In this document: positions 1-64,000 of the stretch, in pieces
Position numbering within the stretch: position 1 is the first letter of the stretch
How the letters are laid out: each line of letters starts with the position of its first letter
NCBI RefSeq assembly: GCF_023276355.1
Contig: NZ_JALLPL010000001.1
Coordinates: forward strand, 2,418,001-2,482,000
Reading direction: 5' to 3'
DNA: 64,000 nt
Source: Haloplanus sp. XH21
GTDB lineage: Archaea > Halobacteriota > Halobacteria > Halobacteriales > Haloferacaceae
Program-made: the position numbers and the translations under genes
Notes under the pieces: model-generated
Told to the model about the DNA's origin: nothing
Databases searched by the model: none
The model's input: the letters and a program-made list of their open reading frames with translations, nothing else

Positions 1-1
1 G

Positions 2-631
2 TATCTGGAGCGCAACGACTACCCGCGCGTCATCGCCCACGTCCCCGGCGAGGGCTACCGCGACATCTGCGAACGGGTCGAAGCGCAGGTGGACGTGCCC
101 TTCGAGTACACCGTCGAGGACCACCCCACCACCAGCGCGTCGCTGTCGAACCTCGCCGGGGCACTGGAGGGCGAGCTCAAATACTCGAAACGCGAGCGCC
201 AGCACAACACGATTCGGGCCATCGCGGACTACCAGTTCGGCGATGGCGCGGGCGACGACCTGTTTCCGGACCTGCGGACGACGAGCCGCCACCCCAAACT
301 CCAAGCACGGGACGAGAACGACACGCAGCTCGCGGCGCAGGTGCCCCAGTACGGCGTCCTCTCCTTCACGCTCGAAGGCGCCCGCCACTGGGTCGAGAGC
401 GACGCGCCGACCAAGCGGGTCGACATCGACGCGTTCGTCCCCCACGGGAGCGTCCTCGCGCCCGGAATCACTGACGCCGACAGCGACATCCGCGTCGGCG
501 ACGAGGTGGTCGTCTCCGGGCCATCTGCCTTCGGCGTGGGACGGGCGGAGATGAGCGGCCCGGAGATGCGCGAGAGCAGCCGTGGCGTCGCCGTCGAAAT
601 GCGACACGTCGCGGGCGAGGACAACGCTTAA
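2..631 (+). CDS. arcS: Archaeosine synthase ArcS (TgtA2), C-terminal part
   Basis: The reading frame is open from base 2, so the gene is cut by the window edge and about 209 C-terminal residues are visible. ArcS adds the lysine moiety to preQ0 at position 15 of archaeal tRNA as part of archaeosine formation. The last ~75 residues (VDIDAFVPHGSVLAPGITD onward, with DEVVVSGPSAFGVGRA) read as a PUA RNA-binding domain, and the YPRVIAHVPGEGYRDIC stretch fits the ArcS middle domain. Its radical-SAM partner RaSEA is encoded at 18001-19071. The AOR-like gene follows after 25 nt on the same strand. Family assignment is from recalled sequence features. Confidence 0.85.
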   Translation, partial: YLERNDYPRVIAHVPGEGYRDICERVEAQVDVPFEYTVEDHPTTSASLSNLAGALEGELKYSKRERQHNTIRAIADYQFGDGAGDDLFPDLRTTSRHPKLQARDENDTQLAAQVPQYGVLSFTLEGARHWVESDAPTKRVDIDAFVPHGSVLAPGITDADSDIRVGDEVVVSGPSAFGVGRAEMSGPEMRESSRGVAVEMRHVAGEDNA

Positions 632-656
632 CACCGTCTCCCAACTACGTCGGGCG

Positions 657-2474
657 ATGTCATCGCCCGTCCGTCGCGACGTGATCCGGGTGGATCTCTC
701 CGCGGAGACCGTCGAACGGGAGCGCGTGCCCGCCGCGTGGCGACGGGACTTCCTGGGCGGCAAGGGCCTCGGCGCGAGATACCTCTACGAGGAACTCGAC
801 GCCGGGACTGACCCGCTCGGCCCCGACAACCGCCTTGCCCTCCTGCTCGGCCCGCTCTCGGGCTATCTCCCCGGAGAGTCGCGATACGCCGCCGTCACCA
901 AGTCGCCGCTGACGGGGACCTTTCTCGACTCCTACAGCGGCGGATCGTTCGCCGACGCCCTCGCCGGTGCCCTCCCGGAGGCGTTCGGCCTGCTCATTCA
1001 GGGCGCGGCCGACCACCCCCTGACGCTCACCGTCGCGGACGGCACGGCGACCCTCTCGGACGCGAGCGATCTGTGGGGCGCGGACACCGCCGCCGTCGAC
1101 GACGCCCTCGACGGATCGGTCGCCTGTATCGGCCCTGCCGGCGAGAATCAGGTCGCGTACGCGACGATCGCGTCCGACGGCGGCGACCACCACGCCGGGC
1201 GCGGCGGAGCCGGCGCGGTGATGGGGGCAAAGCGCCTGAAAGCCGTCGCCGTCAGCGGCGACCCACCGGACCAGTCGGCCGATCTGGCCGCGCTCCGCGA
1301 CCGCTACGACGACGCGTATCGCGACGACGACACCGGCCGCTGGCAGGCCGCTGGCGAGACGGTCGAGAGCGTCGACTTCGCCAACGAAGTGGGCGTCCTG
1401 TCCACCCGGGGATGGCAGGGTGGCTCGTTCGAGGACGCCGGCGACATCGGCGTCGAGGCGGTCCGCGAGGCCGCCACCGGACGGGAGAACGCGGACGACG
1501 CGGTGCCGGGCGGGTTCCGCGTCGACACCGACGACGGCGAGACGGTCCCCCGCGGCGGCGGCCTGATGTCGCTCGGCGCGGGCCTGGGCATCGACGACTT
1601 CGACGACGTGGCGCGTCTCGGCGCGCGCTGTGACCGCCTCGGGATGGACGTCATCAGCGCCGGCAACGCCGTGGCGTGGGCGATGCGGACGGACGAGTCG
1701 TCCCTCTCGTTCGGCGACGCCGACGCCGCGGCCGACCTGCTCAACGCCATCGCGGCGCGCTCGTCCGACCTGGGCGACGCGCTCGCCGACGGCGTGGACG
1801 CCGCCGACACGGCGGACGACGAGGGCGTGCCGACGGTCAAATCGATGGAACTACCGGCGTACGATCCGCGGGGCGCAGCCGGCATGGCCCTGGCGTACGC
1901 CACCAGCGACCGGGGTGGCTGTCACCGCCGCGCCCGACCGGTCGAACAGGAAGCGTTCGAGCGCGACGCCTGGACCACCGCGGACCGTGTCACCACGGTG
2001 ATCGGGGCACAGAACGCCCGCGCCGTGCTCTGGAGTCTCGTCGTCGACGACTTCGCCGGCGAGACCATGTGGGAGGACCTCGGCGTGGAGTGGCTACGGG
2101 CGGTCGGCCTCGAGTACGACCGCGAGACGCTGGCGACGCTCGGCGAACGCGTCTGGACGCTCGTTCGGCTGTTCAACGTCCGCGAGGGGTTCGACCGCGC
2201 GGACGACTCGCTGCCGGACGTCTTCGAGACGCCGATGCCCGACGGCCCCGCGGAGGGGCGGGCCATCGACCGCGACGCGTTCGACGCGATGCTCGACGGC
2301 TACTACCTGGCGCGTGGCTGGTCGACCGACGGCATCCCGACCCGCCGGACGGTCGACCGACTGGGCTTATCAGAGGTCGTCGACGACGAGACGCCGCTCG
2401 ACGACGACGACGCGCCACCCGAACCGGCCGGCGGCGTCGACCGGAACCGTCGACGCGACCGACCCGACCGATGA
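657..2474 (+). CDS. Aldehyde:ferredoxin oxidoreductase-like protein lacking Fe-S ligands
   Basis: This 605-residue protein has the AOR fold signature: FLGGKGLGARYLYEEL near the N-terminus, LTGTFLDSYSGGSFADALA, GPAGENQVAYATI and the DPRGAAGMALAYATS block. True AORs bind a tungstopterin and a [4Fe-4S] cluster. The window's other AOR (15876-17810) has CHSCPVAC at residues ~305-312 and a late Cys in DICKF. Here the matching places read DDAVPGGFRVD (about residue 282) and GAQNARAVLWS, so all four expected cluster cysteines are absent. The C-terminal ~30 residues are a low-complexity acidic/Arg tail. ATG at 657 is preferred over upstream codons because it begins the conserved fold and leaves a short gap after arcS. 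Whether it still binds a metallopterin or is a non-catalytic paralogue is open. Confidence 0.85.
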   Translation: MSSPVRRDVIRVDLSAETVERERVPAAWRRDFLGGKGLGARYLYEELDAGTDPLGPDNRLALLLGPLSGYLPGESRYAAVTKSPLTGTFLDSYSGGSFADALAGALPEAFGLLIQGAADHPLTLTVADGTATLSDASDLWGADTAAVDDALDGSVACIGPAGENQVAYATIASDGGDHHAGRGGAGAVMGAKRLKAVAVSGDPPDQSADLAALRDRYDDAYRDDDTGRWQAAGETVESVDFANEVGVLSTRGWQGGSFEDAGDIGVEAVREAATGRENADDAVPGGFRVDTDDGETVPRGGGLMSLGAGLGIDDFDDVARLGARCDRLGMDVISAGNAVAWAMRTDESSLSFGDADAAADLLNAIAARSSDLGDALADGVDAADTADDEGVPTVKSMELPAYDPRGAAGMALAYATSDRGGCHRRARPVEQEAFERDAWTTADRVTTVIGAQNARAVLWSLVVDDFAGETMWEDLGVEWLRAVGLEYDRETLATLGERVWTLVRLFNVREGFDRADDSLPDVFETPMPDGPAEGRAIDRDAFDAMLDGYYLARGWSTDGIPTRRTVDRLGLSEVVDDETPLDDDDAPPEPAGGVDRNRRRDRPDR

Positions 2475-2650
2475 CCGAGGACGCCACGACGGGGTCGAAC
2501 CCGTCCCGCCCGCACCCCTGTTATCGGTGTGGGACAACCATCGAACCCGGCCACGTCTACGGCGCGCTGGATCTGCTCGACGCCGAGGGCGAACTCCAGG
2601 TGTTGCTCTGTCGATCGTGTGCCGCCGAGTTGCGCGACTTTCTCGGGTAG
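2471..2650 (+). CDS. Small zinc-ribbon protein
   Basis: A 59-residue protein whose ATG overlaps the AOR-like stop in an ATGA coupling. It carries two Cys pairs, CYRCG near residue 17 and CRSCA near residue 47, which should bind one zinc ion in a ribbon. Acidic composition is typical of haloarchaeal micro-proteins. No enzyme function can be read; translational coupling suggests it is made together with the AOR-like protein. Confidence 0.75.
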   Translation: MTEDATTGSNPSRPHPCYRCGTTIEPGHVYGALDLLDAEGELQVLLCRSCAAELRDFLG

Positions 2651-2690
2651 CGTTCGGGAGCCTTTTACCGCTCGCTGGCTACCCGACGGT

Positions 2691-3077
2691 ATGGACGAGT
2701 TCGATCTTGGCGTCCCGAAGCAGATTCTCGAATCGCTCCCGGAGGAGGACGAGGCGGCCAAGCAGGACATGCAGCGCGCCGTCGCCGGTCTCGAAGCACG
2801 CCTCAATCAGGCCGTCGAGGCCGCCGATGACGAGAGCCAGGCCGCACAGGGCGTCGTCGACGCGCTCGAACGCCTCGAGGACCAGCTCGAACAGTACGAC
2901 GAGTTCGTTCCCGAACTCCGCGCGTGGGGACAGTCGCCCATCTACGCCATCGCGTGGCGAAACCTGCAGGCTGACCTCATCATGCAGATCCAGGAGGTCG
3001 GCTGGGTCGCGGAACGACTCGACCGCGAGCGCAACTACCGGACCGTCGAGGACGGCATCCGTCTGCGCGACCGGTAG
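2691..3077 (+). CDS. Conserved haloarchaeal protein, predicted coiled coil
   Basis: A 128-residue acidic protein that I do not recognise by name. Residues ~15-75 form a long helical stretch with heptad-like spacing (EEDEAAKQDMQRAVAGLEARL, then VVDALERLEDQLEQYDEF), so a coiled coil or helical bundle is likely. The C-terminal part (WGQSPIYAIAWRNLQADLIM) is amphipathic. ATG at 2691 follows a short gap with TTTTACC about 27 nt upstream, matching a leaderless haloarchaeal promoter. No signal peptide or catalytic motif is visible. Confidence 0.75.
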   Translation: MDEFDLGVPKQILESLPEEDEAAKQDMQRAVAGLEARLNQAVEAADDESQAAQGVVDALERLEDQLEQYDEFVPELRAWGQSPIYAIAWRNLQADLIMQIQEVGWVAERLDRERNYRTVEDGIRLRDR

Positions 3078-3085
3078 GACGCAAT

Positions 3086-3100
3086 CGACACACTGTGTCG
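3086..3100. promoter_or_regulatory. Perfect palindrome upstream of the SAMP gene
   Basis: CGACACACTGTGTCG has 7-bp arms around one central base. It lies 7-10 nt upstream of a TATA-like CTTTTTAC, which itself is about 27 nt before the ATG at 3136. The position suits an operator for a dimeric regulator, though a terminator-like hairpin for the upstream gene is also possible. Confidence 0.35.
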
Positions 3101-3135
3101 CGTGACTTTTTACGCCCGCGCCCGCAATAGGAGAC

Positions 3136-3420
3136 ATGGATCTGGAACTGCGGTTTTTCGCCACGTTCCGCGAAGCGGTCGGCCAGAAGACGCTCGAACA
3201 CGAGTTCGAGGATGGCGCGACCGTCGGAGAGGTCCTTGCGACCCTCGAATCCGAATACGGCGGTCTCGAAGGACAAATCCTCGACGACGAGGGCGGCCTA
3301 CAGCCGAATCTCAACATTCTGAAAAACGGGCGCGAAGTGTTGCATATGGAGGGCACTGACACCGTGATGGAAGACGGCGACACGCTGTCGGTGTTCCCGC
3401 CGGTAGCTGGTGGCGCATGA
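3136..3420 (+). CDS. Ubiquitin-like small archaeal modifier (SAMP3/MoaD-like)
   Basis: A 94-residue beta-grasp protein with the MoaD/SAMP signature: N-terminal LELRFFATFREAVGQK, middle NLNILKNGREV and C-terminal SVFPPVAGG. SAMPs are adenylated by UbaA and either attached to protein lysines or used as sulfur carriers for molybdopterin and tRNA thiolation. It resembles Haloferax SAMP3 most in my memory. Unlike the usual family, one Ala follows the diglycine, so the mature GG terminus would need trimming. The alanine codon precedes the ATGA that starts the next gene. A TATA-like CTTTTTAC lies ~27 nt upstream. Confidence 0.85.
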   Translation: MDLELRFFATFREAVGQKTLEHEFEDGATVGEVLATLESEYGGLEGQILDDEGGLQPNLNILKNGREVLHMEGTDTVMEDGDTLSVFPPVAGGA

Positions 3421-3686
3421 GTGACGAGTGGGTCCGCCGCGAGCGCTCGTTTCGCGGTATCTCGAAACGCCTGGCGATCCAGTATCTCGAAACGCTGGGT
3501 GGCGAGCAGGTCGACGACGACCACGTCGAGGGCGAGGGCTGGGAGGCGACGCTCTCCGAGCAGACCATGACGGTCGGGCCCTCGATGTCGCTGACCCAGA
3601 TCGACTTCGTCTTCGAGGGCGATCCCGACGTGCTCGACCCGCTCATCGAGCGCTTCGCACAGAAAGCGATGCGCGCTGGAGGATGA
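3417..3686 (+). CDS. MoaD-related C-terminal domain-like protein
   Basis: An 89-residue protein coupled to the SAMP gene by ATGA. Its sequence (MSDEWVRRERSFRGISKRLAI, TLSEQTMTVGPSMSLTQIDFVFEG) resembles the small DUF1952-type domain that accompanies MoaD-like proteins; this is from memory and not certain. The position suggests it works with the SAMP/molybdopterin pathway. It is cytosolic, with no cysteine pairs and no membrane segment. Confidence 0.7.
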   Translation: MSDEWVRRERSFRGISKRLAIQYLETLGGEQVDDDHVEGEGWEATLSEQTMTVGPSMSLTQIDFVFEGDPDVLDPLIERFAQKAMRAGG

Positions 3687-4072
3687 GCGTGGCCGGTGCG
3701 TCGGAGACGCCGATCGACGGCCAGGTGTTCATGCTCTCGGCCGCGAAGGCCAGCGTGGGGCCGAGCACTCTGTCTTCGGTGCTGCGACAGGTGCAGGCCG
3801 ACCTCGGCGACCGCCTCGACACCTACCGCCAGGAGTTCGAACGCGTCGCCGCCACCGACGAGCGGGAGGTGTTCCTGGTGCCGACCGACCACTGGGCGAC
3901 GGTCGGCGACCGTCTCGGCCTGAGTCGTCGGGAACGTGACGCCGTGGCCCGGACACACGCCCAGCAACTGCGCCGGATCGGCTCCGAAACCGACCGGCGC
4001 GAGGAGTTCGAAACGGCCCTGGAGATCCGTGAGGCCGCCGTCATCGGCCGGGAGACGCCGACGCGGGATTGA
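3683..4072 (+). CDS. Uncharacterised protein in the SAMP operon
   Basis: A 129-residue protein starting inside an ATGA overlap with the previous gene, third gene of a tightly coupled SAMP operon. I do not recognise the family. The sequence is rich in Arg and Glu with predicted helices (LRQVQADLGDRLDTYRQEFER and RRERDAVARTHAQQLRRIG). There is no signal peptide, membrane segment or metal-binding motif. Its role is presumably linked to SAMP/MoaD chemistry through the operon only. Confidence 0.65.
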   Translation: MSVAGASETPIDGQVFMLSAAKASVGPSTLSSVLRQVQADLGDRLDTYRQEFERVAATDEREVFLVPTDHWATVGDRLGLSRRERDAVARTHAQQLRRIGSETDRREEFETALEIREAAVIGRETPTRD

Positions 4073-4135
4073 AGTCGTCAGGGGTCCTGGTGAGTGCGTG
4101 AACGAACACCCGCTCGACGCGACGAGGAGGCAGCC

Positions 4136-4768
4136 ATGAGCGACGTCCACGCGGACGAACCAGTCATGACCGCGGGCACCGATCCGTCGGCCGCCGACGC
4201 CGCGGTCGTCCTGCTCCACGGACGGGGCGCGAGCGCGCGGAGCATCCTCGGGATGGCGAGCGAGTTCCACCGGCCCGGCGTGGCGTTTCTCGCGCCGCAG
4301 GCCGCGAACAACGAGTGGTATCCGAACTCGTTTCTCGCGCCCGTCGCGGACAACGAACCACACCTGTCCAGCGCGCTCGGGAAAGTCGAAGCGACGCTCG
4401 ACCGGGCCGCCGACGCCGGGATTCCGACGGAACGGACGGCGCTGTTGGGGTTCTCGCAGGGCGCCTGTCTCGCCAGCGAGTTCGCCGCCCGAAACCCGAC
4501 CCGCTACGGTGGCATCGTCGCCCTGAGTGGCGGGCTCATCGGCGATAGCGTCGATCCGGACGACTACACGGGGTCGCTGGACGGGACGCCCGCCTTCTTC
4601 GGCTGTAGCGACGTCGACCCGCACATTCCCGAAGAACGGGTCCACGCGTCGACGACCGTGTACGACCGCCTCGACGCCGACGTGACCGAGCGCATCTACG
4701 AGGGGATGGGGCATACGGTCAACGAGGACGAGATCGCGTTCGTCGCTTCGCTGGTCGAGGACCTGTAA
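4136..4768 (+). CDS. Carboxylesterase/phospholipase-family alpha/beta hydrolase
   Basis: A 210-residue serine hydrolase. HGRGASA (residues ~29-35) is the oxyanion loop, GFSQGA holds the nucleophile Ser107, CSDVDPHIP supplies the acid and GMGHTV the catalytic His. The size and motifs match the lysophospholipase/carboxylesterase (YpfH-like) group, which hydrolyses short ester substrates in the cytosol. A purine-rich GAGGAGGC stands directly before the ATG and supports this start; a second Met is at residue 11. The natural substrate cannot be inferred. Confidence 0.85.
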   Translation: MSDVHADEPVMTAGTDPSAADAAVVLLHGRGASARSILGMASEFHRPGVAFLAPQAANNEWYPNSFLAPVADNEPHLSSALGKVEATLDRAADAGIPTERTALLGFSQGACLASEFAARNPTRYGGIVALSGGLIGDSVDPDDYTGSLDGTPAFFGCSDVDPHIPEERVHASTTVYDRLDADVTERIYEGMGHTVNEDEIAFVASLVEDL

Positions 4769-4807
4769 ACCGAAAGGTCGTTGCCCGGCGACGCTACAGG
4801 GTGTGGT

Positions 4808-5500
4808 ATGCGCGGCTTCCGGGTGCCGACCGACTTCGTCGACGGGGTGCGGTCGATGCTCCCCCTCCTTCTGGGCTTACTCCCGTTCGGTCTCGTGACC
4901 GGCGTCGCGGCCATCGACGCGGGCCTGTCGCCGCTGCAGGCCATGGGCCTCTCCCTCGTCGTCTTCGCGGGCGCGTCACAACTCGCCGCCGTCGAGTTGC
5001 TCGCCGAGGACGCCCCGCTCGCGGTGGTCGTCCTCACAGCCACCGTCATCAACCTCCGGATGTCGATGTACTCGGCGTCGATCGCGCCGTATTTCGAGTC
5101 GCTACAGCGCCGGTGGCGCGCCACGTGTGCCTACTTCCTCACGGACATGTCCTACGCTCTGGCGATCGACGAGTTCGTCGCCGAGAGCGAGACGGACCGT
5201 CGCTGGTACTATCTCGGCGCCGCGGGAGCGATCTGGGCGGTCTGGCAGGCTGCGACCGTCGCGGGAATCGTCCTCGGTGCAGGCATCCCCCCGGGGTGGA
5301 ACGTCGGCTTCGCCGTCCCGCTCGTCTTCCTCGCCTTGCTCGTGCCGCGACTGACCGACCGGCCGCACCTGGTGGCGGCCCTCGTCGGGGGCGGCGTCGC
5401 CGTCGCCGGGGCTGGGCTCCCGCTGAATCTCGGTCTTCTGCTCGGGGCGATCGCAGGCGTCCTCGCCGGACTGCTCGCCGACAGGGGGTCGGCGGCGTGA
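4808..5500 (+). CDS. azlC: AzlC family permease, large subunit
   Basis: A 230-residue integral membrane protein with about 6-7 hydrophobic segments, beginning FVDGVRSMLPLLLGLLPFGLV, the typical AzlC opening. FAGASQLAAVELL and LTDMSYALAIDEF are other family signatures. AzlC with AzlD forms a two-subunit exporter linked to branched-chain amino acids and analogues. The next gene starts within this gene's stop (GTGA), the usual azlCD arrangement, supporting a heteromeric complex. Confidence 0.88.
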   Translation: MRGFRVPTDFVDGVRSMLPLLLGLLPFGLVTGVAAIDAGLSPLQAMGLSLVVFAGASQLAAVELLAEDAPLAVVVLTATVINLRMSMYSASIAPYFESLQRRWRATCAYFLTDMSYALAIDEFVAESETDRRWYYLGAAGAIWAVWQAATVAGIVLGAGIPPGWNVGFAVPLVFLALLVPRLTDRPHLVAALVGGGVAVAGAGLPLNLGLLLGAIAGVLAGLLADRGSAA

Positions 5501-5835
5501 CGACGGACTACGGCCCGCTGTCGATCTGGGGGGTGGTCCTCGTGGTCGGCGTGCTCACGTTCTGCATCCGCTACTCGTTCATCTACCTGTCCGGGCGTAT
5601 CGACGGCATGCCGCCCCGGCTCGAACACGCACTCCGGTTCGTTCCGGCGGCGGTGCTGGCGGCGCTCGTGGCGCCCGCGGTAGTACAACCGGGACCGACG
5701 GTCACCGCGACGCTCGTCGACGGCCGGATCGCCGCCGGCCTCGTGGCGGGCGTCGTCGCCTGGCGGACCGAGGACATGTTCGCGACCATCGTAGCGGGGA
5801 TGCTGACGCTCTGGGCGGTCGGCGCGCTGCTGTAA
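5497..5835 (+). CDS. azlD: AzlD family permease, small subunit
   Basis: A 112-residue membrane protein with 3-4 hydrophobic segments. TFCIRYSFIYLSGRI and LEHALRFVPAAVLAALVAP match AzlD. The start is GTG at 5497, overlapping azlC by four bases, which fixes the start and indicates translational coupling. It is the small partner of the AzlCD exporter. Isocitrate lyase on the opposite strand ends only 18 nt downstream. Confidence 0.85.
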   Translation: MTTDYGPLSIWGVVLVVGVLTFCIRYSFIYLSGRIDGMPPRLEHALRFVPAAVLAALVAPAVVQPGPTVTATLVDGRIAAGLVAGVVAWRTEDMFATIVAGMLTLWAVGALL

Positions 5836-5853
5836 CGAAAAAAAGCGGCGCGG

Positions 5854-6915
5854 TCAGTCGTCGTTCGGCGTCGGCGCCTCACCCTCCTCGTCGGTCGAGA
5901 TGGGATCGCGTTCGTCCTCGCTGAAGCCATCGGACTCCTGCATCCGACGACGGGCCTCGGGGTCGAATTCGGCCTCGATGTCCTGGAACCGGTCGACGAA
6001 GGAGAGTTCGTGGTGACTCTCCGTCGGGTGGCCGAGATAACGGTCTTCGAGGTCGAACTGTGCGCGTTCGTCCTCCTCGGCGAGCGCCGCGAAGTCCTCG
6101 TAGACGGCGTGGGCGCCCGAATGGAGGCCGAAGAGGGTGATGAAGATGTACTTGTAGCCGAGGTCACCCAGTTCCGCGAACGTCAGCGGGTCGTCCTCCT
6201 CCGACCACGCGAACGACGAGGAGTAGTTGAACGCGAGATCCAGATCGGGGTGGGTCTCGTGGATGGTCTCGGCGTACTCGACGGCGTCCTCGCGCGAGGG
6301 GTCGGGCATCTCCGGCCAGACCAGGTCGACACCGGCGTCGGCGTAGAGGCGCCCGCGCTCCAGGTGTTCGTCCCAGTCGCCGTTGGCCGACCCGTAGGCG
6401 TCGGTGCGGGCGATGATGACGGTGTCCTCGCACTGTTTGGCGTCGACGGCGGCGCGAAAGCGGGCCTCGGCGTCCTCGCGGGAGACGATCTGCTTGCCCG
6501 CGATGTGGCCACACCGCTTTGGCGTCGTCTGGTCCTCGATGTGAATCGCCGCGACGCCGGCCTTCTCGTACTCGCGGACGGCGCGCCGGACGTTGTGGAT
6601 GCCGCCGTAGCCGGTGTCACAGTCCGCGACGACGGGCAGGGTCGTCGCTTCGGCGATCCGCTTTGCGTTCTCGACCATCTCGGTCATCGTCACCATCTCC
6701 AGGTCGGGGAAGCCGAACTGACCGAGGACGGTCGAGTAGCCGCTCATGTAGACGGCGTCGTGGCCCGTCATCTCGGCGAGACGAGCGTCGAGGGCGTGAT
6801 AGAGGCCGGGCGCGAACACGAACTGCTGGTCGTTCAGTCGGTCCCGGAACTCGCGCGCCGCGGGGTTGTCGACGTCCCGCGTCATCGGATCGGGGTCGAG
6901 TTCGTCGGGTCTCAT
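5854..6915 (-). CDS. aceA: Isocitrate lyase (glyoxylate shunt)
   Basis: A 353-residue enzyme of the PEP mutase/isocitrate lyase superfamily. It cleaves isocitrate to glyoxylate and succinate. ADCDTGYG (around residue 100) holds the Mg-binding acids and KRCGH (133-137) the catalytic cysteine loop, which separates isocitrate lyase from methylisocitrate lyase-like relatives in most cases. The C-terminal tail is acidic and disordered. The start overlaps the upstream small gene in an ATGA. Malate synthase, the usual partner, is not adjacent in this window. Confidence 0.85.
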
Positions 6916-7142
6916 CGGTCTCCCGCCGTGTCGGGTCCGTTGCTGTTCGGGCGGCCGAGGTCGGGAACGAGCGGGGCCTCCTGTGCCAGTTCGTCGTCGT
7001 ATGTGCGCTGTGTCGTGAGATCCGTCCGCAGCCCACTGCCGTCGGTCATCGTCCGCCGGCCGTCGGTGCGCCCGAGGTCGGGGACGAGAGGGGCTTGCTG
7101 TGCTAGTTCGTCGTCGTATTCGCGTTGGGTCGTGGGGTCCAT
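6912..7142 (-). CDS. Small protein with two 22-residue repeats, coupled to isocitrate lyase
   Basis: A 76-residue protein that ends in the ATGA that starts aceA. Residues 4-25 and 43-64 are near-identical repeats ([20 protein letters not shown] followed by GR; copy 2 differs only at two residues). Between the copies six codons differ silently and two change the amino acid, which argues that the peptide and not just the DNA is conserved. Low hydrophobicity and abundant Asp/Pro suggest short binding motifs in a mostly disordered chain. I do not recognise a family. Co-translation suggests a role with isocitrate lyase. Confidence 0.65.
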
Positions 7143-7376
7143 GTCGTTGGTGGGGTGTCGCGAGTCGGTCGTCTGCCGGTCCTGTTCGCCGCGGGGCGAT
7201 GGGTGCGTACGTGCATTGCATCCGGCAGGATGGCAGGAGGGTGGATAAAGTTAATGATTGATAATGATAATATTCGTTAATTCAGTTTAAGGGCATTATG
7301 TGTGTCGTGGTATCGTGACCCACGAACCGACGCCACTTCACGGACCTTAATCCCGTTCAACACTAGCTACAGGTAG
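7143..7376. promoter_or_regulatory. AT-rich divergent promoter region (aceA operon / ABC transporter)
   Basis: A 234-nt gap between divergent units. Bases ~7240-7295 are markedly AT-rich for this genome (GGATAAAGTTAATGATTG, then ATAATATTCGTTAATTC), offering TATA-like boxes toward aceA on the minus strand. CCTTAATCCC at ~7345 sits about 30 nt before the plus-strand ATG at 7377, the spacing of a leaderless transcript. No clear regulator palindrome was found. Confidence 0.5.
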
Positions 7377-8324
7377 ATGGTAGCCGCGATAGAGATCGAC
7401 GACCTCAGGAAGGAATACGGCGACGTGACCGCGCTGGACGGGGTGTCGCTGACGGTCCCCGAGGGGAGTTTCTTCGGTCTGCTCGGCCCCAACGGCGCGG
7501 GCAAGACGACGTTCATCAACATCCTCGTCGGCCTGGTCCGGAAGAGCGGCGGCGAGGCGCGCGTGTTCGACCACGATGTGGAGACCGACTACCGTGAGGC
7601 GCGCGACCGCATCGGCCTCGCGCCCCAGGAGTTCAACGTGGACCGGTTTTTCCCCATCCGCGAGGTGCTGGAACACAAGGCGGGCTATCACGGAATTCCC
7701 GCCGACGAGGCCCGCGAACGCGCCGACGAGGCGCTGAAACAGGTGGGTATCTACGAGAAACGCGACACCCGTTTCGACTGGCTCTCCGGCGGGATGAAGC
7801 GACGCTTCCTCATCGCGCGAGCGCTCGTCACCGATCCCGACCTGCTCATCCTCGACGAACCGACCGCCGGCGTCGACGTGCAACTCCGCCACGACCTCTG
7901 GGACCTCATCACCGATCTGAACGAGGGCGGGACGACCATCCTCCTCACCACCCACTACATCGAGGAGGCCGAACGCCTCTGTGACGAAGTGGCGATCCTC
8001 GACCAGGGGCGGGTCGCCACGGTGAGCACGCCCGACGAACTCATGGACCGCGGCACCGACCGCATCACGGTCACCTTCCGCGAACCGCTCACCTCGCCGC
8101 CCGACATCGCCACCAACGGGAAGGTCGATTCGGTCAGCGTCGAAGACGGCCGTCTCGTCATCTCGGCGTCCCGCGGCGGCCTCGTCGCGCCTGATCTGGT
8201 GCGCGAACTCGACGGCGCGGGCTACGAAATCGTCGACCTGGACGTGTCGCGCACGTCGCTCGAAGAGGTGTTCGTCGAGATGACGCGAAACGGGTCGTCC
8301 GTCGCCGACGGAGGCGAAGCATGA
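7377..8324 (+). CDS. ABC transporter ATP-binding protein (ABC-2 type, DrrA-like)
   Basis: A 315-residue ATPase with a complete nucleotide-binding domain: Walker A GPNGAGKTT (~residues 38-46), Q-loop APQEFN, signature LSGGMKRR, Walker B LLILDEPTAGVD and switch His in TTHYIEEAE. The C-terminal ~85 residues form the extra domain typical of DrrA/CcmA-type exporters. It energises the permease encoded by the next gene, with which it overlaps by four bases. The substrate is unknown; such pairs export drugs, lipids or glycans. Confidence 0.92.
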   Translation: MVAAIEIDDLRKEYGDVTALDGVSLTVPEGSFFGLLGPNGAGKTTFINILVGLVRKSGGEARVFDHDVETDYREARDRIGLAPQEFNVDRFFPIREVLEHKAGYHGIPADEARERADEALKQVGIYEKRDTRFDWLSGGMKRRFLIARALVTDPDLLILDEPTAGVDVQLRHDLWDLITDLNEGGTTILLTTHYIEEAERLCDEVAILDQGRVATVSTPDELMDRGTDRITVTFREPLTSPPDIATNGKVDSVSVEDGRLVISASRGGLVAPDLVRELDGAGYEIVDLDVSRTSLEEVFVEMTRNGSSVADGGEA

Positions 8325-9088
8325 GTCGGAGCACCGTCCAGTTGAAGACGCTGGTCCGCCGGGAGATTCTGCGGTTCGTCAGGCGGCCGTACAACACGTT
8401 CCTACCGCCGATCATCACGAACACGCTCTACTTCGCCGTGTTCGGCGTGATCCTCGGAAGCCGGATCGGGTCGATCGCGGGCGTGAGTTACATCCAGTTC
8501 GTTCTCCCCGGACTGGTCGTCCTCGGGGCCATCTCCGACGCCTTCGAGAACGCCTCCTTCTCCATCTTCCACGGTCGCTGGAACAACTACATCGACGCCG
8601 TCATCGTCACGCCAATGTCGAATTTCAACATGGTCGCGTCCTACGTCATCGCGAGTGCGACGAGAGGCATCGTCACGGCGTCGCTCATCGTCGGTGTGGG
8701 TCTCATCTTCACCTCGGTGCCGCTCTCACACCCCCTGTATCTCGTCGCGTTCCTCCTCGTCATCACGACGCTATTCGGCGGTCTCGGCATCATCGGCGGC
8801 CTCTGGGCCGACGACTTCGACTACCTCACCGTGCTGAACCAGTTCATCCTCCGCCCGCTGGTCTTCTTCGGTGCGGTGTTCTACTCGCTCGAAATCCTGC
8901 CCCCGACGTGGCGAACCGTCTCGCTGTTGAACCCGATGGTCTACATGGTCAACGGCGTCCGATACGGGATGATCGGCGTGACCGAAATCGACCCGAACCG
9001 ATCGCTGGTCGTGCTGTCCGCCGCCGCCGCGGTCGTCCTGCTGGTCGACTTTCTGCTGTTCAAGCGGGGGTACGGCCTGACGGAGTAA
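8321..9088 (+). CDS. ABC-2 type transporter permease
   Basis: A 255-residue membrane protein with about six transmembrane segments (FLPPIITNTLYFAVFGVILG, FVLPGLVVLGAIS, LILVGVGLIF-like and others). It carries the ABC-2 domain, and the C-terminal LLNPMVYMVNGVRYGMIG is a family hallmark. ATGA overlap with the ATPase gene shows it is the channel half of the same transporter. A palindromic repeat region begins 20 nt after its stop. Confidence 0.9.
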   Translation: MSRSTVQLKTLVRREILRFVRRPYNTFLPPIITNTLYFAVFGVILGSRIGSIAGVSYIQFVLPGLVVLGAISDAFENASFSIFHGRWNNYIDAVIVTPMSNFNMVASYVIASATRGIVTASLIVGVGLIFTSVPLSHPLYLVAFLLVITTLFGGLGIIGGLWADDFDYLTVLNQFILRPLVFFGAVFYSLEILPPTWRTVSLLNPMVYMVNGVRYGMIGVTEIDPNRSLVVLSAAAAVVLLVDFLLFKRGYGLTE

Positions 9089-9107
9089 AAGGCCCAAGAC
9101 GGAGACC

Positions 9108-9137
9108 GTCTCATACGGACTATTGTCCCTGTTTACC
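9108..9137 (+). repeat. Isolated left half of the 86-bp palindromic element
   Basis: These 30 bases are identical to 9172-9201, the left end of the full element that follows 64 nt later. The sequence after it (9138-9171) has its own short inverted pair TTCGTC/GACGAA, so this may be a decayed element with a different hairpin. Confidence 0.75.
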
Positions 9138-9174
9138 TATTCGTCCCGTCGTACGCCCGACGAACCGTCGTGTC

Positions 9175-9260
9175 TCATACGGACTATTGTCCCTGTTTAC
9201 CGGTGGTTCGCCGGACTGTTTCGGCGAACCACCGGTACTGACTTACGATAAACCGTATCA
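9175..9260 (+). repeat. 86-bp palindromic element, copy A
   Basis: A near-perfect palindrome over 86 bp. Ends are TCATACGG and CCGTATCA, outer arms contain TATTGT/ACGATA, and the core hairpin is CCGGTGGTTCGCC, a 10-nt loop, then GGCGAACCACCGG. It lies between the ABC permease and trmY, ending 8 nt before the trmY ATG. The central ~50 bases are identical to copy C at 11052. Confidence 0.88.
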
Positions 9261-9268
9261 CACCACCT

Positions 9269-9865
9269 ATGCGCCAGTTCGTCGTCATCGGTCATGACGT
9301 GCCCACGACTCCCGAGTTCGCGCTCGACGACCTCGCCAGCGGCGCCGGCCGCCTCGACGTCCTCTGTCGGTGTGTCACGTCGGCCTTCTTCCTCTCGCAC
9401 GACATCCGGAAGGACGCGCGCGTCCATCTCGTCCTCGACGACGCGTTCACTGTAACCTTCGACGGGAGCGACCTGCGACGACTCAATCCCGACGAGCGAA
9501 GCACGGCCGCGCTGGTTCGGGGCGCGCTGGAGCGCCGCGACGACGCCATCGGCCACCAGCCCGTCGAATCCAGCCCCGGGGTGTCGATCCGCCGCCGGGG
9601 CTTCGAGGCCACGCTGGACGCTCTCGGCGACGAGACGACGCTCGTTCACCTCCACGAGGCAGGGGCGCCTGTGGTCGACCGCGAGCCACCCAGTGATCCC
9701 GTGTTCGTCCTCTCCGATCACCACGACTTCACAGCGCAGGAAGCCGACCTGCTGACCGAGCGATCGGACCTCCGCGTGCGCCTCGGTCCGCGGGCGCTCC
9801 ACGCCGACCACGCCATCACCGTCGCGCACAACTACCTCGACACCGAGGGGTTCCAGACGTACTGA
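9269..9865 (+). CDS. trmY: tRNA (pseudouridine-54 N1)-methyltransferase TrmY
   Basis: A 198-residue SPOUT-class methyltransferase. It uses SAM to convert pseudouridine 54 of tRNA to N1-methylpseudouridine, the archaeal counterpart of the T-loop ribothymidine. N-terminal MRQFVVIGHDVPTTPEFAL, middle SAFFLSHDIRKDARVHLVL, GVSIRRRGFEA and the knot region DPVFVLSDHHDFTAQEADLL match TrmY. Its substrate base is made by Pus10, encoded at 24194-25474. The TGA stop is the first three bases of a palindromic element. Confidence 0.93.
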   Translation: MRQFVVIGHDVPTTPEFALDDLASGAGRLDVLCRCVTSAFFLSHDIRKDARVHLVLDDAFTVTFDGSDLRRLNPDERSTAALVRGALERRDDAIGHQPVESSPGVSIRRRGFEATLDALGDETTLVHLHEAGAPVVDREPPSDPVFVLSDHHDFTAQEADLLTERSDLRVRLGPRALHADHAITVAHNYLDTEGFQTY

Positions 9866-9947
9866 TAGGGATTCTCGTAACTGTCCAGAGATTCTCGCGG
9901 ATACGGTCCCCGCGAAAATCTCTGACGGCTTCGAATAAACCCTATGA
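9863..9947 (+). repeat. 85-bp palindromic element, copy B, starting at the trmY stop
   Basis: The element begins TGATAGGG, whose TGA is the trmY stop codon, and ends CCCTATGA. The outer right arm AATAAACC matches other copies, but the core hairpin is unrelated in sequence: AGAGATTCTCGCGG (9887-9900), a 9-nt loop, then CCGCGAAAATCTCT (9910-9923), 14-bp arms with one mismatch. Confidence 0.75.
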
Positions 9948-10008
9948 GACGGATCGGTTACTGTGTCCCCGCGGTCTCCGACCGCCGAAACTGACGTGCG
10001 ACAGGCCG
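9945..10008 (+). repeat. Truncated palindromic element in tandem with copy B
   Basis: It shares TGA with the end of copy B and begins TGAGACGG, followed by GTTACTGTGTCC, a short hairpin GCGGTC-TCC-GACCGC (9971-9985) and CTGACGTGCGA as in copy C. The right outer arm is degenerate. Confidence 0.6.
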
Positions 10009-10064
10009 GCCGATTCTCGGTGAATCACAACTGTTAAACTCGGCGCTGGCGTTCATTCAGACGC

Positions 10065-10137
10065 GGGCCGGTGGGGTAGCTTGGTATCCTTCGGCCTTCG
10101 GGTGGCCGTAACCACGATTCAAATTCGTGCCGGCCCA
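10065..10137 (+). tRNA. tRNA-Pro (anticodon CGG)
   Basis: A complete cloverleaf: acceptor GGGCCGG pairs with CCGGCCC, the anticodon stem CGGCC/GGCCG encloses TTCGGGT giving anticodon CGG, and the T arm CACGA-TTCAAAT-TCGTG precedes discriminator A. No intron. CCA is not encoded. A TATA-like GTTAAACT lies about 32 nt upstream. Confidence 0.93.
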
Positions 10138-10166
10138 CTTTTCCCGCATTCTTACACCGTGAGCAA

Positions 10167-10343
10167 CGGCCTTCGGGTGGCCGTAACCGCGTCCCCGCGA
10201 GCAGTGCGGGACCGAAGGTCCCGCTGGAAGCCGGCCGCAGGCCGGCGACGAAGCGAGCGGGGGATGACAGTCGCACGCCTGGGAAGCGATCGAAGGGAGC
10301 GACCCGGAACGTCTCGTCCGGGTTCAAATTCGTGCCGGCCCAC
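10167..10343 (+). pseudogene. Broken second copy of tRNA-Pro, 3' half interrupted by ~130 bp
   Basis: The anticodon arm of tRNA-Pro recurs exactly at 10167-10188 (CGGCCTTCGGGTGGCCGTAA then CC). The T arm plus 3' acceptor strand recurs at about 10321-10343 (TTCAAATTCGTGCCGGCCCA). Between them are ~130 bases of unrelated GC-rich sequence, and the 5' half of the tRNA is missing. Sequence after both copies is also similar (TTTCCCGCA, TTAC, TGAGC), so a segment larger than the tRNA end was duplicated. It cannot fold into a tRNA. Confidence 0.7.
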
Positions 10344-10415
10344 GTTTCCCGCACGTTACCGCCTGAGCCACACCCCCGGAAGAGAATTTAACCGTCTCAC
10401 CCCCTACCATCCGGT

Positions 10416-11054
10416 GTGGACGCTCCGTTCGAAGTTCTCGGAATCGATCCCGACGCGGACGACGCAGCGGTCGACAAGGCCTACCGCCGTCGAGTGATGG
10501 AGACGCATCCGGACCAGGGTGGGTCGGTCCGCGAGTTCCAACTGGTCAAGCAGGCCTACGAAGCAATCGAGGCGGGACGGAGCGACGGCGACGCCGAACG
10601 CGGACGCGAACGGGAGCGAAGTCGCCCGGTCGGCACCCGCGTCACCTACCTCAACTACGCCGTCCTCGACGATTACGGCTGGACGCTCGACGACGCGGAC
10701 CTGTTCGAGAACGCCGCCAGCGCGGATCTCGATCCCACAGACTACGGCGAGTTCCGGGTCGAGCCCGGCGAGACGCTGCTCGAAGCGGCCGAGAACAGGG
10801 GGTTCGCGTGGCCCTTCGCCTGCCGAGGCGGAGCGTGTGCGAACTGCGCCGTCGCCGTCGTCGAAGGCGAGATGACGATGCCCGCGGACCACATTCTGTC
10901 GACGGAGATGTACGACCGCGGCATCCGTCTCTCCTGTCTCGGCGGGCCGACGACGGAGGAGATGAACGTGGTCTACAACGTCAAGGAGATGCCGGGACTG
11001 GACGAACTCCGGCTGCCGCCCTACCGCTTCGAGCGGGCGCGGTCGGACGACTGA
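10416..11054 (+). CDS. J-domain / 2Fe-2S ferredoxin fusion protein
   Basis: A 212-residue protein with two parts. Residues ~4-55 form a DnaJ-like J domain (FEVLGIDPDADDAAVDKAYR, then HPDQGG with the HPD motif). Residues ~70-205 form a halobacterial plant-type ferredoxin: VTYLNYAVLDDYGW, cluster motif CRGGACANC and a later Cys in RLSCLGG, ending NVVYNVKEMPG. The ferredoxin part carries electrons for 2-oxoacid oxidoreductases and similar enzymes. The start is GTG, with AATTTAACC about 28 nt upstream. The TGA stop is the first codon of repeat copy C. The J domain suggests contact with a DnaK chaperone or Fe-S assembly. Confidence 0.88.
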   Translation: MDAPFEVLGIDPDADDAAVDKAYRRRVMETHPDQGGSVREFQLVKQAYEAIEAGRSDGDAERGRERERSRPVGTRVTYLNYAVLDDYGWTLDDADLFENAASADLDPTDYGEFRVEPGETLLEAAENRGFAWPFACRGGACANCAVAVVEGEMTMPADHILSTEMYDRGIRLSCLGGPTTEEMNVVYNVKEMPGLDELRLPPYRFERARSDD

Positions 11055-11137
11055 TACGGATTACTGTCCCTGTTTACCGGTGGTTCGCCGGACTGTTTCG
11101 GCGAACCACCGGTACTGACGTGCGATAAACCGTCTGA
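11052..11137 (+). repeat. 86-bp palindromic element, copy C, starting at the ferredoxin stop
   Basis: It begins TGATACGG, the TGA being the stop of the J-domain ferredoxin, and ends CCGTCTGA. The core hairpin CCGGTGGTTCGCC/GGCGAACCACCGG with loop GGACTGTTTC-like sequence equals copy A. Length is 86 bp, the same as copies A and E. Confidence 0.88.
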
Positions 11138-11266
11138 CCCTTAGCGGCGGCGGGCGACCAGTGCAGTCACGAGGACGGCGAGCAGCGTCGCGCTGACGCC
11201 GGCGAGGACCCCACGAAGCCGAACGACGGGGGGAAGGCTAAATAGATGGGGCAGAAACCCGGGGGT

Positions 11267-11731
11267 ATGGACTGTCCGCAGTGTGGTGGCACGCTCACCA
11301 CGTACGCCCTGGACGGCCAGGAAGCGTCCGTCTGTGAGGACTGCGGCTACGTCGGCATCCCGGCCGAACACCGGGGCGATTCCCGTCACGTCGAATCCTG
11401 GGACGACGCCCTCCGTCGATTTTATCGGGCACACGGCACCGACGAGGATCCACGCGTCGAACTGCAACCGCCGCTCTCACGGCCGGGCGACGCCGCGGCA
11501 GAGGAGACGTGGGACGACGCCCTCCGACGGTTTCGGGAGCGACAGGTGGGAACGACGGACGAGGCGTCGGCGGGAGACGAAACGAGCGATGAGAAAGAGG
11601 AAACGAGCGACGAAGACGAGACGGCAGAAGCGGCCGACGGCGAATCGACAGCGGGGACCGAACCGGAGGCCGCCGAGCAGTCGGCGTCACGCCCGCAGTC
11701 GCAGTCTCAGTCCTCGGCGGGCGATTCCTGA
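11267..11731 (+). CDS. Zinc-ribbon protein with duplicated WDDALRRF motif
   Basis: A 154-residue protein. MDCPQCGG and CEDCGYVG form an N-terminal TFIIB-like zinc ribbon (residues 3-26). [15 protein letters not shown] and [14 protein letters not shown] repeat at ~42-56 and ~83-96. The last ~55 residues are acidic, Glu/Ser/Thr-rich and disordered. I prefer ATG 11267 because CTAAATAG lies ~26 nt upstream, fitting a leaderless transcript; an in-frame ATG exists at 11246. The gene's tail overlaps the convergent salactin gene by 25 bp. It may bind nucleic acid or basal transcription partners, but no function is proven. Confidence 0.75.
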
Positions 11732-12741
11732 GTCTGGCGACTGCCGTCCTCTTCTTGTTCTTGCTCCTCGTCGGAGCGTGCGGCGACCAAGGCACCCCGG
11801 GCGACGCTGTAGAGCGGTTCGTCCACGCTCTGAACGTCGCTGATGGAGAACGGAATCGACGCGTCGCGGAGGTGGTCCTCGAACAGTTTCTCGAAGCCGC
11901 GGGGACTGGACGTCCCGCCGGTGACGACGACGGGCACGTCGAGGCCTTCCTCGACATCCTCCTCGTCGACTTCGCGCGCGATGTTCTCGATGACGTAGTC
12001 GAGCAGATTCTCGTAGTAGATGGCGAGCGCGCCCTCGACGCCGCCCACGTCCGTGCGGAAGTCGAGTTCGAAGTCGTCCTCCTTGATGGAGGTGACCTTG
12101 TCGACGGGGGTGCCCGTCGCCTGGGCGGCCTGCTCGTCGATCCAGTCGCCACCGCGGGCGATGGAGAACTTCATGACGGGGACGGCGTAGTAGGACAGGC
12201 AGACGTTGGTCATGCCCGCGCCGAAGGAGACGCCGAGGCCGGTGAAGTTCTGGTTGGCGAGTTCGGAGTAGATGACCGCCATCCCCTCGTTGATGGGTTC
12301 GGTCTCGTACCCCATGTCGCCGAGCATCGACTCGAGCGTCTTCTCGTGGTACAGCGTCGAGAGTTCGGAGTCGATGGGATCGGCAGGACTAGAGAAATAG
12401 AGGCGCTCGCCGGGATGGTTCGGCTGGCCAACGACCTGTTCGGTGATGAGCTTGATCATCGGAATCGCGGAGGACTCCTCCGAGGAGAGGATGCCGTGTT
12501 GCATCGGGCGGCGCGTCTCCTCGTTGAAGATGTTCGCGAAGTTGAGGGCGTCGTCGCCGACGACGTACACCTTGTCGTCCTTGCGAATGTGGAGGACATC
12601 GCTCCGGGAGAGCATCTGCTCCGCCATGTCGGAGTACTCGATTTCGACGAAGGAGTTCCGCTGTTGGACGAAAACGGTCTCCGAACCCTCCTGCTGTGCC
12701 GAGATGAGATTCATGGTGCCGACGTCTAGGCCTTTTGCCAT
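11707..12741 (-). CDS. Actin/MreB-like cytoskeletal protein, salactin type
   Basis: A 344-residue actin-Hsp70 superfamily ATPase. N-terminal [19 protein letters not shown] is the phosphate-1 loop, [20 protein letters not shown] the second, and [17 protein letters not shown] the adenosine loop. The sequence closely fits the haloarchaeal salactin group, known to form dynamically unstable filaments and to take part in DNA partitioning or cell-shape control. A TATA-like CATCATAAA lies ~28 nt upstream of ATG 12741, so the upstream Met codons are less likely starts. The C-terminus is a short acidic tail. The tetraspan DUF7139 gene lies upstream on the same strand. Confidence 0.88.
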
Positions 12742-12802
12742 ACGCGTGTGATACTCAGTCGTCATCATAAACGTTCGCCAAAGTGTCCGACTGATTACCT
12801 AG

Positions 12803-12820
12803 GTCTGACGCCCGTCAGAC
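12803..12820. promoter_or_regulatory. GTCTGAC-N4-GTCAGAC palindrome upstream of salactin
   Basis: A perfect 7-bp inverted repeat separated by GCCC, about 60-80 nt before the salactin start and upstream of its TATA-like box. The same heptamer occurs twice in direct orientation near 13909-13928, between the DUF7139 start and the next gene. It may be an activator or repressor site. Confidence 0.35.
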
Positions 12821-12873
12821 GGTCGAAAACGGCGGTTGTTGAATCGGAAGACGGCGGTGGGCGACGCGTGAAG

Positions 12874-12938
12874 CCATGACCGGTGGTTCGTCAAGGCGGC
12901 CCGTCGGACCACCGGGACACAGTTCGATAACCGTCTCA
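12874..12938 (-). repeat. Palindromic element, copy D (degenerate), starting at the DUF7139 stop
   Basis: Read on the minus strand it begins TGAGACGGTTATCGAACTGT at the TGA stop of the DUF7139 gene. It continues CCGGTGGTCCG, a divergent loop, then CGAACCACCGG. The far right arm is lost. Its orientation follows the gene, as in the plus-strand copies. Confidence 0.65.
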
Positions 12939-13865
12939 GCGAGAGAACATCCCCTTCGCCCGGTCGAGCAGGCTCTCGTCGTCGGTCGCGATCTCCTCGG
13001 CCTCCTGTTGCTGTCGGAGTTCGGTCAGCGCCGCGGTCTGGTCGTCGACGCCCGTCGAGGCGTCCGTCTGCTGTTCGCGACCCTGGAGTTTCCGCAGGTT
13101 CGACAGCGCGTCGTCGACGTCGTTGCCGGACGACCGGACGGTCGTCGCCTCGGCGTTCTCGAAGGACTCGCGGTCGACCTCCACATCGGCGTCGGTGTTG
13201 AGATCGAGGCGCTTGGTGTTTTTCCGGTTGACCCCACCCCAGGAGAGCTCGGTGTCGGCCATCGCCTCGTCGATGTCGCGGCGCACCTGTTCGTCGGAGA
13301 CGGTGTTCGTCGCACCGCCGCCGGACGCCGCCCCATCGGCGCTGCCGGTCGCTCCGCCACTACCGCTACCGGCGGACGTGCCCGGCGCCGCCCGCTCCAC
13401 CTGATGGCCGACCAGCGCCGCCCCCGTCGCGCCGACGACGGCGACGAGTCCGACGGCGTAGATAGCGATGATCCGTGCGCTGTAGTCCGGCGACCGCGAG
13501 ACGTTCCAGTTCATCGGATACACCGAGACGAACGCCGCGACGGCGAGCAGACACACCGCGAGCCCGCCGAGTGCGGCGTAGGTCATCCGCTGATCGCCCG
13601 GCAGGAGGACGACGATGCCGAGCAACAGGATCGGAAAGCCGCCGGCGGAGGCGACGACGGCCACCTCACGGAGGGCGAAGGCCGTGCCGTTCGGCCCGCT
13701 GACGACCGCGGACAGGAGAAAGACGGCGATGCCGACGGCGCCGAGGGCGATCCCCCCGAAAAAGAGCGCGAACCCGAGATAGACGTCCGTCTCCGTCTCG
13801 GGGTCGCCGATGTATCGACCGTACCACTCGAAGAGGACGTTGTCGGGCGTGCCGTCCATGCTCAT
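12936..13865 (-). CDS. DUF7139-type tetraspan membrane protein (possible division factor)
   Basis: A 309-residue protein with four transmembrane segments in the first ~150 residues (FALFFGGIALGAVGIAVFLL, VVASAGGFPILLLGIVVLL, AALGGLAVCLLAVAAFV, IIAIYAVGLVAVVGATGAAL). A Gly/Ser-rich linker follows, then a conserved cytoplasmic block DTELSWGGVNRKNTKRLDLN and a helical tail. I recall this family as including CdpA, a membrane protein of the haloarchaeal division ring, but cannot confirm that. Position next to an actin homologue fits a cell-architecture role. The TGA stop is part of repeat copy D. Confidence 0.8.
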   Translation of the reverse strand: MSMDGTPDNVLFEWYGRYIGDPETETDVYLGFALFFGGIALGAVGIAVFLLSAVVSGPNGTAFALREVAVVASAGGFPILLLGIVVLLPGDQRMTYAALGGLAVCLLAVAAFVSVYPMNWNVSRSPDYSARIIAIYAVGLVAVVGATGAALVGHQVERAAPGTSAGSGSGGATGSADGAASGGGATNTVSDEQVRRDIDEAMADTELSWGGVNRKNTKRLDLNTDADVEVDRESFENAEATTVRSSGNDVDDALSNLRKLQGREQQTDASTGVDDQTAALTELRQQQEAEEIATDDESLLDRAKGMFSR

Positions 13866-13974
13866 TAGTGACCCTTACAGGCTCATCCCACATGACTGTT
13901 GGCGCCCCGTCTGACGCGGGTCTGACGCCGTATCCGAAGGCTTATACTCGGACTGGCCGACCGCCCACGTACGA

Positions 13975-15222
13975 ATGTCCTTCCGGGTCGATCGCGGCAC
14001 CGCCCTTGTTGCACTCGGCTGTCTCTGCTTTCTCCTCACCGCCGCCCTCGGCGCCGCGCTGGCACCGGCCGAGACCGGTGGAACCGACGGGACGGCCGAC
14101 GACGACACGCGACGGCTGCTCGTGGGTGTTCAAGGCGTCGGCAGCTACCACGACGGCGGCTCCGTCAGGCTGATCGAGGACGGCGAAGAAACCTGGCGCG
14201 AGTCCTCCGCCCCCGTCTACTTCGACGTCACCCAACTCGACAACGGCTCGGTGCTTGCCGGCTACATGGCCGACGGCTACGAGGACTGCGGCTCCTATGA
14301 CTCACCGTGTTACCGGACCGGCTTCCGGATCATCGACCCCGATCCCTCGCCCGAGGTAGCGTACGAATGGTCCTTCCCGGTCCGTAACCGCGTCGCCAGC
14401 GAGGTTCATGACGTGGAGCCGCTTCCCGGCGGCGGGTTCGTCCTCGCGGACATGGAGCACGAACGGATCGTCATCGTCGAGGACGGCGAGGTGATCTGGG
14501 AGTGGAAAGCGAGCACGCGCTACGACGCACCCGACGACCCGACCACGACCGACTGGCTCCACATCAACGACGTGGACCGCATCGGCGACGGGCGCTTCCT
14601 CGTGTCCGTGCGCAACGCGAACCAGTTGCTGATCCTCGAACGCGGCACGGGCGTCGTCGAGGTGATCAACGAGGACGGCGACCCTGCCGTGCTCAACCAC
14701 CAGCACAACCCCCAGTGGCTCGGTGACGGCGCCGTGCTGGTCGCGGACAGCGAGAACCACCGCGTGGTCGAACTCCACCGCACCGAGTCGGGGAACTGGG
14801 AACCCGCCTGGGTGTTGCGCGGTGCCGGCGGCCAGCGGTTCGACTGGCCGCGTGACGCCGACCGGCTCCCCAACGGTAACACGCTGGTCACGGACACGCG
14901 GAACGCCCGCCTCGTCGAGGTCAACGAATCCGGTCGCGTCATCTGGGAGCACCAGTTCGACTACCGCGCCCTGCCGTACGAGGCCGACCGGCTGCCGGTC
15001 GGCGAACCCGTCGGCGGGCCGACCTATGGTGATGCGGACACTGCCGGCGTCGACACTGGCGGTCGGGTCCCGCTACTCACGCCCTTGCTCCGTCTCGTCA
15101 GCGCCGCCGTTCGCCTCCCGCGCTGGGTCGGCGAACTCCACCTCTTCACCACGCTCGTCTCCCTCGCACTGGTCGTGACGGGAGGCGTCTACCGGTGGCG
15201 GCACCGCAGCGACGGCGCCTGA
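13975..15222 (+). CDS. Arylsulfotransferase (ASST)-like membrane-anchored beta-propeller
   Basis: A 415-residue protein with an N-terminal membrane segment (TALVALGCLCFLLTAALGAAL), a large outside domain and a C-terminal membrane segment (LHLFTTLVSLALVVTGGVY). The domain has repeated blades such as DVEPLPGGGFVLADMEHERI, DWLHINDVDRIGDGRFLVSV, NHQHNPQWLGDGAVLVADSEN and DADRLPNGNTLVTDTRNARL, as in ASST/PQQ-like propellers. Known ASSTs transfer sulfate between phenols; the catalytic His is not certain here. TATA-like CTTATACT lies ~30 nt before the ATG, a leaderless layout. Confidence 0.78.
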   Translation: MSFRVDRGTALVALGCLCFLLTAALGAALAPAETGGTDGTADDDTRRLLVGVQGVGSYHDGGSVRLIEDGEETWRESSAPVYFDVTQLDNGSVLAGYMADGYEDCGSYDSPCYRTGFRIIDPDPSPEVAYEWSFPVRNRVASEVHDVEPLPGGGFVLADMEHERIVIVEDGEVIWEWKASTRYDAPDDPTTTDWLHINDVDRIGDGRFLVSVRNANQLLILERGTGVVEVINEDGDPAVLNHQHNPQWLGDGAVLVADSENHRVVELHRTESGNWEPAWVLRGAGGQRFDWPRDADRLPNGNTLVTDTRNARLVEVNESGRVIWEHQFDYRALPYEADRLPVGEPVGGPTYGDADTAGVDTGGRVPLLTPLLRLVSAAVRLPRWVGELHLFTTLVSLALVVTGGVYRWRHRSDGA

Positions 15223-15266
15223 CGCCGCGCCGAGGCGCTTTTGCGACCCCGGACCCCACGGCCGGT

Positions 15267-15824
15267 ATGGACGACGACCTGCGCTGGGAAACGGTCGACT
15301 CGACCATCGACTACACCTGTCCCGGATTCGATGTCCGTCGCGACGACGTGGCGTTGCCCGACGGCACCGAAACCGACTACCACTACGTCGACGAACCTGC
15401 CGCAGTCGTCGTGTTACCGTTCACTCCCGAGGGCGAGGTGGTCCTCATCGAGGAGTGGCGACAGGCGGTCGGGCGGGTGAACCGCGGGCTTCCGGCGGGG
15501 TCGGTCGAACCCGACGACGCGTCGCTCGACGCGGCGGCGCGACGCGAACTCGCCGAGGAGACGGGGTACGACGCCGGGAGCGTCACCCACCTGTTCACCG
15601 CCGAACCCACCAACGGCATCGCCAACACCGTCCATCACCACTTCGTTGCCCACGATTGTGCCCCGACCGGCACGCAGGAACTTGATTTCAACGAGAGTAT
15701 CCGCGTCACGACGGCCGAGTACGACGACGTGCTGGCGGCCGTCCTCGACGACGACATCCGCGACGGGCGGACTGTCGGGGCCGTGACGGGGTACGAACTC
15801 CGGACCGACGAACAGGAGCGATAG
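15267..15824 (+). CDS. Nudix hydrolase (ADP-ribose pyrophosphatase-like)
   Basis: A 185-residue enzyme with a full Nudix box, GSVEPDDASLDAAARRELAE followed by ETGY, at about residues 76-99. The preceding VVLPFTPEGEVVLIEEWRQAVG is typical of the ADP-ribose/nucleotide-sugar pyrophosphatase group. Mg-dependent cleavage of a nucleoside diphosphate linked to X is expected; the exact substrate is not readable. ATG 15267 has CGCTTTTGC about 28 nt upstream. The AOR gene on the other strand ends 51 nt downstream. Confidence 0.88.
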   Translation: MDDDLRWETVDSTIDYTCPGFDVRRDDVALPDGTETDYHYVDEPAAVVVLPFTPEGEVVLIEEWRQAVGRVNRGLPAGSVEPDDASLDAAARRELAEETGYDAGSVTHLFTAEPTNGIANTVHHHFVAHDCAPTGTQELDFNESIRVTTAEYDDVLAAVLDDDIRDGRTVGAVTGYELRTDEQER

Positions 15825-15875
15825 CGGTCGCTACGTGGGTGAAAAAACGGAGGAGTTGCGGGACTGCGGACTGCT

Positions 15876-17810
15876 TTAGTCGTCTGCCGGAGCCTGACCG
15901 CCGGAGCCGGAGACGCCGGTGCCGGGGCCGATGTCGATGTCGAGCCGTTGGAGCGTGTCGTCGGTGACGACGCCGTCTTCCCAGCCACGGTGGCTGTAGT
16001 ACTCGTCTTTCATCTCGTCGAGTTCGCACAGCTCACCCTCGGAGCCGCGCTGGCCGGGGATGGCCTCGTCGTCGCCTTCGACGAACCGACCCGGAAGCGT
16101 GTCGTCCGAGCCGTCGAAGCCGACGAGGTTGTTGTAGTAGCGCTCGAGGTTGTAGACGCGCTCACCAGCCGTCATGAGCTCGTCTTCCGTAAGGTCACGG
16201 CCGGTCATGCCGTTGTACTGCTTGATGTACTCCTCGATGCCCTCTGCGAACGCGTTGAACTTGCAGATGTCGAACGAGTCCGAGATGGCGTGCAGGTCCT
16301 GGAAGGTGGCGCACAGCTCGCCCTTGCCCTCCCACTCGTAGGGATCGACCTTCTCCGGGATGCCGAGAACCTCGGCAGCCGGCGTGTAGCCGCGCAGGTG
16401 GCAGGCACCGCGATTCGACGTCGCGTAGCCGATGCCCATCCCCTTCATCGCACGGGGGTCGTAGGCGGCGATGGTCTGGCCCTTGACGTCGAGACGGCAG
16501 TCGTGGGCGCCCTGCTCCTCGGCGATGCGCTTGACGCCTTTGGCGAGCAGGTCCGCGAGTTCGCCGTCGCGGTGACCGACCTCTTCGATGAGGTCGATCA
16601 TGTGTTCCTCGTCGCCCCAGTCGACGTTCTCGTCCAGGTCGTCGAGTTTGCCCTTCTCGGTCATCTCCATCGACATGGCGAAGATGTTCCCCATGTCGAT
16701 GGTGTCGATGCCCATGTCGTTACAGCGGTCGATCATGACCGCGATGGCGTCTCGGTCGTCGTTCGCCGAGTTGGTGCCGAGAGCCCACGCGCTCTCGTAC
16801 TCGTAGGACTCCATCCGGACGTTCATGTCCTGGCCCTTGTGCTTGTAGTTGACCTCGACTTCCTTCTTACAGGCGACGGGGCAGGAGTGACAGGTCGGCT
16901 CGTCGACGAGGATGTTCTCGCGAACGTTCTCGCCGCTGATGCGCTCTGCCTCGATGTCCGTCCCCTCTGCCTCGTTCATCGCGAAGGAGGACGTGTACTG
17001 CCCGTTCTTGGTCGGGTGAGCGTCCATCTCCTCCGTGATGTTCATGAGCACGTTGGTGCCGTACATCGAGAGCGCGCCCTCGTTGGGCGCGGTGACATCG
17101 GACTCCTGAATGACCTTCATGGCCTGACGGGCGCCCTCGCCGAACGTGTCGGAGTCGGCGGGCTTGGGCATATCCGTCCCCGCTTTCACGATGACGGCCT
17201 TGAGGCCCTTGTTGCCCATCACGCAGCCGGTGCCACCGCGGCCCGAGACGCGGTCGTCCTCGTTGACGATGCAGGAGTAGCGAACCTCGTTCTCGCCGGC
17301 CGGACCGATGGCCATGTGCGAGAGGTTCTTGCCGTAGGACCCGTCGACCTCTTCCTCGAGGATTTCGCGGGTCTCGTGGACGCCCTTGCCCCAGACGTGA
17401 GAGGCGTCGCGGAGTTCGACCTCGCCGTCCTCGACGACGGCGTAGACGGGGTCGTCGGCCTGGCCGTCGAAGACGAGGCCGTCGAAGCCGGCCCACTTGA
17501 GTCGCGCTCCCGACCAGCCACCGTGATGGGAGTCAGTGACGGTGCCCGTGAGCGGGGACTTCGTACAGATGGCGATGCGGCCACTCATGACGGCCTGCGA
17601 CCCGGTCAGGGGGCCGTTCATGAAGACGAGCCGGTTGTCGGGACCGAGCGGGTCCACGTCCGTCCCGGCGTCGAAGACGTACTTCACGCCCAGGCCGCGT
17701 CCGCCGATGTATTTCTTCGCGTCCTCGTCGTCGACGCCCTGATAGGAGACGTCTCCCGAACCGAGGTCCACGTGCGCTACGTGATCTCTGAATCCACCTA
17801 AGTCTGTCAT
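15876..17810 (-). CDS. Aldehyde:ferredoxin oxidoreductase (tungstopterin enzyme)
   Basis: A 644-residue AOR with all motifs intact. N-terminal YIGGRGLGVKYVFDAG and SPLTGTVTDSHHGGW bind the pterin, CHSCPVAC (about 305-312) plus a Cys in DSFDICKF (about 515) should ligate [4Fe-4S], and DPRAMKGMGIGYATSNRGAC is a second cofactor region. It oxidises aldehydes to acids with ferredoxin as acceptor in the cytosol. The C-terminal ~20 residues are a Gly/Ser/Asp tail. A 12-bp palindrome stands 2 nt before the ATG. The paralogue at 657-2474 has lost the cysteines. Confidence 0.92.
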   Translation of the reverse strand: MTDLGGFRDHVAHVDLGSGDVSYQGVDDEDAKKYIGGRGLGVKYVFDAGTDVDPLGPDNRLVFMNGPLTGSQAVMSGRIAICTKSPLTGTVTDSHHGGWSGARLKWAGFDGLVFDGQADDPVYAVVEDGEVELRDASHVWGKGVHETREILEEEVDGSYGKNLSHMAIGPAGENEVRYSCIVNEDDRVSGRGGTGCVMGNKGLKAVIVKAGTDMPKPADSDTFGEGARQAMKVIQESDVTAPNEGALSMYGTNVLMNITEEMDAHPTKNGQYTSSFAMNEAEGTDIEAERISGENVRENILVDEPTCHSCPVACKKEVEVNYKHKGQDMNVRMESYEYESAWALGTNSANDDRDAIAVMIDRCNDMGIDTIDMGNIFAMSMEMTEKGKLDDLDENVDWGDEEHMIDLIEEVGHRDGELADLLAKGVKRIAEEQGAHDCRLDVKGQTIAAYDPRAMKGMGIGYATSNRGACHLRGYTPAAEVLGIPEKVDPYEWEGKGELCATFQDLHAISDSFDICKFNAFAEGIEEYIKQYNGMTGRDLTEDELMTAGERVYNLERYYNNLVGFDGSDDTLPGRFVEGDDEAIPGQRGSEGELCELDEMKDEYYSHRGWEDGVVTDDTLQRLDIDIGPGTGVSGSGGQAPADD

Positions 17811-17812
17811 GG

Positions 17813-17824
17813 TAACGTACGTTA
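17813..17824. promoter_or_regulatory. 12-bp palindrome at the AOR start
   Basis: TAACGTACGTTA is a perfect palindrome ending two bases before the minus-strand AOR start codon. In a leaderless or short-leader gene this would overlap the transcript start, where a bound repressor could block initiation. A TATA-like TTTATCC (minus strand) lies further upstream near 17875. Confidence 0.4.
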
Positions 17825-18000
17825 GTTAGATGCACCTCCACGCTGTTAGTCGTTGCTCCGGCGATGTAACCGGATAAAGTTACGTCGGTCTGATCGGGGC
17901 GGAGAGGGTGACGAAAAGGTGTCACGAACGCACGGCGCGGAGTCGCCACGTCCGACGCCACCCCGAAGCCGCTTTACGCGTCGGTCGGCTACCACCGGCA

Positions 18001-19071
18001 ATGAGTCAGCCAAGCCCCGAAGTGTACGAACAGGGGAAGGGCATGGACGCCCACAACCAGGTGATGCGGGAGATTCGGTCCCGCAAGGACAAGACGTACG
18101 ACCCCCACGAGCCGACGCGGGTGTGGATCGACGAGGACAACACGCCCGATGGCGTCTACCAGTCGCTGACCATCATCCTCAACACCGGCGGCTGTCGCTG
18201 GGCGCGCGCCGGCGGCTGTACCATGTGTGGCTACGTCGCCGAATCCGTCGAGGGCGGCTCGGTCCCCCACGATGCGCTCATGGATCAGATCGAGGCCTGC
18301 CTCGCGCACGAACGCGAGAACGCCGACGAGCAGAGCGGTCTGATCAAGATATACACCTCCGGCTCGTTCCTCGACGAGCGCGAGGTCGGCGCGGAGACCC
18401 GCGCCGCCATCGCGGAGACGTTCGCCGACCGCGACCGCATCGTCGTCGAATCCCTTCCCGATTTCGTCGACCGCGAGAAACTCGCCGACTTCACCGACCA
18501 CGGGCTCACGACCGACGTGGCGGTGGGGCTGGAGACGGCCACCGACCGCGTGCGCCACGACAGCGTGAACAAGTACTTCGACTTCGAGGACTTCGTGGCA
18601 GCGACGGAGGAAGCCGAAGCCGCCGGCGCGGGCGTGAAGGCGTATCTCCTGATGAAACCGCCCTTCCTCTCGGAGTCCGAGGCCGTCGAGGACATGGTCG
18701 CCTCCGTCCGGAAGTGTGCCGAGTACTGCCACACCGTCTCGATGAACCCCTGTAACGTCCAGCGGTACACCATGGTCGACGACCTGTACTTCGAGGGCGG
18801 CTACCGCCCGCCGTGGCTCTGGTCGGTCGCCGACGTGCTCGAACGCACGGCCGACGCCGACGCCATCGTCGTCTCGGACCCCGTCGGTGGCGGGAGCGAG
18901 CGCGGCCCCCACAACTGCGGCGACTGCGACGAGCAGGTCGAGCGGGCGATCAAGGACTTCAGCCTCCGCCAGGACCCGTCGGTGTTCGAGCAGGTGACCT
19001 GTGACTGCGAGGCGACGTGGGAGACGGTCATCGACGAGGAGACGAGTTACGCGATGCCGCTCGCGCGCTAA
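18001..19071 (+). CDS. Archaeosine biosynthesis radical SAM protein RaSEA
   Basis: A 356-residue radical SAM enzyme. CRWARAGGCTMCG holds an atypical CxnCxxC cluster motif (about residues 65-77), and IYTSGSFLDEREVG, DVAVGLETATDRVRHDSVNK and LLMKPPFLSESEAVEDM match the TIGR01210/RaSEA family. Together with ArcS it turns the lysine adduct of preQ0 in tRNA into archaeosine. The C-terminus has further Cys pairs, CGDCDEQV and CDCEATW. GCTTTACG lies ~28 nt before the ATG. ArcS itself ends at base 631. Confidence 0.9.
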   Translation: MSQPSPEVYEQGKGMDAHNQVMREIRSRKDKTYDPHEPTRVWIDEDNTPDGVYQSLTIILNTGGCRWARAGGCTMCGYVAESVEGGSVPHDALMDQIEACLAHERENADEQSGLIKIYTSGSFLDEREVGAETRAAIAETFADRDRIVVESLPDFVDREKLADFTDHGLTTDVAVGLETATDRVRHDSVNKYFDFEDFVAATEEAEAAGAGVKAYLLMKPPFLSESEAVEDMVASVRKCAEYCHTVSMNPCNVQRYTMVDDLYFEGGYRPPWLWSVADVLERTADADAIVVSDPVGGGSERGPHNCGDCDEQVERAIKDFSLRQDPSVFEQVTCDCEATWETVIDEETSYAMPLAR

Positions 19072-19192
19072 CCGCGCCACAAAGCCTTTCCGCTCACCAG
19101 CATAGACACGAGCATGTCGCTGTCGTTCACGCCACCAGTCACCGCTGTGGCGGTATGGATCGCCGCGCCATCCGCCCAGGGGGGTGAGTCGG

Positions 19193-21298
19193 ATGCCGCC
19201 CGACGCTGATCCCGACGTTCGCCGCCGCGCCCTGCTCGCCGCGCTCGCCGGAACCGGGACGGCGTCGCTCGCCGGATGTTCGGCGTCCGAGGGACCGGGT
19301 GACGGTGGGACACCGGACGGTGAGACGACCCGGACGCAGACGCCGGACGCCGAGACGGCCCGCCGACTGGCCGAGCGGTTCGCGCCGACGCTCGTCTTCG
19401 ACAGCGCCGAGCGCTGGTTTCCGACCGATCCGCGACCCTACGCCAGCGACCGCGACGGCGAGACGATCGTCGATGGCTTCGACGCCTTCGACGGCTACAC
19501 CCGCCGGCACGCCGAAGCCGGGTCGCCGCCCGACCCCACGGTGTTCTACCACGTCGTGGAATACGTCGACTCGCCGCTCGCCGTCGCCCAGTTCTGGTAC
19601 TACTCCGCGTTCGATCAGTTCACCACTAACTTCCACTGGCACGACTGGGAGGTGTTGCACGCCTTCGTCGACACCGAGTCGGGCGAGCCACAGCTGTACG
19701 TCGCGAGCTCGCATTCAGCGCGCGTGCCGAACAACGAGCATCTCGACCCGGACCCCTCGCGCGTGCCGCGAATCCTCTCCGAACTCGGCTCCCACTCCAG
19801 CGCACTCTCCCTGAACGACCGGCCGAACGACTTCCAGCGGTTGCCGCTGGGTACCCTGCCGGCCGACATCACGAACCGGGCGCTGGAGGGGATCGAGGCG
19901 CTGACCGACCTGCCGGCGGCGTACGGCCTCCCCCGCGACGAGGGACTCCGATTCCCCTATGTCGTCCCCGAACTCGACGGACAACCAATCTACGAACACG
20001 AGCGACTCCCCGCGGTCGACCGGGAGACGCTGGTGGCGGAGGCGCTCACGGTCCGGTCGTTCGAGGACCTTTCCTCGCCGCCGTCGGATCTCCCGACCCG
20101 CGAGACGGGGACCGTCTTCGATCACGCCAGTCGGTCGAACCCCGACGCCGATGTCGACTACGACCTCGTGCCGACGAGCGAACTCGAAGACATCGCGTCG
20201 TTCACCGGCCCGCAGTTGAGTTTCGAGTTCGCCGTCCCGCAGTTCGCCGAAGACGCCGTCGCCAGCCACATCACGACGGCGGGGACGCCGTGGCAACAGG
20301 ATCGGTACGACGATCCGGCGGCCGACATCACCGAACCCGCCCACCGCGCGGCGCTCGCCGACCGCTACGACGCCATCGCGCCCCCGGGACCGCTCAACGA
20401 CCTCGTCGCCACGGTGAGCGAGACGCTGGCGTCCGACGACGCTCCCGACGGCGGCGGCGTGGAGACAACCAGCCCCTCGGTCGAACTGTTCGCCCTCCTG
20501 CGGAGCGATCCGGTCGCCGCGCCGACGTTCCGCGGCGTGACGATGCTCCGGGGCGTCGAGGCGGGCGAGCACCGCCTGACCGTGAACGGCGCGGGAGTCG
20601 CGCCACACGAGGAACCAGTGACCGTCGAGGAGACGACCGATGGGGGCGGTAGCACGGCCACGCTCGCCGGCGTCGACGGGGAGATCGCGATGACGCCGGT
20701 AGCGGACGCGGTCAAACTCGAAGTCGACGCCGAGGGCACCGAGGCCGACCTGACGGCGCTGGCCGTCGACGACGACTTCGGCGGCCGGCTGTACGAGGCG
20801 CCGATGGACGGCCCGGACGCGGTTTACGTCCATCGCGAGGGCGCGTACACGACGGAGGTCCGCGACGTCGACGACGCCGTCGGCGCCTTCCGCGTCAACC
20901 CGTCCGACACCGCGCCCGTGCGCATCGACCGCCCGCGGACGGGGAAGGCGTCGCTCGCGTCGTTCGTGGCAACGCTGACGGGGGAGACGACCGACCGCCT
21001 CGGGACGGTCGGTGCGGAAGGGAACGGCGGCGGAACGACCCAGACGCTCGGCGGCCTGCTCCGCGCACTCGAAGCGGTCAGCGGCGCGGCGGGACGGGCG
21101 GCCGAACGGGCCGAGGTCGGTGATCGGGGCGGGGCAGACCAAGCATTGGAGGCGCTGTCAGCGAACCTCGACCGCGCGATCGAGCGCTTCGAGTCGCTGC
21201 GGGAGACGGTGCCCGATCCACACGCGGCGGCCACCGATCGGCAGTTTCGGGAGGCTCGACGCCGGACGAATCAGGCCATCGCGGCGGAAAAACTCTAA
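19193..21298 (+). CDS. Tat-type lipoprotein with Vps62/NPP1-like N-terminal domain
   Basis: A 701-residue secreted protein. Residues ~7-27 are a twin-arginine-like signal ending in a lipobox (RRRALLAALAGTGTASLAGC), so it is probably exported folded and lipid-anchored. RFAPTLVFDSAERWFPTDP and FTTNFHWHDWEVLHAFVD resemble Vps62/NPP1-like domains, by motif memory only. The middle is beta-rich and the C-terminus helical (LEALSANLDRAIERFESL). ATG 19193 is chosen; an in-frame GTG at 19184 is possible. The stop shares CTAA with convergent purQ. The true function is unknown. Confidence 0.75.
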   Translation: MPPDADPDVRRRALLAALAGTGTASLAGCSASEGPGDGGTPDGETTRTQTPDAETARRLAERFAPTLVFDSAERWFPTDPRPYASDRDGETIVDGFDAFDGYTRRHAEAGSPPDPTVFYHVVEYVDSPLAVAQFWYYSAFDQFTTNFHWHDWEVLHAFVDTESGEPQLYVASSHSARVPNNEHLDPDPSRVPRILSELGSHSSALSLNDRPNDFQRLPLGTLPADITNRALEGIEALTDLPAAYGLPRDEGLRFPYVVPELDGQPIYEHERLPAVDRETLVAEALTVRSFEDLSSPPSDLPTRETGTVFDHASRSNPDADVDYDLVPTSELEDIASFTGPQLSFEFAVPQFAEDAVASHITTAGTPWQQDRYDDPAADITEPAHRAALADRYDAIAPPGPLNDLVATVSETLASDDAPDGGGVETTSPSVELFALLRSDPVAAPTFRGVTMLRGVEAGEHRLTVNGAGVAPHEEPVTVEETTDGGGSTATLAGVDGEIAMTPVADAVKLEVDAEGTEADLTALAVDDDFGGRLYEAPMDGPDAVYVHREGAYTTEVRDVDDAVGAFRVNPSDTAPVRIDRPRTGKASLASFVATLTGETTDRLGTVGAEGNGGGTTQTLGGLLRALEAVSGAAGRAAERAEVGDRGGADQALEALSANLDRAIERFESLRETVPDPHAAATDRQFREARRRTNQAIAAEKL

Positions 21299-21987
21299 AC
21301 CGTCGCTGGCGACGCCTCGAACCCGCGGAGCAGGCCCGCGCCGTCCGTGCCGTCGAGATCGGGCAGCGTCGCGCGTTCGGGGTGTGGCATCATCACCGCG
21401 ACCGTCCGGCGCTCGCCGAGGATGCCCGCGACCGATCCCCGCGAGCCGTTGGGGTTAGCCACGTCCGTGACCGCACCGTCGGCGTCGCAGTAGCGAAGCA
21501 GGATCCGATCCTCGTCGACGAGGCGGTCGTAGGTGTCGTCGTCGGCTTCGAATCGTCCCTCGCCGTGGGCGATGGGGAGTTCGAGCACGTCGCCCTCTTC
21601 GAACCCGGCAGTCCAGGGCGAGTCAGTCGTCTCCACGCGGACGTGAACCCGCTCGCACTGGAAGCGGGCGCTCCGGTTGGTGGTGAAGGCGCCGGGGGTG
21701 AGCCCCGCCTCGCAGCCGATCTGGGCGCCGTTGCAGACGCCGAGGACGGGGACGCCGTCGGCCGCCGCCTCGCGGACCGATTCGAGGACGGGAGTTCGGG
21801 CGGCCATCGCGCCGGCGCGGAGATAGTCGCCGTAGGAGAACCCGCCGGGGAGCATGACGCCCGTCGTGCCGTCCGGCAGGCCGTCCTCGTACCAGACGCG
21901 TTCGGCGTCGATGCCGAGGTGCGAGAGCGCGCGCACGGAGTCGCGGTCGCAGTTACTCCCGCCGAACTGGAGCACCGCGACGGTCAT
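21295..21987 (-). CDS. purQ: Phosphoribosylformylglycinamidine synthase subunit PurQ
   Basis: A 230-residue class I glutamine amidotransferase, the ammonia-producing subunit of FGAM synthase in purine synthesis. VAVLQFGGSNCDRDSVRAL opens the domain, GVCNGAQIGCEAG holds the nucleophile Cys, and MMPHPERA supplies the His-Glu pair. It overlaps purS by ATGA, the usual purSQ order in archaea that split this enzyme. PurL is not in the window. Confidence 0.95.
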   Translation of the reverse strand: MTVAVLQFGGSNCDRDSVRALSHLGIDAERVWYEDGLPDGTTGVMLPGGFSYGDYLRAGAMAARTPVLESVREAAADGVPVLGVCNGAQIGCEAGLTPGAFTTNRSARFQCERVHVRVETTDSPWTAGFEEGDVLELPIAHGEGRFEADDDTYDRLVDEDRILLRYCDADGAVTDVANPNGSRGSVAGILGERRTVAVMMPHPERATLPDLDGTDGAGLLRGFEASPATV

Positions 21988-22235
21988 CGCTCTTCGACCT
22001 CGACCTCGTAATCGTGGATGGTCGGGTTCGCGAGCAGTCGTTCGGCCATCTCCTCGGCGCGGTCGGCGGCCTCGTCCTCCGAGTCGGCGTCGAGGTCGAT
22101 TTCGAAGCGGTCGGTCGAGCGGAGATCCTCGAGTTCGAACCCGAGTCGTTCGAGCGCGCGCTGGGTCGTCTCGGCCTCGGGGTCGAGGACGCCCCGCTTG
22201 AGTCGCACCGTGACCGTCGCGGTGTATGCCGTCAT
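21984..22235 (-). CDS. purS: Phosphoribosylformylglycinamidine synthase subunit PurS
   Basis: An 83-residue protein, the small structural subunit bridging PurQ and PurL in FGAM synthase. TVRLKRGVLDPEAETTQRAL and DRFEIDLDADSEDEAADRAE match PurS, as does LANPTIHDYEVEV at the end. It starts the purSQ operon; ATG 22235 is the start that fits the family length. Confidence 0.93.
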   Translation of the reverse strand: MTAYTATVTVRLKRGVLDPEAETTQRALERLGFELEDLRSTDRFEIDLDADSEDEAADRAEEMAERLLANPTIHDYEVEVEER

Positions 22236-22332
22236 CGGTCGACCGTCCGTGGCCCCGGGGCAAAGCCGTTTTGGAGTGACTCCGCGCGATATATCGGCCC
22301 ACACCGCCTGCCGACAGTACGTCGTCGGCACG

Positions 22333-22434
22333 TTGGACCGGGGCCATCATGCCTTCCTCGCGCTCCTGGCGTTTTTCGTCGCGATCGCGCTCTACCGGTT
22401 CACGACGCACCTGCTCGCGAACCTCCCCTGGTAG
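22333..22434 (+). CDS. Small single-span membrane protein, TTG start
   Basis: A 33-residue peptide MDRGHHAFLALLAFFVAIAL then YRFTTHLLANLPW if translation starts at TTG 22333. It forms one clear membrane helix with a basic/aromatic end, and codon use is strongly GC3-rich. A TATA-like GATATATC lies about 40 nt upstream. There is no ATG or GTG in range, so the start is the weak point. It sits between purS and purC on the opposite strand. Confidence 0.4.
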   Translation: MDRGHHAFLALLAFFVAIALYRFTTHLLANLPW

Positions 22435-22461
22435 CTGCTCCTCCTGTCGCTGCTGCCGTAC

Positions 22462-23475
22462 TCAGAGGTCGCGCACGGCGTCGACCGCCGCCTCGATCGA
22501 CGGCGCGTCGAACCAGGGCTCCCCGGTGTAGGCGTTCGTCCCGGCGGTGTACATCTCCGAGACGGCCGTGACGACCGACGGCGGCAGGGGGGCGGGGTCG
22601 ACATCACAGAGCGCGCGCCAGTCGGCCACGTCCCGTCGGTCGGCCTCGGCTTTCGCCTCGCTCACGGCCTCGACCCACTCGGGATGGGCGTGTTTGTAGT
22701 ACTGGCGCACCACCTCCTTGGACACCTCCTGGCCGTCGTAGGCGAAGCGGTTCTCGTCGAAGGTTCCGACCACGTCGGCCACCTTCACCGTGCCGTCGTC
22801 GTAGAGGCATTCGATCTTGCCGTCCTCGTGGACGAACCCGGTCTCTTCGGCCCGGTCGGTGACGACGCGGTTCACCTCCCGCGCCAGCGACTCGAGGGCG
22901 TCGATGGACGCCGTGCCCGCGATGCGGTCGGCTTCGGTGCGGTCGAGATATCGGTCCTGCTCCTCGTATTTCGTCGAGAACTCCACGACCGGTTCGGGCA
23001 GGGCGACCGGTTCGTCGGGCCACTCGTCGCCGTCGAGGCCGTAGTCGCTCGGCTGGCCGCGCGTGCGGAGACTCGACCCGACGGGGACCGTGTTGCGGAA
23101 GACGATTTCCAGCGGCACCAGATAGTTGTCGCCCGCGGCGTCGTGGTAGGCGTCGTAGTCGTACGTGCCGTCCGCGAAGGGCAGGTCCGGCACCTGTACG
23201 AGGTCGATGGCGAGTTCACGGGGAGGGTCGTCGACTTCGCTCAGCGACACCGCGCCCGGACCCACGCCGCGGTAGTGGGTCGGCACGCCCTCGGCTTCGA
23301 GGCGTTCGAAGTTGAACGCCCCCATCGTGCAGAGGCTGCGCCCCTTCGCCGGGATCTGATCGGGCATCGCCCCCCAGTCGAAGACGGAGTAGTCGTCGGT
23401 GAAGGCAAAGCGTCCACGCCCCGTCGCCGTCGCCGTGGGTTCGCGCTCGACGCGAAACTCCTTGACGCTGGTCAT
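22462..23475 (-). CDS. purC: SAICAR synthetase PurC
   Basis: A 337-residue phosphoribosylaminoimidazole-succinocarboxamide synthase, which joins aspartate to CAIR in purine synthesis using [50 protein letters not shown] and DTFDENRF-like [21 protein letters not shown] match the longer archaeal/haloarchaeal form. It is a separate transcription unit from purSQ on the same strand. ATG 23475 opens the conserved N-terminus [12 protein letters not shown]. Confidence 0.93.
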
Positions 23476-23560
23476 AGTGGCGAACGCGCGCGCCGTCGGC
23501 AAGAACCTTTCAGTTCGCTCTCACCCCCGAGGCTTTCACGTCAGCGACCGTGGCCCGACC

Positions 23561-24073
23561 GTGACCCGCCCGCCGACCGCTCGTGCACCGGACGCCGATG
23601 GAGGGATCGCGCTCGACGCCACCACGGCGGCCGACCTCCAGCGACTCCGGGACGTGAGCCACCTGCTCGACGACTCGATTCGGGTCCCGGGGACCACGTA
23701 CCGCATCGGCGTCGAACCGGTCGTCGGTCTCCTCCCCGTCGTCGGCGACGCGCTCGGTGCCGCCGTCGCGGTCTACGTCCTCGCCATCGCCGCCCGAACG
23801 GGCGTCCCGCGGGCGACGCTGGCGCGCATCGCGGTCGTCTTCTGGATCGACGCCGCCGTGGGTGCCGTCCCCGTCGCGGGCGACGTGTTCGACGCCTACT
23901 GGAAGGCGAACTTGCGGGCAGTGCGTCTTCTCGATACACGACTCGCGGATCCCGCGTCGGCGGCGGCCGACCGTCGATATCTGTGGCGGCTCGGGGTCGC
24001 CGCCGGCTTCCTCGGACTGATCGCCGCGGCCGCCGTCGGCAGCCTCGCGTGGTGGCTTCTGGGTCGGGTCTGA
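23561..24073 (+). CDS. DUF4112 membrane protein
   Basis: A 170-residue protein of the DUF4112 family. LDDSIRVPGTTYRIGVEPVVGLLPVVGDALGA is the family core, followed by LARIAVVFWIDAAVGAVPVAGDVFDAYWKAN with its Asp-containing loops, and a C-terminal membrane segment. It is a membrane protein of unknown function. The start is GTG 23561, the first codon before the conserved part that does not overlap the divergent purC. The TGA stop is the first codon of repeat copy E. Confidence 0.78.
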   Translation: MTRPPTARAPDADGGIALDATTAADLQRLRDVSHLLDDSIRVPGTTYRIGVEPVVGLLPVVGDALGAAVAVYVLAIAARTGVPRATLARIAVVFWIDAAVGAVPVAGDVFDAYWKANLRAVRLLDTRLADPASAAADRRYLWRLGVAAGFLGLIAAAAVGSLAWWLLGRV

Positions 24074-24156
24074 GACGGAGTATTGTAACCGTCTCCCGGT
24101 GGGTCGCCAAGACGGATCGGCGACCCACCGGTACTGACTTACAATAAACCGGATGA
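24071..24156 (+). repeat. 86-bp palindromic element, copy E, starting at the DUF4112 stop
   Basis: It begins TGAGACGG with the TGA being the DUF4112 stop, and ends CCGGATGA. The core hairpin is CCGGTGGGTCGCC, loop AAGACGGATC, GGCGACCCACCGG. Compared with copies A and C one stem base changed T to G and its partner A to C, keeping the pair. The right arm ACTGACTTACAATAAACC is near-identical to copy A. Confidence 0.88.
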
Positions 24157-24193
24157 TAGTAAGGCAGTTACGCGAGCGCCCCCGTCTGGCAGT

Positions 24194-25474
24194 ATGAGCC
24201 TCCTCGATGACACGCGGCGCCTCGCCGCGACCGGGCCGGTGTGTGACGCGTGCCTCGGCCGTGTCTTCGCCGACCGGAGTTTCGGACTGACCAACGCCGA
24301 GCGCGGGCGGTCGCTCCGGGTCGCCGCCGCCCTCGACGATGACGACGACTTCGACCCCGTCGACGACGCGGACTGCTGGGTGTGTGAAGGTCGGTGTGCC
24401 GAGTTCGACGACTGGGCCACGCGCGCCGCCGCGGCCGTCGAGGACGTGGAGTTCGAAACGTACCAGGTCGGCACCCGGACGCCGCCCCTGATCGAGGAGA
24501 ACGAGCGTCTGCTTCGCGAGGAGACCGATCGTGACGCCGACACCGGCGAACCGTTCAAGGCGGAGTTCAACCGCGAGGTCGGCAAGCGCATCGGCGACCT
24601 GACCGGCGCCGCAGTGGACTTCGAGCGGCCCGACATCCAGTTCGTCCTCGATCTGGCCGACGACCGCGTCGAGACGACGGTCAACTCCGCGTTCGTCTAC
24701 GGCCGCTACAGGAAACTCGAACGCGACATCCCGCAGACGGAGTGGCCCTGTCGCGAATGCGACGGGAGCGGACGCCAGGGCGGCGTCCCCTGCGATCACT
24801 GCGGCGGCACGGGCTATCTCTACGACCGGAGCGTCGAGGGCCTGATCGCCCCGGTCGTCGAGGACGTGATGGACGGCGTCGACGCGGTCTTCCACGGCGC
24901 GGGCCGCGAGGACGTCGACGCGCGGATGCTCGGCACCGGCCGGCCGTTCGTCGTCGAGGTGAAAGAGCCGCGTCGCCGCGACGTCGACATCGAGCGTCTG
25001 GAGTCGGACGTGAACGCCTTCGCCGACGGCGCCGTCGAAGTGGAGGGCCTGCGACTCGCCACCTACGACATGGTGGAGCGCGTGAAACGCCTGGACGCGA
25101 GCAAGGTGTACCGCGCCGCCGTCGAGTTCGGCGCGGCAGTCGAGGCCGACGAGTTGGACGCCGCCCTCGACGAACTCGACGGCGCAACGGTCGAGCAGTA
25201 CACGCCACAGCGCGTCGACCACCGGCGGGCGAACCTGACGCGGACCCGCGAGGTGTACGCCGCGTCGGGCGTCCTCGAGGACCCGCAGCACGCGACTGTC
25301 GAGATCCATGGCGCTGGCGGCCTCTACATCAAGGAACTTGTCTCCGGTGACGACGACCGGACCGAGCCGAGTCTGGCCGGCCTGCTCGGTGTCGACGCCC
25401 GCGTCACCGCGCTCGACGTGCTGGCGGTGGAGGGCGAAGACGAGGCGTTCGAGGACGAGGCGTACTTCCGGTAG
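24194..25474 (+). CDS. pus10: tRNA pseudouridine(54/55) synthase Pus10
   Basis: A 426-residue archaeal Pus10, which makes pseudouridine 54 and 55 in the tRNA T-loop. The N-terminal zinc/THUMP part has CDACLGR and CWVCEGRC; a zinc loop CRECDGSG and CDHCGGTGY sits mid-protein (near residues 180-205); GAGREDVDARMLGTGRPFVVE holds the catalytic Asp; GAGGLYIKELVSGDDDRTEPS is the C-terminal signature. TrmY, which methylates the base made here, is encoded at 9269-9865. Confidence 0.95.
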   Translation: MSLLDDTRRLAATGPVCDACLGRVFADRSFGLTNAERGRSLRVAAALDDDDDFDPVDDADCWVCEGRCAEFDDWATRAAAAVEDVEFETYQVGTRTPPLIEENERLLREETDRDADTGEPFKAEFNREVGKRIGDLTGAAVDFERPDIQFVLDLADDRVETTVNSAFVYGRYRKLERDIPQTEWPCRECDGSGRQGGVPCDHCGGTGYLYDRSVEGLIAPVVEDVMDGVDAVFHGAGREDVDARMLGTGRPFVVEVKEPRRRDVDIERLESDVNAFADGAVEVEGLRLATYDMVERVKRLDASKVYRAAVEFGAAVEADELDAALDELDGATVEQYTPQRVDHRRANLTRTREVYAASGVLEDPQHATVEIHGAGGLYIKELVSGDDDRTEPSLAGLLGVDARVTALDVLAVEGEDEAFEDEAYFR

Positions 25475-25527
25475 CGTAGTTGCGAGCGGTCACGGAGTAC
25501 ATACGCCTCCGACCCCTACGTCGCCCC

Positions 25528-26070
25528 ATGTCCGACGACGACCACGCCACCGCGACGCTCGCCGGTGGCTGTTTCTGGTGTCTCGAAGCGCCGTTCGAGG
25601 AACTCGCCGGCGTCCACGCCGTCACCTCCGGCTACTGCGGCGGCGACGTGGCCGACCCGAGTTACGAGGCGGTCTGTTCCGGCGAAACGGGCCACGCCGA
25701 GGCAGTACAGATCGAGTACGCCCCCAGCATCATCGGCTACGACGACCTGCTCGAGGTGTTCTTCGCGCTCCACGACCCGACGACGAAAGACCGGCAAGGG
25801 CCGGACGTGGGGTCGCAGTACCGCTCGGCCATCTTCTACCACGACGCGGAGCAACGGGCGACGGCCGAGGCGGTCATGGAGCGCCTGAGCGACGCGTACG
25901 ACGACCCCATCGTCACCGAACTCGAACCGCTGGAGACGTTCTATTCCGCCGAGGCTCACCACCAGAACTACTACGAGAACAACCCGGAACGGGCGTACTG
26001 CCAGGTGCAGATCCGACCGAAGCTGCAGAAGGTTCGCGAGCAGTTCGCCGACCGCGTGGCGGGGGAGTGA
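25528..26070 (+). CDS. msrA: Peptide methionine sulfoxide reductase MsrA
   Basis: A 180-residue enzyme that reduces the S-epimer of methionine sulfoxide in oxidised proteins. The active-site motif GGCFWCLEAPF places the catalytic Cys at residue 15. SGYCGGDVADPSYEAVCSGETGHAEAV and the DVGSQYRSAIFYHDAEQ block are diagnostic. It is a cytosolic repair enzyme probably recycled by thioredoxin; one is encoded at 47876. The convergent hydrolase gene ends 4 nt downstream. Confidence 0.96.
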   Translation: MSDDDHATATLAGGCFWCLEAPFEELAGVHAVTSGYCGGDVADPSYEAVCSGETGHAEAVQIEYAPSIIGYDDLLEVFFALHDPTTKDRQGPDVGSQYRSAIFYHDAEQRATAEAVMERLSDAYDDPIVTELEPLETFYSAEAHHQNYYENNPERAYCQVQIRPKLQKVREQFADRVAGE

Positions 26071-26074
26071 GGCG

Positions 26075-26884
26075 CTACGCGCCGCCGGCGAACGCCGTCA
26101 GTTCCCGGTTGAGTTTCGCCGTCTCGTCCTCGGTGAGTCCGTGCCCGCTCTCCTCGAACCGGACGAGGTCGGCGTCCTCGATCCCGTCGCGGAGCACCGG
26201 CGCCGCCACGTCGAACGGAACGATTTCGTCGTGGGTCCCGTGACAGACGAGCGTCGGGACGGTGATCGACGCCATGTCGTCCCGAAGATCGGCGTCGCGG
26301 AAGGTTTCGGCCGCGGCGACGGTGGCGTGGTGGGCCGCGTTCATGCCGATGGTCCAGAGGTACCGTTTCAGTTCCTCGCTCTGCTCTTGGTGGAAGAGCA
26401 TCTCACCGATCTGGGCGTTCAGGCCCGGGCGGTCGAGACGGGCGCCCTGAATGAGTTCGTCCAGCGACCCCTCGGGAAGTCCCTGCGGGAAGTCGGGCCG
26501 TTCGATCAGACAGGGACTGGCGGCGCCGAGGAGGGCGAGGCGGTCGACGTGGGCCTCGTCGTGGCGACCCATATATCGGGTGACGACACCGCCGCCCATC
26601 GAGAAGCCGACGAGCGTCGCGCCGTCGATATCGAGCGCCTCGAAGACAGCGTTCAGGTCGTCGGCAAACGTGTCGTAGCCGTAGTCGCCGTCGGGCTTGT
26701 CCGACTCGCCGAAGCCTCGCAGGTCGACGCCGATGCAGCGAAAGCCCGCGTCGACGAGGTGGTGATACTGGGACTCGAACATCCGGTGGCTCAGGGGCCA
26801 CCCGTGAACGAAGACGATCGGCTCGCCATCGCCGATGTCCTGGACGTACAACTCGACAGCCTCGTCGACTTCGATTCGGGCCAT
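26075..26884 (-). CDS. Alpha/beta hydrolase (non-haem chloroperoxidase/esterase-like)
   Basis: A 269-residue hydrolase. FVHGWPLSHRMFESQ is the oxyanion region, GVDLRGFGESDKPDG follows, VGFSMGGGVVTRYMGRH holds the nucleophile Ser, THDEIVPFDVA the acid and EESGHGLTEDE the His. This set is typical of the chloroperoxidase-like esterases (many annotated as haloperoxidases without cofactor). The physiological substrate cannot be told. Confidence 0.85.
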   Translation of the reverse strand: MARIEVDEAVELYVQDIGDGEPIVFVHGWPLSHRMFESQYHHLVDAGFRCIGVDLRGFGESDKPDGDYGYDTFADDLNAVFEALDIDGATLVGFSMGGGVVTRYMGRHDEAHVDRLALLGAASPCLIERPDFPQGLPEGSLDELIQGARLDRPGLNAQIGEMLFHQEQSEELKRYLWTIGMNAAHHATVAAAETFRDADLRDDMASITVPTLVCHGTHDEIVPFDVAAPVLRDGIEDADLVRFEESGHGLTEDETAKLNRELTAFAGGA

Positions 26885-26981
26885 TCGGTCACCGTTGGGT
26901 CGCGGCCCACTTGAGGGACAGGGGCGTCACTCACCCAACACTTATTCCGGTTCGGGAACAACTTTCGTGGGGTGAACGCCA

Positions 26982-27095
26982 GTGTGTCACCAACACAAGC
27001 CGATCGAACTGATCGCTCGCCGGGAGCGTGAGGCGGAGTCGGACGACGAGGCGAACGGGGCCGAGACGCCGACGTTCGTCGCTCCCGCGGACTGA
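26982..27095 (+). CDS. Micro-protein (37 residues), GTG start
   Basis: GTG 26982 opens MCHQHKPIELIARREREAES and continues to an acidic Thr/Pro tail ending FVAPAD. It has one Cys and two His near the N-terminus, which could bind metal, then an amphipathic Arg/Glu helix. Codon use is GC3-rich and an AT-rich ACACTTATTCC lies ~40 nt upstream. I do not recognise a family. Reading frame and composition support a real haloarchaeal small protein. Confidence 0.55.
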   Translation: MCHQHKPIELIARREREAESDDEANGAETPTFVAPAD

Positions 27096-27144
27096 CTGAT
27101 TTTTCGACCCGAACGGCTTTGACGCCCCCTCGCCACCTGCGGGT

Positions 27145-27783
27145 ATGGACATCGGTGCCGACGAGGCGGGCAAGGGACCGGTGCTCGGGCCGATGGTCGC
27201 GGCCGCGGTCCGAGCGCCGGAGGAAGCGATTCCCGACGGCGTCGACGACTCGAAGCGTCTCAGCGCCAAGCGGCGTGAGACGCTGGCCGACCGCCTCCGC
27301 GACAGCGACGCCGTCGATGTCGGCGTCGCGGTGGTAACACCGGCACGCATCGACGATCCCGAGACGGACATGAACGGCCTGACCGTCGCCGGCCAGGCCG
27401 AGGCGGTCACCACCGTCGCGGCGGCTAGCGACACGGTGCTCGTCGACGCGGGCGACGTGGACGCCGCTCGGTTCGGCCGGCGCGTCAGCGAGGCCGTGGA
27501 GGCGGCCGTCGACGTGCGGGCCGAACACCGCGCGGACGAGCAGTACGCTCACGTCGCGGCGGCGAGCGTCATCGCCAAAGTGGAACGCGACGCGCGCATC
27601 GACGCACTGAGCGAGCGATACGGCGACGTCGGGAGCGGCTATCCGAGCGACGAGCGGACCCGCGAATTTCTGGCCGACTACGTCCGCGACCACGGCGACT
27701 TGCCGGCGTGTGCGCGGGCGTCGTGGGCGACGTGTGACGATGTGCTGGCAGCGGCAGAACAGTCGTCGCTCAGCGAATTTTAA
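27145..27783 (+). CDS. rnhB: Ribonuclease HII
   Basis: A 212-residue RNase H type 2, which removes ribonucleotides and RNA primers from DNA. GADEAGKGPVLGPMVAAAV holds the first Asp-Glu pair, DSKRLSAKRRE the next block, VLVDAGDVD the third acid, and EHRADEQYAHVAAASVIAKVERD the fourth. ATG 27145 fits the family start. It converges with secD, whose stop is 15 nt away. Confidence 0.95.
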   Translation: MDIGADEAGKGPVLGPMVAAAVRAPEEAIPDGVDDSKRLSAKRRETLADRLRDSDAVDVGVAVVTPARIDDPETDMNGLTVAGQAEAVTTVAAASDTVLVDAGDVDAARFGRRVSEAVEAAVDVRAEHRADEQYAHVAAASVIAKVERDARIDALSERYGDVGSGYPSDERTREFLADYVRDHGDLPACARASWATCDDVLAAAEQSSLSEF

Positions 27784-27798
27784 GAAAAGCGCGCAGGG

Positions 27799-29355
27799 TT
27801 ACCGCGTCAGCAGCGCGCGGAGGATGTCCCCGTACGCCGGCCGCGTGAGGAGAACCCCCACGATCACGCCGAGGATGGTGAAGATGGCGAAGCCCTGCAG
27901 GTCCCCGAGTGAGAGGACGGCGAGCGGGCTCATCGCGATGATGGTCGTGGCGGCGGCGGCGCCGATGACCCAGAACGCTTTCCTGAACCGGGACTGGAAC
28001 ACGCGGCGACTGTTCACGTCGCCTTGGGCCATCACCTCGTCGGCGATGATGATGAGGTCGTCCACCCCCGTCCCGATGACGGCGATGAAGCCGGCGATGA
28101 CCGAGAGGTCGAGCGGGTAGCCGATGCCCGCCGCGAAGCCGAGCAGGATGATGACCTCCGAGAGCGCGGTGACGATCATCGGTACGGCGACTTCCATCTC
28201 ACCGTAGCGGAGGAAGACGACGCCGGCGACGGCGAGGACGGCGATGATCCCCGTGATCAGCGAGTTCGTGCGGAACTGCTGGCCCTGACTGGGGGCGATG
28301 TACGAGGAAGTCCCCTCACCGTCCGGGCCGAGGTCGAGGGCGGCGGGCAGCGCACCGGCACGCAGGTTGACCGCCACGTCACGGGCGCCGCTGAAGTTCT
28401 GCGTCTGGAGGACGAACCGCGGGTCCTGCGCCCACGACTCGCCTTGCATGCTGGCGGCCAGGTCCGGACTCATGCCGAACGAGTTGACCACCTGGCCGTC
28501 GACGATCAGGAGTAGACACGGATCGGTCTGGTTGGGGGCCGCCTCGTAGCGACACCGGGAGCCGCCCTGTGACGCCAGGCCGGTTTCGACCATGCGCTGC
28601 TGGAACTGCGGGGCGACATCCTCGCGGACCACGACCGGGACGTGCGGCAGTTGTCCCTCACCGCCCTGTTGGGCGGTCCCGATGCTCTGGAAGTCGTCAC
28701 GCTCCAGCACCGTCGTCTGGCTGTAGTCGCCGTTCGTCGGGTAGTAGGCGTCGACGCGGACGGTCCCGCGCTGGTTCACCAGGTCGACGACCTCCTGGCG
28801 GTTCTCGTCGGGCACCTCGACGAGGATGTAGTTCTCACCCGTCGGGGTCTGGATCTGCTGTACCGTCCCGCCCGAGAGGCCCGCTTCGTTGATCTTGTTC
28901 GAGAGGATTTCGACGGTCTGGGTGCGCGTCTCCTCGGTGACGCCGTCCCGCGTCTCGCCGTAGGTGTAGCCGGCGCCGTCGAGCGCGGTCCCGAGCTGTT
29001 CGGGCGAGACACCGTCGGTGGTCACTTCGACCGTGCCGGACCCCTCTTCCGAGGGCCGGACGATGACATCGGCGACGGACACGTTGTCCAGTTCCGAAGC
29101 GACATCGCGCTCGATCTGTGGCGGCTCCGTCCCCGCGAACTCGACGCCTTCGGCGGTGACGCCGACGAGCGGCGCCCGGATCCGGGTTCCGCCCGAAAGC
29201 TGGAGTCCGTACTGGAGGTTCGTCACGCCGCTACTGTCGAGCCCTGGAGTCGACGCCCCGCTGTCGCCCATCGTGGGCGAGAACAGCGCGAAGAGGCTAG
29301 CACAGAGGACGACGACCAGCAGGATGACTCGCCAGTTGTCACGGAAGGCGCCCAT
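27799..29355 (-). CDS. secD: Protein-export membrane protein SecD
   Basis: A 518-residue RND-family membrane protein that works with SecF and the SecY translocon to drive protein export. One N-terminal membrane helix is followed by a large outside domain (LQYGLQLSGGTRIRAPLVGV, INEAGLSGGTVQQIQTPTGE) and five C-terminal helices including FIAVIGTGVDDLIIIADEVM. The start and the secF stop share one base (TGATG), so the pair is co-translated. Sec61-beta is at 47605-47769. Confidence 0.95.
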   Translation of the reverse strand: MGAFRDNWRVILLVVVLCASLFALFSPTMGDSGASTPGLDSSGVTNLQYGLQLSGGTRIRAPLVGVTAEGVEFAGTEPPQIERDVASELDNVSVADVIVRPSEEGSGTVEVTTDGVSPEQLGTALDGAGYTYGETRDGVTEETRTQTVEILSNKINEAGLSGGTVQQIQTPTGENYILVEVPDENRQEVVDLVNQRGTVRVDAYYPTNGDYSQTTVLERDDFQSIGTAQQGGEGQLPHVPVVVREDVAPQFQQRMVETGLASQGGSRCRYEAAPNQTDPCLLLIVDGQVVNSFGMSPDLAASMQGESWAQDPRFVLQTQNFSGARDVAVNLRAGALPAALDLGPDGEGTSSYIAPSQGQQFRTNSLITGIIAVLAVAGVVFLRYGEMEVAVPMIVTALSEVIILLGFAAGIGYPLDLSVIAGFIAVIGTGVDDLIIIADEVMAQGDVNSRRVFQSRFRKAFWVIGAAAATTIIAMSPLAVLSLGDLQGFAIFTILGVIVGVLLTRPAYGDILRALLTR

Positions 29356-30230
29356 CAGTTCGCCACCCCCTCGTACTTGTACCAGCGGAGGAGACTGAGA
29401 TTGAGCATGTAGGTGTTCATGAGGTCAGTCGCGAGTCCGAACGTCAGGACCGTCCCGATGGCGGCGAGCAGTTGGATGCCGAACAGCGTCGCCACGATGG
29501 TCATGACGATCATCGCCGAGAGTGAGGTGAGCGTCATCGTCACGCCGGTCCGCATCGCGCGGTGGGTCGACTCGTAGAACCCGCCCGACCGCCTGAGGAT
29601 ATGGTTGTTGAGCAGGATGTCGGAGTCGACGCTGTACCCGATGATCATCAGGAGCGCGGCGACGGTGCCGAGCGTGAGTTCGATGCCGAGCAGGTTCATC
29701 AGCGCCACGGGTACCACGATGTCCGAGAACGCGGAGATGACGACGGCGATGGAGGGGACGAACGTGCGGAACATGAGGAAGACGAGCGCGCTCATCCCGA
29801 AGAAGGCGAAGGCGACGCCGTAGAGCGCGAGCGTCTGGGTCCGCGACCCGAAGTTCGCGGAGACGGTGTAGCTCGACTGGACCTCGAAGCCCGCGGAGCG
29901 GGCCTGCTCTTCGAGCGCTGACACCCCCGCCTCGTCGGTCTGGAACGTCAGGATGTACGTATCGTCCGAGGGGACGTTCCGAATGGATTCGGGCGCCGGA
30001 TCGAACGTCTGCTGGATTCGGTCGCGCGCTTCACCATCCGGTGCGTCGATGGCGACCCGTATCTCCGCGCCGCCGGTGAAATCGACGCCGGGATCGACCG
30101 GTGCGCCGGTCGCGACGTACCACCCGCCGATGATCAGGAGGGCAACGGCGAGCACCGCGAGCGGGACGGCCGCAAGCTGGCGATTCGTGTACCGGGTGTA
30201 GTCAATCTCCGGCACTTCGAACGCTACCAT
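29355..30230 (-). CDS. secF: Protein-export membrane protein SecF
   Basis: A 291-residue partner of SecD. N-terminal helix VPLAVLAVALLIIGGWYVAT, then the SecF signature DPGVDFTGGAEIRVAID, an outside domain, and five helices with YSVDSDILLNNHILR, the conserved Asp-bearing segment. It is the first gene of the secFD pair, as usual in haloarchaea. Confidence 0.95.
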   Translation of the reverse strand: MVAFEVPEIDYTRYTNRQLAAVPLAVLAVALLIIGGWYVATGAPVDPGVDFTGGAEIRVAIDAPDGEARDRIQQTFDPAPESIRNVPSDDTYILTFQTDEAGVSALEEQARSAGFEVQSSYTVSANFGSRTQTLALYGVAFAFFGMSALVFLMFRTFVPSIAVVISAFSDIVVPVALMNLLGIELTLGTVAALLMIIGYSVDSDILLNNHILRRSGGFYESTHRAMRTGVTMTLTSLSAMIVMTIVATLFGIQLLAAIGTVLTFGLATDLMNTYMLNLSLLRWYKYEGVAN

Positions 30231-30323
30231 GCCCGCCGGTCCACCCCGATGCCTACTAAGCCTTTGTATGTCCGCCGAGCGGCCGGTCAGGGCGGCCGCG
30301 CCGACACACGCCCGAGACAGCGG

Positions 30324-30803
30324 CTACGATGGCAGATACCGGACACTCACGACGCCTGGCGCGGAGCGGACGACCACCCGGTCGACGCCGAGGCGGGCCG
30401 CACGCGAACGGACGCTCTCCGTGTCGTCGAGGACATCCGCGACGGCGGCGTCCGTCTCCCCTTCGGGTACCGTCAGCACGTGCACCTCGCCGGTGCCCGC
30501 CCGTTCGCGACGGGTGAGTTCGCCGACGCTCTGGTCGGCCGCCAACTCCCTGGCGAGCGTCGTCGGCGACTCGTCGCTCTCCTCGACGCTGATGGCCCAG
30601 CGCTCGGTCACGTCGCTCAGCCGCCACGCGACCTCGAGCGGGGGCTCCGGTTCCAGCGTCCCCTCGATGGCCTCGCCGACCGTCACCGCCGCCGCGTTGT
30701 CGGCGAGCGTGTGTACCTGCCCGCTGTCGATGTCGGTGAGGACGGCCGAGTCGTCGTCGTCGGCCGCCGTCACCAGAAACGTGCCCGTCTTCTCGTCGGT
30801 CAT
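30324..30803 (-). CDS. DUF5812 family protein
   Basis: A 159-residue acidic soluble protein matching what I recall as DUF5812, common in haloarchaea near sec genes or rnhB. MTDEKTGTFLVTAADDDDSAVLTD and SGQVHTLADN open it; LEVAWRLSDVTERWAISVEE and VHVLTVPEGETDAAVADVLDD follow. The shape suggests a beta-rich N-terminus and helical C-terminus. No catalytic motif is visible. ATG 30803 is the first codon compatible with the conserved start. Confidence 0.75.
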   Translation of the reverse strand: MTDEKTGTFLVTAADDDDSAVLTDIDSGQVHTLADNAAAVTVGEAIEGTLEPEPPLEVAWRLSDVTERWAISVEESDESPTTLARELAADQSVGELTRRERAGTGEVHVLTVPEGETDAAVADVLDDTESVRSRAARLGVDRVVVRSAPGVVSVRYLPS

Positions 30804-30849
30804 ACGAGGGGGTAGGCGATCGAGGGATTTCCGGGTTTCGTCGTCAGGA

Positions 30850-31449
30850 TCACCGGCGGGGCACGCCGTCGACATCCGGTTGGGCGTCCCAGGGACCATC
30901 GACGGGATCGACGGCTGCGTCGCCCGCATCCAGCGAAAAGCGGGCGCGAGCCCGTTCGACGCCCGCCGCCACCGACTGTCCGCGTCCCGCGAAATGCGTC
31001 GCGGCGAGGGCGGGGTTGACGCTCGACGGCTCCTCGTGGGCGTAGACATCCACGCCGCCGTCGTCGCGGGCGAACAGCATGAGGTGCAGCTGTCGGCGCG
31101 CGAGCGGCGAGTCGCGGTAGGCCCACGACCCCGCTTCCGGACGGCCGCCGCGGGTCTTCAGCCGCGAGAGCGGGTTGCGAACGAACCCCGTACGCCAGAG
31201 GCGTCGCTCGAACGCGGCGAGAGAGCGGTCGGTCGATCCCGCGAACTCCGCGTCGGTGACGGGACGGGGACCGGCCCGGTCGTCAAACCTCCCGGCGATC
31301 CGGGAAAGGCGACGCCGAACCGACTCCCACCACCGGGCCGAGGGGCCGCAGTTCCAGTCGAACGGCAGGCCGTACGCATGGAGCAAACCGAACGACGCGG
31401 CGACGCCCGAAAGCACCGCGGCGAGCGCGCGACGGATGACGGCTATCAC
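30850..31449 (-). CDS. Uncharacterised haloarchaeal protein with N-terminal membrane segment
   Basis: A 199-residue protein. Residues 3-25 (AVIRRALAAVLSGVAASFGLL) form one membrane helix; the rest is Arg-rich and soluble with WNCGPSARWWESVRRRLSR and LHLMLFARDDGGVDVYAHEEP, the latter a likely beta-strand core. A single Cys is present. I do not recognise a family. It lies in line with the DUF5812 gene, 46 nt upstream, so co-transcription is likely. Confidence 0.7.
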   Translation of the reverse strand: MIAVIRRALAAVLSGVAASFGLLHAYGLPFDWNCGPSARWWESVRRRLSRIAGRFDDRAGPRPVTDAEFAGSTDRSLAAFERRLWRTGFVRNPLSRLKTRGGRPEAGSWAYRDSPLARRQLHLMLFARDDGGVDVYAHEEPSSVNPALAATHFAGRGQSVAAGVERARARFSLDAGDAAVDPVDGPWDAQPDVDGVPRR

Positions 31450-31529
31450 GCCTCGAACGTCGCCGCGCCAGGCGTATAGCGGTTCGGTGCCGGGCGTGGT
31501 TTTAAGCGGACAGTTGACAACCCATCAAT

Positions 31530-32027
31530 ATGATTCCGGGGCTCGACTCGGCGACGATCAACGTGCTCATCGGGGCCGGAATCGCCATGTTCAGCTCCGC
31601 CTTTCTCAACTGGAACCAGCGGCGGGTCGAGCGCGACCGATTCCGGCGATCGCTGATCCACGAAGTCGACCACGTGGCCGAGACGCTGGATGATCTCCTC
31701 GACGAGGGCAGCGGGGAGTGTACGGTCACCGACGTCGAGGAGGCCCTGGTGAGCCTGTCACCGGACGTTCTCGACGCGGACCCCGCGCGGATGAGCAAAC
31801 TCACGTCGAAGGAAATCGAGTCGGTGTACGAGTTCTACGAGGCCACACGGCTGGTGACGGCGGAACTGGAGCGGCGACGCGAGGGGCGGGATCACGACCC
31901 GGAGCGGCTGTACCGCCACGCCCGTCGCGCGGTCGAGTTGCGCGACGAGGTGACCGCCGACATCACGCGGAGCCGACTCTCCCGGCTCACCGAGTGGTAC
32001 AAGGACATCGACAGCGGGCGGCGGTGA
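31530..32027 (+). CDS. Membrane-anchored helical protein, unknown
   Basis: A 165-residue protein. The start MIPGLDSATINVLIGAGIAM then FSSAFLNW is a membrane helix. The remainder is a charged helical region (HEVDHVAETLDDLLDEG, MSKLTSKEIESVYEFYEATR) that probably faces the cytosol. GGTTTTAAGC lies about 27 nt before the ATG. No known domain is recognised. Confidence 0.72.
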   Translation: MIPGLDSATINVLIGAGIAMFSSAFLNWNQRRVERDRFRRSLIHEVDHVAETLDDLLDEGSGECTVTDVEEALVSLSPDVLDADPARMSKLTSKEIESVYEFYEATRLVTAELERRREGRDHDPERLYRHARRAVELRDEVTADITRSRLSRLTEWYKDIDSGRR

Positions 32028-32033
32028 CGCGGG

Positions 32034-32558
32034 TTATCCGTCGCCCCGTTCCAGCCAGCGGTGGACCGCGTAGACGACGACGGCGGCGAGCAGCGGCGGC
32101 CCGACGCCGGCGACCTGCGGCAGGGCGTAGAGCGTGGCGACGACGGGCGCGAGCACGCCGACGGGCGTCGTCTGCTGGGCGGGCGGCACGGAGACGACGA
32201 GGCCGACGTAGAGGGACGCGACGAACAGGTAGCCCGCGGCCGCAAGCGCGGCGTCGTACTGGCCGTCGGTCCGCGACTCCCGGCGCCGGTGACGGCGCGC
32301 GACGAACAGGACGGGCGCGACCAGCGGCGCGACGACGAGGAGGCCGACCACGGCGAAAAACGACCGCGAGAGGGTGAGGCTGCCGCCTCGACCGCCCGTC
32401 GTCGCCGCGATGACGCTCACGACGGCGGCGAGAAAGAGAAACCCGACCGCCACCGCGAGCAGCCCGCCACAGAGGACGTACGACCGGAACAGCCAGGAGT
32501 CGCTCGCGCGGAAGGCGTACGGAAACGCGCCGAGCAGCCCGCCGTAGTCGTCTGCCAT
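32034..32558 (-). CDS. Four-helix membrane protein, unknown
   Basis: A 174-residue integral membrane protein with about four helices (VLCGGLLAVAVGFLFLAAVV, FFAVVGLLVVAPLVAPVLFV, AAAGYLFVASLYVGLVV, LLAAVVVYAVHRWLE). The N-terminus MADDYGGLLGAFPYAFRASD and the HRRRES loop are the only polar features. Haloarchaeal families of this look carry DUF numbers; I cannot fix which. The convergent neighbour ends 6 nt away. Confidence 0.72.
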   Translation of the reverse strand: MADDYGGLLGAFPYAFRASDSWLFRSYVLCGGLLAVAVGFLFLAAVVSVIAATTGGRGGSLTLSRSFFAVVGLLVVAPLVAPVLFVARRHRRRESRTDGQYDAALAAAGYLFVASLYVGLVVSVPPAQQTTPVGVLAPVVATLYALPQVAGVGPPLLAAVVVYAVHRWLERGDG

Positions 32559-32624
32559 CGGAGGGGATAGTCGTCGCGGCGTGTTAACGGGCGCGGGTTC
32601 GGGTCGATCCGTCGGCGACGCGTC

Positions 32625-33122
32625 TCACCTGAGCGCGTACCGGGCCGGATCGGCGTCGACGCGTTCGGCGACATCGAGCAAGACCAACCAGTCGAGCAGG
32701 TGGCCGACGCGTTCGTGCCAGATACCCTCCCACCGTGAGGGGTTCTTGTGGCGCTCCCAGACGGGGACCGTCTCGCGGACGGCCGCGAAGGCTTCGTCGA
32801 CGGTCAGCGGATCGGCGGCGTCGCGGAGGGCGTCGCGGACGGCCGCAGCGCCGAACACGCGATCGAGAAGCGTCTCGCGGCACTGCTTGCCCGTCGCCTC
32901 GGTGTCCGTCCGTCGGAACCCCGAGGGCGTCTCCTCGGCGAGTTCGAGCGCCCGGAGGAAGGTGAGCCACGTCCGCGCCACGTCACGACTCGGAATATCG
33001 AGGCGGTCCATGAGGCGGGCGCAGCAGTCGTCTTCGGTCCCGGGAACCAGCGGCACGGCGCGCTGCGCGCGCTCGACGAAGGCGAACTCGTCCGGCACGG
33101 GCGGGACGAGTTTGAACTTCAC
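32625..33122 (-). CDS. Conserved haloarchaeal protein coupled to mch
   Basis: A 165-residue soluble protein starting in the ATGA that ends mch, so it is co-translated with that gene. FKLVPPVPDEFAFVERAQR opens it. LDIPSRDVARTWLTFLRALE then LAEETPSGFRRT reads like a winged-helix segment, but this is tentative. WHERVGHLLDWLVLLDVAERV ends it. No catalytic motif is seen. The coupling suggests a link to C1/pterin metabolism or simply shared expression. Confidence 0.72.
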   Translation of the reverse strand: MKFKLVPPVPDEFAFVERAQRAVPLVPGTEDDCCARLMDRLDIPSRDVARTWLTFLRALELAEETPSGFRRTDTEATGKQCRETLLDRVFGAAAVRDALRDAADPLTVDEAFAAVRETVPVWERHKNPSRWEGIWHERVGHLLDWLVLLDVAERVDADPARYALR

Positions 33123-34051
33123 AGCCCGAACGACTCGGCCAGCAGGTCGTGGTTCGTCTCCCCGAGCGCGTAGGTCGGGCCGTCGATGACATCGATGGTC
33201 ACTTTCGCGGGCGCGAACACCGACTCGGGCACCTCGTAGAAGTCCCAGTCGGCGTCCTCGAACACCTGCTCGAAGGGCGTGTCGTACTCCGCGGCGGCGG
33301 TCGAGGGAACCTCGTCGAACCGGTCGAAGTCCTCGCGCACCTGGAGGTAGACCTCGCCGCCGTAAGCCAGCGCGTCGTTGGTGCGGCCCATCGCCACGCC
33401 CTCGTCGTGACTCACGGGCGCGACGGGGGCGCTCCCGGCCGCCGACACCACGTCCGTCGGATCGTAGCCGAGTTCGAACAGGCGGAAGAGCGCGAGTTCG
33501 GGGGCGCGGGCGGCGGCGCTGACGCTTCCGGCCATCGATCCCGTGGCGTAGGTGGGCAGGAACACGCCGCTGGGGGCGACGCCGGCGCGGTCGGCCACCT
33601 GCTCGGCGGCAGGATCACCGGGAAGCGTCTCCGCTTCGACGGTCAGCACCGTGAGATCGAACTCGTCGTAGTAGCCGACGACCTCGAACTCGTGTTCTTC
33701 ACCGACGAGCGCCCGCGCGGGGCCGGAGCCGAGACCGTCGACGCCCTCGGCGACGAGCTCCCAGCCCGCCTTCTGCGAACAGAGCAGGGAGAGCGCCGGT
33801 TTGTCCGTCGTGAGTTCGACGTGCGGGAAGGGCGTTCCCGCTACCCGATCCATCCGGGTCTGAATCGTCGCCAGGCCCGCCGTCTGGATCTCCGCGAGTA
33901 GTAATCCTGCCTCGATGCCCCCCGCCGCCGAAACGCCGAAATCCAGGACCGTCGCGCCCGACTCGAGTTCGATCACGTCGACGTTGAGTTCGCCCGCGAA
34001 GTCGATCGCCTCGTCGACGAGTTCGACGGCCATCCGGTTGAGACTCTCCAT
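33119..34051 (-). CDS. mch: Methenyltetrahydromethanopterin cyclohydrolase
   Basis: A 310-residue Mch enzyme, which interconverts methenyl- and formyl-tetrahydromethanopterin; haloarchaea use the homologue in tetrahydrofolate or pterin C1 metabolism. MESLNRMAVELVDEAIDFAG, VLDFGVSAAGGIEAGLLLAE, PSGVFLPTYATGSMAGSVSAA and GRTNDALAYGGEVYLQV are family signatures. TTTAACCG on the minus strand ~25-30 nt before the ATG is a likely TATA box for a leaderless transcript. Confidence 0.93.
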   Translation of the reverse strand: MESLNRMAVELVDEAIDFAGELNVDVIELESGATVLDFGVSAAGGIEAGLLLAEIQTAGLATIQTRMDRVAGTPFPHVELTTDKPALSLLCSQKAGWELVAEGVDGLGSGPARALVGEEHEFEVVGYYDEFDLTVLTVEAETLPGDPAAEQVADRAGVAPSGVFLPTYATGSMAGSVSAAARAPELALFRLFELGYDPTDVVSAAGSAPVAPVSHDEGVAMGRTNDALAYGGEVYLQVREDFDRFDEVPSTAAAEYDTPFEQVFEDADWDFYEVPESVFAPAKVTIDVIDGPTYALGETNHDLLAESFGL

Positions 34052-34437
34052 GCACGGGGGTTAGGCGGTTTCGGTTAAATGGGTTGCCGGTCGGGCGCGA
34101 CCCGCCCACCGGCAGCGAGACGCGTCGACGACCACGCCGCCCGAGGGTTCGCTGGGGATGCCTACACATATTCGGTCGGAAATGCGCCCAATAGGAGAAG
34201 AGAGAGGCCCTAAATCCCATCTCATTCATCGTATTTCCACTAATCTCTCAGAATAGAATACGAACGAACACACAACATTTTTGCGTTAGTGGTGTCCAGT
34301 CATCTTCAGCCTGTGGCTGAGAAACACCAGTATACGACCATGATACCCAATATTACTGCGATAGGTCGCCATTTCAGTGAACGTTCAGTCAGTTGTCGCC
34401 GAGCGCACGGCGCACCGACGCGAGTCGAGGTGACGCG
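34052..34437. promoter_or_regulatory. 386-nt non-coding region upstream of the nitrate operon
   Basis: I see no gene here. The mch promoter takes the first ~30 nt. Bases ~34160-34370 are AT-rich for this genome. A nested hairpin occupies 34290-34329: outer arms TGGTGT/ACACCA and inner arms TCAGCC/GGCTGA around TGT. A long untranslated leader or several operators for nitrogen control would fit the length. Confidence 0.5.
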
Positions 34438-36549
34438 ATGACCGATCCGGTTCCGACGACGTGCATGCGCTGTGCGGTGGGCTGTGGCCTGATCCAGCGC
34501 GGCGTCGACATCGGCTACGGCATCGATACCGTGCGTGGCAACGCCAACCACCCCGTCAACCGCGGAATGGCGTGTCAGCGCGGCGTCAGCGAGACGGCCG
34601 ACCCCGACGGCGAGTGGCTCACGCGGCCGATGGTCCGGCGTGACGGCGAACTGCAGAAGACCACCTGGGATACGGCGCTGTTCGAGGCCCAGCGCGGCCT
34701 CGGGGCGGCGATGGACGCGGACCCGGATGCCGTGGCCGTCCTCGGCAGCGGCCAGCAGACCAACGAGGCGGCGTACGCGCTCGGGAAGTTGGCCCGCGGC
34801 GGCGTCGGCACTCGGTATTACGACGCCAACACGACGCTCTGCATGGCCAGCGCCGTCACGGCGTACTACGACGCCTTCGGGAGCGACGCCCCACCGCCCA
34901 CCTACGAGGACATCCCCGAGGCGGATGGCCACGTCGTCTGGGGCGCCAACCCGGCGGTCGCCCATCCCGTCATGTGCCGGTGGATCACCAGCAGCGCCGA
35001 GGACGGCGACCTGATCGTGGTGGATCCGGTCGAGACCAAGACCGCGCGGGCGGCCGACCATCACGTCGCCGTCGACCCCGGCGGCGACCTAGACCTCGCT
35101 CGGGCGGTGCTGGCCCACGTCGTGGCGACGGACGGCGTCGACGAGGCGTTCGTCGACCGGGCGACGACCGGATTCGACGACCTCGTGGCGGGCCTGCCCG
35201 ACGCAGAGACGGCGGCCGAACGCGCGGGCGTCTCGATGGCGGATGTCGAGCGCCTCGCGGAGACGCTGTCGACGGACACCCTCATCTACTGGGGCATGGG
35301 CGTCAACCAGAGCGTCCAAGGGACCGACACCGCGGGCGCGCTCATCGACCTCTGTCTCGCCACGGGCAATCTCGGCCCCGGCAGCGGCCCGTTCTCGCTG
35401 ACGGGACAGGCCAACTCGATGGGGACGCGGGTCTGTTCCTCGAAAGGAACCTGGCCCGGCCACCGCGACTTCGAGGACCCCGACGAACGGGCGACCGTCG
35501 CCGACGCCTGGGACGTGCCCGTCGACCGCCTGCCCGACGACGCCGGCCCCGGTCCCGTCGGCATCGTCGACGCCATCGACGACGGCCCGGTGGAGGCGGT
35601 GTACGCCGTCGCCACCAACCCCGTCGCGGGGATGCCCGACGCCACCGACATCGCCGACCGCCTCGACGACGCCTTCCTCGTCGTGCAGGACGCGTTCCGG
35701 ACCGAGACGGTCGAACACGCCGACGTGGTGTTGCCGGCGGCGACGTGGGGCGAGTCGAACGGCACCGCGATGAACATGGAGCGCACCGTCTCGCGGGTGC
35801 GGCCCGCGAGCGACCTGCCCCGCGGCGTCCGGACCGACCTCGGCATCATCACGACGCTGGGGAACGTCCTCGTCGACGGCCTGTTCGACCCGACGGCCGA
35901 CCCCGCCGCCGTCTTCGACGAGTTCGCGTCGCTGACGGCGGGCACCGACGCCGACTGCTCGGGCATCAGTCACGACCGTCTCGACGAGGAACTCGCGGTG
36001 CGGTGGCCGGCGCCCGACGCCGACACCAGCGCCGGCTATCGGTATCACGAAGCCGACGGCGACTGGTCGTTCCCGACGCCTTCGGGGCGGGCGCGGTTCA
36101 GCGGCGGGACGGGACGACCCCTGCCGGAGGCCACCGACGACGACTATCCACTGGTGCTCACGACGGCCCGCGAGGCAGACGGCTACAACACGGGCGTCCG
36201 TTCTCGGTCCTCGCCGGCGGAACCAGGGACGCTCGTCGCACGCATACATCCTGCCACGGTCGAGGCACATCGCTCGGCGGTGGAGCCGAACGAGGCCGAC
36301 GAACTCCACGCCTGCGTCGAGTCGCGGCGGGGCCGCGCCGTCGCCCGCGTCGTCGTGGACGACGCGATTCCAACCGGGATGGTCTGGCTGCCGATCCACC
36401 ACCCCGCGACGAACGACCTGACCCATCCCGCGACCGACCCGCGCTCCGATGAGCCGAACTTCAAGCAGTGTGCGGTGCGTCTCGTCGCCCCCTCTGCGGC
36501 GGCGGAGACTCCCGCCTTCGAGCGCGAACGACCGCCACAGCACCCATGA
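34438..36549 (+). CDS. nasA: Assimilatory nitrate reductase NasA
   Basis: A 703-residue Mo-bisMGD oxidoreductase. The N-terminal [4Fe-4S] motif CMRCAVGC (residues 9-16) with a later Cys in GMACQRG, then the molybdopterin domains with WGMGVNQSVQGTDTAGALID, GNLGPGSGPFSLTGQANSMG and ATNPVAGMPD. The C-terminal binding domain includes TAREADGYNTGVRSR and NFKQCAVRL. It is cytosolic, lacks a Tat signal, and reduces nitrate to nitrite with ferredoxin. It starts an operon with the transporter gene by ATGA overlap. Confidence 0.92.
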   Translation: MTDPVPTTCMRCAVGCGLIQRGVDIGYGIDTVRGNANHPVNRGMACQRGVSETADPDGEWLTRPMVRRDGELQKTTWDTALFEAQRGLGAAMDADPDAVAVLGSGQQTNEAAYALGKLARGGVGTRYYDANTTLCMASAVTAYYDAFGSDAPPPTYEDIPEADGHVVWGANPAVAHPVMCRWITSSAEDGDLIVVDPVETKTARAADHHVAVDPGGDLDLARAVLAHVVATDGVDEAFVDRATTGFDDLVAGLPDAETAAERAGVSMADVERLAETLSTDTLIYWGMGVNQSVQGTDTAGALIDLCLATGNLGPGSGPFSLTGQANSMGTRVCSSKGTWPGHRDFEDPDERATVADAWDVPVDRLPDDAGPGPVGIVDAIDDGPVEAVYAVATNPVAGMPDATDIADRLDDAFLVVQDAFRTETVEHADVVLPAATWGESNGTAMNMERTVSRVRPASDLPRGVRTDLGIITTLGNVLVDGLFDPTADPAAVFDEFASLTAGTDADCSGISHDRLDEELAVRWPAPDADTSAGYRYHEADGDWSFPTPSGRARFSGGTGRPLPEATDDDYPLVLTTAREADGYNTGVRSRSSPAEPGTLVARIHPATVEAHRSAVEPNEADELHACVESRRGRAVARVVVDDAIPTGMVWLPIHHPATNDLTHPATDPRSDEPNFKQCAVRLVAPSAAAETPAFERERPPQHP

Positions 36550-37895
36550 CGAACAAAATCGAGCAACTGGTGCTCGCCACGGTCGCCTTCTTCTGGGCGT
36601 TCCTTCTCTGGTTCTCGACGGCGGCGTTCAGCCCGAGCATCGGCGAGTTCTACGGCCTCACCACGGGCCAGCTCGCGTTGCTGGCGAGTTCGGCCATCTG
36701 GCTCGCGCCACCCGGACGCGTCCTCGCCGGGTGGGCCGCCGACCGCGTCGGGGCCCACAACGTCTTCACCATCATCCTCACGTACTCGGGCCTCGTCAGC
36801 ATCGCCTCGGCGTACGCCTCCGGCATCGGCTTTCTCTCCGACTTCCAGGTGCTGTTCATCGAGCGCCTAGTCGTCGCGAGCGCGGGCATCAGTTTCGTCG
36901 TCGGCATCCAGCACGTCGCGCAGTGGTTCGACGAGCACGAAATCGGTACCGCGGAGGGGCTGTACGCGGGCACCGGCAACGTCGGCGCCGGTGTCGGTGC
37001 GCTCCTCCTGCCCCGCATCTACGGCACGAACTTCTCCGACGCCTTCCTGCATCTCGGGATCGTCGCGCTGGTCATCGCCGCGGTGTACCAGTGGCGGGGC
37101 GAGCCAGCCAAAGATCTCGAAACCGCCGAAACGGCCAGGCAGAACACCTCGCTCGGCGACACGCTGTTCGTCTGGACGCGCTACGCTGCCATCGGTCTCA
37201 TGCTCGCGTACGCCATGTCCTTCGGCCTCGAAATCGCGATGAACTCCTGGCTGCCGAGTTACTACGCGCAGGGCTTCGACGGCGCGATTGCCGACCTCGG
37301 CTTCACCGGAACCGCGGCCATCCAGACCGCCGCGGGGACGTTCGCGGCCGTCCAGTCGTTCAACGCCTCGCTCTTCCGTCCCTTCTCCGGCTACATGTCC
37401 GACCTCTGGCAGCGCAAGGGCTGGACGCCGTACCCCCTGCTCTCGACGACGCAGGACTACTCGCCGCGCGTCCACTGGCTGATGACCGCGCTCATCCTCA
37501 TCACGCTCACGATGATCGCGCTGACGCTCGTCGGCCTCGCCGGCATCCTGCCGGCCTCCGTCGTCGTCCTCGCCGTCTTCGGCGTCACGGTGAGTTTCGG
37601 CACCGGCGGGGTCTTCGCCATCGTTCCCGTTCTCTTCGAGGACCGCCCGGGCACCGCCTCGGGGTTCATCGGCGGCGTCTCCACCAGCGGTGGCATCGTC
37701 TACCCCCTCGTCTACGGCTACGTGCCCAACATCCACACAGGATATGCGGTCGTCGCGCTGGGCTGTTTCGTCCCGATCATCCTCTTTTACGTCTGGGCGA
37801 TGCGCCACGAGGACGACCCGCGCGAACACGGCATCGGCTCCGCGCGTCGGTGGCTCGGACGGGAGACGACCGCCGCACCGGGAGGTGACGACTGA
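36546..37895 (+). CDS. Nitrate/nitrite transporter, MFS NarK/NasA family
   Basis: A 449-residue MFS protein with 12 predicted helices. FWAFLLWFSTAAFSPSIGEF and LAPPGRVLAGWAADRVG contain the family's early motifs, GLYAGTGNVGAGVGALLLP and GTGGVFAIVPVLFEDRPG the two Gly-rich nitrate signatures, and FSGYMSDLWQRKG the mid-loop. Co-transcription with nasA indicates nitrate uptake for assimilation. The ATG overlaps the nasA stop, and the stop overlaps the start of the next small gene. Confidence 0.9.
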   Translation: MTNKIEQLVLATVAFFWAFLLWFSTAAFSPSIGEFYGLTTGQLALLASSAIWLAPPGRVLAGWAADRVGAHNVFTIILTYSGLVSIASAYASGIGFLSDFQVLFIERLVVASAGISFVVGIQHVAQWFDEHEIGTAEGLYAGTGNVGAGVGALLLPRIYGTNFSDAFLHLGIVALVIAAVYQWRGEPAKDLETAETARQNTSLGDTLFVWTRYAAIGLMLAYAMSFGLEIAMNSWLPSYYAQGFDGAIADLGFTGTAAIQTAAGTFAAVQSFNASLFRPFSGYMSDLWQRKGWTPYPLLSTTQDYSPRVHWLMTALILITLTMIALTLVGLAGILPASVVVLAVFGVTVSFGTGGVFAIVPVLFEDRPGTASGFIGGVSTSGGIVYPLVYGYVPNIHTGYAVVALGCFVPIILFYVWAMRHEDDPREHGIGSARRWLGRETTAAPGGDD

Positions 37896-38062
37896 TGGGC
37901 GGCGGCACGCCGACGGCCGGCACCCCCGACGACCCCGGCCACGACGACTGGTACCGGTGGGGGAAGGTCATCCTCTACGCCGAGATGGGCATCGCCATCC
38001 TTGTGACGGCGTTCTCGCTCTATCTGGCGTTCACGGGACAGGCCGGCTTCCTGGCGCACTGA
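37895..38062 (+). CDS. Small single-span membrane protein of the nitrate operon
   Basis: A 55-residue protein starting in a TGATG overlap with the transporter stop. Residues ~24-47 (VILYAEMGIAILVTAFSLYL) form one membrane helix; the first ~20 residues are Gly/Pro/Asp-rich and soluble (DDPGHDDWYRWGK). It is too short for most automated callers. Coupling suggests an accessory subunit or stabiliser of the nitrate transporter. Confidence 0.75.
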   Translation: MGGGTPTAGTPDDPGHDDWYRWGKVILYAEMGIAILVTAFSLYLAFTGQAGFLAH

Positions 38063-38067
38063 GAGGA

Positions 38068-38388
38068 TCAGTCCTCGTCGGGCGACCCGCGCGCCGGCCG
38101 CCCCAGCGCGTCCTCGACGCCCTCGACTTTCTCGGCGGCGGGCGCGTCGCTCGCGCGTTTGTCGTCTATCTTCAGGGCCGTACTCACGCGGTCGGCGTCC
38201 ACCGCGCGGTGGGCCGCCTCGACGGCGTCGAAGAGCGTCCCGATGTCGTCGGCTTCGATGACGGTGCCCATCGGGTTGGTTTCGTAACTCACGTCGAAGG
38301 CATCGAGGGCGGCGACGGCGTCGGCAACATCTTCGGCCAGGCTTCCCTTGCGAACGGGCGCGACGCTGAGGAGTGCAACGACGGTCAT
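38068..38388 (-). CDS. Thiamine-binding/MTH1187 family protein
   Basis: A 106-residue protein of the MTH1187/YkoF (DUF77) family. MTVVALLSVAPVRKGSLAED, DAFDVSYETNPMGTVIEAD and HRAVDADRVSTALKIDDKR match the ferredoxin-like fold that binds thiamine or related ligands as a multimer. It ends with an acidic tail. A TenA-type thiamine salvage protein is at 58491. It converges with the nitrate operon, with 5 nt between stops. Confidence 0.85.
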   Translation of the reverse strand: MTVVALLSVAPVRKGSLAEDVADAVAALDAFDVSYETNPMGTVIEADDIGTLFDAVEAAHRAVDADRVSTALKIDDKRASDAPAAEKVEGVEDALGRPARGSPDED

Positions 38389-38473
38389 AGGCGGGGAGAG
38401 AGCCGCCGGGGGATGTGCGTTGCGTCCGGTCAGACGCCGAACCCTTAGGCGTGAGACGGCCCGTCCGTCACGC

Positions 38474-38647
38474 ATGGCGTCCTGTACGTACTGTGGCTGT
38501 GACGTGACCGCCCACGACCCGGTGTACGTCGAAGCGACGGCGGACGGCGAGCGCGTTCCCGCCGGGCAGTTCTGCAACTATGGCTGTCTCGCGGCGCACA
38601 TCGAGGAGGAAGGGCTAACCCAGGGGGCTGTCTGCCGACTCGACTGA
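38474..38647 (+). CDS. Small zinc-finger protein
   Basis: A 57-residue protein with CTYCGC near the start and CNYGCLAAH near residue 37, four cysteines arranged as CxxC and CxxxC that should hold one zinc. The rest is acidic. CCCTTAGGC lies about 30 nt upstream of the ATG. The family is not known to me; many such proteins exist in haloarchaea, some affecting biofilm or swarming. Confidence 0.75.
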   Translation: MASCTYCGCDVTAHDPVYVEATADGERVPAGQFCNYGCLAAHIEEEGLTQGAVCRLD

Positions 38648-38729
38648 GATGGACTGCGGGGAGTCATGTCCGACTGCCGTGGGATTCGGGTACGAACGGG
38701 CACGACGGCCCGAATGATGCCACGCGGCC

Positions 38730-39650
38730 TCAGCCACCCGTCTCGGCGTCGACCACCGAAGGCTCGTCGTCGACGCGGAGCGTCAACGTGTCGCCGTCGC
38801 AGTCGATCCGGACGATAGCCCGCCAGGGCTCGGCGTCGGTGACGGTCGTCCGTCGGTCGGAAGCGGCGAACGGCAGCGTCCAGATGTGGCGACGGGTGAC
38901 ATCGACGCCGCGGTCGTAGAAGAACGCGACCACGGCGGGGTGGGAGACGAACAGGTCGCCGAGGCGGGTGTAGACCGAGCCGTCACAGGTGTCACAGGCG
39001 TGCAGCACGCGGTGTTCGATGGCGGGGTTGTCCCGCTGGGGCATCTCCTCGTCGGGCGGGAGGACACGCGCGGACAGGTTACCGGAACACCAGGGACAGA
39101 CTCGCCGCGCCATCGACGCGATGTCGCGCCGAATGCGCTGGTTTGCAGCCCGGAGCACGCCCGCAGTCGGACGGTCGCTCAGGCTGCTCGGCGGGCAGAA
39201 GTAGCGGTAGAACACGGCGTCACACTCCGCGGCCGAACAGCGCACCCGAAAGAGGCTGTCGTGGTAGGCCGCCTCCTGTGACGCGCCGCAGACGTGACAC
39301 GAGCCGTCGAGTTCGAACGGGTCGATCCGGACGCAGTCGGTGAACGTGCCGGCTTGCATCGCCTGGTACGCCCGGACGCCCGAATAGCTCAACCGATACC
39401 CCTCCTCCGTCTCCTCGACGAACTGTCCAAGCAGCCGTTTCAGATGGTAGTTGAACCGCCCGCTCCCCGAGATGTCGGCCCGGCGTCGTAACTCGGAGAA
39501 GGGGAGCGTCTCCGCGACGCCGGGCGTCGAGGCGTCGCCCAGCGCACGGATGATCTTGATTCGCGTCCGGTCGGCCAGAAGCGTGAAGGCGTCGTCCGGA
39601 CGCAGGCTCTCGGAGTCCTCCACGATACCGAACGTGTCGCCGAGGCACAA
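38730..39650 (-). CDS. ArsR-like winged-helix regulator with zinc-binding C-terminal domain
   Basis: A 306-residue regulator. The N-terminal helix-turn-helix (DAFTLLADRTRIKIIRALGD, FSELRRRADISGSGRFNYHL and KRLLGQ) is the ArsR-type fold typical of haloarchaeal DUF7347/DUF7351 proteins. The C-terminal half has several cysteine pairs: CHVCG, a CSAAEC pair, CPWC and CDTC, consistent with zinc ribbons. It probably binds DNA as a dimer; the ligand is unknown. It is divergent from a second regulator gene at 39811. Confidence 0.82.
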   Translation of the reverse strand: MCLGDTFGIVEDSESLRPDDAFTLLADRTRIKIIRALGDASTPGVAETLPFSELRRRADISGSGRFNYHLKRLLGQFVEETEEGYRLSYSGVRAYQAMQAGTFTDCVRIDPFELDGSCHVCGASQEAAYHDSLFRVRCSAAECDAVFYRYFCPPSSLSDRPTAGVLRAANQRIRRDIASMARRVCPWCSGNLSARVLPPDEEMPQRDNPAIEHRVLHACDTCDGSVYTRLGDLFVSHPAVVAFFYDRGVDVTRRHIWTLPFAASDRRTTVTDAEPWRAIVRIDCDGDTLTLRVDDEPSVVDAETGG

Positions 39651-39810
39651 ATACGCTTTGTCGTGGCGGCTGCGTCGCGGCGATCAGAGATCCGGTCCGG
39701 ACCCCGGACACCTCACCGACGGGACGGGCGACCACACGGTCACGACGGGGGCTGACGCTCGGTCCACGCGCTGGTTTTACACGGCAGGCAGTTCCAGTCA
39801 CGTTCGAGAG

Positions 39811-40587
39811 ATGTCGGACACCGCGCTCGAGTATCTGGTCGGATCGACCACCCGGCCGGCGACGCTGACCGCGCTCCGGGACCACGGCCGACTGTCGATC
39901 CGAGCGCTCGAGGATCGGGCGTCCGTCTCACGCCGCACCCTGAAGCGGACGCTCGGGACGATGGAGTCCCGTGGATGGGTGCAGTCGGTCGACGGCACGT
40001 ACGAACTCACGTCGCTCGGGGTGGCGATCCTGTCGGCGTACGAGCGGTGCCGGGAGAACGAACGCATCGCCGAGCGGTTCCGCCCCTTTCTCGAACGCAC
40101 GCCGGCCTCGGCGTTCGACCTCGGCATCGGAGAGCTGAACGGGTCGAACCTGGTCGATCCGACCGGCGATCCGACCGCGCCGACTGATCGACTGCTGGAA
40201 CTCCGAACGGACGCGTCGCGGATCCGGGAGTGTGCCCCGTTTCTCCTCCGCGACAGCGTCTCGCAGTTCGTCGAGCGGGCCACGGCCGAACGCTCTCCGC
40301 CCTCAGTGACGCTCGTGCTGGCGGACGGTCGGCCAACGCCGGAGCAGTACACCGAAGCGTACTGCGAGCAGTTCGAAACGCTGCTCGACGCGCCGAGCGT
40401 CGACGTGTACGCCAACTCCGACGGCGTCCGAATCCCGTTCGGTCTCGCCGACGGACACGCCTTCGTCGGGTCGATGGAACCCGACGGGATGCCACACACC
40501 CTGATCGACGGCGAGCAGTCGGCGCTCGTCGACTGGGCGGACCGGCGGTTCGAAGCAGCGCTCGCCGCCGCGACGCCGCTCGAGTAG
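39811..40587 (+). CDS. Helix-turn-helix regulator with FilR1-like domain
   Basis: A 258-residue protein. Residues ~1-75 form a winged helix (LTALRDHGRLSIRALEDRAS, SRRTLKRTLGTMESRGWVQ). The rest resembles the FilR1 middle domain (FVERATAERSPPSVTLVLAD, VDVYANSDGVRIPFGLADGH), which is thought to sense a small molecule. ATG 39811 follows ATGTCGGACACC and the conserved start; a TATA-like TTTTACACG lies ~35 nt upstream. The target genes are not evident. Confidence 0.8.
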   Translation: MSDTALEYLVGSTTRPATLTALRDHGRLSIRALEDRASVSRRTLKRTLGTMESRGWVQSVDGTYELTSLGVAILSAYERCRENERIAERFRPFLERTPASAFDLGIGELNGSNLVDPTGDPTAPTDRLLELRTDASRIRECAPFLLRDSVSQFVERATAERSPPSVTLVLADGRPTPEQYTEAYCEQFETLLDAPSVDVYANSDGVRIPFGLADGHAFVGSMEPDGMPHTLIDGEQSALVDWADRRFEAALAAATPLE

Positions 40588-40625
40588 CCGACGGGTTCAT
40601 TACCGACAGCGCGCAACGCCCGGCC

Positions 40626-41150
40626 ATGTACGCGGTGGTCGGCTGTACCGGGTGTAATGCGCTCTGGCTGCTCACGGATCCCGAGACGGCCGAGACGGCG
40701 ACCTGTCCCCAGTGTGGAACCCAACACCGGACGGAGCGACTGAAGCGCCAGTTCACCGCAGACGACCGAGAGACGGCCCGCGAGGCGCGCGCCGCCATGC
40801 TCGCGGAGCGTGCCGGCGCGACGGACGCCTTCGAATCGACGCCCACCGTCGCCGAGATGGAAGCCGACACCGACGAGCCGGTCGTCGACGACGACGAGTA
40901 TCTCGACGCCGCCGGGATCGACGCGGACGCCGCCGCGGCGGCGGGCGAGTGCTCGACCGACAGCGGCGGATCGAGCCGCCCCGAAATCGTCCGCGAGGCG
41001 CTCCGCGCGCTCGACGCCCCAGACGAGGCGGCCGTCGTCGACTACGCCACCGATCACGGCGTCCCCGCCGACGCCGCCGCGGACCTGCTCGCTCGGCTGG
41101 TGCGACGGGGCGAGGCCACCGACGCCGGCGGCACCTATCGACTCCTGTAG
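40626..41150 (+). CDS. DUF5817 zinc-ribbon / wHTH protein
   Basis: A 174-residue protein. MYAVVGCTGCNALWLLTDPE with CPQCGTQHR forms an N-terminal zinc ribbon. After a long acidic linker, residues ~115-174 (IVREALRALDAPDEAAVVDY, LLARLVRRGEATDAGGTYRL) look like a small winged helix. This matches the haloarchaeal DUF5817 family. A role in transcription or RNA metabolism is plausible but unproven. The stop TAG directly abuts the hmgA stop on the other strand. Confidence 0.82.
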   Translation: MYAVVGCTGCNALWLLTDPETAETATCPQCGTQHRTERLKRQFTADDRETAREARAAMLAERAGATDAFESTPTVAEMEADTDEPVVDDDEYLDAAGIDADAAAAAGECSTDSGGSSRPEIVREALRALDAPDEAAVVDYATDHGVPADAAADLLARLVRRGEATDAGGTYRLL

Positions 41151-42362
41151 CTACCGGCCGAGCGATTCGTGGGCCGAGGAGAGATGCCGGGAGCCGAGCG
41201 CCGAGAGCAAGGAGAGTTCGCCGGCGAGGGCGCCGACGGCGATGCATTCGGCCAGGGCGTCGGCGTTCGATCCCGGCGGATCGCCGCCGCCGGCGACGCC
41301 CATCAGGGAGAGAGCCTCGCTCTGGGTCGGGAGTTTCGTCCCGCCGCCGACGGTACCCACTTCGAGGGAGGCGAGCGAGACGCTCATGTAGAGGCCGTCC
41401 TCGCGCACTTCAGCGGTGGTGATGGCGTTCGATCCCTCGACCACCTGGGCGGCGTCCTGCCCGGTCGCGAGGAAGACGGCGGCGACGACGTTGGCGACGT
41501 GGGCGTTGAAGCCGAGACTGCCCGCCTTGGCGCTGCCGACGAGATTCTTGCGTGTGTTCACCTCGGCGACGGCCTCGGGGGTCGTATGCAGGCGCTCCTC
41601 GACGACATCACGGGGGATGGTCACGTCCGCGCTGACGCTCCGGCCCCGACCCTCGACGGCGTTGATCGCCGCGGGCTTCTTGTCCGCACAGAGGTTGCCC
41701 GAGAGCGCGATCAGTTCGGCCGTCGTCTCGGCTTCGACCACCTCGGCGGCCGCGCGGGTGGCGATGGTGGCCATGTTCATCCCCATCGCGTCCTTGGTGT
41801 CGTAGCGGAAACGGAGGAAGACCGAGTCGCCGACGACGTAGGGCACGACGGCGTCGAGTTCGCCGTGGCTCGTGGTGTCCTCGGCGGCCGCCCGCAGCGA
41901 CGCTTCGTTGTCGCGCACCCACTCGACGAGCGCCTCGGCCTCGGCAACGTCGCCGACGCGGAAGACGGGCGCGCGGGTCATCCCCGACTTGGTGACGCGG
42001 GCCGTCGCCCCGCCAGCGTCGTCGAGCACGGAACAGCCACGGTTGACGCTCGCGAGCAGCGCGCCCTCGGTCGTCGCCATCGGGAGGTAGCGCTCCCCAT
42101 CGACGGCGCCGCCGTGGACGGTGACGGGACCGGCGACGCCCATCGGGATCTGGGCCGCACCGACCATGTTCTCGATGTTGGCGTCGGCGCGCTCGGCCGG
42201 GAAACCGTAGGAGCCGACGGCATCGAGGGCGGCGTCGGCGTCGGATTCGACGAGCCGTCGCCGAGCGGTCGCGGCCGTGTCGGCGTCGGCGTGGTCTTCG
42301 AGTTCGTGCAGTGAGAGGTCGCCGTCCCGAACCCGCTGGACGAGAGCGTTCGCGTCGGTCAT
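41151..42362 (-). CDS. hmgA: Hydroxymethylglutaryl-CoA reductase (NADPH)
   Basis: A 403-residue class I HMG-CoA reductase, which makes mevalonate for archaeal isoprenoid lipids and is the target of statins in haloarchaea. ENMVGAAQIPMGVAGPVTVH, TEGALLASVNRGCSVL (catalytic Glu), RFRYDTKDAMGMNMATIATR, the LCADKKPAAIN lysine loop and GTVGGGTKLPTQSEALSLMG are diagnostic, with the catalytic His in SRHLSSAHESLGR. ATG 42362 starts the conserved N-terminus; upstream in-frame sequence is Arg-rich and unlikely to be coding. Confidence 0.96.
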   Translation of the reverse strand: MTDANALVQRVRDGDLSLHELEDHADADTAATARRRLVESDADAALDAVGSYGFPAERADANIENMVGAAQIPMGVAGPVTVHGGAVDGERYLPMATTEGALLASVNRGCSVLDDAGGATARVTKSGMTRAPVFRVGDVAEAEALVEWVRDNEASLRAAAEDTTSHGELDAVVPYVVGDSVFLRFRYDTKDAMGMNMATIATRAAAEVVEAETTAELIALSGNLCADKKPAAINAVEGRGRSVSADVTIPRDVVEERLHTTPEAVAEVNTRKNLVGSAKAGSLGFNAHVANVVAAVFLATGQDAAQVVEGSNAITTAEVREDGLYMSVSLASLEVGTVGGGTKLPTQSEALSLMGVAGGGDPPGSNADALAECIAVGALAGELSLLSALGSRHLSSAHESLGR

Positions 42363-42447
42363 GCCCGTGTGCTTGGCTCCCCGCCGCCTAAGCGTTGCCG
42401 TTGGATTCCGCCCCAAACGTCAACTCGCCTGCGCCCGATCATCGACT

Positions 42448-42900
42448 ATGGACCTGTCGAGCCCCGCGTTTCAGGACGGCGCACCGATCCCCGAGGCGTA
42501 CGGCTACACCGAGCGCAACGTCAACCCGCCGCTCGAGATTTCGGGCGTCCCGGACGACGCCGAGTCACTGGTGCTCGTCGTCGACGACCCCGACGCAGTC
42601 GAACCCGCCGGCAAGGTGTGGCTGCACTGGCTCGTGTGGAACGTCGAACCGTCGCGAAAGCGCATCCCGGAGGACTGGTCGACCGACACGGCGACCGCCG
42701 TCGAGGGTGAGAACGACTACGGCGAGGTGGGCTACGGCGGCCCGAACCCCCCGGACCGGGAGCACACCTACCGGTTCCGCCTGTTCGCGCTCGACGATGA
42801 CCTCGACGCGCCGCGGGGCGCGGGACTCGACCGCGTCGAACGCGAGATGGACGACCACGTGATCGAGACGGCGGCGTACGAAGGCACGTACGCGCCCTAA
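42448..42900 (+). CDS. YbhB/YbcL (phosphatidylethanolamine-binding-like) protein
   Basis: A 150-residue protein of the PEBP/Raf-kinase-inhibitor-like family. NVNPPLEISGVPDDAESLVLVVDDPDA, VWLHWLVWNVEP and GYGGPNPPDREHTYRFRLFAL hold the anion-binding pocket signatures (DPDA, GPxPP, H). The function in archaea is unknown. The stop TAA lies in CTAA shared with the convergent archaemetzincin stop. Confidence 0.92.
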   Translation: MDLSSPAFQDGAPIPEAYGYTERNVNPPLEISGVPDDAESLVLVVDDPDAVEPAGKVWLHWLVWNVEPSRKRIPEDWSTDTATAVEGENDYGEVGYGGPNPPDREHTYRFRLFALDDDLDAPRGAGLDRVEREMDDHVIETAAYEGTYAP

Positions 42901-43418
42901 AACAGCGTCCGGTCGCAGGAGCCACAGAGGTTCTGTTCTTTCTTGTCGACTTCGCGGACGGTCGGGGAGAAACTCATCACGCAGCGCTCGTTGTCGCAGT
43001 GTTCGAGGCCGACGGTGTGGCCGATCTCGTGAATGATCTCCTTGCGAACCCGGTCGGCGAACACCTCGCTCTGGGGCTTCGAGGAGATGCCACCGTCGGA
43101 GGAGGTCTGCAGGCGGTGCGTGGAGACGACGGAGCCGTTACCGTTGAGATACGCGAGGCCGAACACGTAGTTTCGGCGGCGATAGTAGAGGTCCTCGGAG
43201 GTGATGCCGATGTTTTTCTCTCCGCGACCGACCCGGCTGGCGAGTTCGATGAACTCCTCGGCGCGGTACTGGTTCCGGTTCCGGTCGAACGCGCCGTTGG
43301 GGATGGTCTGGGTGTCGTGGACCGTCACGTCGCAGTCATAAACCGACCGCAACCCGGCAGAGGCCTCGCGTTTCACCTGTGCCGGCACGTCCCCGATCGG
43401 CACGATGTCGACGAGCAT
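42897..43418 (-). CDS. amzA: Archaemetzincin metalloprotease
   Basis: A 173-residue zinc protease. HEIGHTVGLEHCDNERCVMS combines the HExxHxxGxxH/C motif with the Met-turn region, and CGSC near the C-terminus gives the second, structural zinc site of archaemetzincins. It is cytosolic with no signal peptide; natural substrates are unknown. A TATA box (minus-strand TTTATAGC) is ~27 nt before the ATG, so the transcript is probably leaderless. Confidence 0.94.
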   Translation of the reverse strand: MLVDIVPIGDVPAQVKREASAGLRSVYDCDVTVHDTQTIPNGAFDRNRNQYRAEEFIELASRVGRGEKNIGITSEDLYYRRRNYVFGLAYLNGNGSVVSTHRLQTSSDGGISSKPQSEVFADRVRKEIIHEIGHTVGLEHCDNERCVMSFSPTVREVDKKEQNLCGSCDRTLF

Positions 43419-43420
43419 GC

Positions 43421-43450
43421 GAGAAGTTAAGCACGGCCCCGCTATAAATA
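43421..43450. promoter_or_regulatory. Face-to-face promoters of amzA and the UPF0146 gene
   Basis: CTATAAATA at 43442-43450 is ~27 nt before the amzA start when read on the minus strand. AGTTAAGC at ~43425 is ~32 nt before the plus-strand GTG 43458. The two promoters interlock within 40 bp, so the genes probably compete for or share initiation factors. Confidence 0.55.
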
Positions 43451-43457
43451 TCCCGAC

Positions 43458-43871
43458 GTGACGGCCACGCGCACCGAACTCGCCGCCCGACTCGCCGCCT
43501 ACGACCGCCTCCTCGAGGTGGGTGTCGGCCGCCGCCCGGAGGTGGCGGCCGCCCTCGTCGACGCCGGGAGCGAGGTGACCGCGACCGACGTGTTCGACGC
43601 TCCCGTTCCCAAGTCGGTCACGTTCGTTCGCGACGACATCGTGGCCCGCCGCGACGCCCTCGACGGCGGCCACCCCGGCGCGCCGTACGACGTGGACGCC
43701 GTCTACGGCCTGAACCTGCCGGCCGAACTCCAGCGACCGGCCCGCGACGTCGCTCACGCCGCCGACGCGGACTTCCTCTTCACCACTCTCGGCTTCGAGG
43801 AGCCGGTCCTGCCCGTCGAGCGCGAGACGGTCGGCGGCGAGACGCTCTATCTCGCCCCGCGTCGCAGATAG
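43458..43871 (+). CDS. UPF0146 family protein
   Basis: A 137-residue protein beginning at GTG 43458. YDRLLEVGVGRRPEVAAALV looks like a SAM-type Gly-rich loop, followed by VTATDVFDAPVPKSVTFVRDD and VDAVYGLNLPAELQRP. This fits UPF0146, a Rossmann-like family of unknown function, possibly a degenerate methyltransferase. It is cytosolic and divergent from amzA. Confidence 0.85.
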   Translation: MTATRTELAARLAAYDRLLEVGVGRRPEVAAALVDAGSEVTATDVFDAPVPKSVTFVRDDIVARRDALDGGHPGAPYDVDAVYGLNLPAELQRPARDVAHAADADFLFTTLGFEEPVLPVERETVGGETLYLAPRRR

Positions 43872-43974
43872 CGGGCAGCGAGCGTCGCCGACGGCTCAAC
43901 GACGAAACAGCTCCCATCCTACGGCCGCATACGCCGGACAGCGAACACGATCACGGCCACGAGCACGAACCGGG

Positions 43975-44100
43975 GCGTGGCACCACCACGCCCGCGTCGA
44001 CGCGACGGTCCACGGCTACGTCTACGAAGTCGAGAGCGGCGTACTCCGGTATCCGGGCGGGCGGATCGCCGAGGACATCAGCACGCGGAACGCGGAGTAG
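43975..44100 (+). pseudogene. Orphan C-terminal coding fragment (possibly carbonic anhydrase-like)
   Basis: An open stretch ending TAG 44098-44100 reads AWHHHARVDATVHGYVYEVE and continues SGVLRYPGGRIAED. Codon use is GC3-rich like real genes. VHGYVYEVESG resembles the C-terminal strand of beta-carbonic anhydrases, but only ~40 residues are present and there is no start codon or N-terminal domain. It looks like the tail of a gene that was lost, perhaps through the rearrangement that left the neighbouring palindrome. Confidence 0.35.
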
Positions 44101-44138
44101 CGACGATACGGTTCAAATTAGGGCGATTGAATTGAATA

Positions 44139-44392
44139 CACCTCGAAAGCCCCCGGCGTCTCGGCTCCCGGGACTCGCTGCGCTCCTCACTGCGTTGCGG
44201 TGCTTGCGTCGTCCGGGTTCGCCGAGACGCCGGCCCCTTTCAGTCCCGCCCAGCGGCGGCCGATTGGCCAGCCGATGCGGGCGGGACTGAAAGGGGCGAC
44301 TCGCTGGAGGAAGGTGGCCGACGTAAGCACGCGAGCGAAGCGAGCGCGCGCAGCGAGGCCCCCGACTCCAGCGAGTCGGGGCTTTCGAGGTG
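44139..44392. repeat. 254-bp nested palindrome, MITE-like
   Basis: The ends are inverted copies: CACCTCGAAAGCCCC at 44139-44153 and GGGGCTTTCGAGGTG at 44378-44392. Inside, CCCCTTTCAGTCCCGCC (44234-44250) pairs perfectly with GGCGGGACTGAAAGGGG (44280-44296) around a 29-nt loop. The flanking inner sequence is GC-rich with short repeats (GCTGCGCTCC, GCGAGCGAAGCGAGC). No protein is encoded. A non-autonomous mobile element is the simplest reading; no clear target-site duplication was seen. Confidence 0.6.
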
Positions 44393-44473
44393 GTTTCAGA
44401 TCTCCTAGCTTATCTAAACGTTACCGCAGCGGCGCCGCCGACCTTTATAGTCCGGCCGCGCACAACTCGGAGC

Positions 44474-44836
44474 ATGGACGTTCTCCACACGGCCATCGAA
44501 GTGACTGACCTCGACGCGACCCGCGAGTTCTACGAGGACCTCCTCGGCCTCGAACGCTCCCGCGAGTACGAACAGCACGGCGTCCGGAACTACTACGTGA
44601 CAGGCGCCGGCCCCGGCGAACTCCAGTTCCGCGTCGTCGACGCGGTGCCCGACCCGGCGGGCATCGACCACATCGCCATCGCGGCCGACGACGTGGACGC
44701 CACCGTCGAGACGGCCGTGTCGGAGTACGGCGTCACCGTCGAGCGCGAACCCGCGACGCTGGAACGAGTGAACCGCCGCCTCGCGGCGCTCACCGACCCC
44801 GACGGCTACACCGTCCACCTGATCGAGGAGCTATAG
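44474..44836 (+). CDS. VOC family (glyoxalase-like) protein
   Basis: A 120-residue vicinal-oxygen-chelate protein. [32 protein letters not shown] is the first beta-alpha-beta half with a metal-binding His5, and [20 protein letters not shown] the second with His. [15 protein letters not shown] carries the final Glu. Glyoxalase I or dioxygenase-like activity is possible; the substrate is unknown. CCTTTATAG is about 25 nt before the ATG (leaderless). Confidence 0.9.
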
Positions 44837-44871
44837 AAAGGCACTTGGCCCGGCGACGCGGCCACCGTGGT

Positions 44872-45738
44872 ATGGAGGCGGACGCGGTCGTTCTCGACAT
44901 CGACGGCGTGTTAGTGGACGTGGCGGACTCCTACCGCCGAGCCATCGTCGAGTCCATCGGCCGAGTGTACGGGCGGACGGTCGACGACGACGCGGTGCAG
45001 GCGTTCAAGGACGCCGGCGGCTTCAACAACGACTGGGAACTCACGTACGCCGCAGCGCTGTACGTCCTCGCCCGCGACGCCGGCTACGACGCCGACGTGG
45101 CGACCCTGACTGACGCCATCGCCGAGGCGGGCGGCGGCCTCGACGCCGCCGAAGCCGTCGTGCGCGAGGCGCCCGTCGACGACGACGCCGTGTTCGACCG
45201 CTGGGACCCCGAACGGCTGCGAGACGTGTTTCAGGCGCTCTACCTCGGGACGGATCTGTATCGGGAGCTGGAGGGTGGAGAGCCGCCGCTGGAGTCGCCG
45301 GGGTATATCCACGACGAACCGGTCCTCATCGATCCGGCGACGCTCGACGCCCTCACCGAGCGGTTCGCGGTCGGCGTGTTGACGGGGCGGCCGGCCACCG
45401 AGGCGGACATCGCGCTCTCGCGGGTCGGTCTGACCGTCCCCGACGCCCACCGGTTCACGATGGACGACTGGGAGGAGGGCAAACCCCATCCGCGGGCGCT
45501 GGTGACGCTGGCCGAGCGTCTGGACGCGACCCGGGTGGTCTTCGCGGGCGACACCCTCGACGACGTGCGGACGGCGACCAACGCCGCCAACGCGGATCCG
45601 GACCGAACTTATCGCGGCGTGGGCGTGCTCACCGGCGGCCTGACGGGGGAATCGGGGCGACGGGCCTTCCGCGGGGCCGGCGCGGCGGCCGTCGTCGACG
45701 ACGTGAACGCCCTGCCCGACCTGCTGGAGCAACCGTGA
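44872..45738 (+). CDS. HAD-superfamily hydrolase, TIGR01548-like
   Basis: A 288-residue HAD phosphatase. [20 protein letters not shown] is motif I with the nucleophile Asp, [16 protein letters not shown] motif [19 protein letters not shown] the Lys and [17 protein letters not shown] motifs [20 protein letters not shown] and [20 protein letters not shown] are marks of the archaeal TIGR01548 subfamily. It probably dephosphorylates a small metabolite. Overlaps the next gene by GTGA. Confidence 0.88.
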
Positions 45739-45929
45739 GCGCCGGTGCCGATGCCCCGCCGCGCTGGCGCCGGTTCGCCGTCGTCGCCAGCGTGCTGGTG
45801 GCGGTCGTCGTGGTCGTCACCGCGGTCCGCGCCCCGCCGGACCCGGTCACGCAGGTGTTCCGACTCGTGCCCGGCGTCGTCGTCGCCCTGATCCTCGCGT
45901 ACTGGATCGCCCGAAGCGAGACCGAGTAG
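45735..45929 (+). CDS. Two-span small membrane protein
   Basis: A 64-residue protein beginning at GTG inside the HAD stop codon. Two hydrophobic stretches ([18 protein letters not shown] and [16 protein letters not shown]) should be membrane helices, with a short Pro-rich loop between. No functional family is recognised. The overlap makes it part of the HAD transcription unit. Confidence 0.68.
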
Positions 45930-45971
45930 CGGTCGCGCAAGGCTTACCTCTCGGGCGTTCGCAGTCCGACC

Positions 45972-46640
45972 ATGCGAATCGCATTACTCGGCGGGACCGG
46001 GGAGATCGGCGAGGGCCTCGCCCTCCGGTGGGCCTTCCACACGGACCACGAGGTCGTCATCGGCTCTCGCGATCCGGACCGCGCCCGAGCCAAGGCCGAG
46101 GAGTACGAGACGGAGCTGTCGAGTCGCGGCGTCGACCGGAAGATCAACGGGTTCGACAACGCGATGGCGGCCGATCGGGCGCAGGTGATCGTTCTCGCGG
46201 TGCCCGCCTACCACGTCAGCGACACGGTCGAGGCGGTGGCCGACAACCTCGACGACGAGGACATCCTCGTCACGCCCGCGACGGGGATGCAACGCGACGA
46301 CGACGGCTTCCACTACCACCGCCCCAGCGCCGGGAGCGTGACGGAACTGGCCGTCGACGCCGCACCCGCGGACGTGTCCGTCGTGGGGGCGTTCCACAAC
46401 CTCGCGGCCGGTCGGCTGGCCGATCTGGACGCGGACCTCGGCATCGACACGCTGCTCGTCGCCGACGATCCGGACGCGAAGGAGACGGTCCGGCTCCTGG
46501 CGGACGGTATCGACGGCCTCCGACCGCTCGACGCCGGCGGCCTCGCAAACGCCCCCGAAATCGAGGCGCTGACGCCGCTGCTTATCAACGTCGCGATGCA
46601 CAACGAGGGGATGCACGACCTGGGCGTCCGGTTCGACTAG
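45972..46640 (+). CDS. npdG: NADPH-dependent F420 reductase NpdG
   Basis: A 222-residue Rossmann enzyme that passes hydride between NADPH and coenzyme F420. MRIALLGGTGEIGEGLALRW binds NADP, VIGSRDPDRARAKAEEY follows, VIVLAVPAYHVSDTVEAVAD and GAFHNLAAGRLADLDADL match NpdG/Fno. LLINVAMHNEGMHDLGVRF ends it. AGGCTTACC lies ~28 nt before the ATG. The stop shares CTAG with the convergent hisE. Confidence 0.9.
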   Translation: MRIALLGGTGEIGEGLALRWAFHTDHEVVIGSRDPDRARAKAEEYETELSSRGVDRKINGFDNAMAADRAQVIVLAVPAYHVSDTVEAVADNLDDEDILVTPATGMQRDDDGFHYHRPSAGSVTELAVDAAPADVSVVGAFHNLAAGRLADLDADLGIDTLLVADDPDAKETVRLLADGIDGLRPLDAGGLANAPEIEALTPLLINVAMHNEGMHDLGVRFD

Positions 46641-46936
46641 AAGCGCCCTTCGAGTTCGTCCCGCAGGTCGTCGACCGTCAGGTCGTGCATCGCCAGCAGG
46701 ACGAGCAGGTGGTAGACGAGATCGGCCGACTCGGCGATCAGTTCTTCGCTCGCGTCGTCTTTGGCCGCGAGGATCGCCTCGGTCGATTCCTCGCCGATCT
46801 TCTCCAGCACGGCGTTCTCGCCTTTCTCGTGGGTGAACAGGGCGGCCGTGTAGGAGTCCTCCGGGAGTCGGTCGCGGCGGTCCTCGATGGTCGCGAAGAG
46901 GGCATCGAGAACGGCGTCCGTCTCGGCGTCTGTCAC
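46637..46936 (-). CDS. hisE: Phosphoribosyl-ATP diphosphatase
   Basis: A 99-residue all-helical MazG-like enzyme that removes pyrophosphate from phosphoribosyl-ATP, the second step of histidine synthesis. LDALFATIEDRRDRLPEDSY, KGENAVLEKIGEESTEAILA and ADLVYHLLVLLAMHDLTVDD carry the metal-binding Glu/Asp set. No other his gene is adjacent. The stop overlaps npdG's stop. Confidence 0.94.
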   Translation of the reverse strand: MTDAETDAVLDALFATIEDRRDRLPEDSYTAALFTHEKGENAVLEKIGEESTEAILAAKDDASEELIAESADLVYHLLVLLAMHDLTVDDLRDELEGRF

Positions 46937-47008
46937 GCGTCGACCACCGCCGGGTGTCGAATCTGCTGCATGGGACGGGAAAGGGACGGCGGGGGCAAGG
47001 GCCTGTCG

Positions 47009-47608
47009 CTACGCCGTCGCGGGGAGTCGATCGAACAGCGCGAGGCGATGAATACGCGCGTCGTCCGTGAGTTCGGGGTGGAACGAGGTGGCGGTGATGG
47101 AGCCGTCACGCACGGCCACGGGGCGGTCCTCCCACGTCGCTACCACGTCGACATCGGGGGCGACTTCATCGACGGCGGGGGCGCGGATGAAGACGGCATG
47201 AAACGGGTCGTCCAGACCGGCCACGTCGAGGGGCGCCTCGAAACTGTCGACCTGCCGGCCGAAGGCGTTGCGGTCGACCACGGCGTCGACCAGATCGAGC
47301 GTCTCGACGCGGTCGTCGCGGGCGTCCCGCGAGGCGACGATGAGGCCGGCACACGTCGCGAGAATCGGTTTGCCGGCGTCGGCGTGGGCGACGATCTCCG
47401 CGTCGATCCCTTCGGTTCGGAGCAGGCGGGAGATGGTCGTCGACTCGCCGCCGGGGAGAACGAGCGCGTCGCAGTCGGGGACGACTCCCGACTCGCGGAT
47501 TTCGACGACGGTGACGCCGTCGGGCGCGGCTCGTTCGATGGCCGCGACGTGTTCGCGGACGTTGCCCTGCACGGCGACGACGCCGATGCGGTGGCCCGTG
47601 CCCGTCAC
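47009..47608 (-). CDS. pdxT: Pyridoxal 5'-phosphate synthase glutaminase subunit PdxT
   Basis: A 199-residue class I glutaminase that feeds ammonia to PdxS for vitamin B6 synthesis. [37 protein letters not shown], the nucleophile in [15 protein letters not shown], and the His-Glu pair in SFHPELTDD are clear. The GTG start overlaps the Sec61-beta stop by four bases, which fixes it. PdxS is not in the window. Confidence 0.94.
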
Positions 47609-47769
47609 AGCGAGACGACGTTCAGCACCTGCACCAACACGCCGAAGAGCACGCCGAACGCGACGATAGTTCGGGGATCGATCCGGATGGCGTTGCGGTC
47701 TTCCGCGTCGAAATAGCGGACGAGACCCGCACTCGACATCAGTCCGCCGCCGCCCTGACTTCCACTCAT
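47605..47769 (-). CDS. secG: Preprotein translocase subunit Sec61-beta (SecG)
   Basis: A 54-residue tail-anchored protein. [20 protein letters not shown] then [16 protein letters not shown] is the conserved soluble part, and [18 protein letters not shown] the single C-terminal membrane helix. This is the archaeal Sec61-beta, the small third subunit of the SecYE translocon. It lies just upstream of pdxT with a GTGA overlap. SecD and SecF are encoded at 27799-30230. Confidence 0.92.
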
Positions 47770-47875
47770 ACCCGAAGGCTGGGCGCTTGGGCCGCCTAAA
47801 CGTTTCGCTCCCCGGTTTGGCGTCGCCGGTTGGCAAACGCTTATGCGCCCCGCTCCGGTATGCGGGAGACGGATA

Positions 47876-48142
47876 ATGACCGTTCGATTGCTCGATTTCT
47901 ACGCCGACTGGTGTGGACCGTGCGACGCACAGGACCCGATCCTCGAGGAGCTGGAAGCCGACTACGGGAGCGTCGAGTTCGAGAAGATCGACGTCGACGA
48001 GGACCAGGACACCGCCAACGAGTACCAGGTACAGTCCCTGCCGACGGTCGTCGTCGAGAACGACAACGGCATCGTCGACCGGTTCGTCGGTGTCACCCAG
48101 CGGCCGGACCTCGAAGCCGCCATCGAGAAAGCGAGCGCCTGA
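47876..48142 (+). CDS. Thioredoxin
   Basis: An 88-residue thioredoxin-fold protein. [22 protein letters not shown] contains the WCGPC redox site, and [21 protein letters not shown] the cis-Pro loop. It would reduce disulfides in partners such as MsrA. The chain is shorter than the usual ~105 residues because it lacks the N-terminal strand, as in many archaeal mini-thioredoxins. CGCTTATGC lies ~35 nt upstream of ATG 47876. Confidence 0.92.
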
Positions 48143-48341
48143 TCGGGCGTCATCGCTGCCGCACCGCCCGCAGACCGCCAGTCACCTTTCGTCGTCATCG
48201 CCACCAGCGCCAGCTTCGCTGACGGTGTTTGTTTACGATCGTGAGATATTTCAGGAATAGGAGTAAGATATAAGATATTATTCGGGTGAGATGACATTAG
48301 TTGACCAGAATATTTTTAAATTATCACACGTATGGTCTTGT

Positions 48342-48491
48342 ATGAGCAAATCATCCCAACGTTCGACCATCGAATCCCACACGGAGTACGTTCGCGGCCG
48401 CATCCGGTGTCCCGGGTGTGGAGAGCGCGTACCGCGAGACGGCATCGGTGCCGACGGGACCCACTGCGTCCGCTGTTCGGGGACGCGATGA
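48342..48491 (+). CDS. Micro-protein with zinc ribbon
   Basis: A 49-residue protein, Ser/Thr/Arg-rich at the N-terminus (SKSSQRSTIESHTEYVRG), then CPGCGERVPRDGIGADGTHC and VRC, four cysteines for one zinc. TATTTTTAAATTA lies about 26 nt before the ATG, a strong TATA box, so expression is probably high and leaderless. An AT-rich, gene-free 199-nt stretch precedes it. The ATGA overlap couples it to the DUF7511-like gene. Confidence 0.72.
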   Translation: MSKSSQRSTIESHTEYVRGRIRCPGCGERVPRDGIGADGTHCVRCSGTR

Positions 48492-48676
48492 GCGAGCCAG
48501 CGGAGACGCCACAGCCGGCGGTGTCGTCCACCGCGCAGTTCGAGCTGGCGTACCGGTACGACGAGCCGTCGAACCCGTCGACGCTGACGGTGTTCACCCC
48601 GGAGACAGAGCGCTGTACCACGGAATGGTTGACCGTAGACCGGCCGACAGCGGTGTCACTCGACGCGGTGCGGTAG
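48488..48676 (+). CDS. DUF7511-like small protein
   Basis: A 62-residue protein. QFELAYRYDEPSNPSTLTVF and TTEWLTVDRPTAVSLDAVR match, in my memory, the haloarchaeal DUF7511 domain, a short beta-rich protein of unknown role. The ATG lies in the stop of the preceding zinc micro-protein, so the two are made together. Confidence 0.72.
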   Translation: MSEPAETPQPAVSSTAQFELAYRYDEPSNPSTLTVFTPETERCTTEWLTVDRPTAVSLDAVR

Positions 48677-48730
48677 CGGTCGGCCACGAATCCCCATCGT
48701 TATGCCGGTCGCTCCCCAATCGGGGTTTAA

Positions 48731-49351
48731 ATGGGTCTCCTCGAAGACAAGTCGCGGGCGCGGCTGTTTTACAAGTACCTCTCGACGGTGTACGACCGGA
48801 TCAACCCGTTCATCTGGAACGAGGAGATGCGCGCGGAAGCGCTCGAACTTCTCGATCTCGACGCCGGCGACCGGGTTCTCGATGTCGGCTGCGGGACCGG
48901 ATTCGGGACCGAAGGCCTCCTGCAGTACACCGACGACGTGCATGGTCTCGACCAGAGCGCCCACCAGATGGCAAAGGCGTTCGAGAAGTTCGGTCGGACC
49001 GGTCGCGTGAACTTCTACCGCAGCGACGCCGAACGCCTCCCGTTCGCCGAGAACAGTTTCGACGCCGTCTGGTCGTCGGGATCGATCGAGTACTGGCCCA
49101 ACCCCGTGGACGCCCTCACCGAACTCCGGCGCGTCGTCAAGCCCGGTGGCAGCGTACTCGTTGTCGGCCCCAACTATCCGAGCAGTTCCGTCTTCCAGCG
49201 AATCGCCGACGCCATCATGCTCTTTTACGACGCCGAGGAGGCGGACCGGATGTTCAGCGAGGCTGGATTCGAGGACGTGAACCACGTGACGATGGGGCCG
49301 TCGTACAACCCCGAAATCGCCATCACATCGCTGGCTCGCGTGCCGGAGTAA
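48731..49351 (+). CDS. SAM-dependent methyltransferase (MPBQ/MSBQ- or UbiE-like)
   Basis: A 206-residue class I methyltransferase. DRVLDVGCGTGFGTEGLLQY is the SAM-binding motif I, DDVHGLDQSAHQMAKAFEKF motif post-I, FYRSDAERLPFAENSFDAVW motif II, and RRVVKPGGSVLVVGPNYP the later loop. The N-terminal YKYLSTVYDRINPFIWNEE resembles quinone methyltransferases (MPBQ/MSBQ type), so menaquinone methylation is a reasonable guess. CGTTATGCC lies ~30 nt upstream. Confidence 0.85.
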   Translation: MGLLEDKSRARLFYKYLSTVYDRINPFIWNEEMRAEALELLDLDAGDRVLDVGCGTGFGTEGLLQYTDDVHGLDQSAHQMAKAFEKFGRTGRVNFYRSDAERLPFAENSFDAVWSSGSIEYWPNPVDALTELRRVVKPGGSVLVVGPNYPSSSVFQRIADAIMLFYDAEEADRMFSEAGFEDVNHVTMGPSYNPEIAITSLARVPE

Positions 49352-49388
49352 CCGGGTCTGTCGGGAGTTACGGCTCGCCGGACACCGT

Positions 49389-49838
49389 TCAGGCGGTCGC
49401 CGAAAGCACCAGGAGCCGCCGGCCATCGTACCGGAGTTCGACGGTGACGTTCGCGCCGGCCCGGAGCGACGGCCGGTTGGTCGACGCGACCCGAATCGAG
49501 GCCCGCTCGCCGGGATCCCAGATCGGGTCCGCGGCGGCGTTGAACGGGCCGGTCGGTCCGGGACGGAACCCGCGAGCGGAGAAAAACGGTACCGGCGGCT
49601 GGTGGGCGAGTGACTCACCCCCGACACGAACGACCACGTCGAGCCGGCGCACGCCGACCGCATCGCCGGCGCGGTGGGTGAGCACGATTCGATCCCCGTC
49701 GACGGCGAGCGTCGCAGCGGTGAGCCCGGGCGCCGTGGGGAGGACGCCGAGCGTGACCGTCGCGACGGCGAGGCCGAGTGCGACGACGATGGACAGCCCC
49801 ATCGCGGTCGAACCAGCGATGGCAGCGCGGTCGACCAT
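49389..49838 (-). CDS. Type IV pilin-like protein
   Basis: A 149-residue protein with an archaeal type IV pilin N-terminus: a short charged stretch followed by the hydrophobic helix AAIAGSTAMGLSIVVALGLA and VATVTLGV. The rest is a beta-rich outside domain (VELRYDGRRLLVLSATA at the end). In such proteins PibD trims the leader and the subunits assemble into pili. The prepilin cleavage site (Asp-Arg-Ala) is less standard than usual, so the protein may be a minor pseudopilin. Confidence 0.68.
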   Translation of the reverse strand: MVDRAAIAGSTAMGLSIVVALGLAVATVTLGVLPTAPGLTAATLAVDGDRIVLTHRAGDAVGVRRLDVVVRVGGESLAHQPPVPFFSARGFRPGPTGPFNAAADPIWDPGERASIRVASTNRPSLRAGANVTVELRYDGRRLLVLSATA

Positions 49839-49878
49839 GGGGTCGGTGGCGCGTCATGCCTGATAAACGTCGGTTCGA

Positions 49879-51180
49879 TCAGCCCTCGGGCGTCGGCGTT
49901 GGTGTCGAGTCAGAGGCGTTCCGCTCCGGGGCCACCACCAGCGGGGGTGTACCGACGGGGACGACGGCGCTGACGTTCCGGTCGCCATCAGCGGCCGTGA
50001 TCGTATACTGCCGGTTGGGCGAGAGCGTCCAGAGAGTGCCGTCGTCGCCGGTGGTGCCGATCGGGGTCGCCGCTCCCGGCCCCGCCGTCATCGAGATGGA
50101 TACATCGGACGGAGAATCGGTGTCGACCTGCGCCTGAACCGGGCCGCCGGGGTACGTGTGGTTCACAGTGAGATGGAGGTCACCGTTCGATCGCTCGACT
50201 CGGCGGTCGACGACCATCGTATCGAGCGGCCGGCGCTGGTGTTCGGCGTAGACGACGCGGGCGTTACTGTCGACGAAGGCGGTCAGATCTCCGCGCCCGT
50301 GGGCGATGCGGACGGGATACGTCTCGCCGCCGCCGAACACCTGCGTCTGTTCGCGGGTCGTGTTCCAGATCACGGGGTAGCTCGTCGCGACGATATCGAG
50401 CGCCGTTTCGAGTTCGATCGGGTCGCCGGCGCCGTTCCGGAGGTCACCGCGGTACGCCTCGCGAAGGTACGCGTCGTCGACGATGGTGGTGAGCGTGACG
50501 CTCTGTGGACCGGTCGCGAGATAGAAGCGGTGAGGGCCGGCCTCGCCACGGAGTACCGACGCGGCGTGGGCGCGGACCGGCCCGGTGAACGCCGAGAGTC
50601 GGTTCCCGATCGAGGCCAGACGACCGCGGTCGATCTCGAAACGGGGCGTCTCCGCGGCCAGTTGTTCGAGCCGACTGCGGCGTTCGCCGAGTTCGTCGGC
50701 GGTGTTCCGGATGCGGACGAGCGAGACGAGCAACTCCTTCTCGGTGTGCTCACCACGATTGTACGCTCGGATAGCCCGGATCTGTTGCTGGTCGAGGTCG
50801 TCGACCGCGGCTTCGAGATCACGGAGCGCCGTCTGGAGGCGGGCACGGCGCATGTCGGTCGTGTTCGCCGCCTCGATGCGTTCGACCATCGCGAGCGTCC
50901 GGAGTCGCTCCGTCGTCGCGTCGGCGGAGAGACCGACGCCGGAGCCGAGATCGACGTACTGTTCGTCGACCGACGACCGATCGACCGACTCCGACGGGAC
51001 GCCGAGGACGTTGATCTGTTGGAGCGGTGTCCGATTACCCTCGGTCTGTGCGACGGCGTCGCTCGGCTCGGTAACGGCCTGAGGAGACGTACCGCGGTCG
51101 ACGGGGAGTCCGCCGACCGGTCCGACCACCGCAGCCGAGAGAAGGAGGAGGGTGGCAACGATGACGGGGAGGGCTCTCAT
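49879..51180 (-). CDS. Secreted/anchored helical protein, DUF7096-like
   Basis: A 433-residue exported protein with an N-terminal signal (VIVATLLLLSAAVVGPVGGL). Residues ~100-175 are a long helical stretch (RLRTLAMVERIEAANTTDMR, ALRDLEAAVDDLDQQQIRAI), then a globular part with beta strands, ending in a Thr/Pro tail (DSTPTPTPEG). It matches my memory of DUF7096-type haloarchaeal proteins, always next to a membrane-bound regulator. The divergent gene at 51309 is such a regulator, so the pair may form a surface-sensing module. Confidence 0.75.
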   Translation of the reverse strand: MRALPVIVATLLLLSAAVVGPVGGLPVDRGTSPQAVTEPSDAVAQTEGNRTPLQQINVLGVPSESVDRSSVDEQYVDLGSGVGLSADATTERLRTLAMVERIEAANTTDMRRARLQTALRDLEAAVDDLDQQQIRAIRAYNRGEHTEKELLVSLVRIRNTADELGERRSRLEQLAAETPRFEIDRGRLASIGNRLSAFTGPVRAHAASVLRGEAGPHRFYLATGPQSVTLTTIVDDAYLREAYRGDLRNGAGDPIELETALDIVATSYPVIWNTTREQTQVFGGGETYPVRIAHGRGDLTAFVDSNARVVYAEHQRRPLDTMVVDRRVERSNGDLHLTVNHTYPGGPVQAQVDTDSPSDVSISMTAGPGAATPIGTTGDDGTLWTLSPNRQYTITAADGDRNVSAVVPVGTPPLVVAPERNASDSTPTPTPEG

Positions 51181-51308
51181 CGGCCGACGGTACAGTCGCC
51201 TGGTACTAAAACCCCGCCTTCCGGCTGCGTCTGACGCCCGCTCACCGCCCGACAGGGGCTCTGTACCGATGGAAAGCGTTTTCCCGTCTCATCGAGATCC
51301 ACGAAGTA

Positions 51309-52436
51309 ATGCGGATTGCCGCGTCCCTCCTCGCCCTTCTGGTCCTCATCAGCGGGATCGTCCCCGCGGTAGCGGCCGTCGACGGCAGTGATGCCGTCGG
51401 CCCCGAGACCGACCCGTCCGCGACCGCCGACCGCCTCACCCTGAATGGACCCGTCGCGAGCATCGACGAGCCCCGTCTCACCGAAATCTACATCGCTCCC
51501 GATCCCGGCGGCGACGCCCGGTGGACCGTCTCGATCAGATACAACCTCTCGTCGGAGACCGATCGCCAAGCGTTCGATCGCTACGGACGGTCGTTCGAGG
51601 ACGGGGACACTGATGTCGGCCTCGACGCCGACTTCTTCCGAGCGCTGGCGGCCGAAGCGAGCGAGTCGACGGCCCGCGAGATGTCGATACGGAACACCGA
51701 CCGCAACGCGACCGTCCGGAACGGCACGGGCGTGATCAGCCTCTCGTTCACGTGGACGAACTTCGTGACGGACACCGAGAACGGCTTCGAGGTGCAGGAC
51801 TCGGTGTTGATGCCCGGCAACCGGACCTGGCTCTCTTCGATCGGTCCGTCACAGCGGCTGATCATCGAGACGCCCGACGAGTACCAGGTGACGGATACAC
51901 GGTTCGGCCTCGATAACGGCTCGGTCGTCATCGACGGCCCCCACACGTTCGAGGAGCCGCTCTCGGTCTCGTACCAGCAGACGGCGACCGAACAGGAGCC
52001 GCCGTGGTCGTTGATCGGCGGCGCGCTCCTGGTCGGTCTCGGGCTCGTCGCCGCCGCCATCTACGCCCGCCGACGGGGTGTCGATACCGAGGTGGTCCCA
52101 TCGCCCACGACGGACGAACCCCGAGAGACCGAGGGCGGCGCAGCGGCCGAGGCGACGGAGGAAGCGACCGGAGACGTGGCCGAAGAAGCGTCCGGAGAGG
52201 CGGAAGAGACCGAATCCGCGGTCGATCCGTCGTTACTCTCGGACGAGGAGCGGGTCGAACACCTCCTCGAACGGAACGGCGGGCGGATGAAGCAGGGACA
52301 GATCGTTCGCGAGACCGGGTGGTCCGACGCCAAAGTGTCCCAGTTGCTCTCGACGATGGCCGACGAGGACCGGATCGAAAAGCTCCGCCTCGGGCGGGAG
52401 AACCTCATCTCCCTGGCCGAGGAGGACGAGTCGTAG
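51309..52436 (+). CDS. Membrane-anchored winged-helix regulator (DUF7345/DUF7343-like)
   Basis: A 375-residue protein in four parts: a signal or membrane segment (ASLLALLVLISGIVPAVAAV), an outside beta-rich domain (~35-225), one transmembrane helix (LIGGALLVGLGLVAAAIYA), and a cytosolic winged helix at the C-terminus (LLERNGGRMKQGQIVRETGW, SDAKVSQLLSTMADEDRIEK). A long acidic linker joins membrane and DNA-binding parts. This is a one-component transmembrane regulator; the outside domain should sense a surface signal. It is divergent from the DUF7096-like gene. Confidence 0.85.
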   Translation: MRIAASLLALLVLISGIVPAVAAVDGSDAVGPETDPSATADRLTLNGPVASIDEPRLTEIYIAPDPGGDARWTVSIRYNLSSETDRQAFDRYGRSFEDGDTDVGLDADFFRALAAEASESTAREMSIRNTDRNATVRNGTGVISLSFTWTNFVTDTENGFEVQDSVLMPGNRTWLSSIGPSQRLIIETPDEYQVTDTRFGLDNGSVVIDGPHTFEEPLSVSYQQTATEQEPPWSLIGGALLVGLGLVAAAIYARRRGVDTEVVPSPTTDEPRETEGGAAAEATEEATGDVAEEASGEAEETESAVDPSLLSDEERVEHLLERNGGRMKQGQIVRETGWSDAKVSQLLSTMADEDRIEKLRLGRENLISLAEEDES

Positions 52437-52487
52437 ATCCGGCAGATAGCGTCACGTACTTGCCTCGCCCGTCCCTTCCACCGGCCG

Positions 52488-53330
52488 ATGGAGTATCTGG
52501 ACCGTCGGGTCGGCCTCGTGAACGACCGGCTGGAGTCGATCATCGAGGCGGTCGAACCGCCGGAGCTGCAGGCGGAACTCGAACACGTCGCGCTCGCGGG
52601 CGGCAAGCGGGTCAGGCCGGCGGTGACGGTGTTGACCTGCGAGGCCGTCGGCGGCGACCCGGCCGACGCCGTCGATTTCGCGGTCGGCGTCGAACTCGTT
52701 CACAACGCGTCGCTGGTGATCGACGACATCATCGACCGATCCGACGTGCGCCGCGGCACCCCGAGCGCGTGGGCGGCGTTCGGCTACGGCCCAGCCATCG
52801 TCGCCAGTGACGGTCTCCTCGGCGAGGCGTTCGCCCTCTTTTCCGGCAACGAGCGCGCGATGCGAATCGTCGCCGAAGCGATGGTCGAACTCGGCGAGGG
52901 TGAGGCGACGGAACTCGTCTCCCAGCCGACGTCGGAGGCGGAGTACATGGAACTCGCCCGCCGGAAGACGGGCGTGCTCTTCCGAGCGGCGGCGGAACTC
53001 GGCGCGGTCGCGGGCGGCGCCGACGCGTTCACCGTCGAATCGCTCGGCGACTACGCGGAACGGGTCGGCGTCGCCTTCCAGATCCGGGACGACGTGCTCG
53101 ATGCGACGGCTGAGGCGGCGGATCTCGGCAAGCCGACGGGGCAGGACGCCGAGATGGACCGCCCGTCGGTGGTGCAGGTGACGGATCTCTCACCCGAGGC
53201 GGCGAACGAGCGCGCGCGACGCGAATCGGAGCGGGCGCTCTCCGCGCTGTCGGCCGCCGAAACCGGTGACGTCGACGCGATGGAGTATCTCGAAGACCTC
53301 GCGGAGTTCGTCGTCGTCCGCGAGCGCTAG
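52488..53330 (+). CDS. Isoprenyl diphosphate synthase (GGPP/FPP type)
   Basis: A 280-residue trans-prenyltransferase. GGKRVRPAVTVLTCEAVGG binds diphosphate, DDIIDRSDVRRGTP is the first Asp-rich motif, and FQIRDDVLDATAEAADLGKP the second. It condenses IPP with allylic diphosphates to give chains such as geranylgeranyl diphosphate for archaeal lipids. Downstream of mevalonate (hmgA at 41151) in pathway terms. The stop shares CTAG with the convergent DUF373 gene. Confidence 0.92.
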   Translation: MEYLDRRVGLVNDRLESIIEAVEPPELQAELEHVALAGGKRVRPAVTVLTCEAVGGDPADAVDFAVGVELVHNASLVIDDIIDRSDVRRGTPSAWAAFGYGPAIVASDGLLGEAFALFSGNERAMRIVAEAMVELGEGEATELVSQPTSEAEYMELARRKTGVLFRAAAELGAVAGGADAFTVESLGDYAERVGVAFQIRDDVLDATAEAADLGKPTGQDAEMDRPSVVQVTDLSPEAANERARRESERALSALSAAETGDVDAMEYLEDLAEFVVVRER

Positions 53331-54442
53331 GTCGGGTCGACGCCCGTCGGATACCGCGACTCCGCGACGGCGAAGGTGAGCGTGCTGAGGACGCCCAGCA
53401 GCGTCCCGGCGGTGAGCGCCACCGCGAGTTCAGTGAGGGTGAACGCCGTCACGGCCGGCACGGGCGGCAGGAGGAATCCCGAGACGGCGTGGAGCACGAC
53501 CGCGATGGCGATGACGTAAAACGGGGCGTTCAGATACCGCCATTTGAACCGGTCGGCGAGATACTCGTCGGTCACCTGGCCCAGGCTACTGGTGATGCCC
53601 GCCGCCGCGAACCACCGGATCGCACCGTTGACGAGGGCAGCGATCATCGTCACCGCCGAGGGAGAGCCATCGACGCTCGCCTCGACGGTTTCGAGCGTAC
53701 TGACGCCTTCCGCGCCGCCGACGATCAACAGCGCCGCCGCGACGACGTAGGTGATGATCGTCACGCGGCCGGCGTAGAGCAGGTTCCGAACGCGGTCGGC
53801 TACCTCGTCGACGGTCGACTCGAGGCCGAGCCCTCGGAAGAGGGTGTAGAGCCCGAGGAGCGCGGAGATGAGGCCGAGGACGGCCGCGCCGGGCACGTCG
53901 AAGAACGTCGCGATGGTGACGAAAGGGTAGATCAACAGGAGGATGCCGAGCGGGACGAGAATCGTCCCCCGCGTCTCCGGGTCGGCCAGCACCTGCTTCA
54001 TGGTGTAGTACATGGATTCCAGGTTCTGGGCCTGCCGAACGACCACGCGACGGACGCTGTCGATGGGGACTCGCGACCGGATGACGGGCAAGACGGATTC
54101 GTCCTGTGCGCCGTCGGTGATGACGACGGCGCGCACGGGTTCGCCGGTCGAGAGGCCCGCGAGCACCGTATCGATTTCGTCGCCGACAGCGCGGGTGGCC
54201 CGCACCTCGCTCCCCTGGAGTCCGGTGACGGCGGCCACCTCCACCTCCTCGGAGTCGGATTCGCGGAGGTCGTCGAGGACGTGCAACCCCTGGAACATGA
54301 CGTTCACGTCGGAGTCCTCGGGATCGGCCGTCGCGAGGGCGACGGCGGCGTCCCTCACGGCGTCGCGGCCGACGACCGGCGTCTCGAGACCGGTCTTACG
54401 GCCGAGGTCGTCGTCGAGGTCGACACAGAGCACCAGGAGCAC
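53327..54442 (-). CDS. DUF373 family membrane protein
   Basis: A 371-residue protein. The N-terminal ~135 residues are soluble (LLVLCVDLDDDLGRKTGLET with Asp-rich start, then VRAVVITDGAQDESVLPVIR and SRVPIDSVRRVVVRQAQNL), and the rest has about six membrane helices. This matches archaeal DUF373, a membrane protein of unknown function. The Asp cluster could bind metal. It is often found near core metabolic genes in archaea. Confidence 0.88.
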   Translation of the reverse strand: MLLVLCVDLDDDLGRKTGLETPVVGRDAVRDAAVALATADPEDSDVNVMFQGLHVLDDLRESDSEEVEVAAVTGLQGSEVRATRAVGDEIDTVLAGLSTGEPVRAVVITDGAQDESVLPVIRSRVPIDSVRRVVVRQAQNLESMYYTMKQVLADPETRGTILVPLGILLLIYPFVTIATFFDVPGAAVLGLISALLGLYTLFRGLGLESTVDEVADRVRNLLYAGRVTIITYVVAAALLIVGGAEGVSTLETVEASVDGSPSAVTMIAALVNGAIRWFAAAGITSSLGQVTDEYLADRFKWRYLNAPFYVIAIAVVLHAVSGFLLPPVPAVTAFTLTELAVALTAGTLLGVLSTLTFAVAESRYPTGVDPT

Positions 54443-54522
54443 GACAGGACGTAGGTCCGCTGACTATTTTTGCTTTCGGGAGCCCCCCGAACGCTTTTGC
54501 GGCCCACGACGTATGGGAGCGC

Positions 54523-55029
54523 ATGACAGACAGTGACCTCCGCGAGACACAGGCGCCGCTGAAAGAGACGTACGAGGCCGATCCCGAGGCGGCACAGATC
54601 ACCTTGACGGCGACGGGCGCCGAAGCCGCGGACGCGACGGCCTGTAGCGTCGAGGTCGGCGAAGCGATGTACGAAGCCGAACTCCACGAGGGGGCCGGCG
54701 GGTCGGGGACTGCGGCCTGTTCGGGCGACCTGCTGTTGGGGGCGCTGGCGGCGTGTGCACAACTGACCGCGCAGGCAGTCATCGAGAACTTCGGCGTCGA
54801 CGCCGCGGTGTCGGTCGCCGTCGAGGGCGACCTGGACCTCCGGGGGACGATGGGCGTCGCAGACGTGCCCGTCGGCTTTCAGGACATCCGCCTCGACGTG
54901 ACGCTTTCGGGGGATCTGGACCCCGAGACGGCGGCGTCGATCCGGGACGCGACCGAGCGCTACTGCGTGGTCTACCGGACGCTCGTCGAGTCGCCGGACG
55001 TAACTCCCGAGTGGACGTTCGAAGGATGA
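54523..55029 (+). CDS. OsmC family protein
   Basis: A 168-residue OsmC/Ohr-fold protein with two reactive cysteines placed as in the family: the first near GSGTAACSGDLLLGALAACA (two Cys about 10 apart) and a second in TERYCVVYRTLVES. OsmC proteins reduce organic hydroperoxides. The N-terminal ~45 residues contain an extra conserved ATACSVEVGEAMYEAELHEG. It is a cytosolic stress protein. Confidence 0.87.
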   Translation: MTDSDLRETQAPLKETYEADPEAAQITLTATGAEAADATACSVEVGEAMYEAELHEGAGGSGTAACSGDLLLGALAACAQLTAQAVIENFGVDAAVSVAVEGDLDLRGTMGVADVPVGFQDIRLDVTLSGDLDPETAASIRDATERYCVVYRTLVESPDVTPEWTFEG

Positions 55030-55030
55030 G

Positions 55031-55115
55031 CGCCGAGGATGAGATTTGAACTCATGTGTCCTGACGGACAGTTGCTCTCGAAGCAACCGCCTTGGCCGGG
55101 CTAGGCTACCTCGGC
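55031..55115 (-). tRNA. tRNA-Ser (anticodon CGA)
   Basis: On the minus strand the acceptor GCCGAGG pairs with CCTCGGC. The anticodon stem GTTGC/GCAAC encloses TTCGAGA giving anticodon CGA. A long variable arm (GTCC-GTCA-GGAC) marks a class II tRNA, and T arm ATGAG-TTCAAAT-CTCAT is complete. Discriminator G. No intron and no encoded CCA. Confidence 0.95.
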
Positions 55116-55203
55116 TCAGTTCGAACTGGGAGTGCGGGAGTTTAATCGGTTTCGGTTCCCCGCTGTCCCGCGGATTGAAGTCGGCGGAGACCCAGCGGGA
55201 AGC

Positions 55204-55647
55204 ATGGCGACCATCGACACGGCAGTCAACGCGATCCATCTGCTGTTCGCGGGGTTGTGGGCCGGAAGCGTCATCTTCGTCGCATTCGGGGTGTTGCCGA
55301 CCGCGCGAGACGGGGGGTTCGACGCCGGACCTCTCACCGACCTGATCGGCCGGTTCCGACTCGGCTCGCGGATCGCGTCGCTGGTGCTGTTTCTCACCGG
55401 TGGCCACCTCGCGGCGGCGCGATACACGTCCGAGACGCTCGTGGGGTCGAGCCGTGGCCATCTCGTCATCGGGATGGTGCTGCTGTGGCTCGCGCTGACC
55501 GGACTGGTCGAAGTCGGGTCGGGACGGCTCGCCGACGGCCTCAACAATCGGCAGGTGCGGGGGCCGGCGCGGAACGCGACGCCGTTTTTCCAGGCCGCGA
55601 GCGTCGCCGCCATCGGCCTGCTCGTTCTCGGCGGCATCCTGCTCTGA
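55204..55647 (+). CDS. CopD-like membrane protein
   Basis: A 147-residue membrane protein with four helices (AIHLLFAGLWAGSVIFVAFG, RIASLVLFLTGGHLAAARY, LVIGMVLLWLALTGLVEV, AASVAAIGLLVLGGILL). The first helix with HLLFAGLWAGS and its His resembles the CopD/YndJ copper-transport fold, so a metal role is possible but weak. ATG 55204 follows the tRNA-Ser promoter region. Confidence 0.72.
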   Translation: MATIDTAVNAIHLLFAGLWAGSVIFVAFGVLPTARDGGFDAGPLTDLIGRFRLGSRIASLVLFLTGGHLAAARYTSETLVGSSRGHLVIGMVLLWLALTGLVEVGSGRLADGLNNRQVRGPARNATPFFQAASVAAIGLLVLGGILL

Positions 55648-55704
55648 GCGGGATCGCGGGAGAGATTCGACCGGGCGCAGCTAATATACAGCCAGGTGAG
55701 GAAC

Positions 55705-55735
55705 GGATATATCGTCTGACAAAAGTATAATATCC
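55705..55735. promoter_or_regulatory. Inverted repeat over the promoter of the RHH regulator
   Basis: GGATAT (55705-55710) and ATATCC (55730-55735) are inverted with 19 nt between, and the right arm overlaps a strong TATA box GTATAATATCC that is ~27 nt before the ATG at 55757. A second AT-rich site TAATATAC lies just upstream. This is where the encoded RHH protein could bind to control itself. Confidence 0.45.
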
Positions 55736-55756
55736 TTCACGTGGACTACCATCCGT

Positions 55757-56191
55757 ATGGTCAAGAGTACGGTCCGTTTTCCCGAATCGGTCGTGAGGGA
55801 GATCGAATCGCTCGTCGATGACGGCCGATTCGAGAGCAAATCCGAGTTCTATCGCTTCTCTACGGACTACGTTCTGAATCAGGTCCTCGACGACTACGAC
55901 CCGGAAACCATCGATTACGAGCAGATCAAAGCGGAGGTGATGCCGGACGGCGAGCGGCGGCTTGGTACCGACGAGGAGACGGAGCACCCGCCGTTTCCGG
56001 AGTCCGTCGCGCTGGTTCGGAAGTTCGCCCTCCGAGGCAAGTTCGCCGACGCCGAGGATTTCATCGACCACCAGTACACGGCGGGCGACCGACACGCCAT
56101 CCTCCTCGAAGAGATCCTTCGCCTGTATCGGGCGGACGCGGACGCGCTGCCGGAACAGTCCCACCACCCACAGTCGGGGGACGCCGAGTAA
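55757..56191 (+). CDS. Ribbon-helix-helix regulator (CdrL-like candidate)
   Basis: A 144-residue protein. Residues 1-45 (MVKSTVRFPESVVREIESLV, GRFESKSEFYRFSTDYVLNQ) form a ribbon-helix-helix DNA-binding domain. The rest is a helical acidic domain with PPFPESVALVRKFALRGKFAD and FIDHQYTAGDRHAIL. The layout (RHH plus longer C-terminal part) recalls CdrL, a partner of the haloarchaeal division regulator CdrS, but identity is not shown. A palindrome over its promoter hints at self-control. Confidence 0.78.
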   Translation: MVKSTVRFPESVVREIESLVDDGRFESKSEFYRFSTDYVLNQVLDDYDPETIDYEQIKAEVMPDGERRLGTDEETEHPPFPESVALVRKFALRGKFADAEDFIDHQYTAGDRHAILLEEILRLYRADADALPEQSHHPQSGDAE

Positions 56192-56200
56192 CGCGGCCGG

Positions 56201-56467
56201 ATGCCCACCCCCATCGACGCCTCGCGGGAGCGGACCTGCGTCAGATGCAACACCCAGTTCACCGAGCGTGCGGGACGACTCACCCGAATCTGTGATCGGT
56301 GCCGGCGGCGCACACCGGACGCCCACGACGCCACCGCCGACGGGACCGTCGTGGGCCGCCGCCGCGAACGGACCTGCATCCGCTGTGACTCCGGCTTCAC
56401 CGAGGGGTCGGGCGAGATTTCTCGCCTCTGTCCGGCCTGTGACTCCGATCACGTCCTGCTGGAGTGA
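56201..56467 (+). CDS. Tandem zinc-ribbon protein
   Basis: An 88-residue protein with an internal duplication. RERTCVRCNTQFTERAGRLT then RICDRC (residues ~10-36), and RERTCIRCDSGFTEGSGEIS then RLCPAC (residues ~56-80), give eight cysteines for two zinc ions. Linker residues are basic and Asp-rich. It lies 9 nt after the RHH gene, so it is likely in the same transcript. Zinc ribbons of this size often help transcription or RNA processing. Confidence 0.8.
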   Translation: MPTPIDASRERTCVRCNTQFTERAGRLTRICDRCRRRTPDAHDATADGTVVGRRRERTCIRCDSGFTEGSGEISRLCPACDSDHVLLE

Positions 56468-56474
56468 GGAGACG

Positions 56475-56765
56475 TTAGCGGTAGGAGGTGCGCAGAATGT
56501 CAGCGACGGCGACGAGGGCAACGCCGACGGTAGCGGCGAGGCTGCCACCGACGGCGACGCCCGTCTTCACCAGCGTCCGGACGGCGGAACAGGAGAGTTC
56601 CAGACTCTCCGACCCCGACGCACCGACGACCATGGTCGCCTCGGGACCGCCACCGCAGGAGACGAGAAAGCCGACGGCCGCGCCGGTGATCAGATAGAGG
56701 AGGATCGGTACGAGTATCGTCACGCCGAGGAGGGCGCCGAGCCAGCCCAACACGTCTCGATACAT
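56475..56765 (-). CDS. Small two-span membrane protein
   Basis: A 96-residue protein with two membrane segments (LGALLGVTILVPILLYLITG and VAVGGSLAATVGVALVAVAD). The loop between them has two Cys (LVSCGGG and ELSCSAV) that might form a disulfide outside the cell. Function is unknown. It faces away from the DUF7331-like micro-protein gene at 56862 across a 96-nt promoter region. Confidence 0.65.
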   Translation of the reverse strand: MYRDVLGWLGALLGVTILVPILLYLITGAAVGFLVSCGGGPEATMVVGASGSESLELSCSAVRTLVKTGVAVGGSLAATVGVALVAVADILRTSYR

Positions 56766-56837
56766 GCGCCGACCAATCACGGCCGGATACAAAGGCGTCG
56801 CGGTCGGCACGGATGATCGGAACCGGATCCTTTTTAT

Positions 56838-56853
56838 TTTAGGTCCCCCTAAA
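56838..56853. promoter_or_regulatory. Iron-box-like palindrome (DtxR-family type)
   Basis: TTTAGGTCCCCCTAAA has 6-bp inverted arms with 4 nt between. The inner TTAGG-N4-CCTAA form matches, as I recall, the site used by haloarchaeal DtxR/Idr-type iron regulators. It overlaps the end of a TATA-like TTTTTATTTT and lies just before the ATG at 56862. Binding here would block the micro-protein gene. Confidence 0.5.
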
Positions 56854-56861
56854 CACTTGCA

Positions 56862-57029
56862 ATGCCAACCGGAACGCGGTCACAAGCGGACGACGAAGGG
56901 GAGCCGTCGCCGCCCGAGACGCCGACGGTGTCGGTCTGCGAGAGCTGTCCCGGTCGAACGGTCTTCATCGAATCCGGTAACACGGACGGCTGGATCGCCA
57001 GCGATCTAACGGTCGAACCGACGCAGTAA
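56862..57029 (+). CDS. Micro-protein with CESC motif, DUF7331-like
   Basis: A 55-residue acidic protein. The first 20 residues are Gly/Ser/Pro/Glu-rich and disordered. SVCESCPGRTVFIESGNTDG then WIASDLTVE is a conserved small domain with one CxxC pair, recalling DUF7331. A TATA box (TTTTTATTTT) and an iron-box-like palindrome lie right before the ATG, so iron may control it. Role unknown. Confidence 0.7.
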   Translation: MPTGTRSQADDEGEPSPPETPTVSVCESCPGRTVFIESGNTDGWIASDLTVEPTQ

Positions 57030-57180
57030 CCGCCGAGACGTTCTGCGTGCCGTCTCCCGCCCGTGACGGACGACACGAGTGGTCTCCGAGAGTGCGGATG
57101 TCTCGATCATCCGGAGTTCGATGACGGTGCCCCGAAAGACAGTAAGGAGTGGGAGCCTGCGCTCGTAACAGGATCGAGTC

Positions 57181-58365
57181 GTGTCCAGAACTCGTAGCCG
57201 CGTGGCGCTCGCGGCCGTCGTGTACGTCGTCTTGCTCGCGCAGGTACTCCTCTATCCCGGCATCGATACGCTCGTCGCCGCCCTCGGTGCCGGCACGGCA
57301 CTCGACGGGAGCATGTGGTTTCTGACGGCCGAGTTCGCCGCGTTCGTCGCCTTCGCCATCCCCTGGGGGGCCGCGAGCGACGCCGCCGGGCGGCGGGTGC
57401 CCTTCGTCGCGGCGGGCGCCCTCCTCGGCGGCCTGGGCTACGCGTCGCTCGCCCTCCTGCCGACGTTCGGAGAGCCCTCGTTCGGGGTCGTCCTCGCGCT
57501 TCGCGTCCTGCAGGGCGGGGCGACGGTCGGGGCGTTCTCGCTCGCGATGACGATGCTCATGGACCTGGAGGGCTCACACGGGCGGAACATGGGCGCCGCC
57601 GGCATCGCCATCGGTCTCGGGACGGCGACGGGCGCGCCGCTCGGGGGCGTCCTCTACGAACTCGGGGCATTGGTTCCGTTGGCCGTGGCGAGCGGCCTCT
57701 TCGTCGCCGTCGCCGCCGTCGTCCCGTTCGTCGTCGGCGAGGGAATCGAGGTCCGGGAACGAACGCGGTCGCCGTTCGACGGCCTCCGTCGCACGCCGGA
57801 ACTCGGCCTCCCGTACGTGTTCGGCTTCGTCGACCGCCTGACTGCCGGATTCTTCTCTCTCGTCGGCACGCTGTATTTCCGGACGATCTTCGGGTTGAGT
57901 CCGGCCGCGACCGGACTGACGCTGGCGCTGTTTTTCGCTCCCTTCGCCCTCCTGCAGTACCCCTTCGGCGTCGTCTCTGACCGGATCGGACGGACCCTCC
58001 CCATCGTGGCGGGGTCAACGCTGTACGGCGGTGCCGTGATCCTCGTCGGCGCCGTGCCGACGGTCCGGGCCGCACAGGCGTCGATGGTGCTCGTCGGCGT
58101 CCTCGGCGCGCTCATGGTCCCGGCGACGATGGCGCTCGTGACGGACCTCGCAGACCCGTCACAGCGGGGCGTCGCGATGGCGGGGTTCAACATCTTCGGC
58201 AGTCTGGGCTTTCTCGCCGGCATCCTCGTCGGCGGGTTCGCCGCCGATGCGTACGGCTATCCGACGGCGTTTCTCCTCGTCGGCTGCCTCGAACTGGCGG
58301 TGGTGGCGGCGACGATCCCCGCCTTCCTCCGACTCGACGTCGACACCCTCAGCGAAGGCGTATGA
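57181..58365 (+). CDS. MFS transporter
   Basis: A 394-residue protein with 12 predicted helices starting at GTG 57181. ASDAAGRRVPFVAAGALLGG is the MFS loop 2-3 motif; GVVSDRIGRTLPIVAGSTLY its repeat in the second half. VLQGGATVGAFSLAMTMLMD is also typical. It resembles drug/sugar exporters of the DHA group; the substrate is unknown. The start is chosen because MSRTRSRVALAAVVY opens the first helix. Confidence 0.85.
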   Translation: MSRTRSRVALAAVVYVVLLAQVLLYPGIDTLVAALGAGTALDGSMWFLTAEFAAFVAFAIPWGAASDAAGRRVPFVAAGALLGGLGYASLALLPTFGEPSFGVVLALRVLQGGATVGAFSLAMTMLMDLEGSHGRNMGAAGIAIGLGTATGAPLGGVLYELGALVPLAVASGLFVAVAAVVPFVVGEGIEVRERTRSPFDGLRRTPELGLPYVFGFVDRLTAGFFSLVGTLYFRTIFGLSPAATGLTLALFFAPFALLQYPFGVVSDRIGRTLPIVAGSTLYGGAVILVGAVPTVRAAQASMVLVGVLGALMVPATMALVTDLADPSQRGVAMAGFNIFGSLGFLAGILVGGFAADAYGYPTAFLLVGCLELAVVAATIPAFLRLDVDTLSEGV

Positions 58366-58490
58366 TACCGGCGGCGGCACCTGTTCCAAGATAGTCACCA
58401 CGCCGAGTGGCTGTATCGACGGACAGCTGGCAGTATGAGTCGGCGCCGTCACGGCGAACACATATGTTGATCGGCCGACGAACGGGCCGT

Positions 58491-59192
58491 ATGCCCAACA
58501 CCGAGACGCCGGCGACGTTCGACCAGTACGCCGACGGCCGCGACGAGGCGCGACTGACCGAGTGGCTTCGTGACCGGTCCGAACCGGACTGGCGCGAGGC
58601 AGTCGAGCACCGCTTCGTCCGCGAATTCGAGGCTGGAACGGTCGACGACGCCGTTTTCGAGCGGTATCTGCGCCAGGACTACGCCGTCGTCGAGACGCTC
58701 GTGGGGACGTTCGGCCACGCCGTCGGCGAGGCGCCGTCGATGGCCGCGAAGGCTCGACTCACCGACTTCTTGCGGACGCTCACCGACGAGGAGAACGACT
58801 ACTTCGGGCGCTCGTTCGACGCTCTCGGTGTTTCGATGGACGAGGCACCGCGGACGACGCCCGCGACGCGCGCGCTGCTCGACCTGCTCGAACGCGCCGG
58901 GCGCGAGGGCGGGTACGCCGAGACGCTCGCCGTCCTGGTGCCCGCCGAGTGGGTGTACGAGACGTGGGCGACGGCCGTCGAACAGCCTCTGCCCGACCGG
59001 TTCTATCTCGCGGAGTGGGTGGATCTCCACGCCAACCCCGATTTCGTTTCCTTTGTCGACTGGCTTCGGGCCGAACTCGACCGGGAAGGGACGGTCGTCT
59101 CGCCGCGCCGACAGCGCCGCCTCGACGCCCTCTTCCGGCGGACGGTCGAACTGGAACGGGCCTTCTTCGACGCCGCGTACGACGAAGCCTGA
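58491..59192 (+). CDS. TenA family protein (thiamine salvage)
   Basis: A 233-residue all-helical TenA/thiaminase-II-like protein. FERYLRQDYAVVETLVGTFG is the conserved active-site helix, DEENDYFGRSFDAL carries the acid pair, and LAVLVPAEWVYETWA and YLAEWVDLHANPDFVSFVDW the last helices. A nucleophilic Cys usual in TenA_C types is absent, so it belongs to the TenA_E-like group that deformylates or hydrolyses aminopyrimidines. A thiamine-binding protein is at 38068. Confidence 0.85.
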   Translation: MPNTETPATFDQYADGRDEARLTEWLRDRSEPDWREAVEHRFVREFEAGTVDDAVFERYLRQDYAVVETLVGTFGHAVGEAPSMAAKARLTDFLRTLTDEENDYFGRSFDALGVSMDEAPRTTPATRALLDLLERAGREGGYAETLAVLVPAEWVYETWATAVEQPLPDRFYLAEWVDLHANPDFVSFVDWLRAELDREGTVVSPRRQRRLDALFRRTVELERAFFDAAYDEA

Positions 59193-60605
59193 TCAGTCGG
59201 CGGCGACGTGTGCGCGGCCGATGGCCTGCCAGCGGTTCGACCGGACGCGGGCGACGTTCAACCCGGCGGGGACGAGCGTCTCGACGACGAGCGCAGCCAT
59301 CAGGACGCCGGGACCGAGCGCGGTGACGAGGCCGAGGACCGCGACGGGGAGCGCACAGGCGTAGCGGCCGAACAGCGACGTGACGAAGGGGTAGCGGGTG
59401 TCGCCCGCGCCGCGGAGCGTTCCCGTCGCGGAGCCGTCGACGCCGAGGAAGACGACGCTCACGGCGGCCGCAGCGACGAAGGGCGTCGCCACCGAGACGA
59501 CGGCCGGGTCGGCGACGAACAGCCCTGCGATCCAGGGCGCGAGGAGGAGCACGACCGCGGCCGCGACGACGTACACCGTCGCCGAGAGGCGGATGATGGC
59601 GCGGGCGTAGCCCTCGGCGGCGGTCACGTCGTCGGCGCCGAGCGATTGGCCGACGAGCGTGCTGGCGGCGATGGAGAAGCCCCAGGAGAAACTGTCGAGG
59701 AGCGTCCGCACGCGCCGAGCCACCTCGTAGGCGGCGACCACGGCTGGCCCGAAGGTGGCCGCGATGGCGACCAGCGGGAAGGCGACGAGCATCTCGGCGG
59801 TGCGGCGGGCCATCAGGGGTGCGGAGACGGCGAGCAGTCGGTGGGCAAGCGCCGGCACGTCGGCAAGCCGAGTCGTCGCCCGCGACACGGCGACGGGGCA
59901 CGCGCCCCGGCCGGCGTACGACCGGCCGGCGAGGCCCCAGACGAAGACGAGAGCGACGACGCCCGTCGAGAGGGTGGTGCCGAGAGCGGCGCCCGCGACA
60001 CCGAGACCGTAGCCGAAGATGAGCGTCGCCGAAAGGACGATGTTGAGGGCGGCGCCGCCGGCGCGAATCCACATCGGCGTCAGGGTGTCGCCGACGCCGG
60101 CGTAGGTGCGACTGGCGATCAGGTTGGGGTACTCGAACAGGAGCGCCGGCGCGACGAGGGCGAGATACGTCGCTGCGTGGCCGAGGGGTTCGGGCGTGGA
60201 GCCGAGGACGGCGACGAGGGTGGGTGCGAACGCGGCGTAGACGGCGACGATGGGCGCGGCGATGGCGAGGGCGACGACGAGGCTGACGGCGACGATCGCG
60301 CTCGCCCGGTCGTAGGCCTCGGCGCCGTAGGCCTGCGAGACGAGGGTGACCGTTCCGCCCGCGAGGCCGATACCGAGATACTTCCCGACCTGCCAGTAGG
60401 CGTTGGCAAAGGCGAGGCCGGCGACGGCCGCCGCGCCCACGTCCCACCCAACCATCGCCAGGTCGACCGTGCTCTTGGACATGATGGCGAGACCGGTAAC
60501 GATCCGGGGCCACGCCAGGTCGAGGGTTTCGTGGAAGCGCAGTCGGTCGATGACGCCGGCGCGGTCGAGAGCACCGGCGAGGGCGTCTCGGAGGCGGCCA
60601 GCCAT
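59193..60605 (-). CDS. MATE family efflux transporter
   Basis: A 470-residue protein with 12 predicted helices in two MATE repeats. LAWPRIVTGLAIMSKSTVDL and MVGW opens the first, and LAVSAPLMARRTAEMLVAFP the second. VDGSATGTLRGAGDTRYPF is a late family motif. It is a Na+ or H+ antiporter for drugs or cationic metabolites. The stop abuts the convergent tenA stop with no gap. Confidence 0.9.
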   Translation of the reverse strand: MAGRLRDALAGALDRAGVIDRLRFHETLDLAWPRIVTGLAIMSKSTVDLAMVGWDVGAAAVAGLAFANAYWQVGKYLGIGLAGGTVTLVSQAYGAEAYDRASAIVAVSLVVALAIAAPIVAVYAAFAPTLVAVLGSTPEPLGHAATYLALVAPALLFEYPNLIASRTYAGVGDTLTPMWIRAGGAALNIVLSATLIFGYGLGVAGAALGTTLSTGVVALVFVWGLAGRSYAGRGACPVAVSRATTRLADVPALAHRLLAVSAPLMARRTAEMLVAFPLVAIAATFGPAVVAAYEVARRVRTLLDSFSWGFSIAASTLVGQSLGADDVTAAEGYARAIIRLSATVYVVAAAVVLLLAPWIAGLFVADPAVVSVATPFVAAAAVSVVFLGVDGSATGTLRGAGDTRYPFVTSLFGRYACALPVAVLGLVTALGPGVLMAALVVETLVPAGLNVARVRSNRWQAIGRAHVAAD

Positions 60606-60737
60606 CGGCCGACGTAGCGGTCACCGGGTATAGTAGCTTGCGAAACCGAGTGAAGCGGACTGTCGGAACCGTGTATCGGCCGCCGTCGGTCAGTAGCTAC
60701 GATGGGTAGAATCGGCTTACGTCACGCCGTCACGCCG

Positions 60738-61745
<1,008 letters not shown>

Positions 61746-61784
61746 TTACCTTTACAACCCCGGGGGGGCATGTACGTCGATAGG

Positions 61785-63401
61785 ATGAACGTAACAGACG
61801 CCATCGCGGAAATCCTGGCCGAAGAAGGTGTAGAACACCTGATAGGATTCCCGAGCAATCCGCTGTTTGACGAAAACGCAGCCGAAGATGCAGGCATTCG
61901 ATCTATCGTCGTCCGGCAGGAGCGCACCGGCGCCCACATGCTCGACGGCATCGCCCGTATCACCTCCGGCGATCAGGTCGAGGCCTTCGCCTGTCAGCAC
62001 GGTCCCGGCACCGAGAACTCCGTGGGCGGCATCGCCCAGGCCTACGCCGAGTCGGCGCCCATCGTCGCGCTTCCGGCGGGCTACTCCCGAGCGAAGACGA
62101 ACACCGACCCCAAGTTCAGTTCGCTCATCAACTACCAGCACGTCACGAAGACGACCGAACAACTGACCGACCCCGACGCTGTCGAGGAGACGATCCGGCG
62201 GGCGTTCCAGTCCGCCCGCAACGGTCGTCAGCGCCCCGGACTCGTCGAGATTCCGAAGGACGTGTTCCAGCAGGAAGTCGGCGATATCGACTACGAAACC
62301 ACGTCGTCGACGCGGACGGCACCGGATCCCGAAGCCGTCGAAGCGGCCGCCGACGCACTGCTCGACGCCGACTTGCCCGTCATCAACGCCGGCCAGGGCG
62401 TCCACTACGCGAAGGCGTGGGAGCCGCTGAAGGAACTCGCCGAACTGCTGGAAGCGCCGGTGGCCACCACGCTCAACGGCAAGAGCGCGTTCCCCGAGGA
62501 CCACCCACTCTCGCTCGGGGCCGGGTCGAAGAGCGAACCCCGACAGCTCAACCACTTCATCCACGAGGCGGACGTGCTGTTCGGCATCGGCTGTAGCTTC
62601 ACCAAGACGGCGTACGGCATCACGCCGCCGACGGAGGACAACACCCTCATCCACTCGACGAACGACCCCGGCGACGTCGACAAGGATTACAAGTCCGACC
62701 TCGCCGTCATCGGCGACGCCAAACTCACGCTCGAGGCCCTCATCGACGAAATCGAGGGGCGCATCGACGACCGCGACTTCGGCCGGTACGACGACGTGAC
62801 CACCGAAATCGCGGCGATCGAAGCGGAGTGGCTCGACGACTGGGACGACGTGCTCACGTCGGACGAGACGCCCATCAACCCCTATCGGGTCGTCCACGAA
62901 CTCGATCAGACCCTCGACAAGGACGAAGTCGTCGCCACGGCCGACGCCGGCAACGCGCGTGACTTCATGGCCCCCTTCTTCAACGTGACCGAGCCGCTCT
63001 CCTATCTGGGCTGGGGCAAGACGACGCAGCTCGGCTACGGTCTCGGTCTCATGATGGGCGCGAAACTCTCCAAGCCCGAGAAGACCTGCGTCCACGTCAT
63101 GGGCGACGGCGCCATCGGCATGGTCGGCATGGACTTCGAGACGGCCGTCCGCGAGGACATCCCCGTCCTCGAAATCGTGCTGAACAACTTCGAGATGGCG
63201 AGCTACGACACGCCGTTCTCGGGTCACTACGCCGACTTCGCCGAGTCGATGGGCGGCTACGGCGAACGCGTCGAGGACCCCGAGGAAGTCGGGCCTGCCA
63301 TCGAACGCGCCGTCGAGAAGACCAAGGAAGGAACGCCGGTGCTGCTGGAGTTCATCACCGCCAAGTACACCGAGCTGTCCCGCCCCGACCTCGAAGAGTA
63401 A
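61785..63401 (+). CDS. Thiamine-diphosphate enzyme, acetolactate-synthase-like
   Basis: A 538-residue ThDP enzyme. RQERTGAHMLDGIAR has the catalytic Glu, FACQHGPGTENSVGGIAQAY follows, and GDGAIGMVGMDFETAVREDI with a downstream LNNFEM forms the ThDP motif. The domain order is that of acetolactate synthase/pyruvate oxidase relatives, but the N-terminus FPSNPLFDENAAED differs from true IlvB, so the substrate is open. An in-frame ATG at 61770 would add MYVDR. TATA-like CCTTTACA lies upstream. It is divergent from the D-2-hydroxyacid dehydrogenase. Confidence 0.85.
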   Translation: MNVTDAIAEILAEEGVEHLIGFPSNPLFDENAAEDAGIRSIVVRQERTGAHMLDGIARITSGDQVEAFACQHGPGTENSVGGIAQAYAESAPIVALPAGYSRAKTNTDPKFSSLINYQHVTKTTEQLTDPDAVEETIRRAFQSARNGRQRPGLVEIPKDVFQQEVGDIDYETTSSTRTAPDPEAVEAAADALLDADLPVINAGQGVHYAKAWEPLKELAELLEAPVATTLNGKSAFPEDHPLSLGAGSKSEPRQLNHFIHEADVLFGIGCSFTKTAYGITPPTEDNTLIHSTNDPGDVDKDYKSDLAVIGDAKLTLEALIDEIEGRIDDRDFGRYDDVTTEIAAIEAEWLDDWDDVLTSDETPINPYRVVHELDQTLDKDEVVATADAGNARDFMAPFFNVTEPLSYLGWGKTTQLGYGLGLMMGAKLSKPEKTCVHVMGDGAIGMVGMDFETAVREDIPVLEIVLNNFEMASYDTPFSGHYADFAESMGGYGERVEDPEEVGPAIERAVEKTKEGTPVLLEFITAKYTELSRPDLEE

Positions 63402-63516
63402 CGATCCGTCGGGCCGCCGCTGTTTCGGGTACGGAATAACCTATTTGGGTTACAAACACTGTCTGTCGATACTGTTTGCAGTTACATTTACGTGACTGGC
63501 GGTCGTCTCGCCGACC

Positions 63517-63747
63517 ATGTGTCCGAGCGTCGGCCGGCCACGCCAGGCGCGCTCCCGCGCCCTCGTGAAGACGCTCTGTTACCGCGTGCTGATGGTGGTC
63601 GTCACCGTCGTCGTGGCGTGGTTCGTCGTCGGCGACGTGGGCGAGGCCGCGAGCATCGGCCTCGTCGCCAACGTCGCCAAGACGGGCACGTACTACGCCT
63701 ACGAACGGCTCTGGGACCGGATCGGATGGGGCCTTCCGGGGGCGTAG
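63517..63747 (+). CDS. DUF2061 membrane protein
   Basis: A 76-residue membrane protein with RSRALVKTLCYRVLMVVVTV then VVAWFVVGD, and IGLVANVAKTGTYYAYERLW, the DUF2061 pattern of two helices with a YYxYER motif. Its function is unknown. An AT-rich promoter stretch with repeats of ACTGTTTG-like sequence precedes it between 63432 and 63495. Confidence 0.85.
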   Translation: MCPSVGRPRQARSRALVKTLCYRVLMVVVTVVVAWFVVGDVGEAASIGLVANVAKTGTYYAYERLWDRIGWGLPGA

Positions 63748-63788
63748 CGTGGGAAACGCTAACAGGCATCGAGCGCGTATGACGACCG

Positions 63789-64000
63789 ATGGCCTTCGAA
63801 CTGGGCTTTCTCGTCGGATCGCTCGCGCTCCTCGGCCTCGTCATCTACGCCACCCGGATCCGTGGGCCGTCGCTCCCACACGAGCAGGTGGCGGAGGGCG
63901 CAACAGGCAGAGGCGCCGAGAGCGACCCCGTCGAACACGCGGTCGAAACGGACGACCGGTGTGAACTCTGCGGCGAAAACCCCGCCACCCGGTCGGTCAA
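63789..64000 (+). CDS. Membrane-anchored zinc-binding protein, partial
   Basis: Cut by the window end after ~70 residues. MAFELGFLVGSLALLGLVIY is an N-terminal membrane helix, followed by a basic/polar linker and CELCGENPATRS, the beginning of a Cys-rich part likely to bind zinc. The remaining Cys residues lie beyond the window. Family not recognised. Confidence 0.65.
   Translation, partial: MAFELGFLVGSLALLGLVIYATRIRGPSLPHEQVAEGATGRGAESDPVEHAVETDDRCELCGENPATRSV

Follow-up and report, generated by a model that had tools for sequence, protein, structure and literature searches.

A haloarchaeal AOR-family protein without iron-sulfur cysteines as a proposed accessory protein for formate dehydrogenase cofactor handling

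What becomes of a member of the aldehyde oxidoreductase (AOR) family once every cysteine that should hold its [4Fe-4S] cluster is gone? The question is raised by a gene of Haloplanus sp. XH21 at positions 657..2474 (+) of the window, the whole stretch of 64,000 nucleotides analysed here. The ATG lies at 657 and the stop codon at 2472-2474, and the 605-aa product is referred to as AORx. An earlier note had suggested that it might have become a cofactor carrier, a regulatory subunit or an enzyme using another acceptor. The reading preferred here, with a probability of roughly one half, is that AORx is a catalytically retired AOR whose task is to handle the Mo/W-pterin cofactor during formate dehydrogenase (FDH) maturation, together with YqeC and MobA. 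The AOR family itself is known; the novel part is this functional proposal.

By both sequence and predicted fold, AORx belongs to the AOR family. The Pfam domains AFOR_N and AFOR_C match it with 216 and 287 bits (curated cut-offs 29.8 and 27), and AFOR domains are its only Pfam matches. AORx was aligned with the intact AOR paralogue of the window (15876..17810, -), in which all four cysteines are present, with 4 further paralogues of the genome and with the P. furiosus AOR 1aor. The genome carries 6 AOR-family genes, five with cluster cysteines and AORx. The numbering of the cluster cysteines and the roles of R76, R182, D338, D343 and D489 follow the 1AOR structure. According to this alignment, C288, C291, C295 and C494 of the P. 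furiosus enzyme correspond to D280, V283, F287 and D464 of AORx, and Cys occurs at any of these positions in 0/81 orthologues, bearing out the loss of all four cluster cysteines. The degenerate CxxCxxxC site (1494..1517, +; codons 280-287, aligned to C288/C291/C295) reads DDAVPGGF and fits the Gly/Asp loop described earlier. The late Cys had been said to give way to an Ala/Val segment, but its position is occupied by Asp, within WSLVVDDF (2031..2054, +; codons 459-466), and Asp stands there in 81/81 orthologues. A relocation of the cysteines was rejected. Only three Cys (157, 325 and 422) are present in the AORx of the window, which makes four protein Cys ligands impossible, and they were not simply moved, because the intact AOR, which bears the Fe-S cluster, has Cys at the positions matching 325 and 422 too.

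The changes extend into the active site. Thr243, Glu313, Tyr427 and His448 have functional roles in AOR, and Glu313, Tyr312 and Tyr452 have been proposed to serve acid-base catalysis and proton relay (PMC12096430). At codon 301 (1557..1559, +), the position of the catalytic Glu313, AORx has Gly in the alignment, and Ala, Gly or Ser is found there in 81/81 orthologues. Tyr312 and Tyr452 are lost as well. In all 81 sequences D489xxGLC, the second pterin motif, has become W-S/C-L/F-x-x-D-D-F; the D489 position is Trp throughout (Trp459 in the window), and W459, D464, D465 and F466 are invariant in place of D489...C494. The N93 position is Tyr in 81/81. Retained are R76 (76/81), R182 and D343, the first pterin motif D338..D343 (D or N, then D, in the 81-row alignment) and the second-shell residues T243 (79/81), Y427 (78/81) and H448 (81/81). 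The equivalent of His448 is H423 in the RGGCHRR loop (1911..1931, +; codons 419-425), where R424 and R425 are clade-specific and C422, H423, R424 and R425 are invariant in 81/81 orthologues. The earlier view that the pterin-side motifs are kept thus holds for R76, R182, D343 and H448, while the second motif and Glu313 are lost. Compared with AOR/WOR enzymes, AORx shares both AFOR domains, the fold, R76, R182, T243, Y427, H448 and the first pterin motif, but lacks the four Cys ligands, Glu313 and the second pterin motif, and differs further in its linkage to FDH and cofactor genes.

These residues bear on whether AORx is still an enzyme, one that binds a Mo/W bis-pterin and supplies or uses formate-related carbon without an Fe-S relay, either by non-redox chemistry or by handing electrons straight to a partner, for example the electron chain of FDH. 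Retention of T243, Y427 and H448 within an AOR fold would suit such an enzyme, as would the strong invariance of the cleft and the new invariant residues R424, R425, W459, D464 and D465; the loss of Glu313, Tyr312 and Tyr452 along with the cluster and D489 argues against it. This explanation is considered unlikely, and the earlier suggestion of an enzyme using another acceptor has lost ground, since Glu313 is gone as well as the cluster.

The AlphaFold2 model of AORx, built on the clade alignment, reached a pLDDT of 91.3 and a pTM of 0.92, a high-confidence prediction of the three-domain AOR fold. When the model was compared with the PDB by Foldseek, the top matches were AOR/FOR structures with TM 0.84-0.89, and five of these were matched (1aor, 9mqx, 9g7j, 8c0z and 1b25). 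The sole internal stretch with pLDDT below 50 comprises residues 420-424, the loop of the His448 equivalent.

A contig search found 160 relatives, of which 80 were kept; together with the AORx of the window, these make up the alignment. By their titles the 80 orthologues are haloarchaeal, apart from two labelled only 'halophilic archaeon' or 'Euryarchaeota archaeon'. AORx is found in several families of Halobacteria, and high-scoring AORx was detected in haloarchaea only in a phylum-wide search. The orthologue from H. ruber is 81% identical to that of the window. Two AORx copies on different contigs were observed in Haladaptatus halobius, H. salinisoli, Halogranum amylolyticum and Haloterrigena salina (L039/L040, L041/L045, L037/L102 and L046/L066), and in both Haladaptatus species they lie on different replicons. 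The reading frame is intact through the whole gene in 80/80 orthologues retrieved, and pairwise dN/dS between close orthologues is 0.19-0.29. The AORx clade is under purifying selection; the cysteine-free form is neither confined to one genome nor under relaxed selection. A gene decaying and drifting after loss of function could explain why so many catalytic residues are lost, but the open frames, the dN/dS values, the many invariant residues and the occurrence in several families make this extremely improbable. Decay and a single-genome quirk were both rejected, given the width of the clade, the selection kept and the open frames.

AORx is monophyletic in the family tree (100/100), and its successive sisters are supported by 99/96 and 100/99. 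The earlier note had asked whether a cysteine-free clade is conserved with the small zinc protein; the clade is conserved, and the zinc protein is not its general neighbour. The sister AORs L145-L148 come from genomes G038, G057, G246 and G269 (L147 = G246:C2:262521-264332; L148 = G269:C28:13854-15596); L145-L147 are haloarchaeal, and L148 belongs to another family of the same phylum. Like AORx, they carry DSYSGG (N93 to Tyr), DRGxxHxRAxPI and the change of D489 to Trp, Phe or Tyr. Unlike AORx, they still have the cysteines of CxxCxxxC, the late Cys, and Glu313 within GPEYET. Judged by these motifs, the sisters are an intermediate stage between ordinary AORs and AORx. It is likely that the second pterin site was altered first and that the cluster and Glu313 were then lost once. 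Two long branches, L009 and L001, are of uncertain placement, and the order of losses is unaffected by them.

Immediately downstream, a zinc ribbon of 59 aa (2471..2650, +) overlaps the AORx gene by ATGA, and it had been proposed to replace the lost electron or structural role. Across the 80 loci the zinc ribbon adjoins AORx in three Haloplanus genomes only. It lies directly upstream of YqeC in Halopenitus (L047:16694-16903 and L068:17056-17256). In genome G001 it forms a single reading frame with YqeC (L161:6550-7494), and zinc ribbon-YqeC, MobA, a 128-aa protein and a ubiquitin-like protein (Ubl) occupy the same slot together. From these arrangements the zinc ribbon appears linked to YqeC rather than to AORx. 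Since its adjacency to AORx is local to Haloplanus, it is no clade-wide stand-in for the cluster, and the replacement idea was rejected.

Three further genes follow in the window. The 128-aa protein (2691..3077, +) is conserved beside the MoaD-type gene and, elsewhere, beside MobA/YqeC. The MoaD-type Ubl of the SAMP family (3136..3420, +), with C-terminus PPVAGGA, matches NCBIfam NF041918 with 109 bits (cut-off 60) and Pfam ThiS. Adjoining it is an 89-aa protein with C-terminal Ala-Gly-Gly (3417..3686, +), probably the halobacterial GG-tailed family of TBP-like fold of Makarova and Koonin, who described that family beside a MoaD-like Ubl and predicted it to be a second kind of Ubl (PMC2948915). 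The SAMP/MoaD cluster was rejected as a clade-wide partner of AORx, as the Ubl occurs in 4/80 loci. Elsewhere in the genome, YqeC and MobA form an adjacent pair 28 kb upstream of AORx and an FDH of ~700 aa lies at 872885; AORx adjoins neither FDH nor YqeC. An intact AOR paralogue (865962-867617) is located about 5 kb from this FDH, and proximity to FDH is therefore not unique to AORx. Another FDH relative in the window, a molybdopterin oxidoreductase at 34393-36549 (+), scores 116 bits against the FDH query; it is probably not an FDH but an assimilatory nitrate reductase.

Neighbour genes of the 80 AORx loci were clustered without preselection and then annotated. FDH alpha was found within 8 genes of AORx in 46/80 loci. 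Other neighbours included a DUF7124 protein (35), a TorD/NarJ-type chaperone (32), YqeC (31), an HdrA-like protein (25), MobA (21), FDH beta (19) and MoaA (6). YqeC (TIGR03172) is often adjacent and is a partner of AORx, not a homologue. The HdrA-like/FlpD multi-ferredoxin protein lies beside FDH and TorD genes at L056:16142-18274 (-) and at 24 further AORx loci, an arrangement that recalls the FDH-heterodisulfide reductase systems of methanogens. The DUF7124 (PF23439) protein, whose N-terminal part is long and acidic, was noted at L052:11743-12528 and at 34 further loci. As co-occurrence markers, DUF7124 (one copy or more in 60/60 genomes) and the MobA-like PF12804 (60/60) were uninformative. 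Co-location with FDH could also reflect a pathway in which AORx acts as an enzyme, but the neighbours are as much assembly proteins (YqeC, MobA, TorD and MoaA) as metabolic ones.

Co-occurrence was examined in 60 genomes of the family (41 with AORx, 19 without) and in 26 more of the same order (9 with, 17 without). FDH subfamilies A-C, delimited by score and length after their co-location with AORx was seen, were found in 40/41 AORx-bearing versus 1/19 AORx-lacking genomes of the first panel (Fisher p = 4e-13), and the single AORx-bearing exception is a 62%-complete draft. The second panel gave 9/9 versus 4/17. Over the 86 genomes of both panels, FDH A-C occur in 49/50 versus 5/36 (p ~5e-17), a probability that, like the others given here, ignores the relatedness of genomes and is partly post hoc, since FDH and YqeC were picked for testing as neighbours of AORx. 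YqeC was present in 41/41 versus 4/19 genomes of the first panel and in 9/9 versus 4/17 of the second, a partial match below the cut-off in G271 being scored as absent, which gives 50/50 versus 8/36 overall (Fisher p ~9e-16). Some AORx-lacking genomes have other FDH-like proteins with RxCH, and the association covers the three subfamilies only. Within-genus contrasts are the better guide: FDH types track AORx in 7/8 genera of mixed presence, as in g6, g10, g17, g25, g27, g28 and g31 FDH A-C occur where AORx occurs and are missing where it is missing, and the exception is g5, where G052 has FDH type C without AORx. Within the 41 genomes, FDH lies at most 20 kb from AORx in 25 and YqeC at most 10 kb in 17; since YqeC is more than 10 kb away in the other 24, the co-occurrence is not due to linkage alone. 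AORx was not detected in five FDH-bearing genomes, G052, G209, G227, G266 and G271 (for the last four, five candidates were scored per genome), and is therefore not universally required, which casts some doubt on a role in FDH maturation.

Each of the three FDH types has its own architecture: an exported FdnG-like type, an NAD-type with a NuoF-like subunit, and a type of ~700 aa with no signal peptide noted. The signature RxCHxxTV is common to all of them. One AORx with three FDH architectures fits a shared maturase better than a dedicated subunit, and a single substrate pathway serving all three, as an AORx enzyme would imply, is less natural. The same observation weakens the view that AORx plays a regulatory or structural part, for example as a cofactor sensor or scaffold, in the FDH complex or alongside another AOR, with no transfer of cofactor. 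AORs form dimers, and paralogues often turn into inactive partners; the five cysteine-bearing AORs of the genome would offer such an opportunity, and the DUF7124 gene directly downstream of AORx on the same strand in 33 loci suggests a protein complex. Many residues of the old cofactor cleft, in turn, are among the invariant ones, which suggests ligand binding, and such a partner role appears quite unlikely. Both the cofactor carrier and the regulatory subunit of the earlier note are compatible with the data, and the context of FDH, YqeC, MobA and the MoaD-type Ubl favours the carrier.

AORx might also be a general store or carrier of the Mo/W cofactor, with FDH merely marking the heavy users. 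Co-location with MobA, MoaA and the MoaD-type Ubl is in its favour. Genomes without AORx, on the other hand, still have other enzymes of the DMSO-reductase family and some other AORs. The control with PF02738 molybdenum hydroxylases also showed no association with AORx (18/41 versus 5/19, p=0.26), and these enzymes were rejected as its client. A general carrier is thus regarded as improbable.

A gap into which a maturation protein could fit is suggested by the absence of FdhD (PF02634), which was detected in 0/60 haloarchaeal genomes and in 8/14 control genomes. FDH activity needs a sulfido ligand, installed by FdhD/FdsC; a point against the proposed role is that FDH may also gain this ligand chemically (PMC12140954). 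Halobacteria often have FDH without fdhD, and the route and proteins of cofactor insertion and sulfuration were called an open question in a 2023 review (PMC10609526). AORx resembles FdhD/FdsC, the sulfurtransferase and Moco chaperone of FDH, in the proposed loading of cofactor for several FDHs, but has no sequence relation to it. That AORx works like FdhD is a proposal; it is no FdhD homologue. A precedent is offered by YdhV, an AOR-family Mo protein of E. coli that binds bis-Mo-MPT; in vitro, MobA turns the cofactor extracted from it into bis-MGD (PMC9103625). YdhV differs from AORx in that it is described with an (unstable) [4Fe-4S] cluster, whereas AORx has none of the cysteines. Bacterial YqeC is tied to selenium-dependent molybdenum hydroxylases, while haloarchaeal YqeC is tied to FDH and AORx. 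Deletion of YqeC in C. difficile had no clear phenotype, which speaks against the proposed role (PMC11448449).

The maturation role is preferred for several reasons: the partners of AORx are assembly proteins, a single AORx clade accompanies FDHs of three architectures, the old cleft supplies many of the invariant residues, and bis-Mo-MPT derived from YdhV serves MobA in vitro. Loss of the pterin motif of domain 3 (D489) casts doubt on cofactor handling. We infer that AORx binds the cofactor, contacts FDH, YqeC or MobA and takes part in a maturation step. On this reading AORx would have ceased to be an aldehyde oxidoreductase and would act as an accessory protein for the handling of the haloarchaeal FDH cofactor. 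The predicted AOR fold is retained, as are the phosphate/pterin-binding base and one of two pterin motifs, and the old active-site cleft may hold either a bis-pterin Mo/W cofactor or its precursor. AORx, the P-loop-like YqeC and MobA would together support guanylylation and/or loading of the terminal (sulfido) ligand, and the cofactor would then be delivered to apo-FDH, a job done elsewhere by FdhD. The more specific idea that haloarchaea mature FDH without FdhD by using AORx as a bis-pterin scaffold for MobA and, with YqeC, for loading the sulfido ligand is tentative and somewhat doubtful.

The literature searched, with subscription papers and preprints mostly outside its scope, gave no account of a cysteine-free AOR clade or of an association of AORx with FDH or YqeC, and 'haloarch' and 'Haloferax' do not occur in the main text of a 2026 paper on WOR classification. 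AORx and YqeC, which both follow FDH across genomes, provide two concrete candidates for FDH maturation without fdhD. YqeC gains a context outside selenium-dependent molybdenum hydroxylases. The AORx clade also documents how an AOR lost its cluster and a catalytic residue via recognisable intermediates.

Follow-up and report, generated by a model that had tools for sequence, protein, structure and literature searches.

The 85-bp imperfect palindrome directly 3' of a trmY-like gene, at 9863-9947 of the window, belongs to class B of a family of imperfect palindromes, 78-86 bp long, that are dispersed through a Haloplanus genome, and its insertion duplicated the TGA stop codon of trmY. The window is the whole 64-kb stretch of DNA analysed; it lies on a chromosome-sized contig of a 2.94-Mb genome. 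For the family, we found a TNA duplication on insertion, species-specific occupancy, a bias toward stop codons, avoidance of operons and a class structure. We think it likely that the family is a non-autonomous, MITE-like transposon that uses TNA as its target and persists where its insertion is silent.

The copy after trmY and its target duplication

The element after trmY begins with TGA, an outer arm, TAACTGTCC, AGAGATTCTCGCGG (9887-9900) and a 9-nt loop. It continues with CCGCGAAAATCTCT (9910-9923) and closes with AATAAACC (9934-9941), CTA and TGA. AATAAACC is the usual class A spelling of the 3' outer arm and is also present in the class B copy L004. The features in and around the element are as follows.

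9175-9260, + strand: class A element with TCA/TCA ends, outside any stop codon
9269-9865, + strand: trmY-like gene, Pfam Methyltrn_RNA_2 (ORF list, Pfam search)
9863-9865: trmY stop (TGA), serving as left copy of the target duplication (TGA conserved in 11/11 congeners)
9863-9947, + strand: class B element including both TGA copies of the target duplication
9866-9877, + strand: 5' outer arm TAGGGATTCTCG (sequence; class B consensus)
9878-9886, + strand: 5' inner box, common to the classes (comparison of class consensus sequences)
9887-9900, + strand: core stem, 5' side (pairing, fold)
9910-9923, + strand: core stem, 3' side (pairing, fold)
9934-9944, + strand: 3' outer arm AATAAACCCTA
9945-9947, + strand: right TGA copy of the target duplication
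9945-10008, + strand: degenerate class A copy that starts at the duplicated TGA
11052-11137, + strand: class A element occupying the stop (TGA) of the DnaJ-ferredoxin gene at 10416-11054
24071-24156, + strand: class A element occupying the stop of the + strand gene upstream of it

The first-pass annotation had described the copy after trmY as having a different 14-bp core hairpin. This was confirmed, with the correction that the core is not unique to this copy. The stem pairs at 13/14 positions, and the RNA fold (-36 kcal/mol, compared to -19.3 in shuffles; z -5.3) beats the shuffles. The copies with which it had been compared do have a different core, ACCGGTGGKTCGC. The adjoining "partial copy" at 9945-10008 is also real: its local score as a class A element, 41.5, was reached by 0/2000 shuffles. 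The fold of 24072-24157 had a z of -6.1. Rfam covariance models gave no match at E<=1 in 9000-11400.

We found that the terminal TGA...TGA is a direct repeat that lies outside the inverted repeat and represents a 3-bp TNA target duplication. The annotation had correctly seen TGA at both ends but had not recognised it as a target duplication in stop codons. In a first set of 83 copies (of 94 first pairings; 80-90 bp only), 67 had T.A at both ends. The middle base was the same in 63 of these 67 and complementary in none, with a maximum of 41 in 20,000 permutations. Similarly, among 100 elements in 17 other genomes (from 26 + 80 loci in relatives), the middle base was the same in 73/76 and complementary in 1.

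The trmY site is empty in relatives. All 11 congeners (11/11) have the TGA and no element, with the same downstream sequence, GAATCACAACTGTTAAA, within ~20 bases. For trmY, this excludes a stop codon supplied by the element through truncation of the gene, since the TGA predates the insertion. There was no arm near the stop in 10/11 orthologues at a second site or in 10/10 at a third, and the relatives' stops at both sites are often TAG.

Three observations concern the surrounding sequence. A stretch of class A arm, TCTCATACGGACTATTGTCCCTGTTTACC, recurs 64 bp upstream of the complete class A copy at 9175-9260 (window 9109-9190), which suggests a partial tandem duplication or a nested remnant. 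A tRNA-Pro(CGG) gene is at 10065-10138, and a second fragment (~10168-10345) resembles the tRNA-Pro(CGG) 3' half, broken up by other sequence, as a decayed element that had integrated at a tRNA site would leave it. The product of the gene at 10416-11054 is a fusion of a DnaJ domain and a 2Fe-2S ferredoxin domain.

The family is abundant in its own genome. A degenerate arm pattern had 118 forward and 105 reverse matches there (reversed control, 1 + 3), and the focal DNA used as a query had 38. Pairing of opposed arms in fetched loci gave 91 elements: 66 of class A, 23 of class B and 2 matching both. Unpaired or badly degenerate copies are left out of all counts unless named. The class A and B arms listed, forward matches only, were all on contig C1; one paired class D copy was on C2 (L401). 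A strict arm pattern was present in 11/12 Haloplanus genomes and 20/170 genomes of the family Haloferacaceae, and in 6/17 genomes of one other genus, one of which had 77 matches. With a slightly wider pattern and a wider sample of the order, 39/392 genomes had matches, mostly single outside the family. With a class A copy as the query, plasmid records gave one weak match (Haloplanus sp. GDY1) and phage records gave none; with the focal copy there was no plasmid match.

Insertion into stop codons

We found that the duplicated triplet coincided exactly with a called gene's stop codon in 67/91 class A and B copies (all elements of the improved pairing; genes called by a home-made codon score, not annotation). 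Among the relatives' elements, the same was true of 69/100. The available TNA sites numbered 250 at stops and 1735 between genes, a stop share of 12.6%. On the intergenic side, stop-codon insertions have a G at +1 and a C at +3 more often than control stops do. Weighting sites by this flank preference raised the expected stop share to 24% (control-stop baseline) or 47% (intergenic baseline), and the observed 74% exceeded both (p 2e-7 compared to 47%), although the weighting is partly circular because the preference was estimated from stop-codon insertions. Insertions were rare where another gene follows closely: a same-strand gap of less than 30 bp followed the stop in 5/88 insertions, compared to 73/191 control stops (p 1.5e-9).

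The bias differs among the four classes described below. Classes A-C were in stop codons in 76/111 copies, compared to 2/22 for class D (p 2e-7). By class, the fractions were 54/66 for A, with weaker bias in B (11/23) and C (9/20). Classes A-C are flanked by a 3-bp TNA duplication, kept exactly in only 8/20 class C copies, and class D is mostly flanked by TA (both sides, 12/22 copies). A 3-bp TNA duplication rebuilds TGA or TAA, and a 2-bp TA duplication does not. We therefore read the stop bias as the result of target choice and selection. Because TGA and TAA are themselves TNA triplets, an insertion in such a stop codon would rebuild an intact stop. Insertions there would be neutral and survive, and those in genes, promoters and operons would be lost.

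One stop codon was used twice. The stop of an FAA-hydrolase gene holds a class A copy in G000 and a D-like copy in G071 (L351, reverse strand, ~2223-2302). The two classes inserted there independently. The D-like copy apparently sits, with a TA duplication, in what was probably a TAG stop codon, and the G071 gene now reads four codons into the element.

Some of these results might also indicate active targeting: termination complexes or a 3'-end protein, for example, could direct the transposase, or a partner of it, to the ends of genes, and insertion there would be more than tolerated. Within 1-60 bp downstream of stops, TNA sites are no scarcer than at stops (332 compared to 250), yet the distance list placed only ~10/91 copies there, compared to 67 at stops. 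The excess of the observed share over the weighted 24-47%, and the G071 stop that holds a different class from that in G000, point the same way. However, the flank preference, which extends to the intergenic side, already lifts the expected share, the avoidance of operon-like gaps shows strong purifying selection, and class D, with the same architecture, has no preference for stops. We consider active targeting unlikely, and favor target choice combined with selection. Among the papers listed by literature searches on haloarchaeal or prokaryotic repeats, stop codons, MITEs and Haloplanus, none describes such stop-codon insertions in its title or in the abstract opening shown.

Classes, arms and cores

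Classes C and D were revealed by a class-blind search that required TA ends, inverted arms, an AACTG...GACTT pair and a core stem, and ignored the sequence of arms and core. This search found 80 elements in 1.26 Mb and none in the same sequence reversed. Targeted searches of the own genome then gave 20 class C and 22 class D copies, for a total of 133 copies taken, in at least four classes (A, B, C and D). Consensus C was built on 10/20 copies and consensus D on 16/22, and the later class calls were alignment-based.

All four classes have the same layout: a 12-bp outer arm, an inner box, a core stem, a loop and then the mirror image, 78-80 bp in all without the target duplication. The palindromic identity of the class consensus sequences (terminal inverted repeats) is 0.78-0.85. 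The classes have in common their length, a TA end and the inner box (TAACTGTTT ... TGACTTAC), and differ in both outer arms and core. Conservation between class consensus sequences is highest in the 5' inner box (67-100% identity). The 5' outer arms are 33-83% identical (A/C 50%, B/C 33%) and the cores 14-50%.

We found that each class keeps its own pairing of arms and core. The G diagnostic of TAGGG arms was absent from 131/132 arms around A cores and present in 42/46 around B cores, where copies without a class label (53/91) were read as class A. This rules out free swapping of cores as a general rule. The first-pass annotation had proposed a family defined by its ends and architecture, with a core that can be exchanged. 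Length and architecture are indeed kept, and the cores do fall into discrete classes: A-D here, and in other genera a further core, GGTCATCGCC, inside class A-like arms (L168, L170, L172, L338). The outer arms are not the constant part, however; they change with the core, and the inner box stays constant.

Exchange of cores does occur, in a few mosaics (L145, L030:1501, L020, L134 and L019). The best is L145, with class A-like arms (5' 13/16, 3' 9/16) and a core that matches class D (2/2000 shuffles matched equally well). In L030:1501, a left arm resembling class B flanks a class A element, and L020 and L134 combine A and B pieces. Outside the genus, in G070 (L342), TAGTG arms surround a class A core. 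Mosaics could plausibly arise by nested insertion. A TGA target lies within the inner box, and the class B copies L013, L017 and L029 are inserted at the inner-box TGA of class A copies. By reading, the class C copy in L299 is in a similar place.

Several variants stand apart from these mosaics. In G075 (L164, L183, L306-L325), most class A copies taken end in CAGTA, not CCGTA, on one side only. This one-sided change is genome-wide, as expected from a burst of one master copy. L329 and L330 (~1501-1601), from another family of the order, have class B-like arms, TAGGGATTATCGTAAC, around longer centres that look non-palindromic, ~100 bp in all. Ends like those of insertion sequences, GGCTTTGTTGAAATC / GGCTCTGTTGAAATC, lie next to or within class A elements (L060, ~1585; L147, ~1513).

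The two sides of the core tend to change together. Among 116 distinct 86-bp class A copies, there were 69 two-sided changes at 15 core pairs, compared to 19.5 by shuffling, and 19 at 15 arm pairs, compared to 5.2; 28 distinct 84-bp class B copies had 17 two-sided core changes, compared to 6.5, all with shuffles that ignore the relatedness of copies. Pairs 32/55, 33/54 and 38/49 account for most of the class A core excess. The class A core state was weakly linked to the arm columns (5/19 tested below 0.05, uncorrected). As far as sequence comparison can tell, the core data fit maintenance of pairing, by selection or by template-switch correction, rather than recognition of a core sequence. The suggestion in the annotation of core-specific recognition was not borne out: variable class A stem positions change in compensating pairs that are weakly linked to the arms.

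Compensation in the core could also mean selection on RNA, if the hairpin after the stop codon were a bidirectional transcription terminator or a stabiliser of 3' ends. This would fit the strong fold, the excess of two-sided core changes in both classes and the avoidance of operon-like gaps. In a Haloferax volcanii reporter, a hairpin ended 59% of transcripts, according to the reported result (PMC7237163), which also favors such a function. However, the frequency of convergent placement was no different from that at control stops (47/135 compared to 127/318, p 0.34), and copies lie almost freely in either direction relative to the gene (A 34:19, B 5:6). All 11 congeners lack an element after trmY. 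Besides the blindness of the shuffles to relatedness, template-switch correction of imperfect palindromes would give the same paired changes. We regard a terminator or stabiliser role as improbable, and prefer a transposon whose hairpin is kept paired.

Mobility, known systems and significance

Transposition would depend on a putative DDE transposase acting in trans, since a staggered duplication is a DDE signature. The enzyme would recognise the ends, probably outer arm plus inner box, and may cut with a 3-bp stagger at a short palindrome resembling GNC-TNA-GNC. The core would be a hairpin spacer with no role in recognition, its pairing kept and its sequence drifting or replaced. The classes would be subfamilies, in which rare new arm and core combinations probably arise by nested insertion or by recombination at the shared box and loop.

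We looked for such a transposase at PF01609 loci in 12 Haloplanus genomes (30 loci of 131 matches), and none had matching ends or a TNA duplication. The ends at these loci belong to other insertion sequences, several with 8-10-bp duplications. Arms found singly in distant genomes (L326, L327, L335, L336, L345) are probably chance matches or lone arms rather than transposon ends. The frames beside them, read by eye, are what we take to be oxidoreductase-, ABC- or dehydrogenase-like proteins, or nothing recognisable.

A more far-reaching model, which we find doubtful, is a modular superfamily of haloarchaeal transposons. In that model, one common factor would read the inner box, outer arms and cores would be exchangeable cassettes, and the arm class would set the cut (TNA for A-C, TA for D). 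Stop codons would be a safe haven for the 3-bp classes, whose duplication of TGA or TAA preserves the end of the gene, and nested insertion at the inner-box TGA would generate new pairings of arm and core.

Short, imperfect, extragenic hairpins in high copy number also recall REP/BIME-like repeats moved by a Y1 (HUH) transposase that recognises the hairpin. HUH transposition is not known to leave a target duplication. The TNA duplication is clear in two independent sets, which counts strongly against such an origin, and we consider it very improbable. REP/BIME elements with RAYT are mobilised without target duplication, which is present here.

There is next to no chance that the copy after trmY is merely a decayed element whose core was altered by a chance insertion: it is unlike the class A copies first set beside it, but many copies have the same core, including 23/91 class A and B copies in its own genome, 18 elements in relatives were assigned to class B (one of which, L299, proved to be a class C copy inserted within another element), and its global score is 118.5 against consensus B and 71 against consensus A.

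The nearest described kinds of element, in the accounts cited here, are prokaryotic MITEs (PMC10969869) and the SMRs of Haloquadratum walsbyi (PMC3119063). MITEs are described as short, non-coding, intergenic and high in copy number, with terminal inverted repeats and target duplications (PMC10969869). The elements here likewise have inverted repeats and a target duplication, are multicopy and, at 78-86 bp, are too short to encode a transposase. No parent transposon turned up among the 30 PF01609 loci examined. Unlike the MITEs of that account, the elements here have outer arms, and not only centres, that differ between classes sharing an internal box, and their duplicated triplet is mostly a stop codon. 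A term search of the main text of that review found no "stop codon".

SMRs resemble our elements in being haloarchaeal repeats of 80-110 bp with terminal inverted repeats, nesting and no known transposase. However, SMRs are defined in that source as causing no target duplication (PMC3119063), and our elements have TNA or TA. PATEs, like IS605-type transposons, are haloarchaeal palindromes, and PATEs are also transposase-free. In the same source, PATEs have neither terminal inverted repeats nor target duplications (PMC3119063); the elements here have both. The IS1031 group (IS5 family) is described as using a TNA target with a 3-bp direct repeat (PMC12016507). Classes A and B have both features, and class C has them exactly in the 8/20 copies noted above. 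In contrast to the elements here, the IS1031 group encodes a transposase (857 bp in the example given in PMC12016507), and we found no such copy with these ends among the PF01609 loci examined.

In compact genomes, mobile elements need harmless landing places. The target triplet of this family coincides with stop codons, so that an insertion is silent to the codon. Class D is a built-in contrast, with a 2-bp duplication that fails to restore the stop codon. The many species-specific insertions are material for testing selection against targeting. The family also suits the study of how a hairpin after a stop codon affects archaeal 3' ends, and of how subfamilies gain new arms and cores.
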